Origin: G965261475 sp965261475 [NCBI: bacterium]
GTDB taxonomy: Bacteria > SAR324 > XYD2-FULL-50-16
Assembly: GCA_965261475.1 (NCBI GenBank)
Contig: OZ253454.1
Location: 1,302,001-1,366,000, forward strand
DNA: 64,000 nt
Direction: 5' to 3'
Part shown: positions 1 through 64,000 of the stretch, one piece after another
How the letters are laid out: each line of letters begins with the position of its first letter
Numbering within the stretch: the first letter of the stretch is position 1
Made by a program: the position numbers and the translations under genes
Notes under the pieces: model-generated
What the model was told of the DNA's origin: nothing
The model's input: the letters and a program-made list of their open reading frames with translations, nothing else
Databases searched by the model: none

Positions 1-2018
1 GCAAGCTAGTTTTACTACCTGCTCCAAGTGTAGATACTGGAATGGGATTAGAAAGAATAGTTTCTGTAATACAAGCAGTAGATTCTAATTATAAGACTGA
101 TATTTTCTTGCCACTGCTTGCTTGGATTGCTAAAGAAGGAAACTATACCTACGGCGCAAACAAAAATTTAGACATTTCTGTCCGAGTTATAGCAGATCAT
201 CTACGCTCTGTAAGTATTATTATTGCTGATGGAGTGCTTCCTGCTAACGAGGGTAGAGGTTATGTTTTGAGAAGAATTATCCGTAGAGCGCTCAGACACG
301 CAAAATACCTACAACAACCATTAGGTAGTTTTGCAGCAGGCAGTGTCTTTTTTGCTCAAGAAGTGCAAAACATTTTTCCTGAAGTCTACGAGCAAAAAGA
401 TTCTATTTACAAATATATTTTGCAAGAAGAAAAAAGATTTGCATCTACCCTAGACAATGGACTAAAAATTTTATTGGATTTAATAGCCGTCTCAAAAAAA
501 CAAAAAAAGACAGAGCTACAAGGTGAGAGTCTTTTTAAACTATACGATACTTACGGCTTTCCAATGGAGCTCGCTACAGAGATCCTAGCAGAAAATACAA
601 TGAGTTACAACAAAAGAGACTTTGAAGTATCTATGCAGAAACAAAAAGAAACCGCTAGAAAGCAGCAAATATTCAAACAAGAAAAATTGATGAAACCCTT
701 GCTAGATATTCAAAATATTTGGACAAAACAAAAAGAGCACTATAAAAATGAGTTTGTAGGCTACCAACCAACTAAAATAAAAAGCAAACTACAATTTATT
801 TGGAATGATAAGTTACGCTTAACGCAAGTAAGTAGAGGAGAAAAATTTTATTGCATACTAGCAAAAACGCCTTTTTATGCAGAATCTGGAGGACAAGTTG
901 GTGATACAGGTTGGCTAAAAAACGAAGATTTTATTATTCGTATTTTAAATACTCAAAAATCGCCAAATGGACTAAACTACTCTCTTGCTAAACTAGAGGT
1001 AGCAAATAAAAATTTACAATTAAGAGATCAAGATAATTTTATGGCAGAACTAGATGTAGCAAGAAGAAAGCAAATTCAAACACACCACACAAGTACACAC
1101 TTGCTAAACGCCGCCTTGAGAGAAGTAGTAGGTTTACACATCAAACAGGCTGGATCTCTGGTAAACGAACAAAAATTAAGGTTTGATTTTCAGCATTTTG
1201 AGCCACTTAACACTCAAGCACTCACAGAAGTAGCAGAGCTAGTAAATAACTATATTAGGGAAAACGAAGAAGTACTAAGCAAAACTATGCCTATAGACCA
1301 AGCACTAGCAACCGGAGCACTTGCTTTTTTTGGAGAAAAATACAAAGAGCAAGTACGAGTGGTGCAGGCAGGAAGGCATAGCAAAGAGCTGTGCGGGGGA
1401 TGTCATACTAGTAGAACAGGGGATTTAGGGTTTTTTCAAATTCTCTCTGAGTCGTCTTGTGCATCAGGAATTAGAAGAATTGAAGCTGTAGCCGGTAGCT
1501 CAGCTTGGAGTTGGCAAAAAAAACAAAATAGTAAATTTCAACTTCTAGCTAGTATCTTGCAAGAATCTACAAATAAAATATTCAATCTTGATCAGAGTAT
1601 TCAAGCAGCAAAGCACAAATCTCAGCATTTAGCACACATAACAAACGAAAATAAATTATTAAAAGCACGAATTTTGAAAGATTTTTTAACACAGGTTAAA
1701 ACAAAACTTTCAAAAAAAAAGTTGCTTTTTTTAGAAAATACTACTACGCTGCTTGATAATAAAAATTTAGCTGATTCTCTAATGAGAAAATTTCAGCCCG
1801 AGCTTCTTTGTCTATACAAAATAGACGGGCTCAAAGTGGAGGTTTTACTCTCTAAAAACAAAGCACTAGAAGGGTTTCAAGCAGGAGAGTTTATCAAAAA
1901 GCACTCTAGTGTGATTGGTGGAAAAGGAGGTGGTAATGATATTTTTGCTCGATGTAGTGGTAACAATTACGCAGGTTTAGCCAAGCTGCAAAAACTTTTA
2001 GAAGAACAAGTACAATGA
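1..2018 (+). CDS. alaS: Alanyl-tRNA synthetase, 5'-truncated by the window edge
   Basis: Charges tRNA-Ala with alanine in the cytoplasm. The reading frame is open from base 3 (K-L-V-L-L-P-A-P-S-V-D-T-G ahead of the first ATG at 42), so the gene starts outside the window and the ATG at 42 is internal. The visible part covers the end of the catalytic core (DTGMGLER), the tRNA-binding domain, the editing domain with its metal ligands HTSTH and CGGCH, and the C-terminal DHHA1 domain with the glycine-rich GGKGGG motif. Its TGA stop overlaps the ATG of gspC by four bases, so the two are probably translationally coupled. An alaS-gspC pairing is unusual. Identity is secure. Confidence 0.97.
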   Translation, partial: KLVLLPAPSVDTGMGLERIVSVIQAVDSNYKTDIFLPLLAWIAKEGNYTYGANKNLDISVRVIADHLRSVSIIIADGVLPANEGRGYVLRRIIRRALRHAKYLQQPLGSFAAGSVFFAQEVQNIFPEVYEQKDSIYKYILQEEKRFASTLDNGLKILLDLIAVSKKQKKTELQGESLFKLYDTYGFPMELATEILAENTMSYNKRDFEVSMQKQKETARKQQIFKQEKLMKPLLDIQNIWTKQKEHYKNEFVGYQPTKIKSKLQFIWNDKLRLTQVSRGEKFYCILAKTPFYAESGGQVGDTGWLKNEDFIIRILNTQKSPNGLNYSLAKLEVANKNLQLRDQDNFMAELDVARRKQIQTHHTSTHLLNAALREVVGLHIKQAGSLVNEQKLRFDFQHFEPLNTQALTEVAELVNNYIRENEEVLSKTMPIDQALATGALAFFGEKYKEQVRVVQAGRHSKELCGGCHTSRTGDLGFFQILSESSCASGIRRIEAVAGSSAWSWQKKQNSKFQLLASILQESTNKIFNLDQSIQAAKHKSQHLAHITNENKLLKARILKDFLTQVKTKLSKKKLLFLENTTTLLDNKNLADSLMRKFQPELLCLYKIDGLKVEVLLSKNKALEGFQAGEFIKKHSSVIGGKGGGNDIFARCSGNNYAGLAKLQKLLEEQVQ

Positions 2019-3103
2019 AAATGAATTTTTTACAAAAATATATAGATCTAAAAAGATGGAATGTGAAAGGTATTTTTTTGATTCTTAGACAAAAAAAAAT
2101 ATGGATCGCTTTGTCGTTAAATGCGGTTTTAGCGGGCGTTACTCTTTCTACTTACATAGAAAACAACCTACTAATAGCTAAAGCCTCCTATGAGCCTGTT
2201 CGTTTTAATTCTTACGATGGCAAAAGTGGACAAAAACCTTATACTTACTTCAAAGATTCGACAATTTATAATGCCTTTACGCCTCTACAAAAAATACCAA
2301 AAAAACAACCAAAAAAAAAGAAAACACCAAACTACTTGCTAGAATTACATAAGATTCAAAATAATTTAGAACTCCGCGGCACTATACTGCTAGGCTCTAT
2401 CAATTTTGCTGTCCTTTATCACAAAAAACAAAGAGTAGAAAAATCTTTCCAAGAAGGTAACAAGATCTTTACTACAAATGTTACATTGCAAAAAGTAAAA
2501 AGAGATAATGTTGTTTTAGCCTTTAGAGGTCATAGCTCTAAACTAGCCATTTATAAAACAGACAATTCAAAAAATATTATTGTCCCTGTTCAACCTAGTA
2601 AAAAAAAGAAAAAACTAGTAGCAGAAAAAAAACAACCGAAAAAACGAAGTAATCAGAAAGCCCAAGCTCGTCATAATAGCTCTAATAATAAGAAAGTTTT
2701 AACAGATTTAAAAAATGAGATTGCTAAAGAGCAATACCTAGGTAATTTTAATTTTAACCAAAAAGATGCCATTAAAATTCAAGATGACAATATCAATGTT
2801 AAGAAAGAGTATTTTGAAGGTGCCCTACACAATCTACCTGTAATGCTAAGTCACGCTAGAGCAGTGCCTTATAACAAAAATAATGAGTTTCTTGGCTATC
2901 AATTAGCTAATGTTCTCAAAGGGGGGATCTTCGACAAACTTGGTCTCAAACAAGGAGATATTATTACTAGTGTTAATGGTGAAAAGGTCAAAGATCTATC
3001 TCAAGTAATGCAATTTTTTTCCGTCTTAAAAAATGAAAAATATATTGCGGTGGATCTACTTAGAGATAGCAATGTTTTTACCATCAACTATTCTCTTATA
3101 TAG
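2015..3103 (+). CDS. gspC: Type II secretion inner-membrane protein GspC-like (HR and PDZ domains)
   Basis: GspC links the inner-membrane platform of the type II secretion system to the outer-membrane secretin. What is seen: a short cytoplasmic N-terminus, one membrane segment at about residues 29-48, a lysine-rich linker, a beta-rich region at about 113-175 whose pattern (LLGSINFAVLYHKK, then EGNKIF...VTLQKVKRDNVVLAF) matches the GspC homology region, a second basic linker, and a C-terminal PDZ domain (about 275-362; LGLKQGDIITSVNGEKV). This order is that of GspC. It overlaps the alaS stop (ATGA). gspE and gspF lie 8 kb away and no secretin is in the window. A PilP-like or other PDZ scaffold is a less likely alternative. 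Confidence 0.75.
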   Translation: MKMNFLQKYIDLKRWNVKGIFLILRQKKIWIALSLNAVLAGVTLSTYIENNLLIAKASYEPVRFNSYDGKSGQKPYTYFKDSTIYNAFTPLQKIPKKQPKKKKTPNYLLELHKIQNNLELRGTILLGSINFAVLYHKKQRVEKSFQEGNKIFTTNVTLQKVKRDNVVLAFRGHSSKLAIYKTDNSKNIIVPVQPSKKKKKLVAEKKQPKKRSNQKAQARHNSSNNKKVLTDLKNEIAKEQYLGNFNFNQKDAIKIQDDNINVKKEYFEGALHNLPVMLSHARAVPYNKNNEFLGYQLANVLKGGIFDKLGLKQGDIITSVNGEKVKDLSQVMQFFSVLKNEKYIAVDLLRDSNVFTINYSLI

Positions 3104-3125
3104 CTGTATTTAGTAGCTTTCAAGG

Positions 3126-4208
3126 CTAAACATTAAAACGTATGTGGAGTATATCTCCATCTTGTACGAGATAGTTTTTACCTTCTAAGCGTAAGCGACC
3201 TTGGTTTTGAATTTCAGCTTCTGAGCCAAATTTTTTAAAATCCTCAAAAGAATAAACTTCTGCTCTAATAAAGCCTTTATACATGTCTGTATGAATTTTA
3301 CCAGCGGCATGCCGAACAGTAGAATTATTTTTGACATTCCAAGCTCGCACTTCTTGTTTGCCTGCTGTAAAAAAACTAATTTGATCTAGTAAGTTAAAAC
3401 CTGTATACACAATTTTTTCTAAACCACTCTTATCCATAGACAACTCTGCCATCAAACTTTGTCTATCCTGAGCGTCTAGTTCTGCTAGCTCGCTCTCAAA
3501 TAAACAATTGATTTCTATTGCTACTACTCCGTCCTTTTGGGCTATGCGTTGCACTACTTTTTGTAATTCCTGGTCTGTATCCTTGCTTGTATTATTCATA
3601 ACATAAAAGAATGGTTTGGCAGTAATAAGGTTGTTTTCTGCTAGCTGCTCTTTTTCGTCTGGCTTGAGAGGAAAAGTTTTGGCAAAATTACCCCTGTTTA
3701 AATGCTCTAGTAGTTTTTCGTGAAACATCAAAATATCTTTTTGTTTGGCTGCTCTAGTTTGTTTTCTCAGTTTTGATAATCTATTATTTAATCTCTCTAT
3801 GTCAGAGAGTAGTAGCTCGGTTTTGATAGTAGCAATATCATCTTCAGGCGAGCATTGCCCGGCAACATGGACAATATCATTATCCGAAAAACAACGAACA
3901 AGATGAATATAAGCATCTACTTGTTTAATCTGTTCTAAAAATTTATTTCCTAGTCCCTCACCGCTAGAAGCTCCTTTGACTAATCCTGCAATATCTATAA
4001 GCTTTAAAAAGTTTGCTATTCTTTTTTGTGGTTGCCAGACCTGATAGAGGTAATTTAACCTTTGATCAGGCAGACTAGCTAGAGCTATATTAGGCTCTAT
4101 GGTACAAAAAGGGTAATTAGCAGATTCTGCATTTGTCGCAGTAATGGCTTGAAACAATGTAGATTTGCCTACATTTGGTAGCCCTACAATACCGAGTTCT
4201 AGCCCCAT
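3126..4208 (-). CDS. ychF: Ribosome-associated GTPase/ATPase YchF (OBG family)
   Basis: Universally conserved P-loop ATPase/GTPase that binds ribosomes and acts in translation and stress responses. The N-terminal G domain shows GLPNVGKST (Walker A) and DIAGLVKGASSGEGLGNKF (G3/switch), followed by the helical insertion (about residues 130-200) and a C-terminal TGS domain ending in DGDILHIRFNV. At 360 residues the length is normal. It follows pth by 13 bases on the same strand, the standard gammaproteobacterial pth-ychF order, and converges on gspC with a 22-base gap. Confidence 0.97.
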   Translation of the reverse strand: MGLELGIVGLPNVGKSTLFQAITATNAESANYPFCTIEPNIALASLPDQRLNYLYQVWQPQKRIANFLKLIDIAGLVKGASSGEGLGNKFLEQIKQVDAYIHLVRCFSDNDIVHVAGQCSPEDDIATIKTELLLSDIERLNNRLSKLRKQTRAAKQKDILMFHEKLLEHLNRGNFAKTFPLKPDEKEQLAENNLITAKPFFYVMNNTSKDTDQELQKVVQRIAQKDGVVAIEINCLFESELAELDAQDRQSLMAELSMDKSGLEKIVYTGFNLLDQISFFTAGKQEVRAWNVKNNSTVRHAAGKIHTDMYKGFIRAEVYSFEDFKKFGSEAEIQNQGRLRLEGKNYLVQDGDILHIRFNV

Positions 4209-4221
4209 AAATTGCGTAAAT

Positions 4222-4773
4222 TTAAGTTATAGTAGTTGAAGTAATAGTAGATAGTAGGAATTTTATGCAAAGCTCAGTAGCTTGTTCTACAGGATTTTGT
4301 AGCTTCTTTTGTAAGGAAGTAGAGATTTTTTGCAAGACATAGCTAGAGACTTGAGTTTTCTCTGCTGGACGACCAATTCCTATTGCTAACCTAGAAAATT
4401 CTGTAGTAGCTAATTTTTGAATAATATCTCTTAATCCATTGTGCCCACCGTGCCCGCCTTTTGTTTTATAACGAATAGTGCCAACAGGTAAGTCTAGACT
4501 GTCACAAACTACCAAAACCTCTGTGAGAGCAACTTTATAAAAATTGGTACAAGCTACAACAGCTTTGCCACTCAAATTCATATAGGTTTGTGGTAGTAGC
4601 AAGGCATAGTCTAGAGAATTGTATTTTCCTTTGTAAAATAAAGAGTAAAATTGGTTTGTTTTCTTGGTTGGTTGCAATTTTTCTGCTAGCCGCTGAATAA
4701 CTCTAAAGCCTATATTGTGTAGAGTGTCTTCATACTCTCTAGTAGGGTTGCCTAGACCAACAATAAGTTTCAT
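4222..4773 (-). CDS. pth: Peptidyl-tRNA hydrolase
   Basis: Recycles peptidyl-tRNA released by stalled ribosomes. The family signature is present: VGLGNPTREYEDTLHNIGF at the N-terminus with the catalytic histidine, the TYMNLSGKAV motif, and the KGGHGGHNGLRDI loop. The ATG at 4773 gives the normal start MKLIVGLGNP; an in-frame TTG nine bases upstream would add three residues and is unlikely. It lies between rplY and ychF with gaps of 9 and 13 bases, so the three are one transcription unit. Confidence 0.97.
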   Translation of the reverse strand: MKLIVGLGNPTREYEDTLHNIGFRVIQRLAEKLQPTKKTNQFYSLFYKGKYNSLDYALLLPQTYMNLSGKAVVACTNFYKVALTEVLVVCDSLDLPVGTIRYKTKGGHGGHNGLRDIIQKLATTEFSRLAIGIGRPAEKTQVSSYVLQKISTSLQKKLQNPVEQATELCIKFLLSTITSTTIT

Positions 4774-4782
4774 TGATAACAA

Positions 4783-5418
4783 TCACTTCTTGTTTTCTAC
4801 CTGTTCTTGTTCTTGTTCTGGTGTCTGTACTTGTTCCTCTTCTGGAGTCTCTGCTTCTTGCTGAGCTTCTTCTGTAATAGTACTAGTAGAAACAATAGTA
4901 AAATTTCTTCCCGTAGCTACAGGTTTTACACCTTTAGGATAAGTAACATCTAAGATATGGATACTATCACCAAAGTTTAACTTGCTAATATCTATCTCAA
5001 TAGATGCGGGAATATCCTTCGCCTGACATGTGATAGGTATCTCGTGACGAATAACTTGTACCACTCCTCCCATTTTAGAGACAATAGAATCTCCTATAGT
5101 GCGAACAGGAATATCTAAATTCACAATAGTACTAGCAGAGACCTCTAAAAAATCTATATGTATAAATTTTTTAGCTATACGAGAATATTGATAATCTTGA
5201 ATAATTGCTTTTTTGATTCCTTTGCCCTCTAGCTCTAAATCAAGTATTTGTGTTTTGCCTCCAGTTCCTAAAAAAAGAGCACTTATAGCAGAGTGAGACA
5301 CAGTAAGATTGGTATTTTCTTTTCCTCCGTAAAGCACAGCAGGTACTCTGCCATTTAGCTGGAGCTGACGATTTGCACCTTTACCTGTTTTTTTTCTAAA
5401 AACAACTTGTAAATTCAT
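4783..5418 (-). CDS. rplY: Ribosomal protein bL25, long CTC/TL5 form
   Basis: Binds 5S rRNA in the large ribosomal subunit. The product starts MNLQVVFRKKTGKGANRQ, with an N-terminal 5S-binding domain (GRVPAVLYGG) followed by the beta-barrel CTC domain. About 30 acidic and glutamine-rich residues form a repetitive tail. The ATG at 5418 is chosen because it begins the conserved N-terminus; upstream codons in frame would add eight unrelated residues. First gene of rplY-pth-ychF, divergent from a TPR gene. Confidence 0.95.
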   Translation of the reverse strand: MNLQVVFRKKTGKGANRQLQLNGRVPAVLYGGKENTNLTVSHSAISALFLGTGGKTQILDLELEGKGIKKAIIQDYQYSRIAKKFIHIDFLEVSASTIVNLDIPVRTIGDSIVSKMGGVVQVIRHEIPITCQAKDIPASIEIDISKLNFGDSIHILDVTYPKGVKPVATGRNFTIVSTSTITEEAQQEAETPEEEQVQTPEQEQEQVENKK

Positions 5419-5479
5419 AAAAACTGTATAACTTATTATCAATATATTGTAATATTGTTGAGGTTACAGGTTTTGTACT

Positions 5480-8080
5480 ATGAGGTCAAGTGAAAGTTAT
5501 ACTATGCGATTTTTAGCTATCTTTATTTTTTTGCTATTCTTTTTAGCTGGCTTATTTATACAAATAAGCGAATTAACCGCTAGAGAGCCTAACATACAAT
5601 GGAAGCTTACTAAAACAGAGAAAATTATAGAGCAAAATTTACACGATTATTTTCAAAAACATCAATACCAAGAAGCCTTAAATTATCTAATCACCCAGCA
5701 AAACAAAATCAACAATTTGTTGTTTTACCATCGTCAATATTTAGAAATTTTGTTTCTACAAGAAAAAAAACAAAAATTGCTTAACCTAGCGACACAATGG
5801 ATTACAAAATACAAAAATAACCCTAATTATCTTTTTTTAAGAGCAATGTTTTTGTATCGCCTACAGCACCGTTTATCTGCCTACGATGATTTTGTAGCCG
5901 CCTACAAAAACAACAATCAAACAAGCAAGATCGTAGAATTTTTATACTATTACTATATAACTATACAATACTCTAATTTGCCTTCAACCTCCTATGAACT
6001 CATAGAGCAAATATTGCAAATAAAGCCAGATAATAGCTATTTTTGGGTAGAAAAAACAAAATTACAGATTAGAGCAAAAAACTTCCAAGCAGCCTATAAT
6101 TCTATCCAAACAGCAATATCTCTAGCACCAAACAAAGAATATTATAACTATTTGCTGGAACTTGAAAAAATAATTGACCCTCATAAGTATCAAAATACTC
6201 TGGTTTACTTACTCGAGCAATACCCTCAAGATATCAACTACTACAAACAATATTTTGCTTTACAAAAAACAATAGCTACACAACAAATATTTGAACTTGA
6301 TTTAATCAAGTTTTTAGCAGACAAAAAAGACGAAAGTTATTTGGCTGATTTTTATTTGCTACTAGCAAATATACAACAAAAATTAGGCAAAAAAGAAGCT
6401 ATAGCAAATTACAAAAAAGCTATCTCTTTACAAGCAAGTCCTACTACTATAATTATACTAGCAAAAATTCTTTGGAATGCAGGTAAAAAAGAACAAGCAA
6501 TTGTCTATTTTAGAGAATTGTACGACAAACAAGAGCAGGAAGCTTGGATTTTCTATGCACTAGGTACTTATTACAAAGAGCAAAACCAACCCTACAGCGC
6601 AGAAGAATTTATTCTCAGTGGACTAGAATATCACCCAGATAATACAACTCTACTCTGGTTATATGCCCAAGTGCTACAAGCACAAGGAAGGTACCAAGAA
6701 GCAATTATAGCTACAAAAGAAATCTTAAAAAGAGAAAAAAATCACCATTTTTTCCTGAGTAACATAGGTTATTGGTATAGCCTTTTGAATAATTATAAGT
6801 TAGCAGCAAAGTTTCTTAAACAAGCTTTAGCAATCCAAAATAATGAACTTACTCGCTATAGAATAGCGAATGTTTACTATAGACAAAACAACGAAGACTT
6901 GGCTTTATCCTATCTCAAAGAAGAATTTAAAAACGAAGAATTGCTGCCTTTTGTCTATGAGTTAAAAGCAGAAATTCATTTTACAAAAAAAGACTATACT
7001 GCTTCATTGTCAAACCTACAAAAATCTATAAATTTTTTTCAAAAGCAAGGTAAAGAGCCTACTAACTTTATCAAAAATTTAGAGATAAAAAATTTATTAC
7101 TACTAGAAAATTTTGACTTAGCTAGAGCAAAAATTCAAAGCTACGCAAAGCAAACAAAATTTATGCAAAGGCAACAAATCTTACTAAAATTTAATAATCA
7201 AAAAACAACGAAAGACGAGCTTGTCAATGAAATCACAAACTACCTACAACAAAATGAGATAGACAATTTTTTATTAGAAATTTTTTTTTATTTGACACAA
7301 GGCAAAGATTATTTATGGGATTGGAATGCAAAAGAAGCAAAAGTTTATCAAAAAATTTTACTACTACAGCTTCAAGACGCTAAGTCCATCTTAACAAAGT
7401 TGCCAGAAAGCTCTAATAAAATTTTTTTAAATTATTTTTTAGCTCAAGCTCAGGGTCAAAATAATTCTTTACTTGGTGCTCAAGCTAGCGGATTCTGGCA
7501 ACAATATTATCTAGGTTACGAGAGTTTTAGAAATGCAGAGGTAGCAAAATCTATCATTTTTGCCAAAAATGCCATACTCGAGAATGAAAATTTTATTTGG
7601 AGTCATGTTTTATTAGGTCGTATTTACCAAAAACAAAAAAACTACAAAAAAGCTATTCAATCGTACAAAAAATTTTTAACAAGGTTTCCACTCAATCTTT
7701 CTGTTTTAAGAATGCTAGCGGTTTCTTACGACCTACAACAACAACCACAGCAAGCAGAAAAAATTTACTTAAAGCTCATAGACCAATATCCTAACGAGGA
7801 ATTAGCTTTCAACAACCTAGCTTGGCTCTATCTAACAAAAATAAAAAGTACAAAAAATACAGAAAAAGCACTCAAACTATCACAAAAAGCGGTAGCAATC
7901 AATGCCAACTCAGCTAATTTAGACACTCTAGCTGAAGCCTATTATCAAAACGGGAATTACAAGCAGGCATTAAAATTGATTGAAAAATCTTTGGTACTAG
8001 ACACCCAAGACCTAGATCACTTTAAACAACAAAAAGATAAATTCTTAAAAGCTCTGCAAACTAGAGTACTTGTTCCCTAG
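5480..8080 (+). CDS. Large TPR-repeat protein with N-terminal membrane/signal segment
   Basis: Function not recognised. One hydrophobic segment follows the N-terminus (about residues 9-32), so it is exported or inner-membrane anchored with the rest in the periplasm. The remainder is alpha-helical with many degenerate tetratricopeptide repeats; clear ones are at about residues 360-480 and 700-850 (for example YKKAIQSYKKFL, AEKIYLKLIDQYPNEELAFNNLAWLY, ALKLIEKSLVLD). Such proteins scaffold secretion, cell-envelope or polysaccharide complexes. A second ATG at 5504 would start directly at the hydrophobic segment, and a -10-like TACTAT at 5476-5481 overlaps the first ATG, so the shorter start is possible. 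It is divergent from rplY and convergent with ilvH. Confidence 0.75.
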   Translation: MRSSESYTMRFLAIFIFLLFFLAGLFIQISELTAREPNIQWKLTKTEKIIEQNLHDYFQKHQYQEALNYLITQQNKINNLLFYHRQYLEILFLQEKKQKLLNLATQWITKYKNNPNYLFLRAMFLYRLQHRLSAYDDFVAAYKNNNQTSKIVEFLYYYYITIQYSNLPSTSYELIEQILQIKPDNSYFWVEKTKLQIRAKNFQAAYNSIQTAISLAPNKEYYNYLLELEKIIDPHKYQNTLVYLLEQYPQDINYYKQYFALQKTIATQQIFELDLIKFLADKKDESYLADFYLLLANIQQKLGKKEAIANYKKAISLQASPTTIIILAKILWNAGKKEQAIVYFRELYDKQEQEAWIFYALGTYYKEQNQPYSAEEFILSGLEYHPDNTTLLWLYAQVLQAQGRYQEAIIATKEILKREKNHHFFLSNIGYWYSLLNNYKLAAKFLKQALAIQNNELTRYRIANVYYRQNNEDLALSYLKEEFKNEELLPFVYELKAEIHFTKKDYTASLSNLQKSINFFQKQGKEPTNFIKNLEIKNLLLLENFDLARAKIQSYAKQTKFMQRQQILLKFNNQKTTKDELVNEITNYLQQNEIDNFLLEIFFYLTQGKDYLWDWNAKEAKVYQKILLLQLQDAKSILTKLPESSNKIFLNYFLAQAQGQNNSLLGAQASGFWQQYYLGYESFRNAEVAKSIIFAKNAILENENFIWSHVLLGRIYQKQKNYKKAIQSYKKFLTRFPLNLSVLRMLAVSYDLQQQPQQAEKIYLKLIDQYPNEELAFNNLAWLYLTKIKSTKNTEKALKLSQKAVAINANSANLDTLAEAYYQNGNYKQALKLIEKSLVLDTQDLDHFKQQKDKFLKALQTRVLVP

Positions 8081-8100
8081 ACTACTTGTAGTGTCTATCT

Positions 8101-8592
8101 TTAAGTCTTTGCTCGTCCTTTGCTTAAGCCAATTTTTCCTGAGCGAATACTCTCTAAAATAATATCCTCACCTAGCTCCTGGATCATAGCGTCTATTTTA
8201 GCTGTAGCACCAGAAACTTCCATTATCAAAACATCATCTGTCATATCTAGCACTCGTGCACCATAAAAATCTATAATATGATGAATTTTTTTTGCGTACT
8301 TAGCAATGTGATGTAGTTTAAAAATAGCAATTTCACGAATTACAGCATTTTCTTCACAAAGCTCACGAGTTGTTAAGACATGGATTAGCTTTTGTGTTTG
8401 TTTGCGAATCTGCTCTAAAGTTTTTCCGTCTCCGCGTAGTGCAATGGTAAAACGGCTAATACCTTTTTGATTCGTATTAGCTACAGTTAAACTGTCTATA
8501 TTAAAACCCCTCCTAGTAAATAAACTAGAGATTCTAACCAAAACCATAGGTTTGTCCTCTACGGCTATAGAAAAAACATGGCGTTGTTGCAT
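8101..8592 (-). CDS. ilvH: Acetolactate synthase small (regulatory) subunit
   Basis: Regulatory subunit of acetohydroxyacid synthase, the first enzyme of valine/isoleucine/leucine synthesis. The N-terminal ACT domain is typical (FSIAVEDKPMVLVRISSLFTRRGFNIDSL), followed by the C-terminal regulatory domain (REIAIFKLH...IDFYGARVLDM). At 163 residues it matches IlvH/IlvN. The catalytic subunit ilvI/ilvB, normally directly upstream, is not beside it; a glutathione S-transferase gene lies 6 bases upstream on the same strand instead. ilvH and ilvN cannot be told apart with certainty. Confidence 0.92.
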   Translation of the reverse strand: MQQRHVFSIAVEDKPMVLVRISSLFTRRGFNIDSLTVANTNQKGISRFTIALRGDGKTLEQIRKQTQKLIHVLTTRELCEENAVIREIAIFKLHHIAKYAKKIHHIIDFYGARVLDMTDDVLIMEVSGATAKIDAMIQELGEDIILESIRSGKIGLSKGRAKT

Positions 8593-8598
8593 TCTTTA

Positions 8599-9189
8599 TT
8601 AAAATTTAATTGCCATTGCTTTCTTGACAGCTGGGCGCTCCGCAATTTTTGCTACCCACCGCTCAACACTAGGGTAATTGGCAAAAGAAGTTTGATACCA
8701 ACTAGGTTTGCGAACCCAAGGGAAAAGAGCAATATCTGCAATGGAATAATTACCAGCAATATATTCTTGTTTGTTTAGAGAATTTTCTAAAACCAAATAA
8801 AGTCTATCTAGTTCGCTACGATAGCGATTGAGAGCATAGGGAATTTGCTCTGCAAGGTGTAAAAAATGCCCCAACTGCCCAAACATAGGACCTACTCCAC
8901 CCATTTGAAACATCAACCATTGGATTACTCGGTATTTTGCTTTGGTATTTTGAGGAATAAATTTGTGATATTTTTCTGCTAGATAGAGCAAAATAGCACC
9001 AGATTCAAAAATTACTAGCTCTTTATCTACCAAAACAGGAATTTTACCGTTAGGATTGAGTGCTATATATTCTGGTTTTTTTTGCTCTCCATTTAATGCT
9101 ATTTTAACAAGCTCAAACTCAACTCCAAGCTCCTGCAATAAAATTAGAGGTTTATAGCCGTTGGGCGTAGTCCATAAGTATAGTTTCAT
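8599..9189 (-). CDS. Glutathione S-transferase family protein
   Basis: A cytosolic GST-fold protein of 196 residues. The N-terminal thioredoxin-like domain begins MKLYLWTTPNGYKPLILLQELG and has the glutathione-binding cis-proline/Glu-Ser signature (GKIPVLVDKELVIFESGAILLYLAEKY). The C-terminal helical domain carries the N-capping box (YIAGNYSIADIALFPWV). This combination resembles the bacterial YfcG/Nu-type proteins, which often act as disulfide reductases rather than conjugating enzymes; that assignment is inference. It is co-oriented with ilvH and divergent from ispE. Confidence 0.88.
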   Translation of the reverse strand: MKLYLWTTPNGYKPLILLQELGVEFELVKIALNGEQKKPEYIALNPNGKIPVLVDKELVIFESGAILLYLAEKYHKFIPQNTKAKYRVIQWLMFQMGGVGPMFGQLGHFLHLAEQIPYALNRYRSELDRLYLVLENSLNKQEYIAGNYSIADIALFPWVRKPSWYQTSFANYPSVERWVAKIAERPAVKKAMAIKF

Positions 9190-9350
9190 AATTTTATTGT
9201 TGTATTGTAATTCTTTTGCTTAGGCGACCTAGTAAATAAAATTAGCTTAGTTTAGAATTGCTCTATTTTGCATTTTTCTTTATTCCTTAAATAGTAAACC
9301 TTAAACTACCCGTAGGTAAACTGCAATAAAAAATTGTAGATTAGTATTTA

Positions 9351-10235
9351 ATGACAAAGACAATACACAAAGAATTTTTATTTTTATCGCCTGCTAAAAT
9401 TAACTTGTTTTTGCAAGTGATGTTTCAAAGGAAAGACGGATACCATGAAATTATTACAGATTTATTGGCAGTAAATTTATACGATGAAATCAAAATTATC
9501 CCACAAGCAACCACAAATAAAAAAATACTTATTCGTAAAAATTATTCCACACAAACAATAGATTTAGTACAACAAGCAATCTCATTATTAGAAGAGAAAA
9601 TAAACAGATCTTTTTCTCTACTTATCAAAATAACAAAACAAATTCCTATAGGGGCAGGGTTAGGCGGTGGTAGCTCTAATGCAGCTACTATACTTTTAGC
9701 ACTCAATCGTATTTTTAATTTAGGACTTACTACTGCTGAGCTGTGCGCTCTAGCGAATAAACTAGGAGCAGATGTTGCTTTTTTTCTCTACCAAAAACCA
9801 ATGAGAATGGGTGGAATAGGAGAAGTCCCACTTGCTCCTCTTAGCATCAGAGCTTTGCCTATACTTATACTAAAACCAAACTTCTCCATTGCTACAAAAA
9901 ATAGTTATCAAAATTATAAAATTCAAAACCGTAAAATAAATTTTGCTCCACACTATAGTTTAGCACAAGTCAAAAAAATATCTGTTTTGCAAAATAGCCT
10001 GTATGCTGCAGCTTGCAAAAAATACCCTCTTTTAAAAAAATACCATCAAAAATTACAAGATACACTGCCTTTATCTGTGCAAATGAGTGGCTCCGGAAGT
10101 AGTTTATTTGCTATATATCAATGCGCAAGTCTCCGAGACCACGCTGCATCAATACTCCAAACATCTAATAGTAAAAATGAGTTTCAACTGTACCCTTGTA
10201 GCAATCTTTGCTCAACTAAACTACCACTGCTTTAG
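9351..10235 (+). CDS. ispE: 4-diphosphocytidyl-2-C-methyl-D-erythritol kinase
   Basis: GHMP kinase of the MEP isoprenoid pathway, phosphorylating CDP-methylerythritol. Visible motifs are the substrate-binding start (LSPAKINLFLQV...KDGYHEI), the ATP-binding loop PIGAGLGGGSSNAA at about residue 100, and the C-terminal MSGSGSSLFAIY. At 294 residues the length is normal. The 161 bases between it and gst contain only a short inverted repeat (TACC/GGTA near 9307-9318); I see no tRNA or prs gene, which often neighbour ispE. Its 3' end overlaps the convergent TPR gene by 15 bases. Confidence 0.96.
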   Translation: MTKTIHKEFLFLSPAKINLFLQVMFQRKDGYHEIITDLLAVNLYDEIKIIPQATTNKKILIRKNYSTQTIDLVQQAISLLEEKINRSFSLLIKITKQIPIGAGLGGGSSNAATILLALNRIFNLGLTTAELCALANKLGADVAFFLYQKPMRMGGIGEVPLAPLSIRALPILILKPNFSIATKNSYQNYKIQNRKINFAPHYSLAQVKKISVLQNSLYAAACKKYPLLKKYHQKLQDTLPLSVQMSGSGSSLFAIYQCASLRDHAASILQTSNSKNEFQLYPCSNLCSTKLPLL

Positions 10236-10955
10236 CAAGAGTAGCGCTTCTTGTTGAAACAACACTAAAAATCCAATTTCTTCTGATCTTTTGCTTTGCA
10301 AAATAATTGCTAAGTTTTGCTTAGCTAATCGAGCTTGATGATTTTTAAAATAAGCCTTAGCTAAAAATAAATTAGCTCTATGGAATAAAGGGTTGGCAGC
10401 TAAAGATTGTTGAAAAAGTGCAATAGATTTAGCTAAATCTCCACCTAAAGCAGTGGGTAATTTAAGGTAATAAACACCTAATGCACAAAGTGCTCTTTCA
10501 GAATTCTGTCTTTGACTAATAACAAACTCTAAATCTTCTTTGATATTATCTGTTAAAAAAAGCAAGGATTTTAGTAGCCCAGAATGAAGTAAATTAGTGC
10601 CATTGATAATTGCATTCCAAAGACGAATATCAGTATTTTGAGGGTAATTTACAATTGCTTGTTTCATATAAAATTTAGCTTCTTTGAGAATATTCCTTTT
10701 TTGTTGTTTGCTATTTATTTTTTCTTGTCTAACCCAGAGTGCTCTAGCTAACTTCCAATAAACTTCTGCTTTTTGAGCATCAATATCAAAGGCGTTTTTG
10801 TAATACTGGATAGCTAGCGGTAGGTTGCGGTCAAAATCATGATGCTGATATAAGCTATCAGCCATTTTAAGATTATAGTCGTAAAGCTTCTGCTCTAGGC
10901 TAGCTTCTACAGAACTGCTAAAAAACAATCCCAAAAGCAAAAAAAAAATTCTCAT
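10221..10955 (-). CDS. Small exported TPR protein
   Basis: Function unknown. An N-terminal signal peptide (MRIFFLLLGLFFSSSVEASL, cleavage probably after VEA) is followed by about 220 helical residues with TPR-like repeats (QYYKNAFDIDAQKAEVYWKLARAL; LFQQSLAANPLFHRANLFLAKAYF). It is probably a soluble periplasmic scaffold of the TRAP/YbgF-like helical type. It is divergent from gspE with a 69-base spacer that holds a CTAGT-AA-ACTAG inverted repeat at 10993-11004. That position next to gspE-gspF-TPR could mean a role in the secretion machine, but this is only context. Confidence 0.7.
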   Translation of the reverse strand: MRIFFLLLGLFFSSSVEASLEQKLYDYNLKMADSLYQHHDFDRNLPLAIQYYKNAFDIDAQKAEVYWKLARALWVRQEKINSKQQKRNILKEAKFYMKQAIVNYPQNTDIRLWNAIINGTNLLHSGLLKSLLFLTDNIKEDLEFVISQRQNSERALCALGVYYLKLPTALGGDLAKSIALFQQSLAANPLFHRANLFLAKAYFKNHQARLAKQNLAIILQSKRSEEIGFLVLFQQEALLLLKQW

Positions 10956-11024
10956 TTTTACCTTAAAAGTGTAAAACTATGACAACATCATACTAGTAAA
11001 CTAGCATAATTTATAAAAATTACG

Positions 11025-12338
11025 ATGAAAAAAGATAGCGAATTAGTAGCAATGCAACATTTAGCTCAAAATTTTAAACTCGATATTTGGGAAAATAGCC
11101 TAGCAATACCTTATCAAAAAAGCAAAAATAATCGTAATTTATTGCTAGAAAAAAAACTTTTTTTTACTTGGGTAGAAGAAAAACAAAAAATTCTTATTTT
11201 TGTGTCTATTCAATCTAGTTTAGCAGAAATATTTCAATTTGCCTCTTTCTTTGAGAAACCAATTGTCATTTATCTGACATTTATACAACTTATTCGAGAA
11301 AGACTAGCTGGACTGCAAGGAGCAAAACAGCACTCTCAAAATAATTTTATTTCTTCTTTTTTACAAGAATTACTAGAGTTAGCCACTTACAAAAAAGCAA
11401 CAGATATTCACCTAGAGCCTACTAAAAAAGATATCTACAATCTACAGCTGAGAATAAATGGAATTTTGCAAGCATATAAAGACTCAGCTCCTACAGAAGT
11501 TCTATTTAAAATAAAACTACTGTCTAAAATGGATATTGCAAAAACTCATTTTCCTCAGGACGGTTATATGAATTTTACCAATAAACTAGGTAAAAAATTT
11601 GATCTGCGAGTGTCTACACTACCATCTGTAATGGGAGAAAAAATGGTTGTCAGAATTTTACCACTAGAAAATCTAGAGATCAATTTAGAAAAACTCAATT
11701 TTACAGCTGCTTTCATTGCTGCCATTAAAAAAGTTATTCAAGCGCAATCTGGATGGATTGTAGTAGCAGGTCCTACGGGCTCTGGTAAAACTACAACGCT
11801 CTATTCTATTGTTAGAGAATTGATCAAAAAAAATTTGAATATTATCACAGTAGAAGACCCCGTAGAATACCGTTTAGCAGGAGTAACTCAAGTAGAAGTC
11901 AAAGAAAAAATAGGCTTAACTTTTGCTAAGATCTTGCGCTCTAGTTTACGACAAGACCCAGATGTTATTTTAATCGGAGAAATCAGAGACGAAGAAACCG
12001 CTAAGATTGCTGCTAGCGCTGCTAAAACAGGGCATCTAGTGCTCACAACCGTCCACAGTGCTAATGTATTAGAAACTATACAAAGATTAAAATTTTTACA
12101 AATAAGCTCAGAAGATTTAGCAAACTCCTTTAAATTGATTATTGCACAAAGATTGTTAATTGCACCAAAACTACACCAAAGAATCCCCGTTATAGAATAC
12201 CTAGAAAATAGCACTAAAATTAGAAACGCAATCTTAGAAGAAAAATCTATAATTGAAATAGAAAAAATAATGAAACTACAAAAATTTGTTTCTTTGCAAG
12301 AAAACGCAAACAAACTAGGCATCAGTATCATGGAATGA
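11025..12338 (+). CDS. gspE: Type II secretion/type IV pilus-type assembly ATPase (GspE-like)
   Basis: Hexameric cytoplasmic ATPase driving pseudopilus assembly. After an N-terminal domain (1-100) come the N2E domain (YKKATDIHLEPTKKD), Walker A GPTGSGKT at about 249-256, the Asp box (TVEDPVEYRLAGVTQVEV), Walker B (DPDVILIGEIRDEETA) and the His box (GHLVLTTVHSAN). The zinc-binding four-cysteine insert that usually follows AQRL is absent: AQRLLIAPKLHQRIPVIEYLE runs straight into the next helix. At 437 residues it is shorter than typical GspE (about 500). Its stop overlaps the gspF start (ATGA). PilB is an alternative, but gspC in the window favours GspE. Confidence 0.85.
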   Translation: MKKDSELVAMQHLAQNFKLDIWENSLAIPYQKSKNNRNLLLEKKLFFTWVEEKQKILIFVSIQSSLAEIFQFASFFEKPIVIYLTFIQLIRERLAGLQGAKQHSQNNFISSFLQELLELATYKKATDIHLEPTKKDIYNLQLRINGILQAYKDSAPTEVLFKIKLLSKMDIAKTHFPQDGYMNFTNKLGKKFDLRVSTLPSVMGEKMVVRILPLENLEINLEKLNFTAAFIAAIKKVIQAQSGWIVVAGPTGSGKTTTLYSIVRELIKKNLNIITVEDPVEYRLAGVTQVEVKEKIGLTFAKILRSSLRQDPDVILIGEIRDEETAKIAASAAKTGHLVLTTVHSANVLETIQRLKFLQISSEDLANSFKLIIAQRLLIAPKLHQRIPVIEYLENSTKIRNAILEEKSIIEIEKIMKLQKFVSLQENANKLGISIME

Positions 12339-13525
12339 TAATTTTTAAAAGATTGTATTTGTGGCAAGGTATCAATATCGTACACAAACAAAAATTTGGG
12401 CTAAAAATAGCTCATAGTAAAAGTAAACTTATAAAAGTTTTAAATAAAAATGGTATTTATCAAATTAAAATAACTACTATTCCTAGCTCAGTGCAACACA
12501 AGCAGCTCTCACTAGTAGAATTACTCACTTTCTTGCGTGCTATATCTTCCTATTTTAGGATTGGTCTATCCCTACAAGAGGCACTACCACAAGTAGCTAG
12601 TCAATTTTCGCTCCCCCTCTTAAAATATATTAGCTGCAGTCTCTACTTGGGGTTACACAAAGGAGAAAATTTAAGAGTATCTTTTGGCAATCTAGAAAAA
12701 AATTTTCCTTTATTTTTTTTATCTATGATTAGATTATCATCTACTGCTGGCAACCTAGAAAAAATTTTCCAAGATGCAACTGATTTTTATGACAAAATAG
12801 CAGAACGCAAAAAGAAGCTACAAGAAGCTATTAACTACCCCTTGTTTGTTTTAGGCTTTACTTGTCTAATTGTTTTTCTCATATTGTTTTTTATTATTCC
12901 TATGTTTCAAGGAGTTTATGTCAATTTTCAAAATGACGAACTACCACCTTTAACTCAAATAGCCATTTTGGTTTCTGATTTTTTGAGAGCTAATATTATT
13001 TTTTTATGTGGCGGTTTATTCTGGCTTATTGTATTTAAAAAAAAAAAATGGTTAAATCAAATAAACCCGCTTTCTTTTTTTAGCTATCTCAAAAGCATAT
13101 TGACTAGAAAACTCTTAGATCCTTTATTATTTGCCTACGCTATGCACAATTTATTGCAACAAGCCGTCTCTTTAGACGACGCTTTGTGCGCAACTAGTAG
13201 CGTACTTGCAAAAGAAAACGCAAAAAAAGTAACATCTATCTCAAAATTATTACACAGTGGGAAAAGTTTTTATCAATCTTGTCAGCAGGTCAATTTGTAC
13301 TGGAAAGAATTTGCTACTATTTTTACAATCGCAGAAAAAACTGGAGACTTAACTACTGGATTTAAAAATATCTATAAATTTTGGGATGAAAAATTTGACC
13401 TCAAAATTCAACAATTCGCTAAAATTTTACAATTCTTTATTATTGCTTTTGCAGGTTTGATAATTTTTGGTGTTTTCTTGGCGGTTTATTTGCCTTTGCT
13501 AGAGCTCGGATCTGTGGGTTTTTAA
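12335..13525 (+). CDS. gspF: Type II secretion inner-membrane platform protein (GspF-like)
   Basis: Polytopic platform protein that couples to the GspE ATPase. Two T2SSF cytoplasmic helical domains are visible (about 70-170, ELLTFLRAISSYFRIGLSLQEAL, and about 270-370), separated by membrane segments at about 167-190 (FVLGFTCLIVFLILFFII) and 215-230. A final segment at about 370-390 (IIAFAGLIIFGVFLAVYLPL) ends the protein. This is the classical GspF/PilC arrangement at normal length. It follows gspE with an ATGA overlap and precedes a TPR gene by 12 bases. Confidence 0.88.
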   Translation: MIIFKRLYLWQGINIVHKQKFGLKIAHSKSKLIKVLNKNGIYQIKITTIPSSVQHKQLSLVELLTFLRAISSYFRIGLSLQEALPQVASQFSLPLLKYISCSLYLGLHKGENLRVSFGNLEKNFPLFFLSMIRLSSTAGNLEKIFQDATDFYDKIAERKKKLQEAINYPLFVLGFTCLIVFLILFFIIPMFQGVYVNFQNDELPPLTQIAILVSDFLRANIIFLCGGLFWLIVFKKKKWLNQINPLSFFSYLKSILTRKLLDPLLFAYAMHNLLQQAVSLDDALCATSSVLAKENAKKVTSISKLLHSGKSFYQSCQQVNLYWKEFATIFTIAEKTGDLTTGFKNIYKFWDEKFDLKIQQFAKILQFFIIAFAGLIIFGVFLAVYLPLLELGSVGF

Positions 13526-13537
13526 TTTTTAGCATAG

Positions 13538-15658
13538 ATGAAACAAGCGCTCTTTATTATTTTGCTATTCGCCTTCTGCAACCCCCTTTGGGCAGCTATA
13601 TCTTTAAAAGAAAAAAACAGTTTAGCCCTGATAGAAAAACTATCTCAGGACTCCCTGTCTCACTTGGCACTGCTAGAAGTAGAGTATTTTTTAGCTAACT
13701 TTCCTAGTAGTAGCAAGAAAAAAGAAGTCAAACTCCAACAAGCTACTCTATTGACAAAAATAACCGATTACCAAGCTTCTATACAAATATTATCAGGATT
13801 AAAAATAACAGAGTTTCAAAAAGAAACCTATGAAGATCTTATTTTCTTGCAGGCAAAAAATTACCTTTTTACCCATGATTTTACACAGAGTTTAATTTTT
13901 TTTCAAAATATAGCTAGAGAAAAACAAGATTTATACTACTCCAATGCTTTTTATCAAGGAGTAGCTTACCTGTTTCTAGGGGAGCTTTTACTAGCAAAAC
14001 AAACAATCAACAACATCTCAAAAAACAAACAAACAAAGCGAGAACAACAAATTTTAGCAACTATCAACAAATGGAGTCCTCCAGAAAACATCACAACAAT
14101 ATTGGCAAATAAAAATTTTTCTCAGCTAGAAAAATTGATCCTAACAACTCTTTTTTTTGAGTTAGAGCTACAACAAAAGAATACAAAACAAGCACTAGAA
14201 AAATTGTTTTTTTTTAACTTACAAAATAAAAAATCAGATGGAATTTTTGCTATAGTAGATTTTTTAGTAGGTAAAGCTTTGTATAAGCTAGCTCAAGCTC
14301 AGCACTTGGAACATAAAATATTGCAAGAAGCTAAACAGTTTTTAGTGTCTTATCAAGAAAAACACAATAGCCCAACTCATCAGAGTTATTTTTATCTTGG
14401 CAATATTTATGCGGAATTAGGTGAGTATGATTTAGCTTATCGACAATACAATAATTTGCTACAGTATGTAGAATATACTAAACTAACGGATTTCATACTA
14501 AATTATGTCAAACTAAGTAGATTTTTACAAAAAACTTCCCTAGTTCCTGAGATTTTACAAAAAGCAACCAATAATACTACAGAGTTAAATACCAAAAAAA
14601 AATTTATCACAACATTGATAGATTTTTATACAGCGCAAAAAGTATGCAACAAAGCGGAGAGTTACCTCTTAGAAGTAGCGAGTATCACAAATAGTATAAA
14701 AAATTTTGAAGGCAATTTTATTCTGGGAAAATGCTATTTTGAGCAAAATGAACAGCTCAAAAGTTTGCATTATTTGGAAAAAATTCCCCTAGAGTACTCT
14801 AACGCCGCAAAAATTACTAAAATGATAGCTATAATTCTAGGTAAGCAAAAAAATAAAGAAAAATTTTTAGCATACTTTGCACCGACTAAAGACCCTGCAA
14901 CAAAAAAACACCAAGCAATACAAATAAATACTCTGCAATACTACTACTACGCAAAAGATTGGCAAGAGTTTATTAAAAATTTTCAGGCTTTGGAAAAAAC
15001 AAATTTTTTCTTAGCCGATTTTGACACCAAAAAACAACTAGCAACTGCTTACACTCAAAACAATCAACAAAGCAAAGCTACTGCAATCTATCTAGCACTA
15101 CTCAAAAATAACCTTGCTCCAAAAGACACCTCAGCCATTGTAAAAAAACTAATTCAAATATATCAAAAACAAAAATCTTACGCTAAAATCTCAGAGGTTT
15201 ATAAAATATTGTTAGAGGACCTGGCAGAAGCAAACAAGCCAAAAACCGAATTATTAATTGCTAAAAACTATCTAGCTGCTAAAAAAACTGTTTTAGCACA
15301 AAAATGGTTTCGGCGTATAGCCTATAGAAAAAATACTGCAACAATTCTAAACTACACAGAGCTGCAAGCAGAAGCGTTTTACTATCTTGCTGGAATTTAC
15401 TCTGCACAAAAAAAATATAAATCTGCAATTACGATTTTAATACCCGAGCTAAAACGCATTAGCATCAAAAACAAGTGGTACAGTAGGCTAAACTTTACAA
15501 TAGCTCAAGCCTACGCCAATCTACAACAATGGAAAAATGCTCTCAAACACTACAAAAAAGTAACAAATAAAAAAAATAGCAAGGAGAGTAGAATTGCTAA
15601 AGGCAACATCAATAAAATTCAGAGCTTCCTAACAAAGCAAAAACAAAATAATCAATAA
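13538..15658 (+). CDS. Exported TPR-repeat protein in the gspEF operon
   Basis: Function unknown. A signal peptide (MKQALFIILLFAFCNPLWA) is followed by about 680 residues of helical repeats with TPR signatures (YFYLGNIYAELGEYDLAYRQYNNLL; YYLAGIYSAQKKYKSAITILI; AQAYANLQQWKNALKHYKKV). It is predicted periplasmic or outer-membrane-associated. It begins 12 bases after gspF on the same strand, so it is probably co-transcribed with gspE and gspF and may assist secretin or pseudopilus assembly; this is inference from position. It converges on uvrA with a 39-base gap. Confidence 0.75.
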   Translation: MKQALFIILLFAFCNPLWAAISLKEKNSLALIEKLSQDSLSHLALLEVEYFLANFPSSSKKKEVKLQQATLLTKITDYQASIQILSGLKITEFQKETYEDLIFLQAKNYLFTHDFTQSLIFFQNIAREKQDLYYSNAFYQGVAYLFLGELLLAKQTINNISKNKQTKREQQILATINKWSPPENITTILANKNFSQLEKLILTTLFFELELQQKNTKQALEKLFFFNLQNKKSDGIFAIVDFLVGKALYKLAQAQHLEHKILQEAKQFLVSYQEKHNSPTHQSYFYLGNIYAELGEYDLAYRQYNNLLQYVEYTKLTDFILNYVKLSRFLQKTSLVPEILQKATNNTTELNTKKKFITTLIDFYTAQKVCNKAESYLLEVASITNSIKNFEGNFILGKCYFEQNEQLKSLHYLEKIPLEYSNAAKITKMIAIILGKQKNKEKFLAYFAPTKDPATKKHQAIQINTLQYYYYAKDWQEFIKNFQALEKTNFFLADFDTKKQLATAYTQNNQQSKATAIYLALLKNNLAPKDTSAIVKKLIQIYQKQKSYAKISEVYKILLEDLAEANKPKTELLIAKNYLAAKKTVLAQKWFRRIAYRKNTATILNYTELQAEAFYYLAGIYSAQKKYKSAITILIPELKRISIKNKWYSRLNFTIAQAYANLQQWKNALKHYKKVTNKKNSKESRIAKGNINKIQSFLTKQKQNNQ

Positions 15659-15697
15659 AAATTGATTGCTAGTAATGAAGCAAAAATCAATCTCTTA

Positions 15698-18481
15698 TCA
15701 CAAAATATCTTTTAAAAATTTTCCCGTCCAACTATTCTTGGCTTTACTGACAGTTTCTGGAGTACCCACTGTTAGTATTTCGCCTCCTTGTTGACCTCCT
15801 TCTGGTCCTAAATCAATTAGCCAATCCGCGCATTTAATCAAATCTAAATTATGCTCTATTACTATTACAGTATTTTTTTTATCTACTAAATTTTGTATAA
15901 TCTCCACTAGTTTTGCTACATCGTGAAAATGCAAACCTGTAGTAGGCTCATCCATAATAAATAAAGTTTTAGTAGTACTAGGTCGGGATAGCTCTGTTGC
16001 TAATTTAACTCTCTGTGCTTCTCCTCCCGATAAACTTGGTGCTGGCTGACCTAAGCGAATATAGCCCAAGCCTATACGGCTGAGAGTCTCTAAAAAAGGG
16101 GAGATAGCGCGATGATTTTTAAAAAAAATTTTTGCTTTTTCTACTGTTAGAGCTAAAATATCTGCAATATTTTTACCGCGATACCTTACTTTGAGTGTTT
16201 CTTCGTTGTACCTTGCTCCCTTGCAACTTTCACAAACTATACTAACATCAGGAAGAAAAAACATTTCTATATTTTTTGACCCTTGTCCCTTGCAAGCATC
16301 GCATCTTCCTCCTTTCACATTAAAAGAAAATCTTCCTGGTTGATAGCCGCGTGTTTTTGCTTCTTGACTCATAGCAAAAAGTTTGCGAATGGCGTCAAAA
16401 ACTCCCGTATAGGTTGCAGGATTGGAGCGAGATGTCCTACCAATAGGAGATTGATCTACAAAAATAATTTTATCTATCTGCTCTACTCCTTGGATTTGTT
16501 TTATTTTTCCTGGCTGAATTTTTTGACTACCTAGTTTTTTGAGTAAATTCTTATAAAGACACTCGATAGAAAGAGTAGATTTACCAGAGCCCGAGACTCC
16601 TGTAACGCAAATAAATACACCTAGAGGGAATTTTATACGGATATTTTTTAAATTATTTTCACTACAGCCTTGCATAGCAATAAATTTATCCCACTTTCTT
16701 CTTTTAGCTGGCGTCTGAATAGTGAGTTCTTCTCTTAAATACTTAGCGGTGAGACTATCTAGTTTGAGTAACTCTTGCGGTGTTGCTTGTGCTACCACGG
16801 AGCCTCCATGCTCACCGGCTCCTGGACCTATATCTATGACTTGGTCAGAAGTCAAAATCACATTTCTATCGTGCTCTACTACAATGACTGTGTTATCGTA
16901 AGCTTGTAATTTGCGTAGGGTTTGGATTAACCTTAAATTATCTCTGTAGTGCAGTCCTATGGTAGGCTCATCTAAAACATAAGTAACTCCTGATAATTGA
17001 GAGCCCAACTGACAGGCAAGACGAATTCTTTGTTGCTCACCACCAGAGAGGCTATTGGTTTCTCTATCCAAAGATAGATAACTCAAACCTACATCTGCTA
17101 AAAAATTTAATTTTTCTAAAATAGCTTTTTGGAGGGGCTCTGTAATAATTTGTTGTTCTTTAGTAAATTTTAACTTTTGAAAAAACTTAATAATATTTAC
17201 TACCGTCATTTGATTAAGTTGTGCTATGTTTTTTGTGGCTACTTTGATTGCTAACACTGCTTGTTTAAGACGAGCACCTTCACAAACCGTACATTGTTTT
17301 TTGACCATAAACGCATGCAAACGTTTTTTCTGCGACTCTGTAGCAGCATAATAAAACCTTCTTTTGAGATGAGATAGAAGACCCTCATAACCTTTAAAAC
17401 CGTAAAAAAATTGTTTTTTAATTTCTTTGCTTAAATCTTTCCACTTAGTGTCACTAGTAACTCCAAAAGCCCTACAAAACCAACGTACTGCTTTGTCGTA
17501 AGAATGTACTCTCATTATAGCCGCACCGCACTTTTTCCAAGCGTAAATTGCACCTTCTGCTAAAGTCAAATTATCATCAGGAATAATTAAATCTTCATCT
17601 GGGTCTAAAAGATTACCTAAACCATTGCAATTTTGACAAGCTCCAAAAGGCGAATTGAAAGAAAAAACACGAGGAGAGATTTCAGAAAGTAGCATGCCGT
17701 GTTTGGGACAAGTAAAATTTTCACTAAAAAGCTCTTCTTGCCACGAATCACTCCCTGCTTTTTGAGACAGTATAGCTATGACGCCCTGACTCATTTGCAA
17801 CGACATTTCCACAGCTTCATTAAGTTGACTCTTGAGATCTTCTTTTAAAATCAACCTATCTACAACGACATCAATATTGTGGTTGTGAGTTTTGACTAAT
17901 TTTGGAACTTCTGCGAGGTCGTAAATTTGTTGGTTAACCCTTACTTTAGAAAAACCGTCACGTAGTAGTCTTTTAAAAACTTCTTTGTGCTCTCCTTTAG
18001 CGCTTTTAACTAGAGGGCTTAAAATTTGTAATTTTGTATTTTGAGGATGCTGTAATAAATATTGCGTAATATCTTCTGCTGATTGAGTGCTAATTTTTTG
18101 GGAGCATTTATAGCAGAAAGCCTCTCCTACTCTAGAGAAAAGTACACGCAAATAATCATAAATTTCTGTAGCAGTTGCAACAGTAGAGCGAGGGGTAGCA
18201 CTTCTGGTTTTTTGCTCTATAGCTATGGTAGGAGTAAGTCCAGTGATAGATTCTACATCTGGTTTTTCCATTTGCCCCAAAAACTGCCTAGCATAAGAAG
18301 AAAGAGATTCTATATAGCGTCTTTGTCCTTCTGCGTATATAGTATCAAAAGCTAAAGAAGATTTACCACTACCCGACAATCCAGTAATAACTACAAAACT
18401 TCTTTTCGGTATATCTAGGTTTATACCTTTGAGGTTGTGCTCTTTAGCTTGTTTAATAGAAATAAAATTTTTAGCATCCAT
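15698..18481 (-). CDS. uvrA: Excinuclease ABC subunit A
   Basis: DNA-damage recognition ATPase of nucleotide excision repair. Two ABC modules are present. Each has a Walker A (GLSGSGKSSLAFDT near residue 35; GVSGSGKSTLS near 640) and a signature motif (SLSGGEQQRIRLA near 490; SLSGGEAQRVKLA near 835). Both zinc sites are kept (CYKC...CPKH/CQNC and CDAC...CESC). At 927 residues it is normal. The ATG at 18481 starts MDAKNFISIKQAKEHNLKGI. It is transcribed away from metY across a 371-base region. Confidence 0.98.
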   Translation of the reverse strand: MDAKNFISIKQAKEHNLKGINLDIPKRSFVVITGLSGSGKSSLAFDTIYAEGQRRYIESLSSYARQFLGQMEKPDVESITGLTPTIAIEQKTRSATPRSTVATATEIYDYLRVLFSRVGEAFCYKCSQKISTQSAEDITQYLLQHPQNTKLQILSPLVKSAKGEHKEVFKRLLRDGFSKVRVNQQIYDLAEVPKLVKTHNHNIDVVVDRLILKEDLKSQLNEAVEMSLQMSQGVIAILSQKAGSDSWQEELFSENFTCPKHGMLLSEISPRVFSFNSPFGACQNCNGLGNLLDPDEDLIIPDDNLTLAEGAIYAWKKCGAAIMRVHSYDKAVRWFCRAFGVTSDTKWKDLSKEIKKQFFYGFKGYEGLLSHLKRRFYYAATESQKKRLHAFMVKKQCTVCEGARLKQAVLAIKVATKNIAQLNQMTVVNIIKFFQKLKFTKEQQIITEPLQKAILEKLNFLADVGLSYLSLDRETNSLSGGEQQRIRLACQLGSQLSGVTYVLDEPTIGLHYRDNLRLIQTLRKLQAYDNTVIVVEHDRNVILTSDQVIDIGPGAGEHGGSVVAQATPQELLKLDSLTAKYLREELTIQTPAKRRKWDKFIAMQGCSENNLKNIRIKFPLGVFICVTGVSGSGKSTLSIECLYKNLLKKLGSQKIQPGKIKQIQGVEQIDKIIFVDQSPIGRTSRSNPATYTGVFDAIRKLFAMSQEAKTRGYQPGRFSFNVKGGRCDACKGQGSKNIEMFFLPDVSIVCESCKGARYNEETLKVRYRGKNIADILALTVEKAKIFFKNHRAISPFLETLSRIGLGYIRLGQPAPSLSGGEAQRVKLATELSRPSTTKTLFIMDEPTTGLHFHDVAKLVEIIQNLVDKKNTVIVIEHNLDLIKCADWLIDLGPEGGQQGGEILTVGTPETVSKAKNSWTGKFLKDIL

Positions 18482-18629
18482 ATTAAAATTAAGTAAAAGA
18501 AATACCTATTTTTAGCAACTATTCTTTGTAAGAAAAAATTTAAAAACAACCTCATTAGAGATAAATTTTGCTGTTTTGATACTGCTATTTATTTGATAAA
18601 AAATAAAATTAAATACTAATAAAAAAATA

Positions 18630-18658
18630 TTGCATTAAAAAAAAAATCATTGTACTAT
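18630..18658 (+). promoter_or_regulatory. Putative promoter of the metY leader
   Basis: A TTGCAT hexamer at 18630-18635 and a TACTAT hexamer at 18653-18658 are separated by 17 bases, the optimal sigma-70 spacing; TTG immediately precedes the -10. Each hexamer matches the consensus only partly, so this is a moderate prediction. The expected start near 18665 would give a leader of about 190 nt before metY that contains a short ORF and a terminator. Confidence 0.45.
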
Positions 18659-18685
18659 TTTTACATATCTTTTAGAGTAGTCTTT

Positions 18686-18763
18686 ATGAAAAATTTTGTG
18701 ATGCGAATAATGTGCTTGATCTGTACCATTTTTTGGGGAAAAGCATTTTTGCATTCAAAATAA
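18686..18763 (+). CDS. Putative 25-residue leader peptide upstream of metY
   Basis: A short ATG-to-TAA ORF with methionine codons at positions 1, 6 and 9 and cysteine codons at 10 and 13 (core M-R-I-M-C-L-I-C). It sits between a plausible promoter and a strong intrinsic terminator, the layout of a translated attenuation leader. No Shine-Dalgarno sequence is seen, but that is true of nearly all genes here. Whether it is translated is inference. The rest of the 371-base uvrA-metY gap holds only AT-rich sequence. Confidence 0.4.
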   Translation: MKNFVMRIMCLICTIFWGKAFLHSK

Positions 18764-18785
18764 GATAACTCTAAATTTTGTTTAC

Positions 18786-18820
18786 AAAAAGCCCCCTCAA
18801 AGAATTTGAGGGGGCTTTTT
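18786..18820 (+). terminator. Rho-independent terminator (probable attenuator) before metY
   Basis: A perfect stem with a GCCCCCTC/GAGGGGGC core, extended by AAA/TTT and five further A:T pairs, closes on a GAA loop and runs into T6, ending 33 bases before the metY ATG. The flanking genes uvrA and metY diverge, so no plus-strand gene upstream needs a terminator. It therefore most likely ends transcription of the metY leader itself. This is the most GC-rich hairpin seen in the window. Confidence 0.8.
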
Positions 18821-18852
18821 TATTTATAAAAAAAATAATACAAAAATAAATT

Positions 18853-20139
18853 ATGACTACACACAAACTAGCTACACAGGTTTTACACGCAGGGCACGAA
18901 ATAGATGCGACAAACTCTCGAAGTGTTCCTATCTACCCTACTGTTTCCTACGTATTTAATGATACAAAGCACGCGGGCGACCTCTTTGCTTTGAAAGAAT
19001 TTGGTAATATCTACTCTAGGTTAATGAACCCGACAAATGATATTTTAGAAAAAAGAGTTACTGCTTTAGATGGTGGAGCTGCTGCATTAGCACTAGCGTC
19101 TGGGCAAGCAGCAGAAACAGCTGCAATTTTAACCATCACTCACTCAGGGCAGAATTTTATATCTGCTAAAAGCCTATATGGTGGCACTTGGACCTTATTT
19201 ACTCAAACTTTTGCTAAATTAGGTATAGAAGTTCGTTTCTTTGATTCGCAAAAACCAGAGCAAATCAAAAATCTAGTAGACGAAAATACTCGCTGTGTTT
19301 ATTTTGAGTCTATTGGCAACCCTAAAAACGATGTTCCAGATTTTCAAAAAATTTCAGATACAGCACATTCCGTAGGATTGCCTGTAATCTGTGATAATAC
19401 AGTGCTCACCCCCTATCTTTTTAAACCTATTGAACATGGGGTAGATATTATAGTTTACTCTACTACAAAATTTTATTCTGGGCACGGAGTGCACCTAGGA
19501 GGAGTGATTATAGATAGTGGAAAATTTATTTGGGCTGATAACCCTAAAAAATGGCCCGAATTTTGTGCTCCTACTCCTGCTTACAACGGAATAATTTTGG
19601 AGGAAGCCCTGAGACCTATTGGCAACATAGCTTATATTCTCCATATTAGAACTCATTGGCTGAGAGATACAGGCGCTGCAATGAGCCCCTTTGCTGCTTG
19701 GTTTACTCTACAAGGTATTGAAACCCTACACTTAAGACTGCAAAGGCACGTAGAAAATGCACAGAAAGTTGCAGAATTTTTAGAAAATTCTGATCGAGTA
19801 GAGTGGATTAGATATCCGGGATTGACAAGTCACAAAAACTACGAGCATACCAAAAAATACCTTAAAAATGGAGCTGGTGCTATTATTGGATTTGGTATTA
19901 AGGGCGGTTATAATTCTGCAGTTAAATTCATCAATTCTTTAAAATTAGCTAGTCACTTAGCAAATATAGGAGATGCGAAAACTTTGGTTATTCACCCCGC
20001 TTCTACCACCCACTCTCAGCTGACGCCAAAAGAGCAAGCACAAACAGGTGTTACTCCTGAGTTTGTACGTCTTTCTATTGGAATTGAGGATGTAGGAGAT
20101 ATCATACAAGATATTCAGCAAGCCTTGCTAGCGGAGTGA
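18853..20139 (+). CDS. metY: O-acetyl/O-succinyl-homoserine sulfhydrylase (PLP-dependent)
   Basis: Makes homocysteine (or methionine precursor) from activated homoserine and sulfide. It belongs to the Cys/Met metabolism PLP family: the start HKLATQVLHAGHEIDATNSRSVPIYPTVSYVFND is typical of MetY, the PLP lysine is in YSTTKFYSGHG, and LASGQAAETAAI and the long MetY-type insert around residue 230-270 are present. At 428 residues it is MetY-sized rather than MetB/MetC (about 385). Its TGA overlaps the GTG start of metX-metW by four bases, tying sulfhydrylation to homoserine activation. Confidence 0.93.
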   Translation: MTTHKLATQVLHAGHEIDATNSRSVPIYPTVSYVFNDTKHAGDLFALKEFGNIYSRLMNPTNDILEKRVTALDGGAAALALASGQAAETAAILTITHSGQNFISAKSLYGGTWTLFTQTFAKLGIEVRFFDSQKPEQIKNLVDENTRCVYFESIGNPKNDVPDFQKISDTAHSVGLPVICDNTVLTPYLFKPIEHGVDIIVYSTTKFYSGHGVHLGGVIIDSGKFIWADNPKKWPEFCAPTPAYNGIILEEALRPIGNIAYILHIRTHWLRDTGAAMSPFAAWFTLQGIETLHLRLQRHVENAQKVAEFLENSDRVEWIRYPGLTSHKNYEHTKKYLKNGAGAIIGFGIKGGYNSAVKFINSLKLASHLANIGDAKTLVIHPASTTHSQLTPKEQAQTGVTPEFVRLSIGIEDVGDIIQDIQQALLAE

Positions 20140-21959
20140 ATAAATACTTTCAAAATTCTGATGCAAGTATAGAAAATTTAGTTTCTAGCTTTCGTAAAAT
20201 TATACACTTGGCAGAAAGTTTTCCTCTAGAATTAGGAGGTTCTTTAGCAGGGTTAGACATTGCTTACGAAAGTTACGGAAAACTCAATAAAAATAAAAGT
20301 AATGTTGTACTAATTTGTCACGCCATTACCGGAGACTCTCACGTTGCAAAGCATACAAAAAATGATATTGTAGGATGGTGGGATTCTATGGTAGGCGCTG
20401 ATAAATATATTGATACTAATAAATATTTTGTGCTTTGCACTAATATCTTAGGTAGCTGTAGGGGTACAACAGGACCTCATTCTATTGATCCTCAAAGTCA
20501 AAAACCTTACTGTCAAGATTTTCCTAGAATCACTATAGGAGACATGGTCAACGCCCAAAGATTGTTCTTAAAAGCTTTAAGCATAGATTCTTTGTTGTGT
20601 GTTATTGGTGGTTCGTTAGGAGGATTCCAAGCGTTACAATGGGCAACTCAATATCCTCAAATAGTTAAAAATTGTGTTGTACTAGCAAGCTCAGCTCACC
20701 TGAATACTCAAGCACTAGCTTTTGATGTCATAGGTAGAAATGCAATTATTAGAGACCCTAATTATCAAGCAGGTCAGTATTATGACAAGCAAAAAAAACC
20801 AGATGTAGGTCTAGCAATCGCTAGAATGCTAGGGCATATTACCTACCTTTCTAAACAATCTATGGAAAAAAAGTTCCACAAAAATAAACTAACACCCAGG
20901 GCAATCGAAACTGATTTTGAGAAAAAATTTTCTGTTGGCTCTTACCTTGCGCATCAAGGGGATAAGTTTATAACAAGGTTTGATGCTAATAGCTATATTT
21001 GTTTATCTTTAGCTATGGATACTTTTGATTTAGGGAGCACCAAACAAGAATTGATCAAAATACTCAAGCAATCAAAGTGCTACTGGTTAATTATAAGTTA
21101 TACAAGCGACTGGTTGTTTCCAGCAACACAAAGTAATGAAATTGTGGAAGCACTATTGAATTTAGGAAAACACGTCAGCTATTGCAATATTCCTAGCGAA
21201 TGCGGGCACGATGCCTTTTTATTAGACGACGAATTGGAGGATTACGGTGGAGCAATCAAAAGTTTTTTACAAAAAACTTATTACGACAACCATCTAGTGA
21301 CTACTAAAAAAACAAAAATAGTACAAAAAAATACCAGTATTTTTTTCAAAGAAAGAATAGATTTTCAAACTATTGCCAGTCTTATTCCAAAAGAAGCTAG
21401 TCTGCTAGATCTAGGTTGTCAAAACGGAGAGTTACTAGAATTCCTGAGTGCTAGAGGAAACAACGCTATAGGTATAGAAGTGGATTATCAACAAGTCAAG
21501 ATAGGATTAAAAAAAGGTTTAAGAATTATACACTCAGACCTGAACCAGGGATTGCAAAGTTTTCAAAATCAACAATTCCAATTCGCTATTGTCTCTCAAA
21601 CCTTGCAATCTATTTGCAATGTCAAATATCTCTTAGCAGAAGTAGTGCGAGTAGCAGCAAAAACTATTGTTTCTTTTCCAAACTTTGCGTTCTTGCCTTT
21701 AAGAAAAATGCTCTACTTTGAAGGTAAATCTCCCAAAACAAAGGGTTGGTACAACTACGAGTGGTTTAATACTCCAAACTGTAGATTTCCTTCTATTTTA
21801 GATTTTCAAGAGCTTTGCGAAAAAATGAATATAGAAGTTTGCGATGCTATTTTCTTAAATACAGACACCAAAGAGCAAATACAAAAAGACCCTAATCGCA
21901 ATGCAGATAACGCTATTTTTGTAATTCAAAAAAAAATACAATCAACAACTACATTCTAG
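20136..21959 (+). CDS. metXW: Fused homoserine O-acyltransferase (MetX) and MetW methyltransferase-like protein
   Basis: Residues 1 to about 385 are a complete MetX alpha/beta-hydrolase that acylates homoserine: GSCRGTTGPHSIDP, the nucleophile elbow GGSLGG with Ser160, Asp325 (YTSDWLFP) and His358 (ECGHDAF). Residues from about 404 to 607 are a complete MetW: SAM-type motif LLDLGCQNGELL, SQTLQSICN, VSFPNFAFLPLR and GKSPKTKGWYNYEWFNTPN. In most proteobacteria metX and metW are adjacent, separate genes; here a short charged linker joins them in one frame with no internal stop. The acyl donor (acetyl- or succinyl-CoA) cannot be decided from sequence by eye. The GTG start overlaps the metY stop; the end overlaps convergent argS by 11 bases. 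Confidence 0.93.
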   Translation: MNKYFQNSDASIENLVSSFRKIIHLAESFPLELGGSLAGLDIAYESYGKLNKNKSNVVLICHAITGDSHVAKHTKNDIVGWWDSMVGADKYIDTNKYFVLCTNILGSCRGTTGPHSIDPQSQKPYCQDFPRITIGDMVNAQRLFLKALSIDSLLCVIGGSLGGFQALQWATQYPQIVKNCVVLASSAHLNTQALAFDVIGRNAIIRDPNYQAGQYYDKQKKPDVGLAIARMLGHITYLSKQSMEKKFHKNKLTPRAIETDFEKKFSVGSYLAHQGDKFITRFDANSYICLSLAMDTFDLGSTKQELIKILKQSKCYWLIISYTSDWLFPATQSNEIVEALLNLGKHVSYCNIPSECGHDAFLLDDELEDYGGAIKSFLQKTYYDNHLVTTKKTKIVQKNTSIFFKERIDFQTIASLIPKEASLLDLGCQNGELLEFLSARGNNAIGIEVDYQQVKIGLKKGLRIIHSDLNQGLQSFQNQQFQFAIVSQTLQSICNVKYLLAEVVRVAAKTIVSFPNFAFLPLRKMLYFEGKSPKTKGWYNYEWFNTPNCRFPSILDFQELCEKMNIEVCDAIFLNTDTKEQIQKDPNRNADNAIFVIQKKIQSTTTF

Positions 21960-23667
21960 TTAAGGGGTAAATTCCTAATATTTTAAAAGATTTTTCTAAA
22001 ATAATTTTTGTGCAAGAGCTCAGGTAAATTCTTTTTTGTTGGTGTACCTTGCTATGTAATATATTATGCTCGTAATAAAACTTATTAAAATTCTTGCAAA
22101 GCTCAAAGGTAAAATTTGCTACTAAACTCGGCTCATATGCTAAAGCTGCTTTTTTAAGCATATGAGGAAAAAGTAAAAAAGATTGCAAAATCTGTATTTC
22201 TTCTTTGTTCCACTCATAAGTATTTTGAGGAGGTATAAAATCCACTTTACTAAGTAAGGAGTAAATTCTAGCATAGGTATATTGTAGATAAGGACCAGTA
22301 TTCCCCTCAAAACTTAAGGAATTTTGAGAGTCAAAAACAAAATCTTTTTTGCTATGAGTGCGAAGAATAAAATATTTAAGAGCAGCTTGAGCAATTTTTT
22401 CTGCTACAAAAACTAACTCCTTTGGTTCTCTGTCTTTGTCTTTTCTTTTTTTTATTTCTTGCAAAGCTAGGTTTTTGACCTCGTCTAACAAATTATCTAA
22501 ATCTACAATTTTACCCTCTCTAGATTTCATCTTGCCGTCAGGCAAAAAAATCATACCATAACTTAAATGCTTGCAATTTTGTACCCACTGAAACCCTAAT
22601 TTTTTGAGTATAGCAAACAAGGTTTGGAAGTGTAGTTTTTGCTCACTACCTACTACAAATAAACACTCGTCAAAAGCATAATCTTGATATTTTTTGATTG
22701 TGGTAAAAATATCTTGCGTTATATAAACTGCTGTACCATTTTTTCGCAAGAGCACTTTTTCACCTAGCCCTTCATCTGCTAAATTTATTACTACTGCACC
22801 TTCTTTATTTTTTTGACAAATATTAGCTGTCAAAGCTTTTTTGACAATCTGTTTTCCTAAAACATAAGTTTTACTCTCAAAATAAAATTTATCAAACTCT
22901 ACAGCGCATCTTTTGTAGGTTTCATTGATACCAGCTAACGCCCAAGCAGTCATAAGCTTCCAAAGTTGACGAATATCACTGTCTCCTTGCTCCCATTTTT
23001 GTAAATACTCTTGTGCTTGCTCTACTAATTTTGGATCTTGTACTTTTTTTTGATGGAATAAAATGTAATAATCTCCCACAAAATGATCTCCTTTTCTTTT
23101 TTCACTTTGCGGTGTTTTTGCTTTACCAAATAAACTATAAGCTAGCATTGATTGGCAAATATGAATACCTCTGTCGTTAATAAGATTTGCTTTGACCACG
23201 TCATAACTGGCATTCTCCAAAATTTTAGCTAGGGTAAAACCAATGGAATTATTCCGAGCATGTCCCAAATGCAAAGGTTTATTGGTATTAGGTGAAGAAA
23301 ATTCTATTAAAATTTTTCTACCTACTCCGTGATCATTTTTACCATAATCTTGCTTAGTGTAGATAGTGTCTAAAAGAAGTTTTCCTAGTTTGCTATAGTC
23401 CAACAATAAATTGATATAGGCTCCCTCGCTTTGTATTTTGCTAATCCAATTCTTATCTGTGGGAATAAAATTTTGAGCGATAGTTTGGGCAATTTGTTGT
23501 GGCGTTTGTGATAAAGATTTAGCTAGCATAAAACAGTTAGCAGCCAAATGACCTAGTTTTGGATTAGGAGGTGTAACTAACTTGCAAAAAAAAATCGTAG
23601 GATCTAGTTGAGGGTAATTGTCTTGAATAGTGTTTTGTAATTCAATTTGCAGTTGAGAAAAAAACAC
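21949..23667 (-). CDS. argS: Arginyl-tRNA synthetase
   Basis: Class I synthetase charging tRNA-Arg. The HIGH-type motif is seen in SSPNTNKPLHLGHARNN, followed by the catalytic domain with YVVGSEQKLHFQ and YGMIFLPDGKMKSREGKIVDLD (the KMSKS-equivalent), and a C-terminal anticodon-binding DALR domain (LQYTYARIYSLL...). At 572 residues it is normal. The start codon is GTG at 23667. It ends the yajC-secD-secF-argS run with a 7-base gap after secF. Confidence 0.97.
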   Translation of the reverse strand: MFFSQLQIELQNTIQDNYPQLDPTIFFCKLVTPPNPKLGHLAANCFMLAKSLSQTPQQIAQTIAQNFIPTDKNWISKIQSEGAYINLLLDYSKLGKLLLDTIYTKQDYGKNDHGVGRKILIEFSSPNTNKPLHLGHARNNSIGFTLAKILENASYDVVKANLINDRGIHICQSMLAYSLFGKAKTPQSEKRKGDHFVGDYYILFHQKKVQDPKLVEQAQEYLQKWEQGDSDIRQLWKLMTAWALAGINETYKRCAVEFDKFYFESKTYVLGKQIVKKALTANICQKNKEGAVVINLADEGLGEKVLLRKNGTAVYITQDIFTTIKKYQDYAFDECLFVVGSEQKLHFQTLFAILKKLGFQWVQNCKHLSYGMIFLPDGKMKSREGKIVDLDNLLDEVKNLALQEIKKRKDKDREPKELVFVAEKIAQAALKYFILRTHSKKDFVFDSQNSLSFEGNTGPYLQYTYARIYSLLSKVDFIPPQNTYEWNKEEIQILQSFLLFPHMLKKAALAYEPSLVANFTFELCKNFNKFYYEHNILHSKVHQQKRIYLSSCTKIILEKSFKILGIYPLTRM

Positions 23668-23674
23668 TTTGCAA

Positions 23675-24580
23675 TTAGTCGTTTGAGTATTTTTTTAATA
23701 AGCTTTGTAAAAATACAACACTACTTCCCGCCACAAAAACAGAGGAATAGGTACCTACAACCAAGCCAATAATAATACTCAAGGCAAAATCATTCAAAAT
23801 TTTACCTCCAAAAAAATAGAGCATTACTACAACTAATAAAGTAGTCAAAGAAGTAAGGATAGTACGAGACAGACATTCGTTAACGCCTAGATTTACTAAG
23901 TCTATAATATTTCTATCTACCTGTTTTTTTTTCTCACGAATTCTATCAAAAATCACAATGGTATCATTGAGAGAATAGCCCAAAATAGTCAATAAAGATG
24001 CTACAATAATTAAATTAAACTCTTTGCCTAACAAAATAAAAACGGCCATTATCACAAAAATATCGTGAAACAAGGCAATCACAGCACCTACTCCAAACAC
24101 AAACTCAAAACGTATCGTAATATAAGCCAAAATTCCTACTAGTGCTAATAAAATAGCATAAAAAGCCTTATTTCTTAGCTCTGAGCCAATTTTAGGTCCT
24201 ACTGTTTCTACCCTACGAATTTCCATTTGCGGAAAATTTGCTAACAAAGCTGCGTTAATTTTATCATTGATATGTTGAGTTGTCAGAGCTTGATTCTTAG
24301 TAATGGCAATTAAAAATTCATTATTATCTTGAGCACCAAAATTAGTCACTATAGTTTCTGGTCCAAGCAATCCTACCAATAAACTTCTAACCTTGGCAAT
24401 CTCTGTTTTATGTGGAAATTGGACTTGAATATTAGTGCCACCCTTAAAATCTATGCCTAATTTAATGCCCTTAGTAAATAGACCTATCACCCCTGCTGTG
24501 AGTATTAACAACGAAAATACACCAGCAATTTTACGGAATTTTAAAAAATTAATATTTGGTGTTTGTTTAAATATCTGCAT
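23675..24580 (-). CDS. secF: Protein translocase subunit SecF
   Basis: RND-superfamily partner of SecD that uses the proton gradient to help move proteins out of the SecYEG channel. Features: an N-terminal membrane segment, the FKGGTNIQVQF motif, a small periplasmic domain (residues 40-130) and five further membrane segments containing GYSLNDTIVIFDRIRE. At 301 residues the length is normal. It lies 6 bases after secD. Confidence 0.97.
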   Translation of the reverse strand: MQIFKQTPNINFLKFRKIAGVFSLLILTAGVIGLFTKGIKLGIDFKGGTNIQVQFPHKTEIAKVRSLLVGLLGPETIVTNFGAQDNNEFLIAITKNQALTTQHINDKINAALLANFPQMEIRRVETVGPKIGSELRNKAFYAILLALVGILAYITIRFEFVFGVGAVIALFHDIFVIMAVFILLGKEFNLIIVASLLTILGYSLNDTIVIFDRIREKKKQVDRNIIDLVNLGVNECLSRTILTSLTTLLVVVMLYFFGGKILNDFALSIIIGLVVGTYSSVFVAGSSVVFLQSLLKKYSND

Positions 24581-24586
24581 AGTGGT

Positions 24587-26605
24587 TTAAATAGATAATT
24601 TTTGCTCCTTAGGAGCTGTTCTATAAAAAAATTCAAATAAGAAGCGGGAAACAAAAAGACTAGTAAACAAACTAGCAACAATTCCTATAGATAAAGTCAC
24701 AGCAAAACCTTTAATTGGACCTGTGCCAAAGTAAAAAAGAATAATAGATGCTAGCAAGGTCGTAATATTAGCATCTAAAATAGTCCACAAGGAGCGCTGA
24801 AAACCTTGTCCGATTGCCTTGTGTAAATTAGTGCTAGCCAATTCTTCTTTGATTCTTTCAAAAATCAAAATATTAGCATCCACAGCCATACCTACGGTTA
24901 AAATAATACCTGCCATGCCAGGCAGAGTAAGAGTAGCTTGAAAATAAGACAAGGCAGCAAAAATAATGAGAATATTAAAAATCAAAGCAAAAATACAAAA
25001 TAACCCTGCGAGACGGTAATAACACAGTAGCAGCAAAATTACAAAAACAAAGCCTAGTAGCAAAGCTATCATGCTAGAGCGAATAGAATCTTCTCCTAAA
25101 GAAGCCCCCACAGTTCTTTCTTCATTGATTACTAATGAGGTAGGCAAAGAGCCCGAGCGAAGCACTAGTGCTAAATCAGAAGCTTCCTTATTGCTAAAAT
25201 TTCCTGTAATTTGAGCATTGCCACCATAAATAGCTTCATTGATTCTAGGGTAAGATTGAATTTTATCATCTAAAACAATTGCCAAATTCCTACCTACATT
25301 CTTTGCGGTAATTTCTCCAAAAAGATCAGCACCTTGAGAATTAAAAGTTAAAGTAACATAAGGCACTCCAGTAGTTTGCGAATAAGATACCCTAGCATCT
25401 TTGACACGCTCACCACTAAGCACCACTCTATCTTCTACTACGATTCTCTCAACACTCAAAATTTCTCCCGATTGAGTATCTTTCTGTTCGTAAACAAGCA
25501 CTAAATTTTCTTCAGGATATTCTGGATTGGCGTTTTCAACAACAAAACGAAACTCTAGTTTGGCACTTTGTTGAATAATCTTTCTAGCTCTCGCAGGATC
25601 CGATTGACCAGGAAGCTGTACTATAATAGAATTTTTCCCTTTTTTTTGAATAGTAGGCTCTTTGACCCCCAATAAATCAATACGGTTGTTAAGAATATTG
25701 ACTACTTGATCTAAAGCACTTGCCTGAATAATATCTTTTTTATCATCTGGAATCTTTGCTAAAAATACCCCTTTTCCTTGATCTTCGACAACAAAATCAC
25801 TAAGTATTTGTTGTATATCTTGTGTTTGCCAATCTACTTCTTGATTAGGAGTTAACAAAATATTTAGAGAACTGCGATCCGCAGCTAGCTCAATATTCAA
25901 AAAAAAAATATTATTTTCTAAAAAATAACCCCTCAAATCTTCTCGCAAATTTTTTGCTAAATTCTCAAAAATAGGCTCTAGCTGTAGATCTAAATCTAAG
26001 TAAATCCCTCCTTTTAAATCTAAACCCAAATTAACCAATAACTCAGGGTCTTTTTCTTTGGAAGAATAAAATTTTAATTCTGGGTTATAAAGCCAATCTA
26101 GCTCGTTAGCTAAAAACGAGCGAATAGGCTCTCTGCCTTCAAATAGTAACTCACCCTCTTGAGCAAAAAAACCTATTTCTGAGTTTCCTGCAAAAAACTC
26201 AATTTTAGTTATTTTTTTAGCGTAAGATATTAAATCGTTTAAATCAGTCGCAATAGCAGTGACATTCTTCGTATTTTGTTTAAAAAGCAAAAAATAACTA
26301 TCTTCTTGACGCCAAGTTTCTAGGTTTTTAAAAAATTCTGAAAACAAATCCAAAGACGCTAGTTGTAAAACAGCGCTAGGGTCTGTTCCAATCACTGCTA
26401 TACGGTTATTCTCTTTGTCAACCAAAAATAAATCAAGCGAGTGCAACAAGCTCAAAGCGGATTGAAAAGAGCGGGCTTTTTCTTGGTAGAGTGCACTACT
26501 ATCTTTCTTTAACCCTGGAATAAATTCCAAAAAATTAGGGTAGTTGACATAAAGCACACCGGCAAACAACAAAAAAATAACAATAAATTTGGAGTGTAAA
26601 CCCAT
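24587..26605 (-). CDS. secD: Protein translocase subunit SecD
   Basis: The larger subunit of SecDF. After one membrane segment (about residues 7-24) comes a long periplasmic region with GLDLKGGIYLDLDLQ, the P1 base and the head region NNRIDLLGVKEPTIQKKGKNSIIVQLPG. The C-terminal RND membrane domain (from about 500) has GMAGIILTVGMAVDANILIFERIKEE. At 672 residues it has the long gammaproteobacterial-type periplasmic domain. It lies between yajC and secF. Confidence 0.97.
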   Translation of the reverse strand: MGLHSKFIVIFLLFAGVLYVNYPNFLEFIPGLKKDSSALYQEKARSFQSALSLLHSLDLFLVDKENNRIAVIGTDPSAVLQLASLDLFSEFFKNLETWRQEDSYFLLFKQNTKNVTAIATDLNDLISYAKKITKIEFFAGNSEIGFFAQEGELLFEGREPIRSFLANELDWLYNPELKFYSSKEKDPELLVNLGLDLKGGIYLDLDLQLEPIFENLAKNLREDLRGYFLENNIFFLNIELAADRSSLNILLTPNQEVDWQTQDIQQILSDFVVEDQGKGVFLAKIPDDKKDIIQASALDQVVNILNNRIDLLGVKEPTIQKKGKNSIIVQLPGQSDPARARKIIQQSAKLEFRFVVENANPEYPEENLVLVYEQKDTQSGEILSVERIVVEDRVVLSGERVKDARVSYSQTTGVPYVTLTFNSQGADLFGEITAKNVGRNLAIVLDDKIQSYPRINEAIYGGNAQITGNFSNKEASDLALVLRSGSLPTSLVINEERTVGASLGEDSIRSSMIALLLGFVFVILLLLCYYRLAGLFCIFALIFNILIIFAALSYFQATLTLPGMAGIILTVGMAVDANILIFERIKEELASTNLHKAIGQGFQRSLWTILDANITTLLASIILFYFGTGPIKGFAVTLSIGIVASLFTSLFVSRFLFEFFYRTAPKEQKLSI

Positions 26606-26628
26606 TATTAAACTGCCTTTTGAGGAAA

Positions 26629-26949
26629 CTATTTAGCGTCTTTTTTAGAAAGGATAAATTCTTTTTTTATACGAAAAATTGTTTTTTCTGCTACCTCTAA
26701 CTCTACCACAGTACCGTCTTTGCTAATGGATTTAATCTTGCCATAAATTCCAGAGTTTGTAACAACTTGGTCTCCTTTTTTTAAGGTAGAGATAAATTGT
26801 TTTTGTAGTTTTGCTTTTTTTTGTTGAGGTCTAATAATCAAAAAATAAAAAACAAAAATAATTAAAACAAAAGGAATAATTTGTACCCAAAAAGGCTGTT
26901 CACCTTTCTCACTTGCTGCGTATGCAGTACCTATAAATATATCAAACAT
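26629..26949 (-). CDS. yajC: Sec translocon accessory protein YajC
   Basis: A small single-pass membrane protein that associates with SecDF. The membrane segment at about residues 20-40 (FWVQIIPFVLIIFVFYFLII) is followed by the family motif RPQQKKAK and a basic cytoplasmic domain (KGDQVVTNSGIYGKI). At 106 residues it is normal. In many gammaproteobacteria tgt lies upstream; here a promoter and a short ORF are found instead. Confidence 0.96.
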   Translation of the reverse strand: MFDIFIGTAYAASEKGEQPFWVQIIPFVLIIFVFYFLIIRPQQKKAKLQKQFISTLKKGDQVVTNSGIYGKIKSISKDGTVVELEVAEKTIFRIKKEFILSKKDAK

Positions 26950-26964
26950 AAATCAAATAAAAAA

Positions 26965-27033
26965 TTAATAATCTAACAATTTTAGGAATATGAATAACAA
27001 CCAGGTGCTAGCTTGCTTTGAAGCCCTGTCCAT
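26965..27033 (-). CDS. Putative 22-residue ORF in the yajC leader
   Basis: An ATG-to-TAA ORF with a basic N-terminal part (M-D-R-A-S-K-Q) and a hydrophobic C-terminal half (TWLLFIFLKLL), ending 15 bases before the yajC ATG. It lies on the leader RNA predicted from the promoter just upstream. Its signal-sequence-like character before yajC-secD-secF is suggestive of a translated leader, but a chance ORF of this size is easily possible. Confidence 0.25.
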   Translation of the reverse strand: MDRASKQASTWLLFIFLKLLDY

Positions 27034-27059
27034 AATTATATCCAAATACCTGTAACTTG

Positions 27060-27089
27060 AGTATATAAATATAAGCTAAAAACAGTCAA
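27060..27089 (-). promoter_or_regulatory. Putative promoter of yajC-secD-secF-argS
   Basis: Read on the minus strand, TTGACT (27089-27084) and TATACT (27065-27060) are separated by 18 bases; each matches the sigma-70 consensus at five of six positions. The predicted start is near 27053, giving a leader of about 100 nt before yajC. It lies just 7 bases beyond the stop of the ATPase gene at 27096. Confidence 0.6.
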
Positions 27090-27095
27090 GTTAAA

Positions 27096-27728
27096 TTAGT
27101 GCTTATATATTTTTTTGCTAGCTAACTTCCAGACAAGATCTACTAAATTAGCACAATAGTCTAGATGGTGGGTCACTAAAAAGATACTTGCTCCTTTGTT
27201 TTTAAAATAAATCAATAATTGGTTTAAGTACTGCACTCCCTTATCATCTAGCCCTGCATAAGGCTCATCTAGCAGCAATAATTCTGGTTGTTGTAGCTTC
27301 ATTAACACTAGCAAAAGTTTTTTCTTCATTCCCGTACTAAAATTTTGAATAGGGATTTTAGAAAATTGACTTAGATTTAATTCTGCTAGAGAGCATAAAA
27401 TTTTGTCTAGAGAAACATTTTGATAAAAAGAAAGAAAAAACTGTAAATTTTCTAGAGCACTAAAGCTATTATATAGACTATCTTCGCTTGAGAGAAAAAA
27501 CAGGCTCCTTTGATAGCTTATAATGCAATCATCTATGTTTTTTTGATTCCAAAATATGCTGCCTTTGGTTGGTAAATGCAAACGAGCCAAAATTTTTAGT
27601 AGGGTAGTTTTACCTTGCCCATTATCACCACACAATACCGCGAATACTCCTTTTTTGAGAGAAAAATTAATTTCCTCAAAAACAGATAGATAGCCAAATT
27701 TTTTACTTAAATTTTCTACAACTAACAC
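27096..27728 (-). CDS. ABC transporter ATP-binding protein, CcmA-like
   Basis: A single ABC ATPase domain of 210 residues with Walker A (GDNGQGKTTLLKIL), Q-loop region, signature QNFSTGMKKKLLL, Walker B (LLLLDEPYAGLD) and the H-loop (THH). The short length and divergent signature resemble CcmA, the ATPase of the cytochrome c heme exporter, but no ccmB/ccmC lies beside it, so the substrate is uncertain. The start is GTG at 27728. It is divergent from trmL with an 82-base AT-rich gap. Confidence 0.8.
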   Translation of the reverse strand: MLVVENLSKKFGYLSVFEEINFSLKKGVFAVLCGDNGQGKTTLLKILARLHLPTKGSIFWNQKNIDDCIISYQRSLFFLSSEDSLYNSFSALENLQFFLSFYQNVSLDKILCSLAELNLSQFSKIPIQNFSTGMKKKLLLVLMKLQQPELLLLDEPYAGLDDKGVQYLNQLLIYFKNKGASIFLVTHHLDYCANLVDLVWKLASKKIYKH

Positions 27729-27810
27729 AGGTATTTGATAATTTTACTTTTTGATTATTATTTACTAAAATTGTAACTTGTTTACAATCTAAAATAAATT
27801 TTTTTCTTCT

Positions 27811-28269
27811 ATGTTTACTATCTCTCTCATAGATATTCAAATACCACAAAATGCTGGGAATATAGCAAGACTTTGCGCTGGAAGTAAAATGCATTTGCAC
27901 CTCGTAGGAGACTTAGGTTTTCGTCTTACCAACAAAAATTTTCAAAGAGCAGGATTAGATTATTGGCAATTTGTTACTTGGGAATACTTTGCAGACAAGC
28001 ACAAGTATTGGCAAAAATTAGTCCAAGAAAAATTCTACTTGTTTTCTACCAAAGCACAGCAATCTTATCATAAACTACCTTTTCAAAAAAATGATTACCT
28101 AGTATTTGGCAGTGAAACAAAAGGGCTAACAAAAACATGGACCGAAAAATACCAAAAACATTGCTACACTATTCCTATTTTAGAGAAAAAAATTCGTAGC
28201 TATAACTTAGCTAATTCTGTAGCAATTGTAGCATTTGAGGGACTCAAACAGCTAGGAAAATTTTCTTAA
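27811..28269 (+). CDS. trmL: tRNA (cytidine/uridine-2'-O)-ribosyl methyltransferase TrmL
   Basis: A SPOUT-fold methyltransferase that modifies the wobble base 34 of certain leucine tRNAs. Motifs: IDIQIPQNAGNIARLCAG near the N-terminus, VFGSETKGL (motif 2) and IRSYNLANSVAIVAFEGLKQL (motif 3). At 152 residues it is normal. The usual IP....RSLNLSN signature appears as KKIRSYNLANS. It is followed by 141 bases of AT-rich DNA with inverted repeats, then a BMP gene. Confidence 0.93.
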   Translation: MFTISLIDIQIPQNAGNIARLCAGSKMHLHLVGDLGFRLTNKNFQRAGLDYWQFVTWEYFADKHKYWQKLVQEKFYLFSTKAQQSYHKLPFQKNDYLVFGSETKGLTKTWTEKYQKHCYTIPILEKKIRSYNLANSVAIVAFEGLKQLGKFS

Positions 28270-28302
28270 AAAAAAGCCAAATAATTTAATTCAAAAATAA
28301 TA

Positions 28303-28366
28303 ATATTTAAGATTGGAAATAATAATTTTTTATGTAAAAATCTTAAATATATTGAGATTTAAATCT
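28303..28366 (+). promoter_or_regulatory. Cluster of inverted repeats upstream of the first BMP gene
   Basis: ATATTTAAGATT (28303-28314) and AATCTTAAATAT (28339-28350) form a perfect 12-base inverted repeat, and AGATTTAAATCT (28355-28366) is a perfect 12-base palindrome built on the same AAGATT/AATCTT half-site. The cluster lies 45-108 bases before the ATG at 28411. Repeated half-sites suggest operators for a dimeric regulator. The sequence is nearly all A/T, which raises the chance of coincidence. Confidence 0.45.
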
Positions 28367-28410
28367 TGATATTTTTTCACCTTAAATTTAATTTAACCTT
28401 AGTATAAATT

Positions 28411-29490
28411 ATGATGCTAACCAAATTAACCAAGATAATCTTGGCTGTCATAGTTGTTGTTTTCTTAGGTGTAACAAGCCTTAGTGCTCAAGTTACAAAA
28501 GTTGGTTTTGTATATGTAGGACCTATCGGAGATCACGGTTGGACCTACAGACATCATGTAGGATTGCAAGCCATAGAAAAGGCTTTTGGGGATACTGTAA
28601 AAACCAGTTATATTGAAAAAGTGCAAGAAGGAGCAGACTCTGTGCGTGTTATTCGTCAATTAGCTGCTAGTGGACACGATTTAATTTTTACTACTTCTTT
28701 TGGATTTATGAATCCTACGCTAAGAGTAGCTAAAGATTTTCCAAAAGCAAAATTTGAACATGCTACAGGCTACAAAACAGCTAACAACCTCAGCGTTTAC
28801 AACTCTAGGTTTTACGAAGCTAGGTATTTAACTGGTCTGATAGCAGGTAAAATGACTAAAACAAATAAACTAGGCTATGTAGCTTCTTTTCCTATTCCTG
28901 AAGTAATTCGGGGCATTAACTCTGCTATTTTAGGAGCAAGAAAGGTTAACCCTAAAGCTGAGATTCGTGTAATTTGGGTTAGCTCTTGGTATGATCCAGG
29001 TAAAGAATCAGACGCCGCACAAGCTCTAATTGACCAAGGAGTAGATATTATTCTGCAGCACACAGATAGCCCCGCTCCTTGTCAAACAGCAGAGAAAAAA
29101 GGTGTTTATTGTTTTGGACAAGCATCTGATAATTCTCATTTTGCTCCCAAAGCACACCTAACGGCTATCATAGATAATTGGGACGATTATTATGTGCAAA
29201 GAGTCAAAGATGTCAAATCTGGGACTTGGAAATCACAAAATATATGGTATGGTTTGAAAGAAGGAATAGTAAAATTATCTAGCTATAGTAAAGATGTTCC
29301 GACTAATGTCCGTGCTTTGGTAGAAAAAACAAGAAAAAATATTATTGCTGGTAGGGATCACCCTTTCACTGGCAAAATTCTAGCTCAAAACGGAAAAATA
29401 CTTTACAAGAAAGGACAAATCATTCCTGATAAAGATCTTGCAAGAATGAATTTTTATGTCAAAGGCGTAATAGGTAAAATACCTCAGTAA
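28411..29490 (+). CDS. BMP-family ABC transporter substrate-binding protein (first copy)
   Basis: A periplasmic binding protein of the basic membrane protein/Med family, which usually captures nucleosides, purines or related compounds for ABC uptake. A signal peptide (about residues 1-26, ending SLSA) precedes GFVYVGPIGDHGWTYRHHVGL, the family's DxGW-type motif, and SFPIPEVIRGINSAILGARKVNP, typical of proteobacterial BMP proteins. There is no lipobox, so it is probably soluble. The ligand cannot be read from sequence. Matching permeases lie at 48.2-50.2 kb; no matching ATPase is in the window. Confidence 0.88.
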   Translation: MMLTKLTKIILAVIVVVFLGVTSLSAQVTKVGFVYVGPIGDHGWTYRHHVGLQAIEKAFGDTVKTSYIEKVQEGADSVRVIRQLAASGHDLIFTTSFGFMNPTLRVAKDFPKAKFEHATGYKTANNLSVYNSRFYEARYLTGLIAGKMTKTNKLGYVASFPIPEVIRGINSAILGARKVNPKAEIRVIWVSSWYDPGKESDAAQALIDQGVDIILQHTDSPAPCQTAEKKGVYCFGQASDNSHFAPKAHLTAIIDNWDDYYVQRVKDVKSGTWKSQNIWYGLKEGIVKLSSYSKDVPTNVRALVEKTRKNIIAGRDHPFTGKILAQNGKILYKKGQIIPDKDLARMNFYVKGVIGKIPQ

Positions 29491-29559
29491 AGTATTTATT
29501 TAGATCTTTTGAATGAACTGTTAGCTCAAAACAGCGAAAAAATAGTTAGTAGCATAGTA

Positions 29560-29587
29560 TTGACAACTTTGACTCAAAGCTGATAAT
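29560..29587 (+). promoter_or_regulatory. Strong putative promoter of the second BMP gene
   Basis: TTGACA (29560-29565, perfect -35) and GATAAT (29582-29587, five of six) are separated by 16 bases. This is among the best sigma-70 matches seen in the window. The predicted start near 29594 leaves a leader of about 225 nt before the ATG at 29819, which indicates post-initiation control. Confidence 0.7.
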
Positions 29588-29602
29588 AACTATCTTGCCT
29601 TC

Positions 29603-29738
29603 TATTTTTGATTTACACTATAGTTGCTTTGCAGTGTTTGGAATAACAGCAAATCATTCGAAAGATCTATTTATGACTTTTAGCTTTTTAATATTTTGTA
29701 ACATCAAAAATAAGCCTTGTATTAAGGTAAATTTTGAT
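29603..29738 (+). ncRNA. Structured 5' leader RNA of the second BMP gene (riboswitch-like, unassigned)
   Basis: Bases 29603-29617 pair with 29697-29712 to give a 15-bp stem with one bulged C (TATTTTTGAT-TTACA against TGTAA-C-ATCAAAAATA), enclosing about 79 nt. The 3' strand of this stem (ATCAAAA, 29703-29709) can instead pair with TTTTGAT at 29732-29738 around a small CCTT/AAGG hairpin, so two mutually exclusive folds exist. A further TAACAG/CTGTTA hairpin is at 29780-29799. It does not match the core sequences of the TPP, FMN, purine, SAM or preQ1 classes as I know them. The 328-base gap holds no convincing gene. Confidence 0.45.
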
Positions 29739-29818
29739 GAGGGTGATAAATTTTATTTGCTTTTTTTGTTAAAACATAGTAACAGGTAAGTATCTGTTAT
29801 TCCTTTAATTTTTATAAA

Positions 29819-30865
29819 ATGAAAAAGTCTTATTTAGTATATGTATTATTTTTACTACTAGTTATTTTTGCTAGTTGTACCAAAAAATCTGTGGAAAAAC
29901 CTATGGAAGAATCTATGGAAGAATCTAGTTCAACTAGTTTTGCTCCTGCTGTTATTTTTGATATGGGAGGAAAATTTGATAAATCTTTTAACCAATCAGC
30001 TTACAACGGTGCAGAAAGATTTAAATCAGAAACTGGTATCCAATACAAAGAGTTTGAGATTACCAATCCATCACAAAGAGAACAAGCCGTAAGAAAAATG
30101 GCGGAAAAGAAAAGCGATCTCATCATTGGTATAGGTTTCGGTCAAGCAGATGCTATAGACAAGGTTGCTAGAGAAAACCCAGATTTAAAGTTTGTTATTA
30201 TAGACTCAGTGGTCAACCAGCCTAACGTACAATCTGTAATTTTTAAAGAGCAGGAGGGCTCTTTTTTAGTAGGAATGTTAGCTGCCCTAAATTCTCAGAC
30301 CAATGCTATTAGTTTTATAGGAGGTATGGATATTCCTCTCATTAGAGCGTTTGCTTGCGGTTTTGAGCAGGGCGCAAAACATGTTAATGCTGAAATCAAA
30401 GTTATTCAAAATATGACTGGCAATGATCCATCTGCGTGGAATAATCCTAGTAAAGGTGCAGAACTTGCTAAATCTCAATTTGAAAAAGGTTCAGATATAG
30501 TTTTTGCTGCTGCTGGCGCTACAGGTAGTGGAGTCTATCAAGCCGCTAAAGATAGCGGAAAATTCGCAATAGGTGTGGATAGCAATCAGAATTATTTGCA
30601 CCCAGGAACTATGCTTTCTTCTATGGTTAAAAAAGTAGATGTGGCAGTTTATCAAGCTATGAAAGCAGCTCAAGATGGCTCTTGGAAAAGTGGTATTAGA
30701 GTGCTTGGTTTAAAAGAGAAAGGAGTAGATTGGGCTTTAGATGAGCACAATGCCCCTTTAGTTTCTGATGAAATAATACAGAAAATATCTCAAGCTAAGC
30801 AAGATATCATTGACGGTAAAATTACCGTAGTAGATTATAGAGCTAATAATACTTGTAGTTATTAG
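29819..30865 (+). CDS. BMP-family lipoprotein, ABC transporter substrate-binding (second copy)
   Basis: A BMP/Med-type binding lipoprotein. The lipobox FASC places the lipidated cysteine at residue 20. A short acidic linker made of VEKP-MEES-MEES repeats follows, encoded by 12-base tandem repeats. The binding domain has FDMGGKFDKSFNQSAYNGA, IGIGFGQADAI, GSFLVGMLAAL and FAAAGATGSGVYQAA, the pattern of BmpA/TmpC purine-nucleoside receptors. It is clearly distinct in sequence from the first copy, so the two probably have different ligands or origins. A strong terminator follows. Confidence 0.9.
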   Translation: MKKSYLVYVLFLLLVIFASCTKKSVEKPMEESMEESSSTSFAPAVIFDMGGKFDKSFNQSAYNGAERFKSETGIQYKEFEITNPSQREQAVRKMAEKKSDLIIGIGFGQADAIDKVARENPDLKFVIIDSVVNQPNVQSVIFKEQEGSFLVGMLAALNSQTNAISFIGGMDIPLIRAFACGFEQGAKHVNAEIKVIQNMTGNDPSAWNNPSKGAELAKSQFEKGSDIVFAAAGATGSGVYQAAKDSGKFAIGVDSNQNYLHPGTMLSSMVKKVDVAVYQAMKAAQDGSWKSGIRVLGLKEKGVDWALDEHNAPLVSDEIIQKISQAKQDIIDGKITVVDYRANNTCSY

Positions 30866-30878
30866 TTAGCAAACATAT

Positions 30879-30905
30879 AGAGGAGTTAGGTTAACTCCTC
30901 TTTTA
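30879..30905 (+). terminator. Rho-independent terminator after the second BMP gene
   Basis: AGAGGAGTTA (30879-30888) and TAACTCCTCT (30892-30901) form a perfect 10-bp stem with a GGT loop, followed by a short T-rich run. It separates the BMP gene from rpmF, which starts about 20 bases later. Confidence 0.75.
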
Positions 30906-30924
30906 ATTTAAATCAAAAATCTCA

Positions 30925-31098
30925 ATGGCAGTTCCAAAAAGAAGAAAATCACACAGCACTACTAGACAAGGCAGAAATCACAAAAAAATAATTTTTCCTA
31001 CTCTCAGTATTTGTCCTCATTGCAAAAACAAAAAACTTCCGCATGTGGTTTGCGTTTCCTGTGGCTACTATAAAGGACAGGAAATAATCAAGGCTTAA
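30925..31098 (+). CDS. rpmF: Ribosomal protein bL32
   Basis: A 57-residue protein of the large ribosomal subunit. It begins MAVPKRRKSHSTTRQGRNH, as bL32 does, and keeps the four zinc-ligand cysteines (CPHC and CVSC). It heads the conserved rpmF-plsX-fab cluster, with a 12-base gap to plsX. The usual upstream yceD is missing; a terminator and BMP gene are there instead. Confidence 0.96.
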   Translation: MAVPKRRKSHSTTRQGRNHKKIIFPTLSICPHCKNKKLPHVVCVSCGYYKGQEIIKA

Positions 31099-31110
31099 CT
31101 CTCTACTTGT

Positions 31111-32127
31111 ATGATCGCTCTAGATGCTATGGGTGGAGATTTTTCACCACAAATTCCAATACAGGCAGCCGTGCGGTGCGTACAAAAGCATAAAATACCG
31201 ATTCTACTCCTAGGAGCTCAAAAGCTGCTAGAAAAAGGACTAGCAAGACACACCTACGATAAAAAATTTATTAAAATTTATAATACCGAAAATTCCATTA
31301 CTATGGAAGATTCTGTAATTCAATCTTTAAGAAAAAAAGAATCATCTTTGTACCAAGCATTTGTTTTACACAAGGCAGGTGAAGCAAAAGGCGTAGTTAG
31401 TGCTGGCAACTCTGGTGCTTTTCTAGCTATAGGTAAGTATATTTTACGCTCTATAGAAGGCATTGATAGACCCTGTATTGGTGCTGTAATGCCTCATTGT
31501 AACGGAAAATTTGTTTTTTTAGATGTAGGTGCCAACATCAATTGTAATGCCAAAGATTTATTACAATTTTCTATTCTAGGTGCTATTTATGCTGAAGAAT
31601 TTTTAAAAATACCTAGACCCAAGATTGGACTTTTGAACATAGGAGGTGAAAAGGGAAAAGGCAGTAGTTTGGTGAAAGCAAGTTACCGCTTAATAGAAGC
31701 GTCATCTCTAAACTTTATAGGCAATATAGAAGGAAAAGAAATTTTTTTAGGAAAGACAGATGTTGTAGTTTCTGATGGTTTATCAGGGAATATTTTTTTG
31801 AAAGCTGCAGAAGGCGGAGTTTTATTGTTTCAAAAAACTATTAAAAAACAACTCTACAAAAGTTGGCGGGGTAAGCTAGGAGCTTTGTGGTTAAAAAAAG
31901 ACTTCGATGCCATTAAAAAAAAAATAGATTACGCAGAATATGGCGGAGCACCTTTGTTAGGGGTCAATGGAGTAGCTATAGTTTGTCACGGCTCTTCGAG
32001 CATTGATGCCATTGTCTTCGCCATTCGTTATGCACAATGGGCTGCTGATTGTAAATATGTAGAAAAAGTTTCTCAAAAACTAAAAACAATAAATCTCAAA
32101 TCTAGTTTAGAATCTCAAATAGATTAA
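31111..32127 (+). CDS. plsX: Phosphate acyltransferase PlsX
   Basis: Makes acyl-phosphate from acyl-ACP for phospholipid synthesis. Recognised from the N-terminal IALDAMGGDFSPQIPIQAA, the VSAGNSGAFLAIG loop, GEKGKGSSLVKASY and the C-terminal YGGAPLLGVNGVAIVCHGSS. At 338 residues it is normal. It is followed directly by fabD; the fabH gene that usually sits between them is absent. Confidence 0.97.
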   Translation: MIALDAMGGDFSPQIPIQAAVRCVQKHKIPILLLGAQKLLEKGLARHTYDKKFIKIYNTENSITMEDSVIQSLRKKESSLYQAFVLHKAGEAKGVVSAGNSGAFLAIGKYILRSIEGIDRPCIGAVMPHCNGKFVFLDVGANINCNAKDLLQFSILGAIYAEEFLKIPRPKIGLLNIGGEKGKGSSLVKASYRLIEASSLNFIGNIEGKEIFLGKTDVVVSDGLSGNIFLKAAEGGVLLFQKTIKKQLYKSWRGKLGALWLKKDFDAIKKKIDYAEYGGAPLLGVNGVAIVCHGSSSIDAIVFAIRYAQWAADCKYVEKVSQKLKTINLKSSLESQID

Positions 32128-32136
32128 AAAATAATT

Positions 32137-33039
32137 ATGACTTATGCATTTGTTTTTGCTGGACAAGGTTCACAAAAATTAGCAATGGGTAAAAAGTTTC
32201 AGCAACACCCTATTTACAACGAAATTTTTGCTAAAGCAAACAAAGCTCTAGGTTACAATTTACAAAAGATTTGTAACGAGGGACCAGCAGAAAAATTAAC
32301 TCTTTCCAAAAACGCACAGCCAGCTATTTTGAGCGTTGCTACCATAGCACATAGAATTTTTACATCTCATCACTCGGAAATTCGTCCTAGTTTTATGGCA
32401 GGGCATTCTTTAGGAGAATACAGTGCCCTAGTCGCAGCTAATGTCCTTGATTTTTCTGATGCAATAAAAATTGTTCATCGCAGAGGAGAGTTAATGCAGC
32501 AAGCAGTACCAGAAGGACTAGGAGCTATGGCTGCTATTTTTGGTAAAAAAGAACAAGATCTTTGCTTGTTATGCAAAGAAATTAGTACAAATGATAGCAA
32601 GGTCTCTCCTGCAAACTATAACTCTGACGGACAAATAGTAGTATCTGGGCACAAAACAGCGGTAACCAAACTACTAGCAAAAACAAAAGGAAAGCTTTTA
32701 CAAGTTAGCGCTCCCTTTCATTGCTCTCTAATGAGCCCCATAAAACAAAAATTTAGCGAATATTTAGCAGAATTTTCTATACAAAAGGCAAATATTCCAA
32801 TTATCAATAATGTCAATAACGAGATACAAAAAAGTAATTTTAAAAAAAGTTTATTACAACAAATAGATCACCCTGTACTCTGGAAAAGCGGAATCAAATT
32901 AATGATCTCAAAAGGAGTAACTAATTTTATAGAGCTTGGTGAAGGAGCAATACTGACTAGTCTTTGCAAAAAAATAAATAAAGAAGTTTTATGTAAAAAC
33001 ATAAATACACTAGAATCTATAATAGAATTTAAAAAATGA
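32137..33039 (+). CDS. fabD: Malonyl-CoA:ACP transacylase
   Basis: Loads malonyl groups onto ACP for fatty acid elongation. FAGQGSQKLAMGK at the N-terminus, the nucleophile motif GHSLGEYSALVAA (Ser91) and the catalytic histidine in SAPFHCSLM identify it. At 300 residues it is normal. Its stop overlaps the fabG start (ATGA), so the two are translationally coupled. Confidence 0.97.
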   Translation: MTYAFVFAGQGSQKLAMGKKFQQHPIYNEIFAKANKALGYNLQKICNEGPAEKLTLSKNAQPAILSVATIAHRIFTSHHSEIRPSFMAGHSLGEYSALVAANVLDFSDAIKIVHRRGELMQQAVPEGLGAMAAIFGKKEQDLCLLCKEISTNDSKVSPANYNSDGQIVVSGHKTAVTKLLAKTKGKLLQVSAPFHCSLMSPIKQKFSEYLAEFSIQKANIPIINNVNNEIQKSNFKKSLLQQIDHPVLWKSGIKLMISKGVTNFIELGEGAILTSLCKKINKEVLCKNINTLESIIEFKK

Positions 33040-33776
33040 TAAATTTAAAATCAAAAGTAGCATTTATCACAGGAGCTAATAAAGGAATTGGAAAAGCAAT
33101 TGCCCTCAAACTAGCAAAAACTGGATGTAATATCTCATTCCTTAACCAAGATCAAAATTCGGCGCAAAAAACTCAAAGAGAACTAGCAAATTTAGGCGTA
33201 GAGGCAATATTTACATGTGGTAGTATTTGTGATACCAAAGTAGTAGAACAAGCTGTCAAAAAAACTCAAGAAAAATTTTCTAAAATTGATTTTTTAATTA
33301 ATAATGCTGGTATTACACAAGATAACCTTTTAATTAGAATGACAGAAGAGCAGTGGGATCAAGTCCACAATGTCAATTTAAAAGGCTATTTTCTGATTAC
33401 TAAAATTATCGCAAAACACATGATGAAGGCTAGAAGTGGTAAAATTATCAATATAGGCTCAGTAGTAGGTCATACAGGTAACCCAGGACAAATTAATTAT
33501 GCTGCTAGCAAATCTGCTTTGGTAGGCTTTACCAAGTCCATCGCATTAGAATTAGCCACTAGAAACATTACATGCAACCTAGTATCTCCAGGCTTTATAA
33601 AAACAGATATGACGAATTTATTGAATGAAAAACAAAAAGAAGAAATTTTAAAAAAAATACCTTTGCAAAGAATAGGAGCTACAGCAGATATTGCTAATGG
33701 GGTGCTATTTTTGTGCTCTTCTATGTCAGATTATATTACTGGGACAACCTTACACATCAATGGCGGAATTTTTTAA
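33036..33776 (+). CDS. fabG: 3-oxoacyl-ACP reductase
   Basis: NADPH-dependent short-chain dehydrogenase that reduces 3-oxoacyl-ACP. The cofactor motif TGANKGIGKAIA is near residue 13, NNAG at 89-92, and the catalytic residues are Ser142, Tyr155 and Lys159 (YAASK). At 246 residues it is normal. An AT-rich hairpin at its stop codon is followed by T-runs and then a separate acpP promoter. Confidence 0.97.
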   Translation: MINLKSKVAFITGANKGIGKAIALKLAKTGCNISFLNQDQNSAQKTQRELANLGVEAIFTCGSICDTKVVEQAVKKTQEKFSKIDFLINNAGITQDNLLIRMTEEQWDQVHNVNLKGYFLITKIIAKHMMKARSGKIINIGSVVGHTGNPGQINYAASKSALVGFTKSIALELATRNITCNLVSPGFIKTDMTNLLNEKQKEEILKKIPLQRIGATADIANGVLFLCSSMSDYITGTTLHINGGIF

Positions 33777-33821
33777 AAATTCTATAGCTTTTTTAAATTT
33801 TTTTTTGTAACCTGATTTAAG

Positions 33822-33850
33822 GATACATTAACTGATAGATATTGTATAAT
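33822..33850 (+). promoter_or_regulatory. Putative acpP promoter
   Basis: A perfect -10 TATAAT (33845-33850) is preceded at 17 bases by GATACA (33822-33827), which keeps only the ACA half of the -35 consensus. It would give a leader of about 20 nt before the acpP ATG at 33876, letting ACP be made in excess of the enzymes encoded upstream. Confidence 0.55.
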
Positions 33851-33875
33851 AACATTTAAATTAACTAAAAAAGAT

Positions 33876-34103
33876 ATGAGTAAATTAGCAGATATAAAAA
33901 ACATTATTAGCGAGCAGTTAGGAGTTGAGGAAGATAAAATAACTCCAGAGTCTAAATTTATTGAAGATTTAGGAGCTGATTCTTTAGATATTGTAGAACT
34001 AGTAATGGCGTTTGAAGAAAAATTTAATATTGAGATCCCTGAAACAGAGGCTGAAAAAATTCAAACAGTGCAAGCTGTTTTAGATTATTTAGCAAAAAAA
34101 TAG
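33876..34103 (+). CDS. acpP: Acyl carrier protein
   Basis: A 75-residue acidic carrier of fatty-acyl intermediates. The phosphopantetheine attachment serine is Ser36 in [12 protein letters not shown], followed by the conserved [16 protein letters not shown]. It lies between fabG and fabF as usual, with its own probable promoter in the 99-base gap after fabG. Confidence 0.98.
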
Positions 34104-34121
34104 ACTTTAATAATAGACACA

Positions 34122-35354
34122 ATGAAAAGAAAAGTTGTTGTCACAGGATTAGGAACAATCAATGCTTTAGGAAACAATGTATCTGATTGTTGGAGTAAGG
34201 CTTCAAAAGGAAAAGGAGGCATAGAGCTCATCACAAAGTTTGATGCGTCAGAATATAGAAGTCAAATGGCGGGAGAAGTCAAAAACTTTGACCCTCATAC
34301 CGCCATTACCAAGAAAGATCTAAAAAAACTAGGCACTTTTATTCAATACGCTCTTTGTTGCACTAAACAAGCACTCAGCGACGCTAACTTGACTATCACA
34401 GAAGACAACGCCCATGATACTGGTTGTTTGGTTGGTGTTGGAATCGGAGATCTAGACATTATTTACCACAATTCAGCCTTGATTTTAAAAGGCAAACAAA
34501 ATAGAATTTCCCCTTTCTTTATTCCTGCTACCCTTGCTAACATGGCATCTGGACAAGTTTCTATTTTTTTTGGTGCTAAGGGCTATAATTCCTCTGTAGT
34601 TTCTGCTTGCTCTTCTTCTAATCATTCCATTGGCGATGCTGCAGAAATTATCGCAAGAGGAGAAGCTGAAATAATGATTACAGGAGGCTCAGAAGCAACT
34701 ATCTGTCCTTTGGCTATTGGAGGATTTGCTGCGATGAAGGCACTATCTTCTAGAAACGACGCCCCTAGTACTGCTAGCAGACCTTATGATTTGGAAAGAG
34801 ATGGTTTTGTACTAGCAGAAGGTTGCGGAATTTTAATTTTAGAAAGCGAGGAATATGCAAAAAAAAGAGGTGCAAAAATTTATGCAGAAGTAACGGGATA
34901 TGGTGTGAGTGCCGATGCTCACCACATGACATCACCATCACAAGAAGGTCCTACTTATGCTATGCAAATGGCGTTGAACAAGGCAAAAATAAACCCAGAG
35001 CAAGTAGATTATATTAACGCCCACGGAACTTCTACTCCCTTAGGAGATGCCAATGAAATCCAAGCAATAAAGAATGTTTTTGGTAGTCATTCCAATAAAC
35101 TATCTATTAGCTCTACAAAATCTATGCACGGACACGCCCTAGGAGGTGCAGGTGGAATTGAATCTGTAATTACTATTAAAGCTATGCAAGAAAATTTAGT
35201 ACCCCCTACTATCAACATTGAAAATTTAGATCCACTTTGCAACCTAGATGTCACGCCAAACAAGGCAAAAGAAAGAAAGATCAATGTTGCTATGAGTAAT
35301 AGCTTTGGTTTTGGAGGCACAAACGCTACTTTGATTTTTGCAAAGCACAATTGA
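34122..35354 (+). CDS. fabF: 3-oxoacyl-ACP synthase II
   Basis: Condensing enzyme that elongates acyl-ACP. The thiolase-fold active site is present: Cys163 (VSACSSSNHSIGDAA), histidine in NAHGTSTPLGD and the second histidine in KSMHGHALGGAGG; the family more often has KSMTGH and ACATG at these places. At 410 residues it is normal. With fabH absent from the cluster, initiation must depend on a gene elsewhere or on other enzymes. Its stop lies in a hairpin shared with the yggS start. Confidence 0.97.
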   Translation: MKRKVVVTGLGTINALGNNVSDCWSKASKGKGGIELITKFDASEYRSQMAGEVKNFDPHTAITKKDLKKLGTFIQYALCCTKQALSDANLTITEDNAHDTGCLVGVGIGDLDIIYHNSALILKGKQNRISPFFIPATLANMASGQVSIFFGAKGYNSSVVSACSSSNHSIGDAAEIIARGEAEIMITGGSEATICPLAIGGFAAMKALSSRNDAPSTASRPYDLERDGFVLAEGCGILILESEEYAKKRGAKIYAEVTGYGVSADAHHMTSPSQEGPTYAMQMALNKAKINPEQVDYINAHGTSTPLGDANEIQAIKNVFGSHSNKLSISSTKSMHGHALGGAGGIESVITIKAMQENLVPPTINIENLDPLCNLDVTPNKAKERKINVAMSNSFGFGGTNATLIFAKHN

Positions 35355-35365
35355 TTAAATTGTGC
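35345..35365 (+). promoter_or_regulatory. Hairpin joining the fabF stop and the yggS start
   Basis: GCACAATT (35345-35352) and AATTGTGC (35358-35365) form a perfect 8-bp stem with a 5-base loop. The fabF TGA (35352-35354) lies at the top of the 5' arm and the yggS GTG (35362-35364) within the 3' arm. The start codon would be hidden unless ribosomes finishing fabF open the stem. Confidence 0.5.
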
Positions 35366-36042
35366 AAAATCTCAAAAAAAATTACCTATCTGTTATAGAA
35401 AAAATTCAATCGCACCCTGATTACAACCCTCAAATTCGGCTGATTGCAATTTCTAAATTCCAGCCAATTAGCAAGATGTTAGAGTTATTCGAATTAGGAC
35501 AAACTGTATTTGGAGAAAATAGACTGCAAGAAGCTAGAGAAAAAAAACCAAAACTTCCAGCAACAATAGATTTACATTTTGTTGGAGCTTTACAATCTAA
35601 CAAGGCTAAATATATTCCTGCTCTTTTTTCTACATTGCATTCTCTTTGTAGTTTACAAACTGCAAAAATTTTAAACAAAAATTGTCAAATAAATACTACA
35701 AAACTCAAAGTACTAATTCAAATGAATCTTTGCGATGAGCAACAAAAAAGCGGACTGCTAACCTACAATGAGCTAAAACAATTCGTAGCAGAAATTATCA
35801 ACCTTAACTCTTTGCAACTCTTAGGCTTGATGACAATACCAAACCCCAAACTACCTACTATCCAAATTGCAAAAATTTATAGACAACTTAAGGGATATCA
35901 AGAAAAAATAGCACAAGAATTTTCTTTGCAAGATTCCTTCGTTGAGCTTTCTATGGGTATGAGTTCTGATTATGAACTAGCAATATCTGAGGGGGCGACA
36001 ATGATTAGATTGGGAACAATACTTTTTGGTGAACGCCAATAA
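35362..36042 (+). CDS. yggS: PLP homeostasis protein (YggS/PROSC family)
   Basis: A pyridoxal-phosphate-binding TIM-barrel protein that balances B6 vitamers and amino/keto acids. The PLP lysine is in LIAISKFQP, followed by FGENRLQEA, the LQSNKAKYIP motif, and C-terminal SMGMSSDYELAISEGATMIRLGTILFG. At 226 residues it is normal. The start is GTG, 7 bases after fabF. A yggS gene behind fabF is unusual. Confidence 0.95.
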   Translation: MQNLKKNYLSVIEKIQSHPDYNPQIRLIAISKFQPISKMLELFELGQTVFGENRLQEAREKKPKLPATIDLHFVGALQSNKAKYIPALFSTLHSLCSLQTAKILNKNCQINTTKLKVLIQMNLCDEQQKSGLLTYNELKQFVAEIINLNSLQLLGLMTIPNPKLPTIQIAKIYRQLKGYQEKIAQEFSLQDSFVELSMGMSSDYELAISEGATMIRLGTILFGERQ

Positions 36043-36045
36043 AAA

Positions 36046-37017
36046 CTAACGTCTTTTTAAAACTAATAAATTCCTAAACAAAAGACAGCAAAGGGCAAAA
36101 AATAAAAAATACTGATAGTACTCCTGCCATAAAATAGTTTCTGTTTCTTCTACTTGTCTTTTGCTTTTTCCGTGAATAAATTTTTTATAAAAAGCCCCTA
36201 AATCTGCTTGTTTGGTATGCACAGGAAAATAAGCTGATTTAGTTATTTTAGCTATTTTGATTAAAGTTGCTTCGTCTAACTTACTGACTACAGACTCCCC
36301 TTCAAATTTAATTGCTCTACCTTTCTGATCCACTAAACGCACTCCTTGCGGATTACCAATTCCTATAGTGTAAATACTAATACCTTTTTCTGCTGCTATT
36401 TTAGCCGCCTCTAATGGCTCATCTCCTCTACTTTCTCCGTCTGTTAACAAAATAATATCTTGATATAAAATTTCATCAGAGTGCAAGACTCTATCTATAG
36501 CCGTAAGTAGTGCTTGCTCTAATTGCGTGCCTCCTTTGACTAAATCGTGTACACCAACTCTGTTAAGAATTGTACTAAAATAATTATAATCTACCGTTAA
36601 AGGTGATTTGATAGCAGAGTTGCCTGCAAAAACTACTAGCGCTACCCTATCACCTGTTAGCTCTTTTAAAATGCTAAAGATTAATTCTTTAGCTCGAATC
36701 AATCTGTTGGGTCGAACATCTTGGGCTAGCATACTTTTAGATAAATCTAATAAAAAGACAACATCTCTGCCCGTTTGAGAACTAGTTACTCTTTTGGGGT
36801 TGCCTTGCAACCTAGCAATACTAAAAACCAAAAAGAATAAACACAACATTTCTAAAAAAAATTTTGTTTTATTATAATAAGAAAAGGAAAATCCCTTCTC
36901 TAGAAAAATTTGATCTATTCTTTGTCTTTTTTTTTCTAATTGCAAAAAACCATAAATAAAAACTGGAATGCAAAAGAGTAAAAACAAAAATATACTATTT
37001 GCTAATTGAAACTTCAT
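36046..37017 (-). CDS. VWA-domain membrane protein, BatA/BatB-like
   Basis: Two N-terminal membrane segments (about residues 8-25 and 55-70), a von Willebrand A domain (about 85-280) and a C-terminal membrane segment (about 300-318) match the BatA/BatB architecture. The MIDAS metal site is intact: DLSKS (Asp91, Ser93, Ser95), a threonine near residue 160 and DGES. BatA/B normally sit with a MoxR ATPase and a DUF58 protein; neither is here. It overlaps the znuB stop by four bases (ATGA), so it is co-translated with the zinc transporter genes. Its role is unknown. Confidence 0.82.
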   Translation of the reverse strand: MKFQLANSIFLFLLFCIPVFIYGFLQLEKKRQRIDQIFLEKGFSFSYYNKTKFFLEMLCLFFLVFSIARLQGNPKRVTSSQTGRDVVFLLDLSKSMLAQDVRPNRLIRAKELIFSILKELTGDRVALVVFAGNSAIKSPLTVDYNYFSTILNRVGVHDLVKGGTQLEQALLTAIDRVLHSDEILYQDIILLTDGESRGDEPLEAAKIAAEKGISIYTIGIGNPQGVRLVDQKGRAIKFEGESVVSKLDEATLIKIAKITKSAYFPVHTKQADLGAFYKKFIHGKSKRQVEETETILWQEYYQYFLFFALCCLLFRNLLVLKRR

Positions 37018-37820
37018 TTAATAAAAAAATTTTTCACTACATAGGAAACAAAAAAAAATAAAATCAAAACAAAAACAATAGCGCTGCTTGTTGGAATATC
37101 TACCCACAAAGAACTCAGAATACCTAAAATAATCCCTAAAAAATTAAAGCACACACTCAATAGCACAGATTGCATAAAACTTTTGCTAAAAACTTGAGCA
37201 GTTAATACTGGAATGACTAGCATAGCTCCAACCAAAAGTCCTCCAATAACTTTGAGAGAAATAGAAGTAATAATAGCAATCATCCACACAAAAATTATTT
37301 CAAAAAATTTATAGTACTTAAGTCTCTCGCGAGCAAAATTTTTATCCAAACAAACTATAAAAAATGACCTCCACCAAAAAAATACGCAACACAAAATAAA
37401 TATATTGACTATAAGAAACCAAGTAGCTTCTACACTGTTAATTAGTAAAATATTACCAAACAAAAAGGTTTCCAAAGAAAAGACAGAATTCCTGGCTAAA
37501 TGCGAAAAAAAAATAATAACTGCTAGTCCTCCTGTCAGCAAGAGCATAGCTACAGCTTCTGGTGGAAACTTTTTTTTATTCCAAAAAAATACAAGTATGA
37601 GGCTACTACAAGTGGAAGTTAGTACAGCCGATAATAAGGGATGTATAGAAATAAAAAACCCTACGCCTACCCCTGCTAGCGCAGTATGAGACAACATATC
37701 TGCAATCATAGCTTGTCTACCAGCTACTAAAAAATTGCCTGCAATAGCACAGGTAATAGCCATTACAGAGCCTACCAACAAAGCTCTAATCAAAAAAGTA
37801 TGTTGCCAAAACTCTATCAT
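37014..37820 (-). CDS. znuB: Zinc/manganese ABC transporter permease (ZnuB family)
   Basis: ABC-3 family inner-membrane permease of 268 residues with about eight hydrophobic segments and typical motifs (GRQAMIADMLSHTALAGVGVGFF; KVIGGLLVGAMLVIPVLTAQ). It forms the channel of a ZnuABC importer with the next two genes. Zinc is the likely substrate because of the histidine tail on the ATPase, but manganese cannot be excluded. Confidence 0.9.
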   Translation of the reverse strand: MIEFWQHTFLIRALLVGSVMAITCAIAGNFLVAGRQAMIADMLSHTALAGVGVGFFISIHPLLSAVLTSTCSSLILVFFWNKKKFPPEAVAMLLLTGGLAVIIFFSHLARNSVFSLETFLFGNILLINSVEATWFLIVNIFILCCVFFWWRSFFIVCLDKNFARERLKYYKFFEIIFVWMIAIITSISLKVIGGLLVGAMLVIPVLTAQVFSKSFMQSVLLSVCFNFLGIILGILSSLWVDIPTSSAIVFVLILFFFVSYVVKNFFIK

Positions 37821-37825
37821 AAAAT

Positions 37826-38554
37826 TTAATGATGGTGGTGAATCAGAGTAGTTTCACTATGAAAACTATCTTGCTGTACTCTTTGACAGTTACTACTAAT
37901 AGATTTACTAAATTCTAATGGATGACAACCACTATACAATTTTTTATCCAAACATAAAATTCTTTTGGTTTGCTCTATGACATAGTTAATTTCGTGTGAA
38001 ACAAACAAAATAGTAATAGCGTGCTGTTGGTTAAGATAAGATAACAATTGATAAATTTTAATTTTAGTTGGACTATCTACTTCCTGTAAAGGCTCATCAA
38101 ATAATAAAAAATTAGGATTATGAATAATAGCACGGGCTATCACAATCCTTTGTTGCTGCCCCCCAGATAAAGAATGTAAATTTTTTTGAAGAAAATCAAC
38201 ACTAAGACCAACGTCTGCTAAACTTTTGATCATCAGCTGTTTATTTTTTGTTCTAGTAAGTGATTGACGAATACCCATAGATAAAAATTCGCCAACAGAC
38301 ATAGAAAATTGATTTTGTAATTGTAATCTTTGCGGAACATAGCCAATAACTGCATCTTGTGCTAAAAAAATTTTACCCGAACTTGGTTTATAATACTTCA
38401 TAATAGATAACATCAAGGAAGATTTACCAGCGCCATTAGGACCTATTAAACCTACATATTCTCCCTTAAAAATTTTAAAACTAATATTATCTAAAACTTT
38501 TTCAGTGCCTAAAGATAAGCTAAAATTTTTTAGCGATAAAATAATATTTTCCAT
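37826..38554 (-). CDS. znuC: Zinc ABC transporter ATP-binding protein (ZnuC)
   Basis: ABC ATPase of 242 residues with Walker A (GPNGAGKSSLM), Q-loop (VPQRLQ), signature LSGGQQQRIVIARA, Walker B (LLFDEPLQEVD) and the H-loop (SHEI). The C-terminus ends in HHHH, consistent with metal sensing or binding as in ZnuC. Gaps of 5 and 7 bases tie it to znuB and znuA. Confidence 0.92.
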   Translation of the reverse strand: MENIILSLKNFSLSLGTEKVLDNISFKIFKGEYVGLIGPNGAGKSSLMLSIMKYYKPSSGKIFLAQDAVIGYVPQRLQLQNQFSMSVGEFLSMGIRQSLTRTKNKQLMIKSLADVGLSVDFLQKNLHSLSGGQQQRIVIARAIIHNPNFLLFDEPLQEVDSPTKIKIYQLLSYLNQQHAITILFVSHEINYVIEQTKRILCLDKKLYSGCHPLEFSKSISSNCQRVQQDSFHSETTLIHHHH

Positions 38555-38561
38555 TGAATAA

Positions 38562-39470
38562 TTAATTGCAAACCAAAGCGGTCTTTAATTGGTGTAAATT
38601 TTGCCGCATTCTTGATAAATAACCTTCTGATTTCCAAGCAAGGTTGTCTATAACTAAAAATTGTGCACTAGTTTCTTGTAAGAGAATATCTGCAAACCTA
38701 TGCGGTGTATTTTCTTCTACCAAAATAAAATTGACTTCCTTTTTGACCAATTTTTTAAATTTCAAAATACTCTCTGCTGACGGTTTAGCTAAAGTAGTAA
38801 ACCCAGAGAGTGAGTAAGTTATAAATTTATAACGCTCAGCTAAGTAACCCATAAAATCATGGCTCACAATCACTGTATTTTTTTTACAACTAGCTAAAAT
38901 ATTTTTATATTGTTGGTGTATTTGTAAAAAAATATTTTTTAAATTTTCTGCTCTTTGAGAGTAAAATTCTTGTTTACTTGGATCTAGTTTAGCAAATTCT
39001 GCTCCTAGTAAAATTGTTATTTTTGACATAGCAACTGGATCGAGCCAAATATGTGGATCTAGCAGCTTCACTGCTTTACTTTCTTTTTGACTGCTATCTA
39101 GTTGTATTGCTAAAAATAACTCTGATAACTCTCCTTGAATAGAGATAGTTTGTTTTTTTCTTTGCTGAGCTAAGTTTTTTGCCCAAACTTCTAGAGAATC
39201 TGTTATGTAGATAAATAAATCTGCATTATTGATTGCAATAATATTTTTAGCAGACGGATAAAATTTATGTGGATCTGCATTGGTTAAGTTTTCCAAAATA
39301 ACTTCTGGAGCAATCTTTTGAACCAAAAACGCAAGGGGGGAGAAGCTAGTTACTACTTTGAGCGTTTCTTTAGCAAAGCTTGTTTGCCAAACGAAAAAAA
39401 AACTAGCAAATAAAATAAATATTTTTTGATTTTGAAAAGACCAGTTCTGAGAACTAGTAAATTTATTCAT
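38562..39470 (-). CDS. znuA: Zinc ABC transporter substrate-binding protein (ZnuA)
   Basis: Cluster A-I periplasmic metal-binding protein. A signal peptide with a longish basic n-region (to about residue 33, SFAKE) precedes the ligand residues: histidine in DPHKFYP, histidine in DPHIWLDP, histidine in VSHDFMGYLAE, and aspartate in LVIDNLAW. The flexible His-rich loop of many ZnuA proteins is absent. Only 22 bases separate it from lysC upstream, leaving no room for a normal Zur-controlled promoter. Confidence 0.9.
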   Translation of the reverse strand: MNKFTSSQNWSFQNQKIFILFASFFFVWQTSFAKETLKVVTSFSPLAFLVQKIAPEVILENLTNADPHKFYPSAKNIIAINNADLFIYITDSLEVWAKNLAQQRKKQTISIQGELSELFLAIQLDSSQKESKAVKLLDPHIWLDPVAMSKITILLGAEFAKLDPSKQEFYSQRAENLKNIFLQIHQQYKNILASCKKNTVIVSHDFMGYLAERYKFITYSLSGFTTLAKPSAESILKFKKLVKKEVNFILVEENTPHRFADILLQETSAQFLVIDNLAWKSEGYLSRMRQNLHQLKTALVCN

Positions 39471-39492
39471 GTAATTTATTTTATTATCTAAA

Positions 39493-40866
39493 TTAGTCTA
39501 TGTCTGCTATGATTTCTTGGTGTAAAAGACGAAGTGCTTTATCTGCATCTTTAGTGCAAACTACACAAGAGATATTAATCTCTGACGAGCCTTGTGAAAT
39601 AACTTCAATATTGATATTCCCATTTGCTAAAATAGAAAACATCTTCCCCGCCGAGCCTACATGTTGTCTTAAACCCCTGCCAACTAAACTAATAATACTC
39701 ATTTGATTATTGATGGTTACCTTTCCTAAAACATTTAACTCTTGCATCATAGAGCTAGGCATTTCTTGCTCATTCAAAGTAAGAGAGACATTCACTTTAG
39801 AAGTAGCAATAATGTCTATAATGATTTTATATTTGCTAAAAATATCAAACAATCGCCCCATAAAACCATAAGCCATCAGCATTTTATTAGAATGGATATT
39901 GAGTACCAAAATATTTTTTTTGCAAGTAATAGCAACAGCACCACTAGCAACAGATATGTTGTTGGCATCTACTAGCGTTCCTTCACCCTCAGGATCAAAA
40001 GTATTTTTAATACGAATAGGAATTGGTTTTTGAGTTATATAACTTATCGCAGATGGGTGGATAACTTCTGAACCGTAATAGGTTAACTCCTCTGCTTCTT
40101 CTGGGTGGATGCTTGTAAGCAGTTTGGTTTTACGAATTAAATTAGGGTCAGCACTAAAAACACCATCTACTTCTTTCCAAATTTGTAATTCTTTAACCCT
40201 AAAAGCAGTAGCTAGCAGGCAAGCTGTAAAATCTGTATAACCCCTGCCTAAATTAGCTAAGATTCCATGAGGGAAATTACCTAAAAACCCTGTAAAAATT
40301 AGTACTTTTTCTTTTGCTTCTGTTTGATATTCTTTTAATTTTTTTTCTATCTCTAAAAAAAATTTATAATCTGCTTCTATAAAATTTCCTTTAATCAGGT
40401 TAGCTAGGTCTACCGCTTTTGTTGCAACGCCTCTATCTTCTAAAAATGCAGCAAATATTTTAGCGGATAATTGCTCCCCCACACTCAAAATATTATCTTC
40501 AGATTTGTGCGTCATTTCACCAATAATGCTGATTGCCTTTAAAAATTCTTTCAAAGCAGTTAGTTTTTTTTCTACATATTTGTAGCAATTTTCCTTGATT
40601 TTTTGACTCTTAATCTGGTGTAAATACAAAAAATGTTTTTCTTGTAACTCTTGAATAATTTTTTGAGTACCTCCCTTATTTTTAACTGCTAGCTGAGCAG
40701 CCTCTAATAATTTAGTTGTAGTCCCTTCTTTTTTATCTTGATCACTCAGCGCTGACACTGTTACCACTATATTATCCTGTTTTAAATAATCAACAACAAT
40801 AGTAGTAGCTCTTTTAAGACCTCCTTTTTTTCCAAGTGAAGTTCCTCCAAATTTTTGAGCAATCAT
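39493..40866 (-). CDS. lysC: Aspartokinase (monofunctional, class III-like)
   Basis: Phosphorylates aspartate, the first step to lysine, threonine and methionine. The kinase domain has AQKFGGTSLGKKGG, NLGRGYTDFTACLLA and WKEVDGVFSADPNLI. Two C-terminal ACT domains (from about residue 305) give feedback control. At 457 residues it matches LysC of E. coli rather than the bifunctional ThrA/MetL or the short alpha/beta types. The ATG at 40866 gives MIAQKFGG; an upstream in-frame TTG is unlikely. thrB and thrC, metXW and metY of the same pathway are also in this window. Confidence 0.95.
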   Translation of the reverse strand: MIAQKFGGTSLGKKGGLKRATTIVVDYLKQDNIVVTVSALSDQDKKEGTTTKLLEAAQLAVKNKGGTQKIIQELQEKHFLYLHQIKSQKIKENCYKYVEKKLTALKEFLKAISIIGEMTHKSEDNILSVGEQLSAKIFAAFLEDRGVATKAVDLANLIKGNFIEADYKFFLEIEKKLKEYQTEAKEKVLIFTGFLGNFPHGILANLGRGYTDFTACLLATAFRVKELQIWKEVDGVFSADPNLIRKTKLLTSIHPEEAEELTYYGSEVIHPSAISYITQKPIPIRIKNTFDPEGEGTLVDANNISVASGAVAITCKKNILVLNIHSNKMLMAYGFMGRLFDIFSKYKIIIDIIATSKVNVSLTLNEQEMPSSMMQELNVLGKVTINNQMSIISLVGRGLRQHVGSAGKMFSILANGNINIEVISQGSSEINISCVVCTKDADKALRLLHQEIIADID

Positions 40867-40877
40867 AGTCAATATTT

Positions 40878-41702
40878 TTATATTAGATATCTAGTTTCAT
40901 AAAAGAAAACAACTATTGCAAAAAAGTATAACAACATATTTATTTTAGCTTCAAAAGAATGAGAAATCGTATAAAAATTCTTCCATAGAATGAAAATACC
41001 ATAAATAAACCAAAAAAAGATAGGAAGCAATAGCCTTAAATTCCAAGTTAAAAAAAAATTTTGTTGTAAATTACTGCCTCCTATAAATAAAGATAAAAAA
41101 ATAGCTACAGACAAGCAAAAAAAACCTATGTTTATTAAAAAACTATTATTGCTTTGCAATGTGCTAATGCTAGGTAAATAGCGATTTAGAGATACTCTTT
41201 TCTGCTTAAGCTGAAAATCACAAATAAGAAAAAAAATGCTAGTGATAAATACAATAGAAAAAATTAAATAGGTAAAAATAAAAAACACAACATGGATAAA
41301 AAGCAATATTTTTTGTAAAACTAATTGTTGTGCTAAAAAATCGCTACGATGTTTTAATAATACAAAGGACAAAATTAGCAAAAAAAATACAAATCCAGAC
41401 AGCACCAAGCTCCAGTAAATTTCATTTTTGATTTTGATAATAAAAATAAATGCTAAATTGATAGCAAAAGCACAAAAAAACACAATCATACTAGATTGCA
41501 ACCAGTATTGTAGACCCCAAATAACAAAGTAAGAAGTTTGTAACAAGACCAATAGAATAGCAGCAGCAAAAACTAGAGGGAATAACCTTTGTTGTTTTTT
41601 AAAAAACATAATCCAAGATAACAACCAACAGTGGAAACCTACTAAAATAATAAGTTTAAAATAATAAGGAGCAATGTACTCTATAAAGTTAATGCTTGAC
41701 AT
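40878..41702 (-). CDS. CcsA/YpjD-family integral membrane protein
   Basis: A 274-residue protein with about eight membrane segments and little else. The segment order and the region LLFIHVVFFIFTYLIFSIVFITSIFFL followed by a QLKQKR turn and TWNLRLLLPIFFWFIYGIFI near the end match the YpjD/HemX-like cytochrome c assembly family (CcsA/CcmC superfamily). The tryptophan-rich WWD haem motif of true CcsA is not seen. Function in this organism is unknown. It is 11 bases before lysC. Confidence 0.65.
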   Translation of the reverse strand: MSSINFIEYIAPYYFKLIILVGFHCWLLSWIMFFKKQQRLFPLVFAAAILLVLLQTSYFVIWGLQYWLQSSMIVFFCAFAINLAFIFIIKIKNEIYWSLVLSGFVFFLLILSFVLLKHRSDFLAQQLVLQKILLFIHVVFFIFTYLIFSIVFITSIFFLICDFQLKQKRVSLNRYLPSISTLQSNNSFLINIGFFCLSVAIFLSLFIGGSNLQQNFFLTWNLRLLLPIFFWFIYGIFILWKNFYTISHSFEAKINMLLYFFAIVVFFYETRYLI

Positions 41703-41820
41703 TATAGTTATGTTACATATACAAAAATACTCAAATTTTATATTCTAGTATACTGTGTAAAAATAAATTGCTTCTTTTAAAAACTAGTAGCTAATGTCTT
41801 TATAATAATTGCATCAGGTG

Positions 41821-43035
41821 TTAGAGGCAACAAAGAAAGTCAGTTAAAACTTTGAGTGCTTTTTCAATATCTGCTAAATACACTAGCTCGCTAGGGTGAT
41901 GACTAACTCCATTAGGGCTTCTCACAAATAACATTGCCGCAGGCATACTACTCGCCATAATCATAGCGTCATGACCTGCACCACTATTTAGATAATAAGG
42001 CTCTATATTTTGATTTTTAAAAGATTGGCTAAGTAATTTTTTGACTTGAGCTGAGCACTCTACAGTATTTTTAGTGCCTAAAATACTTTTTTTAAAACCA
42101 ACATTGCTATCATTTGCTAATTTTTGTAAATGTTTAGCAGTTTTAATCAAAAACTGCTCTCTTATTTCATTGTTATAATGACGTACATCTAAAGTTAGCA
42201 GTGTTTTATCGCTAATAATATTAACGCTATTAGGGTAATTGACTATTTCACCACAAGTTGCAACCAAACCGTCTTGGCTACAAGCTTCTTTGGTAATATA
42301 CAAAATTGCCTTAGAGGCACAAACAAGAGCGTCTTGTCTATCGCCCATCAAACAAGTACCTGCATGATTTGCCTTTCCTGCAAACTCCATCATCCAATGA
42401 GTTTGTCCGACTATGCCATTGACAATACCCAAAGACACTCCGCTATTTTGTAATACAAACCCCTGCTCTGTGTGTATTTCTAAAAATAAATCTCCCTTTT
42501 GAAACTTGCTAGTTTGATTGATTTTAGTAGGAGTTAAACCAAAGTTTTCAATAGCTTCCTTCATAGATATTCCGTCTTGGTCTAACTCTTGTAAATATTC
42601 TAAAGGAAACCTACCAATTCTCCCTAAACTTCCTAAAAAATTTTTTCTATACCTAGAGCCCTCCTCGTCAGAAAATCCAATTACTTCTATATTGTGTTTC
42701 AAGGTTATATTTTTTTTTTGCAGAATTTTTAATAAAGACAAGGGAAGTAAAAAACCTAAAATCCCATCATATTTTCCTGCGTTAACTACAGTGTCTAAAT
42801 GAGATCCTATGATCAGTGTAGGTGAATTTTTTTTGTAAATATAACTACCTATAATATTACCAATATTATCTACTCTCACACTCAATCCAACTTCTTCCAT
42901 CCAACTTGTAACCAAGCGATGCACTTGCCTCATAGGAGCTGTTAAAAATCTCCTAGTAATATTTTCTTTGCTTTCACTATGCAAAGCCAAGGTATCGCAT
43001 CTATCTAAAACTTCTTGAGCAAAATTGATAGCCAT
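41821..43035 (-). CDS. M20-family Zn amidohydrolase (allantoate amidohydrolase/N-carbamoyl-amino acid hydrolase type)
   Basis: A di-zinc hydrolase of the hydantoinase/carbamoylase family that removes carbamoyl or ureido groups. Metal and substrate motifs: GSHLDTVVNAGKYDG, FSDEEGSRY, HTEQG, and C-terminal SGAGHDAMIMAS...VRSPNGVSHHPSELV. The lid domain carries the MEFAGKANHAGTCLMGDRQDAL motif. Substrate (allantoate, N-carbamoyl-beta-alanine or N-carbamoyl-L-amino acid) cannot be settled by eye. The ATG at 43035 is preferred to a TTG two codons upstream. BMP transport genes elsewhere in the window could supply a purine or pyrimidine breakdown product; that link is inference. Confidence 0.85.
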   Translation of the reverse strand: MAINFAQEVLDRCDTLALHSESKENITRRFLTAPMRQVHRLVTSWMEEVGLSVRVDNIGNIIGSYIYKKNSPTLIIGSHLDTVVNAGKYDGILGFLLPLSLLKILQKKNITLKHNIEVIGFSDEEGSRYRKNFLGSLGRIGRFPLEYLQELDQDGISMKEAIENFGLTPTKINQTSKFQKGDLFLEIHTEQGFVLQNSGVSLGIVNGIVGQTHWMMEFAGKANHAGTCLMGDRQDALVCASKAILYITKEACSQDGLVATCGEIVNYPNSVNIISDKTLLTLDVRHYNNEIREQFLIKTAKHLQKLANDSNVGFKKSILGTKNTVECSAQVKKLLSQSFKNQNIEPYYLNSGAGHDAMIMASSMPAAMLFVRSPNGVSHHPSELVYLADIEKALKVLTDFLCCL

Positions 43036-43053
43036 ATTCAAAATTTTGATTAC

Positions 43054-44241
43054 TTATAGTTCTTCATTCAAAATAAATTGAATTCTTTTTTCTGCTGTTT
43101 GAAGAGCTTTGTTGATATTTTCTCCAAATAAAATCCTCTCTAATTGCTCTGTCAATATTTCTTGTATTTCAATCCAACGCGGGTGTGCCTGCGGAGAAGT
43201 AGCTGTTTTTAAGGTTTCTAAAAAAACAAGTAACTCCGGATGTTCTTTTTGATAAAAATCAGAGTGCACAGCTTTTTTATCTGACGGAAACAAAGTAGTA
43301 ATGCGCTCTGTAATTACTTTAGTATTTTCTGGTCTAACCAAAAAGCGAATTAATTTTTCTGCTAGCTCCTGATTCTTTGTATTTTTGGTAATAGCAAGCA
43401 CCTGCGCACCAGCAAAGTTTACACTTTTACCAGTAGGAGCCACTGGCAAAGGAGTCACTGCAAAATTTAAACTAGGAGATTCCTTATGAAATCTAACGAT
43501 TTGTCCAGGCTCTTCGAGCATAAACCCTAGTTTGCCTGATTGAAATTGTTTTCTTACTACAATATTTTCATCAAACAAACTATATTGCTTGAGGAGATTA
43601 TAAAATTGGACTGCTTCAAAAAAAGGTTTGCTATTAACCCCCGTTGTTTTCCAATCAGAATGAATTAGTTTAGCTCCATTAGACCAAGCAAAAGGTAGAA
43701 ACTTCTGCCAAGTAGTATAAGCGCCCGTTTTTAATCCATATCCATAAATATCTTTGCTTAAGTTTTGAATCGCCTTTGATTGTTTGAGCAACTCATCCCA
43801 GTTTTTTGGTGGAGCAGAGAATCCTGCTTTTGCTAACAAGTCCTTGTTATAAAACAAAGCCCCCGTAGAAAGAGTCCAAGGTACGCCGTAATACTTGCCT
43901 TGATAATAAGTAGGCTCCCAGTTTGATAAGCTACGGAGTAAATCTTTTGGCTCTATAGCTTTTAATCCTCCATCTTGACTAAAACCAGCAATCCAGGTAG
44001 AGCCTACCTCAATCACATCAGGAGCTTGATTAGCAGCAAAAGCAGTGACAATTTTATTGAAACCATCTGCCCAAGTTAACCTTTCTAACACAACTCTAAT
44101 ATCTGGATTTTCTGCTTCAAATTTTTCAATTACAGGTTTGATCCAGTCTTCACTCCAAAACTGCCAAAATTTCAGCTCCGTAATGCTAAAAGCATAGATA
44201 GGGACCAAACAAAAACTAAAAATTAAAATATATTTTTTCAT
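43054..44241 (-). CDS. ABC transporter extracellular substrate-binding protein, sugar (MalE/UgpB) type
   Basis: Family 1 extracellular solute-binding protein of 395 residues. The signal peptide is MKKYILIFSFCLVPIYAFS with no lipobox. The family pattern is clear: LKFWQFWSEDWIKPVIEKFEAENPDIRV, AANQAPDVIEVGSTW, YGVPWTLSTGALFYNKDLL and NFAGAQVLAITKNTKNQELAEKLIRFL. The ligand is probably a sugar or polyol. No MalF/MalG-type permeases are in the window. Its start overlaps the lspA stop by four bases. Confidence 0.88.
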   Translation of the reverse strand: MKKYILIFSFCLVPIYAFSITELKFWQFWSEDWIKPVIEKFEAENPDIRVVLERLTWADGFNKIVTAFAANQAPDVIEVGSTWIAGFSQDGGLKAIEPKDLLRSLSNWEPTYYQGKYYGVPWTLSTGALFYNKDLLAKAGFSAPPKNWDELLKQSKAIQNLSKDIYGYGLKTGAYTTWQKFLPFAWSNGAKLIHSDWKTTGVNSKPFFEAVQFYNLLKQYSLFDENIVVRKQFQSGKLGFMLEEPGQIVRFHKESPSLNFAVTPLPVAPTGKSVNFAGAQVLAITKNTKNQELAEKLIRFLVRPENTKVITERITTLFPSDKKAVHSDFYQKEHPELLVFLETLKTATSPQAHPRWIEIQEILTEQLERILFGENINKALQTAEKRIQFILNEEL

Positions 44242-44744
44242 TTTCTTTTATAACTAAAATTAAACCTGCTAATATCCTTCCACAAAACTAATAAAACCCC
44301 AATAGAAATAAAATCATCTGCTAAATTATTGACAAAAAAACTAGTGGTAAAAAACCTAAAATGCATAAAATCTGTTACCGCTTGGAAAACAAACCTGTCA
44401 AACAAATTACCCGTAGCACCTGCTAAAATCAGCGCCCACCCTAGCTTTTGTGAGCTAACCAAATTATCCCAAGAACGAATTGCATAGGTTAAAATTACAA
44501 TTGTAAATAATGAAGGTAGAATAAACAAAAATGGAATTTGAATATAAGATGGAACAGTTGCAAAAATACTCCAAGCCATACCTTTGTTTGCTACATAGAG
44601 CAAATCCAAAAAATTAGGAATGAATTGTATAACTTGCCCATCTGCTAAAAATAATCTAGCAAAATACTTAGAGGTCTGGTCACACAAAAAAAGAATAACA
44701 ATAATATAAAAAAAGACATATAAAGAAAATTTTTGTTTTTTCAT
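44238..44744 (-). CDS. lspA: Lipoprotein signal peptidase II
   Basis: Inner-membrane aspartic protease that removes signal peptides from lipidated prolipoproteins, such as the BMP lipoprotein at 29.8 kb. Four membrane segments are visible, with the catalytic regions GNLFDRFVFQAVTDF and FFVNNLADDFISIG holding the aspartate pair. At 168 residues it is normal. It is followed by the sugar-binding protein gene with an ATGA overlap, rather than by ileS/ispH neighbours. Confidence 0.95.
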   Translation of the reverse strand: MKKQKFSLYVFFYIIVILFLCDQTSKYFARLFLADGQVIQFIPNFLDLLYVANKGMAWSIFATVPSYIQIPFLFILPSLFTIVILTYAIRSWDNLVSSQKLGWALILAGATGNLFDRFVFQAVTDFMHFRFFTTSFFVNNLADDFISIGVLLVLWKDISRFNFSYKRK

Positions 44745-44979
44745 AAAAATCTTTAAAAAATAATTATAATCGTAACACTACCTCATGACGCACTATATCC
44801 TATCCTTGCTCAAAACACTATTCGTCAAGTCTTGTGATATCCTAGCTTATTTTACCTTATAATACTATTGGTTTAGAACTAGTTTGAGACTTAGCAAAAT
44901 TAAGCTCACAAGATGATATTTTAAATTTTATAAATCGCCTGTTTTCAACATTATTCGCATAACTGCAATCCCCAAAAAA
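44745..44979 (-). other. 235-base gap between thrC and lspA with an inverted repeat
   Basis: No gene or clear terminator is seen. CTTGTGA (44831-44837) plus GCTTA (44845-44849) can pair with TAAGC plus TCACAAG (44901-44912), a 12-bp stem with a 7-base bulge in one arm, lying in the probable leader of lspA. Close to thrC the minus strand holds a 13-mer also found in the metY leader. Confidence 0.35.
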
Positions 44980-46356
44980 TCAAGATAGTTTGTTTAACAT
45001 AAATCTAGTTACCTGCTCGCTAGAAGCTGCAACTCTATCAAACCTTTGCGTTTTGACAAAAAGTTTTTTGATGCTAGGTGGTAATTCTACTTTTGAGTTA
45101 ATAATTTTTTCAATAGTTTCATAAAATTTAGCGTAATGCGCTGTAGATAAGCAGATAGTGCGCTCTTTTGACAATTTAGTCGCTGCACTCACACCTACCG
45201 CTGTATGAGGATCCATCAAATAATTTTCTGTTTTATAATATTTTTTGATAGTATGGATAACTTCTTGTTTGCTTGCTGTTTCTGAAAGAAAATCTTGTTT
45301 AATTCTTTGTCGCTTTGTATCTGGTAGCATAAAAAAATTAGTATTCTGTAAATCTAGCATGAGGCTTGTAATTTGCTTTGTATTTCCACCGTATAGATGA
45401 TAAAGATATCTTTCAAAGTTACTAGCCCTTTGAATATCCATAGCAGGAGCAAGAGTTGTTACTGCTTGCTGAATTTTATACTCACCGCTTTGCACTACGC
45501 GAGTTAAAATATTATTTTCGTTGGTAGCTAAAATAAGTTGCTCTATAGGCAGACCCATTTGACGAGCAATAAACCCAGCATAAATATGCCCAAAGTTGCC
45601 TGTGGGAATGCAAAACTTCAATGGCTCTTTAGGGAATGCTTTTTTGTGTCTGAGACCTGCGTAAAAATAATGCGGAATTTGACCTAGTATTCTAGCCCAA
45701 TTGATAGAATTCACTGCTCCAAGTTGAAATTTATTTTTAAAATTTAAATCTGCAAAAATTTGTTTGATAATTTTTTGACAATCGTCAAAATTACCCGCTA
45801 CTGCTAGATTGTAAACATTAGCAGCCTCAGCGCTCGTCATCTGCAACTTTTGAATGGGGCTAACTTTTCCATCAGGAAAAAGTGTAAAAATAGCTAAATT
45901 TTTCTTGCCCGCTACTGCCGCGATTGCAGCGCTGCCTGTATCTCCAGAAGTAGCCGCAAGAAGATTGAGTTGCTGTCCTCTTGGTAAAAGTTGCTCAAAA
46001 AATTCTGCTAATAGCTGCAGAGCATAATCTTTAAAAGATAGAGTTGGACCATAAAAAAGCTCTAGTATAGAATGATTTGATAGATGCACAAGGCGTAAAG
46101 GAGTGCTGGGAAACGAGCTATAAGCACTCTGCACTATAGTTTGTAATTGACTTTTAGAAAGACAAGGTGCACAAAAAGGAACAAAAAGCTCAGCTGCTAA
46201 CTCTTGATAATTTAACCTCGCTAGCTCGTCGAGATTACTAGAAAAATTTGGAATACTCTTAGGGACAAATAAACCACCATCTGGAGCAAGTCCTTCTAAA
46301 ACTACCTGTGAAAACGAAAATAAACGATGCTGATTGCGCGTACTCAAATATTCCAT
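44980..46356 (-). CDS. thrC: Threonine synthase
   Basis: PLP enzyme converting O-phosphohomoserine to threonine. The PLP lysine lies in GPTLSFKDYALQLLAEFF, the phosphate loop in ATSGDTGSAAIAAVAGKK, and NSINWARILGQIPHYFYA and GNFGHIYAGFIARQMGLP are also conserved. At 458 residues it is the gammaproteobacterial length class. The ATG at 46356 overlaps the TGA of the ABC ATPase gene; an upstream TTG is less likely. thrB is 15 kb away rather than adjacent. Confidence 0.96.
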   Translation of the reverse strand: MEYLSTRNQHRLFSFSQVVLEGLAPDGGLFVPKSIPNFSSNLDELARLNYQELAAELFVPFCAPCLSKSQLQTIVQSAYSSFPSTPLRLVHLSNHSILELFYGPTLSFKDYALQLLAEFFEQLLPRGQQLNLLAATSGDTGSAAIAAVAGKKNLAIFTLFPDGKVSPIQKLQMTSAEAANVYNLAVAGNFDDCQKIIKQIFADLNFKNKFQLGAVNSINWARILGQIPHYFYAGLRHKKAFPKEPLKFCIPTGNFGHIYAGFIARQMGLPIEQLILATNENNILTRVVQSGEYKIQQAVTTLAPAMDIQRASNFERYLYHLYGGNTKQITSLMLDLQNTNFFMLPDTKRQRIKQDFLSETASKQEVIHTIKKYYKTENYLMDPHTAVGVSAATKLSKERTICLSTAHYAKFYETIEKIINSKVELPPSIKKLFVKTQRFDRVAASSEQVTRFMLNKLS

Positions 46357-47390
46357 CAATCTAGACTAGACGCAGAAAAAGTATAATATTTTTTGGCGGT
46401 AAGTTTTACTTTTTGCTCTTTATAAAACCTATGATTTTTATCCATTCTAACTTTAATAGAGCAGCCGTCTTGCATCCTGACAAAAACAAATTCCTTATCT
46501 CCTAAATACTGCACTCTAAAAATAACTCCATTGCTATTGCTCTTGTTTTCCTCTAAGCAAATATCTTCTGGTCGTATAATAATTTGCTCATTTTCTTTTT
46601 GTTTGATTCCTCTTCCTACAATAGACTCAAAACAACTCCCCGCACTCTCAAAATTTAAAATATTAGTTTCACCCACAAAAGAAGCTACCCAATCAGAAGA
46701 AGGGTTTTCATAAATTTCACGAGGTGAACCATACTGTAAAATTTTGCCATCTCGCACTAAAAAAACTTTATCAGAAAAAGCAAAAGCCTCAGATTGATCG
46801 TGCGTAACTAAAATAGAAGTCACACCTTTGGCACGAAAAATAGCATAAATCATATCTCTTAACTGCAGGCGAAGTTTGGCATCCAAACTAGCAAAAGATT
46901 CGTCTAATAAAATCACACTAGGCTCTGGAGCTAAAGCTCGTGCTACCGCAACTCTTTGTTGCTCTCCACCTGATAACTTATAGGGCATTTGTTTTTCTTT
47001 GCCTTCTAGTTTCACTAACTCGATCATTTCAAAAACTTTTTTCTTGTTTTTTTTGACTCCTCCCCGTAAACCAAAGGCAATATTTTCTTCCACAGAAAGA
47101 TGAGGGAATAAAGCATAATCTTGGAAGACCATACCAATTTTTCTTTTGTCTGGGGCTAGTGTAAATTTTTGGTTAGAGACTACTTCTCCTGATAAAGAAA
47201 TAACACCCTTGTCTACATCTTCTAATCCTGCAATAAGTTTGAGTATAGTGGTTTTACCACAACCAGAAGGTCCTAAAATAGAAATAAACTCCTTATCGTT
47301 AACTTGCATATTGAGATTAGAAACAATTTGAATAGCATCAAAAGACTTGCTAACATTGTCTAATTTAATAATGGTATTTTGGGTGCTCAT
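46356..47390 (-). CDS. ABC transporter ATP-binding protein with TOBE domain (PotA/FbpC/MalK type)
   Basis: Import-type ATPase of 344 residues. Walker A GPSGCGKTTILKLIAGLE, Q-loop (VFQDYALFPHLSVEENIAFGL), signature LSGGEQQRVAVARALA, Walker B (VILLDESFASLD) and H-loop (THDQ) are intact. A C-terminal TOBE region (from about 240; IIRPEDICLEE) follows. It resembles iron(III) or putrescine/sugar ATPases. No cognate permeases or adjacent binding protein are present; the sugar-type binding protein two genes downstream is a possible partner. It is translationally coupled to thrC. The 188 bases upstream hold a GCAATA/TATTGC hairpin (47454-47468) and nothing else clear. Confidence 0.9.
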   Translation of the reverse strand: MSTQNTIIKLDNVSKSFDAIQIVSNLNMQVNDKEFISILGPSGCGKTTILKLIAGLEDVDKGVISLSGEVVSNQKFTLAPDKRKIGMVFQDYALFPHLSVEENIAFGLRGGVKKNKKKVFEMIELVKLEGKEKQMPYKLSGGEQQRVAVARALAPEPSVILLDESFASLDAKLRLQLRDMIYAIFRAKGVTSILVTHDQSEAFAFSDKVFLVRDGKILQYGSPREIYENPSSDWVASFVGETNILNFESAGSCFESIVGRGIKQKENEQIIIRPEDICLEENKSNSNGVIFRVQYLGDKEFVFVRMQDGCSIKVRMDKNHRFYKEQKVKLTAKKYYTFSASSLD

Positions 47391-47578
47391 TTTGTGTTTT
47401 CTATTTTGAAACTACTAGGCTTGCTAGTTACCTTAGTGTCAGCTTTGATAAATGCAATATTTTATTGCTTAGAGGCAAGCACTAAAATCCTTATGCCTGC
47501 ATCACCGTACATAATATAGCGAAATAAAAAAAATTTAAATCAATTTTGTTATTTTATTGCTTTTTAAGTAGTTAATCT

Positions 47579-48064
47579 TCATTTAATTAGAATATGAAAA
47601 TTTATTGTTTGCTCTAGGGAGCAAATTTTTTGGTTACAAATCTGAAACACTAGTGCCATACTAGTGCTAGTAGGTACAGGAGTTTTGCCTTTCCAAATTG
47701 CTGTTTGCGTAAATTCAAAAATATTCTTATGTACAGCTAGAATACTCCTTGCAAGTGCATCATAAATCTTGGAAGGCTGAGACTCAATTAAATTAATTTG
47801 TTGCCAATTATTGTTTAAAAATTTTATTTTTGTTGCTAAGGGAAAATTAGATTTGTTTTGTATAGCATAAATATACCAAGTTTTTTCTAAATTGCCTTGT
47901 AATACAATTTTTATTTCACGAGAGCTAGTTTGATAAGCACTAGCCTGTATTGTTATTTGACGTAAAAATTCTAGCGAAAAAACAGAATCTGTAACAAATA
48001 AACTACTAGAGTAAAAAAAACAAAGCAAAAGCAATCTTTGTTTTTGTCTGAGCTTATGTATCAT
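47579..48064 (-). CDS. Secreted stand-alone DsbD N-terminal (alpha)-like domain protein
   Basis: A 161-residue protein with a signal peptide (to about residue 30). The remainder resembles the periplasmic N-terminal domain of DsbD: the TWYIYAIQNKSNFPLATKIKF strand pair (the W-H-x-Y region of that domain) and, near the C-terminus, ALVFQICNQKICSLEQTINFHI. The latter aligns with the cysteine pair that accepts electrons in DsbD-alpha, here C-x4-C. No DsbD membrane or thioredoxin domain follows. It may pass electrons to periplasmic thiol proteins. Homology is judged by eye and could be wrong. Confidence 0.5.
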   Translation of the reverse strand: MIHKLRQKQRLLLLCFFYSSSLFVTDSVFSLEFLRQITIQASAYQTSSREIKIVLQGNLEKTWYIYAIQNKSNFPLATKIKFLNNNWQQINLIESQPSKIYDALARSILAVHKNIFEFTQTAIWKGKTPVPTSTSMALVFQICNQKICSLEQTINFHILIK

Positions 48065-48102
48065 AAATAACTATCTAGATCTATTGTTTTTTTTTGAAAA
48101 AA

Positions 48103-48149
48103 TTGCCATAAATTAGAAACAATACTACAATTACTTAGTATATAGTAAT
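48103..48149 (+). promoter_or_regulatory. Promoter with overlapping inverted repeat before the BMP-type permeases
   Basis: TTGCCA (48103-48108) and TACAAT (48126-48131), each five of six to consensus, are spaced exactly 17 bases. ATTACT/AGTAAT (48130-48135 and 48144-48149) forms an inverted repeat across the end of the -10 and the predicted start near 48138. That is where a repressor would bind. Confidence 0.6.
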
Positions 48150-48179
48150 GAGCTTATTATAACCATACGCAAGTTTACA

Positions 48180-49241
48180 ATGAAAATTAAATTAGAGGTC
48201 AGAGAGCAAAAATCTGTCTTTTGGACTTTTTTTTCTCCTTTATTGGCGGTGCTATGCTCTTTATCTGCTGGCGTTTTCTTATTTTATCTTTTAGGTTACC
48301 CTGCAACAGAATCTTTCATTGCTTTTTTCTTAAAACCTTTTAGCACTTTATACAATTTAGGAGAAATTACTATCAAAGCGATCCCCCTTATTTTGATAGC
48401 ACTAGGATTGTCTATAGGTTTTAGAGCAGGAGTTTGGAATATTGGGGGAGAAGGACAATTTATTCTAGGGGCTTTAGGAGCTGCGAGTGTTAGTTTGTAT
48501 TTTATAGACAAAGAAGGAGTTTGGTTACTACCAATAATTTGTATCTCAGGTATTATTGCTGGGGCTTTGTGGGCAGCGCTTCCTGCTTTCTTCCGTACAA
48601 AATTCAATGTAAATGAAATACTATCTAGCTTAATGTTAAATTACATTGCTTTTTTTTTACTAGTTTATTTAGTGCACGGCGTACTAAAAGATCCAGACGG
48701 TTTTAATTTTCCAGAGTCTAAAATTTTTTCATCTGCAACTTTACTTCCCGTTTTGCTAAGCGGAACAAGATTGCATGCAGGTGTATTTCTGGTGCTGCTA
48801 TCTACATTAGTAGTTTGGATAATTATCAAAAAAACTCTTTTAGGATTTCAATTACAAGTCATAGGTCTCTCACCCAAAGCAGGAGCCTATGCAGGAATTA
48901 GTCAAAAAAAAATTATTTGGGTTTCTATGTTATTGAGTGGTGCTTTTGCGGGATTGGCTGGAATGCTTGAGGTCAACGGAGCTGTAAAACAAATAACCAC
49001 TACATTTAACATAGGTTACGGATATACTGCAATTATTGTTGCGTTTTTAGGCAGACTGCACCCTGTAGGAATCTTCCTTGCTGGTATCTTACTAGCTACA
49101 TCTTACATAGGAGGCGAGATTGCACAATTAGAGTTAGGGTTTCCGAAAGCAGTAATTGGAATTTTTCAAGGAATGCTTTTGTTTTTCTTGCTTGCTTGTG
49201 ATTTTTTTTATACACACAAACTTACTATGACAAAAATCTAG
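48180..49241 (+). CDS. BMP-type (nucleoside) ABC transporter permease, YufP-like
   Basis: Inner-membrane permease of 353 residues in the branched-chain-amino-acid/ribose permease superfamily. About ten hydrophobic segments are seen. Motifs VWNIGGEGQFILGALGAASV, KFNVNEILSSLMLNYIAFFL and GLSPKAGAYAGI are typical of YufP/NupP-type permeases that work with BMP binding proteins. It ends one base before its partner permease gene. Substrate is probably nucleosides or nucleobases. Confidence 0.88.
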   Translation: MKIKLEVREQKSVFWTFFSPLLAVLCSLSAGVFLFYLLGYPATESFIAFFLKPFSTLYNLGEITIKAIPLILIALGLSIGFRAGVWNIGGEGQFILGALGAASVSLYFIDKEGVWLLPIICISGIIAGALWAALPAFFRTKFNVNEILSSLMLNYIAFFLLVYLVHGVLKDPDGFNFPESKIFSSATLLPVLLSGTRLHAGVFLVLLSTLVVWIIIKKTLLGFQLQVIGLSPKAGAYAGISQKKIIWVSMLLSGAFAGLAGMLEVNGAVKQITTTFNIGYGYTAIIVAFLGRLHPVGIFLAGILLATSYIGGEIAQLELGFPKAVIGIFQGMLLFFLLACDFFYTHKLTMTKI

Positions 49242-49242
49242 A

Positions 49243-50169
49243 ATGTTAGATAGCATTGGGATTATTTTATCATCTATGTTGGTAGCTGCCACTCCATTAT
49301 TATTGGTAGCTACAGGCGAGATCATTACAGAAAAATCAGGAGTACTCAATTTAGGGTTAGAAGGATTGATGCTTATAGGAGCAGTTACAGGTTTTGTAGC
49401 TGCTAGCACCACTGGAATTTCTAGCCTAGGTTTTTTGGTCGCAGCTGCTGCTAGCGCTTTATTTGCTATGGTTTTTGCTTTTCTTACTCAAACTCTAAAA
49501 ACTAATCAAGTAGCTACAGGATTAGCTGTAAGTATTTTTGGCATTGGACTAAGTGCTTTAATTGGAAAAAATTATATAGGAGTTACCATTGAAAAAATCC
49601 CAACTATCTCCATACCTTGGTTACACAAAATTCCATTGCTAGGAAAATTGTTATTCCAACAGGATTTTTTGGTTTATTTTTCTATTGCTATGGTATTTTT
49701 TGTACAATTTTTCTTACAAAAAACAAGAGCGGGCATGATACTAAGAGCGGTAGGAGAAAATCATTACACTGCTTACGCTCTCGGTTATTCGGTAACTAAA
49801 ATACGTTATTTAGCAATTGCTTTTGGTAGTGCTATGGCGGGTATTGGTGGAGCGTACCTATCTTTAATCTATACTCCTCACTGGGCAGAAGGAATTACAG
49901 CGGGCAGAGGATGGATTGCTCTGGGGCTTGTTGTTTTTGCTACTTGGAAACCCTATAACTTGATGCTTGGATCTTATATTTTTGGTGGAATTTTATTAGC
50001 ACAGCTTTATCTACAAGGATTAGGTGTAGGAATTTCACCCGCATTAATGTCTATGTTGCCTTATGCTGCAACTATTTTGGTGTTAATTATTATTTCTTCA
50101 GATAGTGCTAGCATGAGATTGCAAATTCCAGCTTGTTTAGGCAAGCCGTTTTATTTAGATAAAAGTTAA
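49243..50169 (+). CDS. BMP-type (nucleoside) ABC transporter permease, YufQ-like
   Basis: Second permease of the pair, 308 residues and about eight to nine membrane segments. GEIITEKSGVLNLGLEGLMLIGAV at the N-terminus, TNQVATGLAVSIFGIGLSAL, RAVGENHYTAYALGYSVTKIRYLAIAFG and GRGWIALGLVVFATWKP are characteristic of YufQ/NupQ. The duplicated ATPase (YufO/NupO, about 500 residues) that should complete the transporter is not in the window. Confidence 0.88.
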   Translation: MLDSIGIILSSMLVAATPLLLVATGEIITEKSGVLNLGLEGLMLIGAVTGFVAASTTGISSLGFLVAAAASALFAMVFAFLTQTLKTNQVATGLAVSIFGIGLSALIGKNYIGVTIEKIPTISIPWLHKIPLLGKLLFQQDFLVYFSIAMVFFVQFFLQKTRAGMILRAVGENHYTAYALGYSVTKIRYLAIAFGSAMAGIGGAYLSLIYTPHWAEGITAGRGWIALGLVVFATWKPYNLMLGSYIFGGILLAQLYLQGLGVGISPALMSMLPYAATILVLIIISSDSASMRLQIPACLGKPFYLDKS

Positions 50170-50275
50170 GTCAGTGCTTACAAAACAAAAATTAACTAAA
50201 AAATTACTATCATACTCAAAACAACAATTTTATCTGTGTTGTGGCTTTTGTTATTGAATATTTGAAGAAACTAAT

Positions 50276-50338
50276 AGATATTTTTTTTGAGAGCGGTCAA
50301 AAAATACTTAAAAATTTGCTATTGCCCAAAAAATATCT
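50276..50338 (+). promoter_or_regulatory. Alternative hairpins in the carA upstream region
   Basis: AGATATTTTTT (50276-50286) is perfectly complementary to AAAAAATATCT (50328-50338). The overlapping TTTTTTGA (50283-50290) is also complementary to TCAAAAAA (50297-50304) around a GAGCGG loop, so the two pairings exclude each other. No clear promoter is seen in this 211-base gap. The A/T bias makes this weak evidence. Confidence 0.3.
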
Positions 50339-50380
50339 TTACCATAACCTTAAAATAAGAATTTTTTGTAAGTTGCTGTG

Positions 50381-51439
50381 ATGAAGTTAATTTTAAAAGA
50401 TGGCACAAGTTTTTCTGCAAAGTCATTTGGATACCGACAAGAGACAGCAGGAGAATTAGTCTTTACTACTGGTATGGTAGGTTATCTAGAAGCTATGACA
50501 GACCCTTCATACGCAGAACAAATTGTTGTTTTTACTTATCCCTTGATTGGTAATTATGGTATAGCATCTCAAGAGATTAAAGACCAACTGTTAAAACATT
50601 TTGAATCACGAAAAATTTTTCTTAGGGCGATTGTAGTTAGTAGTTTAACTAGACACCACCACTGGAGTGCTAAATGCTCTTTGCAGAATTGGATGAAAGA
50701 TCAACAGATTGTAGGTTTACAGGGTATAGATACTAGAGAGTTAACAAAGACGCTTCGCTCTCAAGGTAGTCAGCTCGCTAAAATTTGCTTTCAATCACAA
50801 ACAACTCAAAAGTTCTATGACCCTAATACAACCAACTTGGTTAGTAAGGTAAGTATACGCGAGCCTATACTATTTGAAGGTGGCGACAAAAAAGTTTTAC
50901 TGTTGGATACAGGTTGTAAACACAATATTATTCGCTCCTTACTAAAAAGAGGGCTAAGTGTAGTATGGGTGCCGTGGAACTACGATCTTGCTAGCATAAA
51001 ATACGATGGGCTAATGCTAGGCAATGGACCAGGAAACCCAGCTTATTTAACTCCTATCATAGCAAAGATTAAAAAAGAATTTACAAAACAAAAACCTATT
51101 TTTGGTATTTGCTTGGGTCATCAACTAATTGCTGCTGCTGCAGGGGCAAAAACTTACAAAATGCCTTTTGGACATCGCTCTTACAACCAACCTTGTTTAG
51201 AAACAGGTACTCATCGTTGTCTCATAACCTCGCAAAATCATGGATATGCAGTAGATAACAAGAGTATCACTAAAGATTGGAAGGTATGGTTTGTCAACGC
51301 TAATGACGGTAGCAATGAAGGCATTAGTCATCAAAAACTGCCTATTCGTTCTGTGCAATTTCATCCTGAGGCAATGCCTGGTCCTACAGATAGTGATTAT
51401 TTGTTCGATGAATTCGCTGCTTTATTGCATAAAACTTAA
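50381..51439 (+). CDS. carA: Carbamoyl-phosphate synthase small (glutaminase) subunit
   Basis: Hydrolyses glutamine and feeds ammonia to CarB for arginine and pyrimidine synthesis. The N-terminal CPSase domain (FTTGMVGYLEAMTDPSYAEQIVVFTYPLIGNYG) is followed by a class I glutaminase with Cys244 in FGICLGHQ and the His-Glu pair in VQFHPEAMPGP. At 352 residues it is on the short side (about 375-380 typical). The ATG at 50381 is used rather than the GTG one codon before. It is followed after 23 bases by carB. Confidence 0.96.
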   Translation: MKLILKDGTSFSAKSFGYRQETAGELVFTTGMVGYLEAMTDPSYAEQIVVFTYPLIGNYGIASQEIKDQLLKHFESRKIFLRAIVVSSLTRHHHWSAKCSLQNWMKDQQIVGLQGIDTRELTKTLRSQGSQLAKICFQSQTTQKFYDPNTTNLVSKVSIREPILFEGGDKKVLLLDTGCKHNIIRSLLKRGLSVVWVPWNYDLASIKYDGLMLGNGPGNPAYLTPIIAKIKKEFTKQKPIFGICLGHQLIAAAAGAKTYKMPFGHRSYNQPCLETGTHRCLITSQNHGYAVDNKSITKDWKVWFVNANDGSNEGISHQKLPIRSVQFHPEAMPGPTDSDYLFDEFAALLHKT

Positions 51440-51462
51440 AAAAAGATATTTTTCCCATAAAA

Positions 51463-54400
51463 ATGAAACAAAAGGTAATTATCATTGGTAGTGCAGCCTT
51501 AAAAATTGGTGAAGCTGGTGAATTTGACTATTCTGGATCACAAGCAATCAAAGCACTAAAAGACGAAGGTGTTGAAACTATTCTAATTAACCCTAATATT
51601 GCTACCGTACAAACATCACAAGGATTAGCAAACCGATTTTACCTGCTGCCAATTGATACAGAAAATATAGAAAAAATCATAGCTAAAGAAAGACCTACGG
51701 GAATTTTACTCTCCTTTGGCGGACAAACAGCACTAAACTGCGGTCTAGACTTACAAAAAAAAGGAATTTTAGCAAAATACAATGTAGCAATTTTAGGTAC
51801 TTCTCCTCATACCATTCGCATTACAGAAGATAGAGAGCTCTTCAACCAAGAGCTGACAAAAATTGGAGTTCATCACCCAAAAAGTCAAAGTGTAACCTCA
51901 GTAGCAGACGCTTGCAAAGTTGCCGAACAGCTAGACTACCCTGTGATGCTACGTCTTTCATTTGCTCTAGGAGGATTAGGCTCTGGTATTTGTAAAGATA
52001 AAAAAACTCTCATCAAACTCAGCTCTGATGCTTTTTTCTACACTAAACAAATTTTGATAGAGGAGTATTTACGAGGTTGGAAAGAAATAGAATACGAAGT
52101 AGTACGCGATAGGTTAGATAACTGTATTACTGTGTGTAATATGGAAAATCTAGATCCTCTTGGTATACATACGGGAGAATCTATCGTCATTGCTCCTAGT
52201 CAAACCTTAACAAACGAAGAGTATTTTTTTCTCAGGGAAATATCAATCAAAACCATCAGACATCTAAAAGTCATTGGTGAATGCAATATACAATACGCAC
52301 TCCACCCTAGCTCTATGGAATACCGCGTCATTGAAGTAAACGCCAGGCTTTCTCGTAGTTCAGCACTAGCTTCTAAAGCCACAGGTTATCCATTAGCTTA
52401 CATCGCTACTAAACTAGCTTTGGGTTACACACTACCAGAGATTAAAAATTCTGTTACCAAAACAACCCAAGCTTGCTTTGAGCCTGCTTTAGATTATGTA
52501 GTTGTTAAAATGCCACGTTGGGATTTACAAAAATTCCATTTAGCCTCTAAAAAATTGGGAACTAGTATGAAATCTGTAGGAGAAGTAATGGCAATTTCAC
52601 GCTCTTTTAAAGAATCTTTGCAAAAAGCTATTCGCATGTTGGATTTAGGTTTTACAGGCTTTATTGGTAAAGAAACAAAGAGTATCTTGCAAGATAGATC
52701 CGAAGTGATAGAAGTGCTTCAAAATCCTACCGATGAGAGAATCTACGCCATAGCACAAGCTTTCCAATTAGGAATGAGTGCGGATGAAGTTCACACCTAC
52801 ACCTTGATAGACAAATGGTTTCTATATCAATTAGAAGATTTAGTTAAATTTTACAAAAAAATTGATCATGACGTTTTGTGCAAAGAAAAAATGCTAGAGT
52901 GTAAAAAAAATGGTTTTTCTGACTTACAAATTGCACAAGCATTAGCTCTCACAGAGCAAAAGATTAGAGACTTTCGTCATCAAAACAATATTAGACCTTG
53001 TGTGAAACAAATAGACACTCTAGCTGGAGAATACCCTACACTAACCAACTACCTTTATTTGACCTATTCGGCGTCAACAGACGATATCACTATTCAAAAA
53101 AAACAATCCATTATTACATTAGGTGCGGGCAGTTACCGTATAGGAAGCTCAGTAGAGTTTGATTGGTGTTGTGTAAATGCTATCCAAACTATTGCTAAAG
53201 AAGGCTATTGCTCGGTATTAATAAATTTTAACCCAGAAACTGTCTCCACAGATTACGATGTTGCAGATAAGCTTTATTTTGATGAGATTTCTTTAGAAAG
53301 TGTAATAGAGATTTTTTATAAAGAGCAAGCATATGGAGTAATGATTTCTATGGGAGGGCAAACTGCCAATAACCTAGCTATACCACTAGAGCAAGCAGGT
53401 ATTCGTATTTTAGGTACACCTGCTAAAATGATTGATAACGCAGAAGACAGACATAAATTTTCTTCTCTACTAGACAGCTTAGAGATTAGGCAACCTTGCT
53501 GGCAAGAAGTACAAAGCTACAAAAATGCCGTTGAATTTGCACAACAAGTTAGCTATCCTGTGCTAGTTCGACCATCTTATGTACTTAGTGGCGGCGCTAT
53601 GGGCGTAGCTACATCAAAAAAAGAATTAGAAAAAATTTTGATAAACACCAAAAAAATATCACCAAACTATCCGGTTGTTATTTCGCAATTTTTACAAAAT
53701 GCTAAAGAAATAGAATTTGATGCAGTGGCTAGTGAAGGAGAAATAATTATTTTTGCTATTAGCGAGCATTTAGAAAATGCAGGAGTACATTCTGGAGATG
53801 CTACTTTGGTTTTACCTCCTCAAAAAATTTATCTTGAAACCTTGCGACAAGTTGAGAAAATAAGCAAAAAAATTGCTAAAGCATTAAAAGTAAGTGGTCC
53901 TTTGAATATTCAATTTTTAGCAAGAAACAACCAAATCAAAGTTATAGAATGTAACTTACGAGCAAGTCGCTCGTTTCCTTTTGTATCCAAAACTACAAAG
54001 ATTAATTTTATTGAGCTAGCAACCAAAGCTATTCTCAAAAAAAAACTCAATCCCATTTTTAATACTTATCTTTCTTTAGATTATATTGGAGTAAAAGCAT
54101 CGCAATTTTCTTTTACTAGGTTAACAGGAGCAGATCCTACTTTAGGAGTAGAGATGGCGTCAACGGGAGAAGTAGGTTGCTTAGGAGATAATTTTTATGA
54201 AGCCTTACTAAAAGCACTAGTGTCTGTAGGTTTTAAAAAAACAATTAAAAAAGTTTTACTATCTAGCGGACCTAAACAAACAAAATATAACCTACTAGCT
54301 AGTTGCGAAAAACTAATACAAATGCAAGTACAAATATATGCTACTCCAGGAACTTATAAATTTTTAAAAAAACATAAAATTACTTCTACTTATACCGCTT

Positions 54401-54660
54401 GGCCACAAAAAAAAGGAAAACATGTTTTAAATTTGATTACAAACGAAGATTTAGACTTGGTGATTAATATTCCAAAAAATTTTCAAGAAAAAGAGATTAC
54501 TGACGATTATCAAATTAGAAGAAAGGCAGTAAATACAGCCATTCCTCTTATAACTAACGCTGAGCTTGCTATTCGCTATATAGAAGCGTTGGAGTTTTAT
54601 CAAGATAAAGAATGGGAATACAAGGCTTGGGACGAATATCAAAGCCGACACTTAAATTAA
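51463..54660 (+). CDS. carB: Carbamoyl-phosphate synthase large subunit
   Basis: The synthetase subunit, with two homologous ATP-grasp halves. The N-half has [36 protein letters not shown] and [22 protein letters not shown]; the C-half (from about 550) has [34 protein letters not shown] and [19 protein letters not shown]. A C-terminal methylglyoxal-synthase-like allosteric domain follows. At 1065 residues it is normal. Confidence 0.98.
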   Translation: [1065 protein letters not shown]

Positions 54661-54709
54661 ATAATAATATTTTAATAGCTAGTACTTAGACAATTTTATG
54701 TAAGTTAAA

Positions 54710-55588
54710 TTGAATAATTTTATCATCAATCTTGCCAAACCAAAAGGTATGTGCTGTGTCAAAGCAGCTAGTTTTTTGAAGAAACACTACCAACAAAAAA
54801 AAATCGGACACTTAGGGACTCTAGATCCTATCGCTACAGGAGTGTTGCCTATTTTTGCAGGAAAATATACAAAACTTATTCCATATTTTCAAGATGAAGA
54901 CAAAACATACCTAGCAAGAATTCGTTTAGGCTCTGCTTCTATTACTCTAGACACAGAAAGCAAAATAACTTCTTTTGATATTTTACCTTTTGCTTTAGCT
55001 CAGGTAAAACAAGTTATCAAAGGATTTCAAAGAGAGTTACTACAAGAAGTACCTCTCTACTCTGCTCTAAAATATAAGGGAAAACCTCAATACTATTACG
55101 CAAGAAAAAATATTGAAATTCCAAAAAAGAAAAAAAAAATAACCATTTTTACTATAAATTTATTATCTTACAAACACCCTCTACTTGAGCTAAAAATATG
55201 CTGTTCTAAGGGGTGTTATATTCGTTCACTAGCTAAAGATATTGGGCAAAACTTAGGAACCTGTGCTATTTTAGAGGAATTAACAAGAATAAAAATAGGA
55301 AAAAAATTTACCCAAGAAAACATAGTTTCACTTGACGAAATACTAAAAAAAGAATACGATAAAGCTTTTATGTTAGAACCTTGGGATTTGTTGAATAACT
55401 ATACTTTAGTCAACATCCATGCTGGTGCAATCGCTCCTGTTAGAAAGGGGCAAAAAATAGAAATTAACCAAGAAATAAACACTCAAAAAGAAGTTTTTAT
55501 TTTTTTGAAACAAAGTTTAATTGCAGCTGGAGTTGCCTTGAGAGATCAAAAAAGATTATTCTTTCAACCTAGGAAATTATTTATTTGA
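54710..55588 (+). CDS. truB: tRNA pseudouridine-55 synthase
   Basis: Makes pseudouridine 55 in the tRNA T-loop. The N-terminal LAKPKGMCCVKAASFLKK and the catalytic aspartate region KIGHLGTLDPIATGVLPI are diagnostic, with VPLYSALKYKGKPQYYYAR and CSKGCYIRSLAKDIG further on. At 292 residues it is normal. The start is TTG at 54710; no ATG lies nearby in frame before the conserved region. It precedes rpsO by 9 bases, as in many proteobacteria. Confidence 0.95.
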   Translation: MNNFIINLAKPKGMCCVKAASFLKKHYQQKKIGHLGTLDPIATGVLPIFAGKYTKLIPYFQDEDKTYLARIRLGSASITLDTESKITSFDILPFALAQVKQVIKGFQRELLQEVPLYSALKYKGKPQYYYARKNIEIPKKKKKITIFTINLLSYKHPLLELKICCSKGCYIRSLAKDIGQNLGTCAILEELTRIKIGKKFTQENIVSLDEILKKEYDKAFMLEPWDLLNNYTLVNIHAGAIAPVRKGQKIEINQEINTQKEVFIFLKQSLIAAGVALRDQKRLFFQPRKLFI

Positions 55589-55597
55589 ATTAAAATA

Positions 55598-55864
55598 ATG
55601 CTTACAAAAAAGGACAAAGGTGAGATTGTTAAAAAATATGGCAATAGTACAAAGAATACAGGATCTACAGCTACTCAAATAGCTTTACTAACTGCTAGAA
55701 TTGCTTATTTAACAAAACATTTTAAAATTCACAAAGAAGATTTTTCTGCTCAAAAAAGCCTGCTTTATCTTGTAGGTAAAAGAAAAAAGTTTCTTAATTA
55801 TTTAAAAAAACAAAATAATCAAGAATATCTTGACTTGATCTCACAACTATCAATTAGAAAATAA
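55598..55864 (+). CDS. rpsO: Ribosomal protein uS15
   Basis: Binds 16S rRNA in the small subunit. The 88-residue product has STKNTGSTATQIALLTARIAYLTKHFKIHKEDFSAQKSLLYLVGKRKKFLNYLK, the core of uS15, broken here only by slightly unusual residues. It lies between truB and pnp in the conserved order. The following 266-base gap holds hairpins and a possible FNR site. Confidence 0.97.
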   Translation: MLTKKDKGEIVKKYGNSTKNTGSTATQIALLTARIAYLTKHFKIHKEDFSAQKSLLYLVGKRKKFLNYLKKQNNQEYLDLISQLSIRK

Positions 55865-55906
55865 TTGTTTGTCCCCTTGTGTGAAGCATTCTTATTGTTT
55901 GTCTAA

Positions 55907-55993
55907 AGCAGAGCTCTTTGCTGTAAGTTAAATTGCAGAGTGCATACTGTTCAAATTATAATTTATTGGTAAATCATAATTTTTGTTTACCAA
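55907..55993 (+). promoter_or_regulatory. Hairpins in the rpsO-pnp intergenic region
   Basis: AGCAGA (55907-55912) and TTTGCT (55917-55922) form a small stem. TTGGTAAA (55966-55973) and TTTACCAA (55986-55993) form a perfect 8-bp stem with a 12-base loop, extendable with bulges through flanking A/T sequence. In E. coli the same interval holds an RNase III-cleaved stem through which PNPase controls its own mRNA; a similar role is inferred. Confidence 0.45.
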
Positions 55994-56084
55994 GTAATTT
56001 AATAATTGCTTAATAAACAACAGTTAGTGGTGTGACGATAATTTTCAAAGATTTAACTAAGGTTTGCATAAAATTTATGAGTTA

Positions 56085-56098
56085 TTGATCAAAATCAA
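56085..56098 (+). promoter_or_regulatory. Exact FNR-type palindrome upstream of pnp
   Basis: TTGATCAAAATCAA is a perfect match to the FNR consensus (TTGAT, four bases, ATCAA), and the symmetry extends to TTATTGAT/ATCAATAA. Its centre (56091.5) lies 28.5 bases before a -10-like TACTAT at 56120-56125, close to the spacing of class II FNR-activated promoters. No regulator gene is in the window. Confidence 0.5.
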
Positions 56099-56130
56099 TA
56101 ATTCTTTAATAAAATTAAATACTATAAAAA

Positions 56131-58206
56131 ATGAATAAAATAGAAGTAGATTTAGCTGGCACTCCGCTAGTACTAGAAACTGGTAAGTTAGCAAAACAAG
56201 CTAATGGAGCTGTCACTGTAAAACACGGCAACACTGTAATTTTAACCGTTGCAGTAGGTAGCGATAATATAAACCATGAGTTAAATTTTTTTCCCTTAAC
56301 CTGTCAATTTTATATTAAACATTACTCTCACGGCAAAATACCAGGAGGTTTTATAAAAAGAGAAAATAGGCAATCTGATTTTGAAATTTTGACTTCGCGT
56401 CTTATGGATAGACCTCTTCGTCCTTTATTTGAAGATTGGTATAAAGCAGAAACTCAAGTTATTTCAACTGTGTTAAGCTACAAAGCAGATTTTGCTCCTG
56501 AATCTTTAGCGATTTTAAGTGCTTCTGCGAGTTTGTTAATTTCTGATCTTCCTTTTCATAACCCTATAGCTGGAGTAAGAGTAGGTTTTGTAGACGGAAA
56601 ATTTATAGCAAACCCTAATACTGAAGTTTTAGAAAATAGCTTAATGGATTTATTTATAGTCGCTTCTGATAGCTCTATTGTGATGGTAGAGGCAAATGCA
56701 AACCAATTAGATGAAGAAACCATGCTCAAAGGCTTAGATTTTGGCTTTCAATATGCACAGCCACTAATCAAAATCCAAAAAGAATTAGCCGAGCAAGTTG
56801 GAAAACCAAAAATGACTGCTCCGATAAATTTAACCTCAAAAATAGAAATTCCAGAAGAGAAAATCTTAACAACTACTAAATCTAAATTACAGGAAGCACT
56901 TTTTGAAAAAACAAAAATCAAAAGGTCTCAAAAGATAAAGGAAGTAACCAGTGCAGCTATAAGCGAATACTCTACAGAAGAAACAGCAAGCGCTATTAAA
57001 ACCCTTTTAGGGGATACTGCTAAAAACATTATTAGAGAAGAAATTCTACTGAATAATCATAGAGTAGATGGAAGAAAAAATACAGATATTCGTCCTATAA
57101 CTTGTGAGTTAGGGATACTACCAGAAACACACGGCTCAGCCTTGTTTACTAGAGGAGAAACTCAAGCACTTGTAGTGTTAACTCTAGGCACCAAAGAAGA
57201 CGCACAAATGGTAGATAATGTAGTAAGTAATGAACAAAAAAGATTTTATTTGCATTATAATTTTCCCGCTTTTTGCGTTGGAGAAGTAAAGAGAGCAGGA
57301 CCACCTAGCCGTAGAGAAATAGGGCATGGCAAACTAGTAGAAAAAAGCATAGCAGGTTTACTACCACCACTAGATCAAAATTTTCCTTATACTGTTCGTA
57401 TAGTATCAGAAATTCTAGAATCTAATGGCTCTTCTTCTATGGCTTCTGTTTGTGGTGCTAGTTTAGCCTTGATGGATGGAGGCGTCCCCATTACTGAAGC
57501 TATAGCTGGTATAGCTATGGGATTAGTCAAAAAAGGAGATAAGTATGTTATTTTAAGTGATATTTTAGGAGACGAAGATCATATTGGAGATATGGACTTT
57601 AAAGTAGCTGGTACCAAGAATGGTATTACTGGTTTACAGATGGATATTAAAATTGATGGTATATCTCAGGAGTTAATGAAAGAAGCTCTTACTCAAGCCA
57701 AAGAAGGTCGTTTAAAAATTTTAGAAACTATGAGTAAAACTATTGCCCAAACTAAACCTACTTTGGCAAATAATGCTCCAAGATATATTCAATACAAAGT
57801 AGATACTTCTAAAATAAAAAAAATTATAGGCACTGGAGGACAAACTATCAAAGCTATTGTTTCTCAAACAGGAGTAAAAATAGATATCAATGAGACAGGA
57901 TTAGTAAATATTGCCGCCTACGATCAAAAAAGTGCAGAAGCAGCATTAGTTATTATTCAAAGCCTTGTTAAAGAGATAGAAGTTGGCAAAATCTACGAAG
58001 CAGTTGTCAAAAAAATTACACCTTATGGTGCTTATGTAGAATGTCTGCCAGGTGTTGATGGTTTTTTACATATTGCCGATATATCTCATGATCATATTGA
58101 TGACTTAAAAAACTACCTCAAAGAAGGGCAAGTTGTCACTGTCAAAGCAACTGGAAACGATAGACGAGGCAACATGAGAGTATCTATTAAAGAAGCAAAC
58201 AAATAA
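56131..58206 (+). CDS. pnp: Polyribonucleotide nucleotidyltransferase (PNPase)
   Basis: Phosphorolytic 3'-5' exoribonuclease of the RNA degradosome. Two RNase PH domains (the first with GGFIKRENRQSDFEILTSRLMDRPLRPLF; the second from about 310 with RVDGRKNTDIRPI and GDEDHIGDMDFKVAGT) are followed by KH (KIIGTGGQTIKAIVSQTGVKIDI) and S1 (GKIYEAVVKKITPYGAYVECLPGVDGFLHI) domains. At 691 residues it is normal. Confidence 0.98.
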   Translation: MNKIEVDLAGTPLVLETGKLAKQANGAVTVKHGNTVILTVAVGSDNINHELNFFPLTCQFYIKHYSHGKIPGGFIKRENRQSDFEILTSRLMDRPLRPLFEDWYKAETQVISTVLSYKADFAPESLAILSASASLLISDLPFHNPIAGVRVGFVDGKFIANPNTEVLENSLMDLFIVASDSSIVMVEANANQLDEETMLKGLDFGFQYAQPLIKIQKELAEQVGKPKMTAPINLTSKIEIPEEKILTTTKSKLQEALFEKTKIKRSQKIKEVTSAAISEYSTEETASAIKTLLGDTAKNIIREEILLNNHRVDGRKNTDIRPITCELGILPETHGSALFTRGETQALVVLTLGTKEDAQMVDNVVSNEQKRFYLHYNFPAFCVGEVKRAGPPSRREIGHGKLVEKSIAGLLPPLDQNFPYTVRIVSEILESNGSSSMASVCGASLALMDGGVPITEAIAGIAMGLVKKGDKYVILSDILGDEDHIGDMDFKVAGTKNGITGLQMDIKIDGISQELMKEALTQAKEGRLKILETMSKTIAQTKPTLANNAPRYIQYKVDTSKIKKIIGTGGQTIKAIVSQTGVKIDINETGLVNIAAYDQKSAEAALVIIQSLVKEIEVGKIYEAVVKKITPYGAYVECLPGVDGFLHIADISHDHIDDLKNYLKEGQVVTVKATGNDRRGNMRVSIKEANK

Positions 58207-58233
58207 GCAAGCTTGTAGCTCCGTATCATTTTA

Positions 58234-58306
58234 GTCCCCGTAGTTTAAAAGGATAAAACAAAAGATTCCTAATCTTTAGATACGGGTTCAATTCCTGTCG
58301 GGGATA
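58234..58306 (+). tRNA. tRNA-Arg (anticodon CCT)
   Basis: A 73-base cloverleaf. The 7-bp acceptor (GTCCCCG with CGGGGAT, ending in a G-U pair), D-arm GTTT/AAAC with GG in the loop, anticodon stem AAAGA/TCTTT around TTCCTAA, a 4-base variable loop and T-arm ACGGG/CCTGT with loop TTCAATT all form. The anticodon CCT reads AGG (Arg). The discriminator is A and no CCA is encoded. It starts 27 bases after pnp and is probably co-transcribed with it. Confidence 0.93.
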
Positions 58307-58359
58307 AACAGAAGATGTAATTTGCTATTTTAAGTTGACAATACATTAACCACTCTAAC

Positions 58360-58416
58360 AGCTTGCGTTGGAATTTTACCTTAATTAAAAACAGAATAAA
58401 ATTTGAGGCGCAAGCT
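58360..58416 (+). promoter_or_regulatory. Long imperfect hairpin between tRNA-Arg and tsaC
   Basis: AGCTTGCG (58360-58367) pairs perfectly with CGCAAGCT (58409-58416). After a small internal loop, AATTTTA (58372-58378) pairs with TAAAATT (58397-58403), leaving an 18-base loop. The outer stem is GC-rich for this genome. No T-run follows, so it is not a standard terminator; it may be an mRNA-processing or small-RNA structure. Confidence 0.45.
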
Positions 58417-58429
58417 CTAATTCTTGAAC

Positions 58430-58448
58430 AATGATGATAATCATTGTC
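58430..58448 (+). promoter_or_regulatory. Fur-box-like palindrome upstream of tsaC
   Basis: AATGATGATAATCATTGTC matches the 19-base Fur consensus at 16 positions, including the whole TGATAATCATT core. It also lies in a perfect ACAATGAT-GATA-ATCATTGT inverted repeat (58428-58447), 12 bases before the tsaC ATG. Function is inferred from sequence only; tsaC is not a usual iron-regulated gene. Confidence 0.45.
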
Positions 58449-58459
58449 TTGTAACAAAC

Positions 58460-59128
58460 ATGCTAGTATTCCAAAATATAAGCAATTTATTAGCAACCCA
58501 AAAATCTTCCTTATTACAAAATAAAATTTTTATTTTTCCTACTGAAAGCGTCTATGCCATTGGTTGCTGTGCAACTTCTAACTTCGCTGTGCAAAAAATT
58601 TATCAGATTAAAAAAAGAGCAACTAACCTGCCTTTGCTAGTTTTAGTAGATAGCTTAAAAATGTTATTAGAATATGCAAACAAGCTGCACCCACATCAAA
58701 AACAAGTGTTATCTGCTATAGGAGCAGGAGAAGCCACTATTATTTTGAAAGCTAAAAATAAACTGTCTCACTATCTCAATATACCGCAAAAAAATTTTCA
58801 TACACAAAGCATAGGTTTTCGTATTACCTCTCACCCTCTAGCTCAAAAACTTATTCAATTCTTACAAGTACCAATAGTCGGTACAAGCGCTAACATCAGT
58901 GGTCAAGCAACTGCGTATCAAATACTAGAGATTGAAACAAATTTATTATCTAAAGTAGATTTTGTACTAGATGGAGGAAAAACAGACAGAGCTGCTTGTT
59001 CGAGTTTACTCGATTTTACTACATTCCCTAAAATCAGTTTATTAAGACAAGGCAAATTTTCCTTACAAAAACTACAAGAATTATCACTCAAATATAACTT
59101 AGATTGGATAGATAAAAAACATGTATAA
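58460..59128 (+). CDS. tsaC: Threonylcarbamoyl-AMP synthase (TsaC/YrdC)
   Basis: Makes threonylcarbamoyl-AMP from threonine, bicarbonate and ATP for t6A37 modification of tRNA. The substrate pocket motifs are IFIFPTESVYAIGC (residues 23-36), KIYQIKKRATNLPLLVLV and VPIVGTSANISGQ. At 222 residues it has the YrdC domain without a Sua5 C-terminal domain. The ATG at 58460 is chosen; a TTG at 58424 would extend the protein through the palindrome. It overlaps the ROK gene by 8 bases. Confidence 0.92.
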   Translation: MLVFQNISNLLATQKSSLLQNKIFIFPTESVYAIGCCATSNFAVQKIYQIKKRATNLPLLVLVDSLKMLLEYANKLHPHQKQVLSAIGAGEATIILKAKNKLSHYLNIPQKNFHTQSIGFRITSHPLAQKLIQFLQVPIVGTSANISGQATAYQILEIETNLLSKVDFVLDGGKTDRAACSSLLDFTTFPKISLLRQGKFSLQKLQELSLKYNLDWIDKKHV

Positions 59129-60008
59129 AATAGGAATTGATCTAGGAGGAACAAAAATAGAAGTTGCCATCTTGCAAAACAATTCTAGCAAACCTATAGT
59201 TAGAAAAAGAATTCCTACCAACGCCAATGCTGGTTATGCGGCTATACTGCAAAAGATCTCACAATTAGTACAAGAGCTCAAACAGGCAATACCCCCACGA
59301 GTAAAAACAAAAATAGGTATAGGAATACCGGGTTTTATTTCTAAGAAAACAGGTAGAATCTTAAATTCCAATACTCAATGTCTAAATGGACAAAACTTGC
59401 AAACAGATTTAGCAAATATATTTTTACAAAAAATTATGGTAGAAAACGATGCCAACTGTTTCGCTCTCAGCGAGGCTTGTTGGGGGGCAGCACAAGATGC
59501 TAATCTTGTTTTAGGAATTATCATTGGCACAGGAATGGGAGGAGGGCTAATTTTTCAAAAAAAAATACTTTCTGGTTGTCATGGCTTTGCAGGAGAAATA
59601 GGACATCTAAGCTCTAATTTTTTTGGAGATCTTTGTTGGTGTACCCAAAAAGGATGTCATGAAACCTATCTATCTGGTACTGCAATACAAAATAAATTTG
59701 CAAAGATTTACAATCAAAACCTATCTGTACTAGAAATTTATAATCTTTTTTTAGCACAAGACAAACGTGCTATAACTTTCTTTCAAAATTTTTTACAAAA
59801 TTTTGGTAGAATTATGAGTAATTTAATTTTAGCTATTCAACCCGAAAAAATAGTGCTAGGAGGAGGAGTTTCTAACCTTCCTTTGTTATACCAAGAAGGA
59901 GTGGACTGTGTAAAAAAAATTTTAGCTCATCAAGCTCATCTTCCTGCTATTGTTCCAAATAAATTAGGAGATGCTAGCGGTGTTTTTGGAGCTGCTTTGT
60001 TGGCGTAA
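59121..60008 (+). CDS. ROK-family sugar kinase
   Basis: ATP-dependent hexose or N-acetylhexosamine kinase of 295 residues. It shows the phosphate-1 loop IGIDLGGTKIEVAIL, ENDANCFALSEA with the catalytic aspartate, GTGMGGG, and the ROK zinc signature CWCTQKGCHETYLSG after GEIGH. It resembles fructokinase/NagK-type ROK enzymes; the substrate cannot be named. It overlaps tsaC and converges on ribH with a 23-base gap. Confidence 0.9.
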   Translation: MYKIGIDLGGTKIEVAILQNNSSKPIVRKRIPTNANAGYAAILQKISQLVQELKQAIPPRVKTKIGIGIPGFISKKTGRILNSNTQCLNGQNLQTDLANIFLQKIMVENDANCFALSEACWGAAQDANLVLGIIIGTGMGGGLIFQKKILSGCHGFAGEIGHLSSNFFGDLCWCTQKGCHETYLSGTAIQNKFAKIYNQNLSVLEIYNLFLAQDKRAITFFQNFLQNFGRIMSNLILAIQPEKIVLGGGVSNLPLLYQEGVDCVKKILAHQAHLPAIVPNKLGDASGVFGAALLA

Positions 60009-60031
60009 TCTAGCCTCGAAAATAACGATTT

Positions 60032-60463
60032 TTATACTATCTGTTTTATCATTGCGTGCAAAGCTGCTACTGCTTTTCTAGCGTAGGGCTCTAAGCGAGG
60101 CGGTATTTGCTCTGCGCTAATTTCTGGACCTAAAATTCCAATGCCCATAGGCATAGATAATTCTAATTGTAACCTAATCAAAGCAGAAACAACACTTTGA
60201 GCCATTACCAGTCCATGGGCTGTCTCTCCTTTTTCAATAATCCCCAAAACAACTACTCCACGAGTACTAGCTCCACTAATACTAGTAGAGGCAGCTCTAC
60301 TAGTGCAAAGAGGTAATTCCATAGCACCTGGTACCCAAAACTCTTGGTTAATAATCAGATTCAATTTTTTAGCTTCGTCTCTAGCATAACCTAGCATTTG
60401 TTTCATAGCATCTTGATGAAAAGAGCTTAATGCAAGGTTAATGTAAGTGTTAGTAAGTAGCAT
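60032..60463 (-). CDS. ribH: 6,7-dimethyl-8-ribityllumazine synthase
   Basis: Condenses the ribityl-aminouracil and dihydroxybutanone phosphate in riboflavin synthesis. Conserved regions are VPGAMELPLCT, VVLGIIEKGETAHGLVMAQSV with the catalytic histidine, and MGIGILGPEISAEQIPPRL with the phosphate-binding arginine. At 143 residues it is a little short and rather divergent, and the usual IRGxTPHF reads IEKGETAHG. It overlaps the 3' end of the preceding gene by 14 bases. No other rib gene is in the window. Confidence 0.85.
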   Translation of the reverse strand: MLLTNTYINLALSSFHQDAMKQMLGYARDEAKKLNLIINQEFWVPGAMELPLCTSRAASTSISGASTRGVVVLGIIEKGETAHGLVMAQSVVSALIRLQLELSMPMGIGILGPEISAEQIPPRLEPYARKAVAALHAMIKQIV

Positions 60464-61655
60464 GTTTTATTTCTAGAGAAAAATAAGTAATTTGTTCCTC
60501 TTTTGTTGCCAGTAAAAATATATCTTTTTTTAAAATTTTTTGCCATTTTGTTTTATTTTGCTCCCAAAAATCTGTTTTTAGAGAAGCAATTTTGAGCAAA
60601 ATTTTGGCATCGTCTTGCTCAAAAAATACAAGCCAAAAATCGTCAAACGGTAATTTTTCTATTTCTTTTAAAATATTAGAGGGAAAAAGCAACGAGCGTT
60701 GTCTAAGCTCTTGTAGTATTTGTTGGTGAAACGCTGTCACTCCTCTAGTGAATAATTTTTGTGTTTTACTATTTTGAGTGGAATTTTTTTGTAATTTTCG
60801 AAGCTCAATTAACTCTGTGTGTAATTTTTGTGTAATATAAAAATTATTAAAAATAAAGAAAAAAGAAAAACATAGCATTGCAACACAACCTATGTAAGCT
60901 AAAGCAGATTTATTATGTTTTTTGCTCTTTGCTTTCTGAGATATAGGTTTTTTACTGCTAAAAAAATCTTGATAAGAAGGAAAGAAAAAAGATTTATTTT
61001 CTGCAATAAAATTATTATTTATTTTTTCTTTCTGTTTGATTAAAAAAAAATAAATATCATTGATTTCAATATTAGTAATACTTTGCACTGCTTGCAAAAA
61101 TTCTGTATTTGATAGTTGTTGTAGATTGGGAAAATACTGAATATCAGAAAAATATTTTTGTATAATAATAACTTCATTATCTAAGCAAAATGCAATATTT
61201 TTATTTTGTGGGCAAGCAAGGGCTTTATTAAAAAAATAAGAAGCGGCTGGTTCTAAACTATGTACAAATGGTATATTTTTCATAAAAAAATTTTTTTTAT
61301 TATACATGTAGTAGGCAAAGCGAATTTGTGTGCTAGTGATCCGAAAGGCTTGTATATATCTATGCTTTGCTTGTAGCATTTGAGGTGGCAAAATAGCTTC
61401 CCATAAATTATCGTATTCTTTTTTATATAAAGCAGGCAGATATGGAAGGAATGTCTTGACGTCGGGGTAACTAATGAGAACTTTTTTAAAGGAAATTTTT
61501 TTAAAATCAGATAGCCTAATAGGCTCTAGTTTGTAATAAAAAAAAAATTTACCTTGATTGGCAGAAACTCTCTTCACAAAATAAGGAGAAATCAGGTAAG
61601 GTTGGTTTTTGTGAATTATAATAAGGTCAATAGGATCTCTTCTTTTTGGAGCCAT
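60450..61655 (-). CDS. Single-pass membrane protein with GspL/PilM-PilN-like architecture
   Basis: Not firmly recognised. A cytoplasmic domain of about 245 residues ends in a lysine-rich stretch (KAKSKKHNK). A single membrane segment follows (about 250-272, ALAYIGCVAMLCFSFFFIFNN), then a short coiled-coil-like part and a periplasmic alpha/beta domain of about 100 residues. This is the layout of GspL, which anchors GspE to the inner membrane, and the SLEPAASYFFNKAL region resembles the end of the actin-like GspL domain. Since gspC, gspE and gspF are in the window, GspL is the best guess. The ATG at 61655 is used rather than a TTG two codons upstream. Confidence 0.45.
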   Translation of the reverse strand: MAPKRRDPIDLIIIHKNQPYLISPYFVKRVSANQGKFFFYYKLEPIRLSDFKKISFKKVLISYPDVKTFLPYLPALYKKEYDNLWEAILPPQMLQAKHRYIQAFRITSTQIRFAYYMYNKKNFFMKNIPFVHSLEPAASYFFNKALACPQNKNIAFCLDNEVIIIQKYFSDIQYFPNLQQLSNTEFLQAVQSITNIEINDIYFFLIKQKEKINNNFIAENKSFFFPSYQDFFSSKKPISQKAKSKKHNKSALAYIGCVAMLCFSFFFIFNNFYITQKLHTELIELRKLQKNSTQNSKTQKLFTRGVTAFHQQILQELRQRSLLFPSNILKEIEKLPFDDFWLVFFEQDDAKILLKIASLKTDFWEQNKTKWQKILKKDIFLLATKEEQITYFSLEIKHATY

Positions 61656-61666
61656 TAGCAAATATT

Positions 61667-62557
61667 TTAAGTTATAACACTTGCGCCTTCGTTATCTACC
61701 TTGAGAGTATAAATTTTAAAATCTTCTTTTATTTGAGAAAAATGCTCGTCTAGAGCACACAAAATTCTCTGAGAAATCGCAGAACAAAAAATAATTAACG
61801 AGGGACCGCTACCGCTCAGAGCTAGTCCATAATAATCATCTCCTCGCAACTTATTTTTGAGTTTATTAATTTTTAAATGTGGAGGTAGTCGATATTTTTG
61901 GTGAAGCTCATCTTCTAATCCATAACTTAAAAGCTCAAAATTTTGCTTAGCAAATGCTACTCCAAGCAAAGCAGACCTGCTCAAATTATAAACTGTTTCT
62001 TTTGCAGAATATTGTTTAGGTAGGCTTTGTCTATTTTCTATTGTATCTGTATTACCCATCATTTTAACAATAATGCAGTGTAATTGCTTATCAATGCGAA
62101 AATTAAAATTTTTAACTGCGTCATTGTCTATCAAAGAAATATTAAATCCTCCGTAAAGACAACCAGACAAATTATCTGGGTGCTGCTCCATAGCCAACGC
62201 GTCTTTTAAAATTATTTGTCTATCAAGTGATTTTTTATGAACTACGCGTGCTAACAAAATACCAGCCAAAATAGCATTCGCAGAAGAACCTAAACCCATG
62301 CCTATAGGAATTTGCATGTAGCAATGTGTATAAAAAGGAATTACTGCTAAACCATAAGCCCTGCAAGTATTTTGATAAGCTATCAGCATTTTATTATGTG
62401 CTAGTTTCAAGTTAGTCGAGGGTGTCAAACTATACCTTATTTCCTTAGTGTGCGTCTCAACTTCATATTGATTATAGAGGCTAAGTCCTAAAGAAAGGCA
62501 ATCAAACCCAGCTCCTAAATTAGCAGACGATGCAGGAATTTTGATTTTAACTTTCAT
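61667..62557 (-). CDS. thrB: Homoserine kinase (GHMP family)
   Basis: Phosphorylates homoserine for threonine synthesis with ThrC. The start MKVKIKIPASSANLGAGFDCLSLGL, the ATP loop PIGMGLGSSANAILAG and the C-terminal LALSGSGPSLIIFC are diagnostic. At 296 residues it is normal. The ATG at 62557 is chosen because it begins the conserved N-terminus; the longer in-frame version adds 20 unrelated residues. The gene stands apart from thrC and lysC. Confidence 0.95.
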   Translation of the reverse strand: MKVKIKIPASSANLGAGFDCLSLGLSLYNQYEVETHTKEIRYSLTPSTNLKLAHNKMLIAYQNTCRAYGLAVIPFYTHCYMQIPIGMGLGSSANAILAGILLARVVHKKSLDRQIILKDALAMEQHPDNLSGCLYGGFNISLIDNDAVKNFNFRIDKQLHCIIVKMMGNTDTIENRQSLPKQYSAKETVYNLSRSALLGVAFAKQNFELLSYGLEDELHQKYRLPPHLKINKLKNKLRGDDYYGLALSGSGPSLIIFCSAISQRILCALDEHFSQIKEDFKIYTLKVDNEGASVIT

Positions 62558-62626
62558 AATTTTTATAAGTCTTGTTCCTTTAGAATAAGAGAAAAATGCA
62601 AGAAAAACAACTTGCATTTTAGACCG

Positions 62627-63610
62627 CTAGAAAAATATTCCAGTAATTCGTCTTCGTACATAAATATAAAATAAAAATAATGTTAACAAAATAACAAAAA
62701 ACAATACGAATAATACTAGCCAAGTTTTGGCAAAAATAAAAATCAAGGCTACAATACAAATTTGCACTAGAGCATAATAGATAGACACAACCAAGTGAGG
62801 TATCGCTGCTTCATTAGCTAAAACTTGATAAAAATGCAATCTATGCGGTTGAGAAAAATCTATTTTTCTTAATTTTTTAGTAAATAAAGTAAACACACAA
62901 TCGGAATAAAAAAGAAATAATAAAGAGCATAAACGAAAAAAATCAAACCAGCTTTGTGAGATCAATAGGATGCTTGTAGCAATACTAGCACCTAAAAATA
63001 CGCTTCCTACATCTCCCATAAAAATTTTTCTTTGAAAAAAAGCAAGATTCCAAGGTAAAAAACCTAGTAAAGCAAAAACCATGAGCACGCAAAATACTAT
63101 CCAATTTTCTAGCCCGTAAACTTGGGAATATACGCCAAGAAAAACAAAACTGATAATAGCATTCAACGTAGCTATGCCGTCAATACCATCCATAAAATTG
63201 AAGAAGTTTGTGGTAGCAACCAAAAAAAATACAAAAAAGATCCACATCAAAGAAACACCAAAAAAAAATGGATTAGCAAAATATAAAATCCCTGAGGCGC
63301 AAACAAACTGCATCAAAAATCTTAGCTGAACGGCAATTTCCTTGCGATCTCCTAAAAAAGAAAAAAAAGACAATAAGCAAATTATCAACAACCAAATATT
63401 GCTAGTAAATACGAAAAAGTGAAGGATAGCCACAAAGACTATACCAATTCCTCCTCCTTTAGCAACGCCCCCTTTGTGAGAGCTTCTTGTTACAGAATTA
63501 TCTACAAGCAATAATTTTGTTCCAAATTTAAATACACACCAGCTACTTACAAAACTTATACTAAATGCAAGTAAATAATACCACCAATTGTTTTGAAGAA
63601 TAGCTATCAT
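62627..63610 (-). CDS. WecA/MraY-superfamily polyprenyl-phosphate sugar-phosphate transferase
   Basis: Transfers a sugar-1-phosphate from a UDP-sugar to undecaprenyl phosphate at the inner membrane, starting glycan (O-antigen or similar) synthesis. About ten membrane segments are visible. The catalytic signatures are the aspartate-containing NFFNFMDGIDGIATLNA, the GDVGSVFLGASIA motif and the histidine-rich loop PHRLHFYQVL. At 327 residues it is closer to WbpL/WecA than to MraY (about 360). The exact sugar is unknown. It is followed by thrB and preceded by pdxA on the same strand. Confidence 0.88.
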   Translation of the reverse strand: MIAILQNNWWYYLLAFSISFVSSWCVFKFGTKLLLVDNSVTRSSHKGGVAKGGGIGIVFVAILHFFVFTSNIWLLIICLLSFFSFLGDRKEIAVQLRFLMQFVCASGILYFANPFFFGVSLMWIFFVFFLVATTNFFNFMDGIDGIATLNAIISFVFLGVYSQVYGLENWIVFCVLMVFALLGFLPWNLAFFQRKIFMGDVGSVFLGASIATSILLISQSWFDFFRLCSLLFLFYSDCVFTLFTKKLRKIDFSQPHRLHFYQVLANEAAIPHLVVSIYYALVQICIVALIFIFAKTWLVLFVLFFVILLTLFLFYIYVRRRITGIFF

Positions 63611-63695
63611 AAATAGTAGATTTTACCTAATTTAAACTTTTCAAAAGTAAATACTATAATCATATTATCTTATAATTTATCTACTCTGCTGAGCC

Positions 63696-64000
63696 TTATT
63701 TAGTCATTTGACATGCTAGCTCACAGGCGTAGGCAAAACTACTCTCTTGCGCAATACCTAGACCAGCAATATCAAAAGCTGTGCCGTGACTAACACTAGT
63801 ACGAATAATAGGCAATCCTAAGGAAATCTGAGCTGATTTTTCTAAAAAATTACTTTTCCACCCTACCAAACCTTGATCATGATACATAGCAATAATAAAA
63901 TCTAACTTCTCCCTTTTTACTCTATAAAAAATACTATCCGCTGCTATAGGTCCTACTACCTTGATCTTTGCTTTTTTTGCTAAAGCGATAGCCGGAGCAA
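63696..64000 (-). CDS. pdxA: 4-hydroxythreonine-4-phosphate dehydrogenase, C-terminal part only
   Basis: Enzyme of vitamin B6 (pyridoxine 5'-phosphate) synthesis. The frame is open to the window edge, and the part before the first ATG reads KVVGPIAADSIFYRVKRE then DFIIAMYHDQGL. It continues with LGLPIIRTSVSHGTAFDIAG, the metal- and substrate-binding histidines of PdxA. The usual RTSVDHGTA has S for D here. The N-terminal two thirds lie outside the window. Confidence 0.93.
   Translation of the reverse strand, partial: APAIALAKKAKIKVVGPIAADSIFYRVKREKLDFIIAMYHDQGLVGWKSNFLEKSAQISLGLPIIRTSVSHGTAFDIAGLGIAQESSFAYACELACQMTK

What the first reader, a model, noticed from the sequence alone, without database searches (positions are those of the whole stretch)
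18630..18852. Candidate attenuator with a Met/Cys-containing leader peptide controlling metY-metXW
Between divergent uvrA and metY there is, in order, a promoter-like pair with 17-base spacing, a 25-codon ORF with Met at 1, 6, 9 and Cys at 10, 13, and a strong intrinsic terminator ending 33 bases before metY. No upstream plus-strand gene needs that terminator, so it most likely acts on metY itself. TTTTTTGGGG (18729-18738) can pair imperfectly with CCCCTCAAAG inside the terminator's 5' arm. A ribosome stalled at Met9/Cys10 would leave that segment free to form an antiterminator. Control of methionine genes by leader-peptide attenuation is uncommon in proteobacteria, which mostly use MetJ or SAM riboswitches.
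Basis: partly seen in the sequence, partly recalled or inferred. Interest (0 to 1): 0.68.

Follow-up and report, generated by a model that had tools for sequence, protein, structure and literature searches.

The report
Likely Met/Cys attenuator before metY
A short stretch of RNA in front of methionine-making genes looks like a classic bacterial switch in which a ribosome stalling on methionine or cysteine codons would decide whether transcription continues, an unusual way to control methionine genes.

Summary
A longer one is predicted: 18730-18751 pairs with almost the whole 5' arm of the terminator. In ribosome-free RNA a 106-nt hairpin hides that segment and the terminator forms. Masking up to a ribosome at codons 2-12 (Met6, Met9, Cys10 included) frees it; masking further along removes it. 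This switch is reached by 2 of 500 shuffled leaders, 0 of 530 decoys of the window's own DNA and 0 of 10 E. coli gene-end terminators; 4 of 6 known E. coli attenuators behave alike. Met and Cys are enriched at the switching codons. No Rfam family reaches threshold. The organism is unplaced, lacks Shine-Dalgarno sites and is not evidently proteobacterial. No close relative was found, so conservation could not be tested. Best reading: ribosome-mediated attenuation of metY-metXW, confidence 0.62.

The parts
18671..18776 (+). Long imperfect leader hairpin that encloses the ORF and hides segment 2 when no ribosome is present
   Evidence: MFE -30.1, z -4.73, 0 of 300 shuffles as low; best of 160 control windows -3.72
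18686..18763 (+). Candidate leader peptide ORF, 25 codons plus stop; Met6 18701-18703, Met9 18710-18712, Cys10 18713-18715, Cys13 18722-18724
   Evidence: Met+Cys enrichment; translation not shown
18712..18728 (+). Segment 1: pairs with 18734-18746 (1:2 hairpin, -8.7 kcal/mol); starts in the Met9/Cys10 codons
   Evidence: Fold of 18711-18746
18730..18751 (+). Segment 2: antiterminator strand, pairs with 18785-18803
   Evidence: Predicted fold of masked RNA, -16.8 kcal/mol; ribosome-position profile
18785..18803 (+). Segment 3: 5' arm (and loop) of the terminator, also the antiterminator partner
18786..18820 (+). Intrinsic terminator hairpin, followed by a T-rich tract
18853..20139 (+). metY, O-acetylhomoserine aminocarboxypropyltransferase/cysteine synthase
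   Evidence: TIGR01326, 644.3 bits, cut-off 495.1
20136..21959 (+). metX-metW fusion, overlaps the end of metY
   Evidence: NF001209 467.7 bits (cut-off 331) and TIGR02081 190.6 bits (cut-off 189.5)

Best explanation
A ribosome-mediated transcription attenuator of the metY-metXW operon. If the short ORF is translated to its stop codon, the ribosome covers part of segment 2 and the terminator forms. If the leader is not translated, the long hairpin hides segment 2 and the terminator also forms. If methionyl- or cysteinyl-tRNA is scarce, a ribosome waiting at Met6, Met9 or Cys10 breaks the 1:2 hairpin, segment 2 captures the terminator's 5' arm, and polymerase reads through into metY-metXW. Shown: the anatomy, the predicted mutually exclusive pairings, their dependence on ribosome position and their rarity in controls. 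Inferred: transcription, translation of the ORF, the start site (the predicted switch needs it at about 18640-18672), ribosome footprint (recalled, about 12 nt beyond the A site) and the amino acid sensed (Met most likely, Cys possible).
For: P(core of terminator 5' arm pairs upstream) is 0.03 without ribosome, 0.74 for A-site codons 2-12, 0.61 near codon 13, 0.24 at 14-15, at most 0.08 from 16 on; 3 of 1500 shuffles switch as much. With the mask free to move: 2 of 500 shuffles, 0 of 530 decoys (highest 0.57 against 0.60), 0 of 10 E. coli gene-end terminators (highest 0.19). E. coli thr, phe, trp, leu leaders switch by 0.68, 0.64, 0.57, 0.45, this one by 0.61. Leader hairpin z -4.73. Only terminator within 200 nt of a start in 21 upstream regions. 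Codons 4-13 hold 2 Met and 2 Cys, P 8e-5 against the window's genes, 5e-4 against base composition.
Against: No comparative evidence. In 38 distant metY loci only one (L032) has a strong terminator upstream and it does not switch. Only four non-initiator Met/Cys codons, not consecutive for one amino acid; over all 24 codons P is 0.003 (genes) to 0.017 (base composition). Simple duplex strength is ordinary (228 of 2000); 43 of 1500 shuffles reach the masked core probability. Tests were chosen after seeing the structure. With a start at 18630 or 18680 the predicted switch weakens or vanishes. his and ilv leaders fail the same test. No start signal is recognisable for the ORF.
Confidence: 0.62

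Rival explanations
1. The terminator ends a separate small transcript: a small RNA, or a mini-gene such as a type I toxin-like hydrophobic peptide whose start region is folded against the 3' end. metY has its own promoter.
For: 18671-18685 pairs with bases just after the stop codon, as recalled for some type I toxin mRNAs; the peptide has a hydrophobic 15-mer (mean hydropathy 1.97).
Against: Only 32 bases between hairpin and metY, so a separate promoter would have to overlap the terminator (inference); no Pfam or NCBIfam match for the peptide; the ribosome-dependent switch is not expected.
Confidence: 0.14
2. The leader is a terminator-type regulator of another sort: an undescribed riboswitch or protein-binding leader in which the 106-nt hairpin is the sensor, with the ORF accidental.
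For: The hairpin is unusually stable; other metY genes carry SAM riboswitches (L035, L014); the ORF length is expected by chance.
Against: No Rfam family reaches threshold; the switching positions coincide with codons 2-13 of an ORF enriched in Met and Cys.
Confidence: 0.13
3. A constitutive terminator or insulator with no regulation; ORF and pairing are coincidences of AT-rich DNA.
For: An ORF of 25 codons occurs in 26% of shuffles; duplex strength alone is ordinary. The hairpin also reads as a terminator on the minus strand.
Against: The gene on the plus strand before it ends at 15658, beyond uvrA; strong terminators are nearly absent from this window; the switch is rare in three kinds of control.
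Confidence: 0.09

Closest known systems
E. coli thr, phe, trp and leu leader-peptide attenuators
   Same: Short ORF, 1:2 hairpin, antiterminator, terminator; comparable switch profile; ORF stop to terminator 22 nt here, 19 in thr and 20 in leu
   Different: Control codons are Met/Cys and few; no Shine-Dalgarno; different genes and a distant lineage
[quoted passage not shown]
   Same: Candidate leader ORF with Cys codons before sulphur amino acid genes
   Different: Those have runs of Cys codons near the stop and no terminator hairpin; here a strong terminator and mixed Met/Cys
SAM riboswitch (S box, RF00162)
   Same: Terminator-type or leader control of methionine genes; present upstream of metY in L035 and L014
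   Different: No match in the window at gathering score nor in the permissive local search

Membership tests
Ribosome-mediated transcription attenuator | Short ORF upstream of the operon with codons for the relevant amino acid | tested here: met
   ORF 18686-18763; Met+Cys enriched at codons 4-13, though an ORF of this length is common by chance
Ribosome-mediated transcription attenuator | Intrinsic terminator between the ORF and the first gene | tested here: met
   18786-18820
Ribosome-mediated transcription attenuator | Mutually exclusive antiterminator freed by a ribosome at the control codons | tested here: met
   In prediction only:
Ribosome-mediated transcription attenuator | Conservation of ORF, codons and pairing in relatives | not testable with these tools
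   No close relative found
Ribosome-mediated transcription attenuator | Read-through rises when the amino acid is scarce | not testable with these tools
   Needs experiment
SAM riboswitch | Match to the family's covariance model | tested here: not met
T-box | Match to the family's covariance model | tested here: not met
   Not among the 27 weak matches nor
Type I toxin-antitoxin | Peptide matches a known toxin family | tested here: inconclusive
   No NCBIfam or Pfam match, but such short peptides are often not modelled
Type I toxin-antitoxin | Antisense RNA over the ORF | not tested
   No expression data

The most novel reading that the evidence does not exclude
A leader-peptide attenuator that senses methionine (perhaps with cysteine) through charged tRNA controls the direct-sulphydrylation methionine operon in a deep bacterial lineage that starts translation without Shine-Dalgarno sites, so this mechanism arose outside the groups where it is described and for an amino acid normally sensed as SAM or through repressors.
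Probability: 0.42. Interest if true: 0.68.

Novelty: new variant of a known kind. Interest (0 to 1): 0.52.

Why it matters
Leader-peptide attenuators are well known for Trp, His, Thr, Leu, Ile/Val and Phe (recalled; E. coli examples). Methionine genes are usually said to be controlled by SAM riboswitches or repressors (recalled). In the passages I saw of PMC1262725 no conserved RNA structure was found upstream of methionine operons in Actinobacteria. In those of PMC2965389 leader-peptide systems were said in 2010 to be known only from Proteobacteria and Actinobacteria, with a new histidine case in bacilli. A Met/Cys attenuator in an unplaced lineage would widen both the amino acids sensed and the range of the mechanism, and would let tRNA charging rather than SAM set the operon's output.

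Tried and rejected
Close relatives. MetY in genome contigs: 64 stretches matched a pattern, 35 loci confirmed, best 74% identity, from distant phyla; in viral contigs none; in plasmids 1265 records, all under 60%. MetXW in 246 genomes of the phylum of G009 (45 matched at E 1e-80; best 51% over the whole fusion, 56% over the metX part of one) and in 240 of the phylum of G007 (152 matched, best 51%). UvrA in 21, 246, 119 and 118 genomes: at most 54% over full length. The matching genomes other than G017 carry handles already seen. MetY in 149 and 140 genomes (5 and 7 matched at E 1e-180; best 71% and 73%).

Upstream regions of metY in 38 loci (L036 and L038 have little upstream DNA, L040 a misplaced start whose two rows I dropped). 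One strong terminator, L032 (-27.6); no switch there (free 0.01, masked at most 0.19). Five loci have weaker hairpins (-9.4 to -13.0).

Simple duplex tests with the terminator arms: not significant (228 of 2000 and 754 of 1000). Repeats: only weak repeats and inverted pairs inside 18550-18860; copies elsewhere in the window were not searched for. DNA similarity of 18600-18860: 47 plasmid and 44 phage records at E up to 1, none covering 80% of the query; most rows shown lie on the terminator and the bases after it. First yardstick kept the mask fixed in shuffles, which flatters the observed value; repairs this for the window but not for the six E. coli leaders.

Literature. Ten searches: no listed title or abstract start reports a methionine leader-peptide attenuator. 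One search listed 15 of 94 papers. Passages only were seen of PMC1262725, PMC2965389, PMC1183508 and PMC1273637. The 2004 survey of proteobacterial attenuators cited in PMC1273637 was not looked up.

Full report
Observation. The sequence holds a 25-codon ORF at 18686-18763, a perfect 16-pair hairpin at 18786-18820 followed by a T-rich tract, metY at 18853, a metX-metW fusion behind it and uvrA divergent. The ORF is unremarkable in length (26% of 3000 shuffles) and less so in Met/Cys content (1.3% with at least 3 Met and 2 Cys).

The terminator is exceptional in this DNA. A scan of both strands of the 64 kb lists three hairpins: this one, the same hairpin read on the minus strand, and one at 30879-30901 just after a gene. 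A relaxed scan of 21 upstream regions finds terminators only at these places, and only this one within 200 nt of a gene start.

Structure. Folding 18660-18825 gives a long imperfect hairpin around the ORF plus the terminator. The hairpin alone, 18671-18776, has z -4.73 with 0 of 300 shuffles as low; the lowest of 160 windows spread over the 64 kb has -3.72, and that one contains the 30879 terminator. Its apex is a 1:2 hairpin, 18712-18728 with 18734-18746, whose 5' strand starts in the Met9/Cys10 codons.

Switch. When the bases up to a ribosome at Met9 or Cys10 are masked and the 3' arm is not yet made, 18730-18751 pairs with 18785-18803, almost all of the terminator's 5' arm (-16.8 kcal/mol). 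Moving the ribosome along the ORF gives a plateau of 0.74 for A-site codons 2-12, 0.61 near codon 13, 0.24 at 14-15 and at most 0.08 from 16 on; without a ribosome it is 0.03 (over the whole arm 0.20 free and 0.86 masked). Once the RNA reaches 18816 the terminator is favoured in every state. In the known E. coli leaders, too, adding the 3' arm makes the masked RNA much more stable (thr -18.6 to -33.9 kcal/mol; here -15.1 to -33.8), so the outcome would be kinetic. With the transcript starting at 18640-18672 the free RNA hides segment 2 at 20 to 45 C; with a start at 18630 it does not, and at 18680 or 18686 only partly.

Controls. With a fixed mask 3 of 1500 shuffles switch as much, 43 of 1500 reach the masked core probability and 0 of 1500 the masked whole-arm probability. 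With the mask free to move in each sequence, 2 of 500 shuffles, 0 of 530 native decoys (highest 0.57 against 0.60) and 0 of 10 E. coli gene-end terminators (highest 0.19) reach it (I gave 34 of the 45 features of that stretch, 10 of which had a terminator by the script's criteria). Of six E. coli leaders, thr, phe, trp and leu show plateaus over their control codons; his and ilv fail. The plain leader-to-arm duplex is ordinary (228 of 2000), so the signal lies in conditional exposure, not in raw complementarity. These tests were designed after the structure had been seen.

Amino acid. Codons 4-13 hold 2 Met and 2 Cys; Met and Cys are 1.39% and 1.18% of residues in 49 of the window's genes. P is 8e-5 against those genes and 5e-4 against local base composition; over all 24 codons it is 0.003 and 0.017. 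Phe, Val, Arg, Ile and Leu are not enriched. This fits a methionine operon whose first enzyme family is also named cysteine synthase. The counts are small, and PMC1183508 (passages) stresses that many regulatory codons make attenuation sensitive, which counts against strong control here.

Organism. No whole genome is held. UvrA is 47% identical to that of E. coli, about 50% to the best plasmid-collection records, alphaproteobacteria among them, and at most 54% over full length to the genomes. I cannot place the lineage; a proteobacterial setting is not supported. In 51 gene starts no AGGAGG, GGAGG, AGGAG, GGAG or AGGA lies in the 20 bases examined, and GAGG in 2.

Alternatives. No Rfam family reaches its threshold in the region or window apart from one tRNA (the 27 weak matches centre on the terminator, His_leader among them at 31.6 bits against a threshold of 49). 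Two distant metY loci have SAM riboswitches (11 of the 47 loci then held were searched). A small RNA or type I toxin-like mini-gene stays possible because the start region pairs with bases after the stop and the peptide is partly hydrophobic.

Verdict. In prediction it works like a classical attenuator and meets those defining features that could be tested. Conservation and regulation are untested, and the amino acid sensed is inferred.

Noticed in passing
whole window, 51 gene starts: No Shine-Dalgarno core of the GGAG/AGGA type before any of 51 gene starts and GAGG in 2: the organism seems to start translation without it.
   Followed up: partly
whole window: Strong intrinsic terminators are nearly absent at gene ends; besides the metY hairpin only 30879-30901 was found.
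   Followed up: partly
20136-21959: metX and metW are fused into one gene; similar full-length matches beside metY occur in several of the distant loci, such as L001, L012 and L033.
   Followed up: partly
28411-29490 and 29819-30865: Two neighbouring PnrA-like (Bmp) substrate-binding proteins.
   Followed up: no
2015-3103, 40878-41702, 60450-61661: Three ORFs of 274-403 aa without a Pfam match at E 1e-8.
   Followed up: no
L032:973-1015: A very strong terminator (-27.6 kcal/mol) 51 nt before metY in an Ignavibacteriae record, with no ribosome-type switch in the same test; its function is open.
   Followed up: partly
L035:1340-1476 and L014:4657-4754: SAM riboswitches upstream of metY in a Bacteroidia and a Planctomycetales record.
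   Followed up: no
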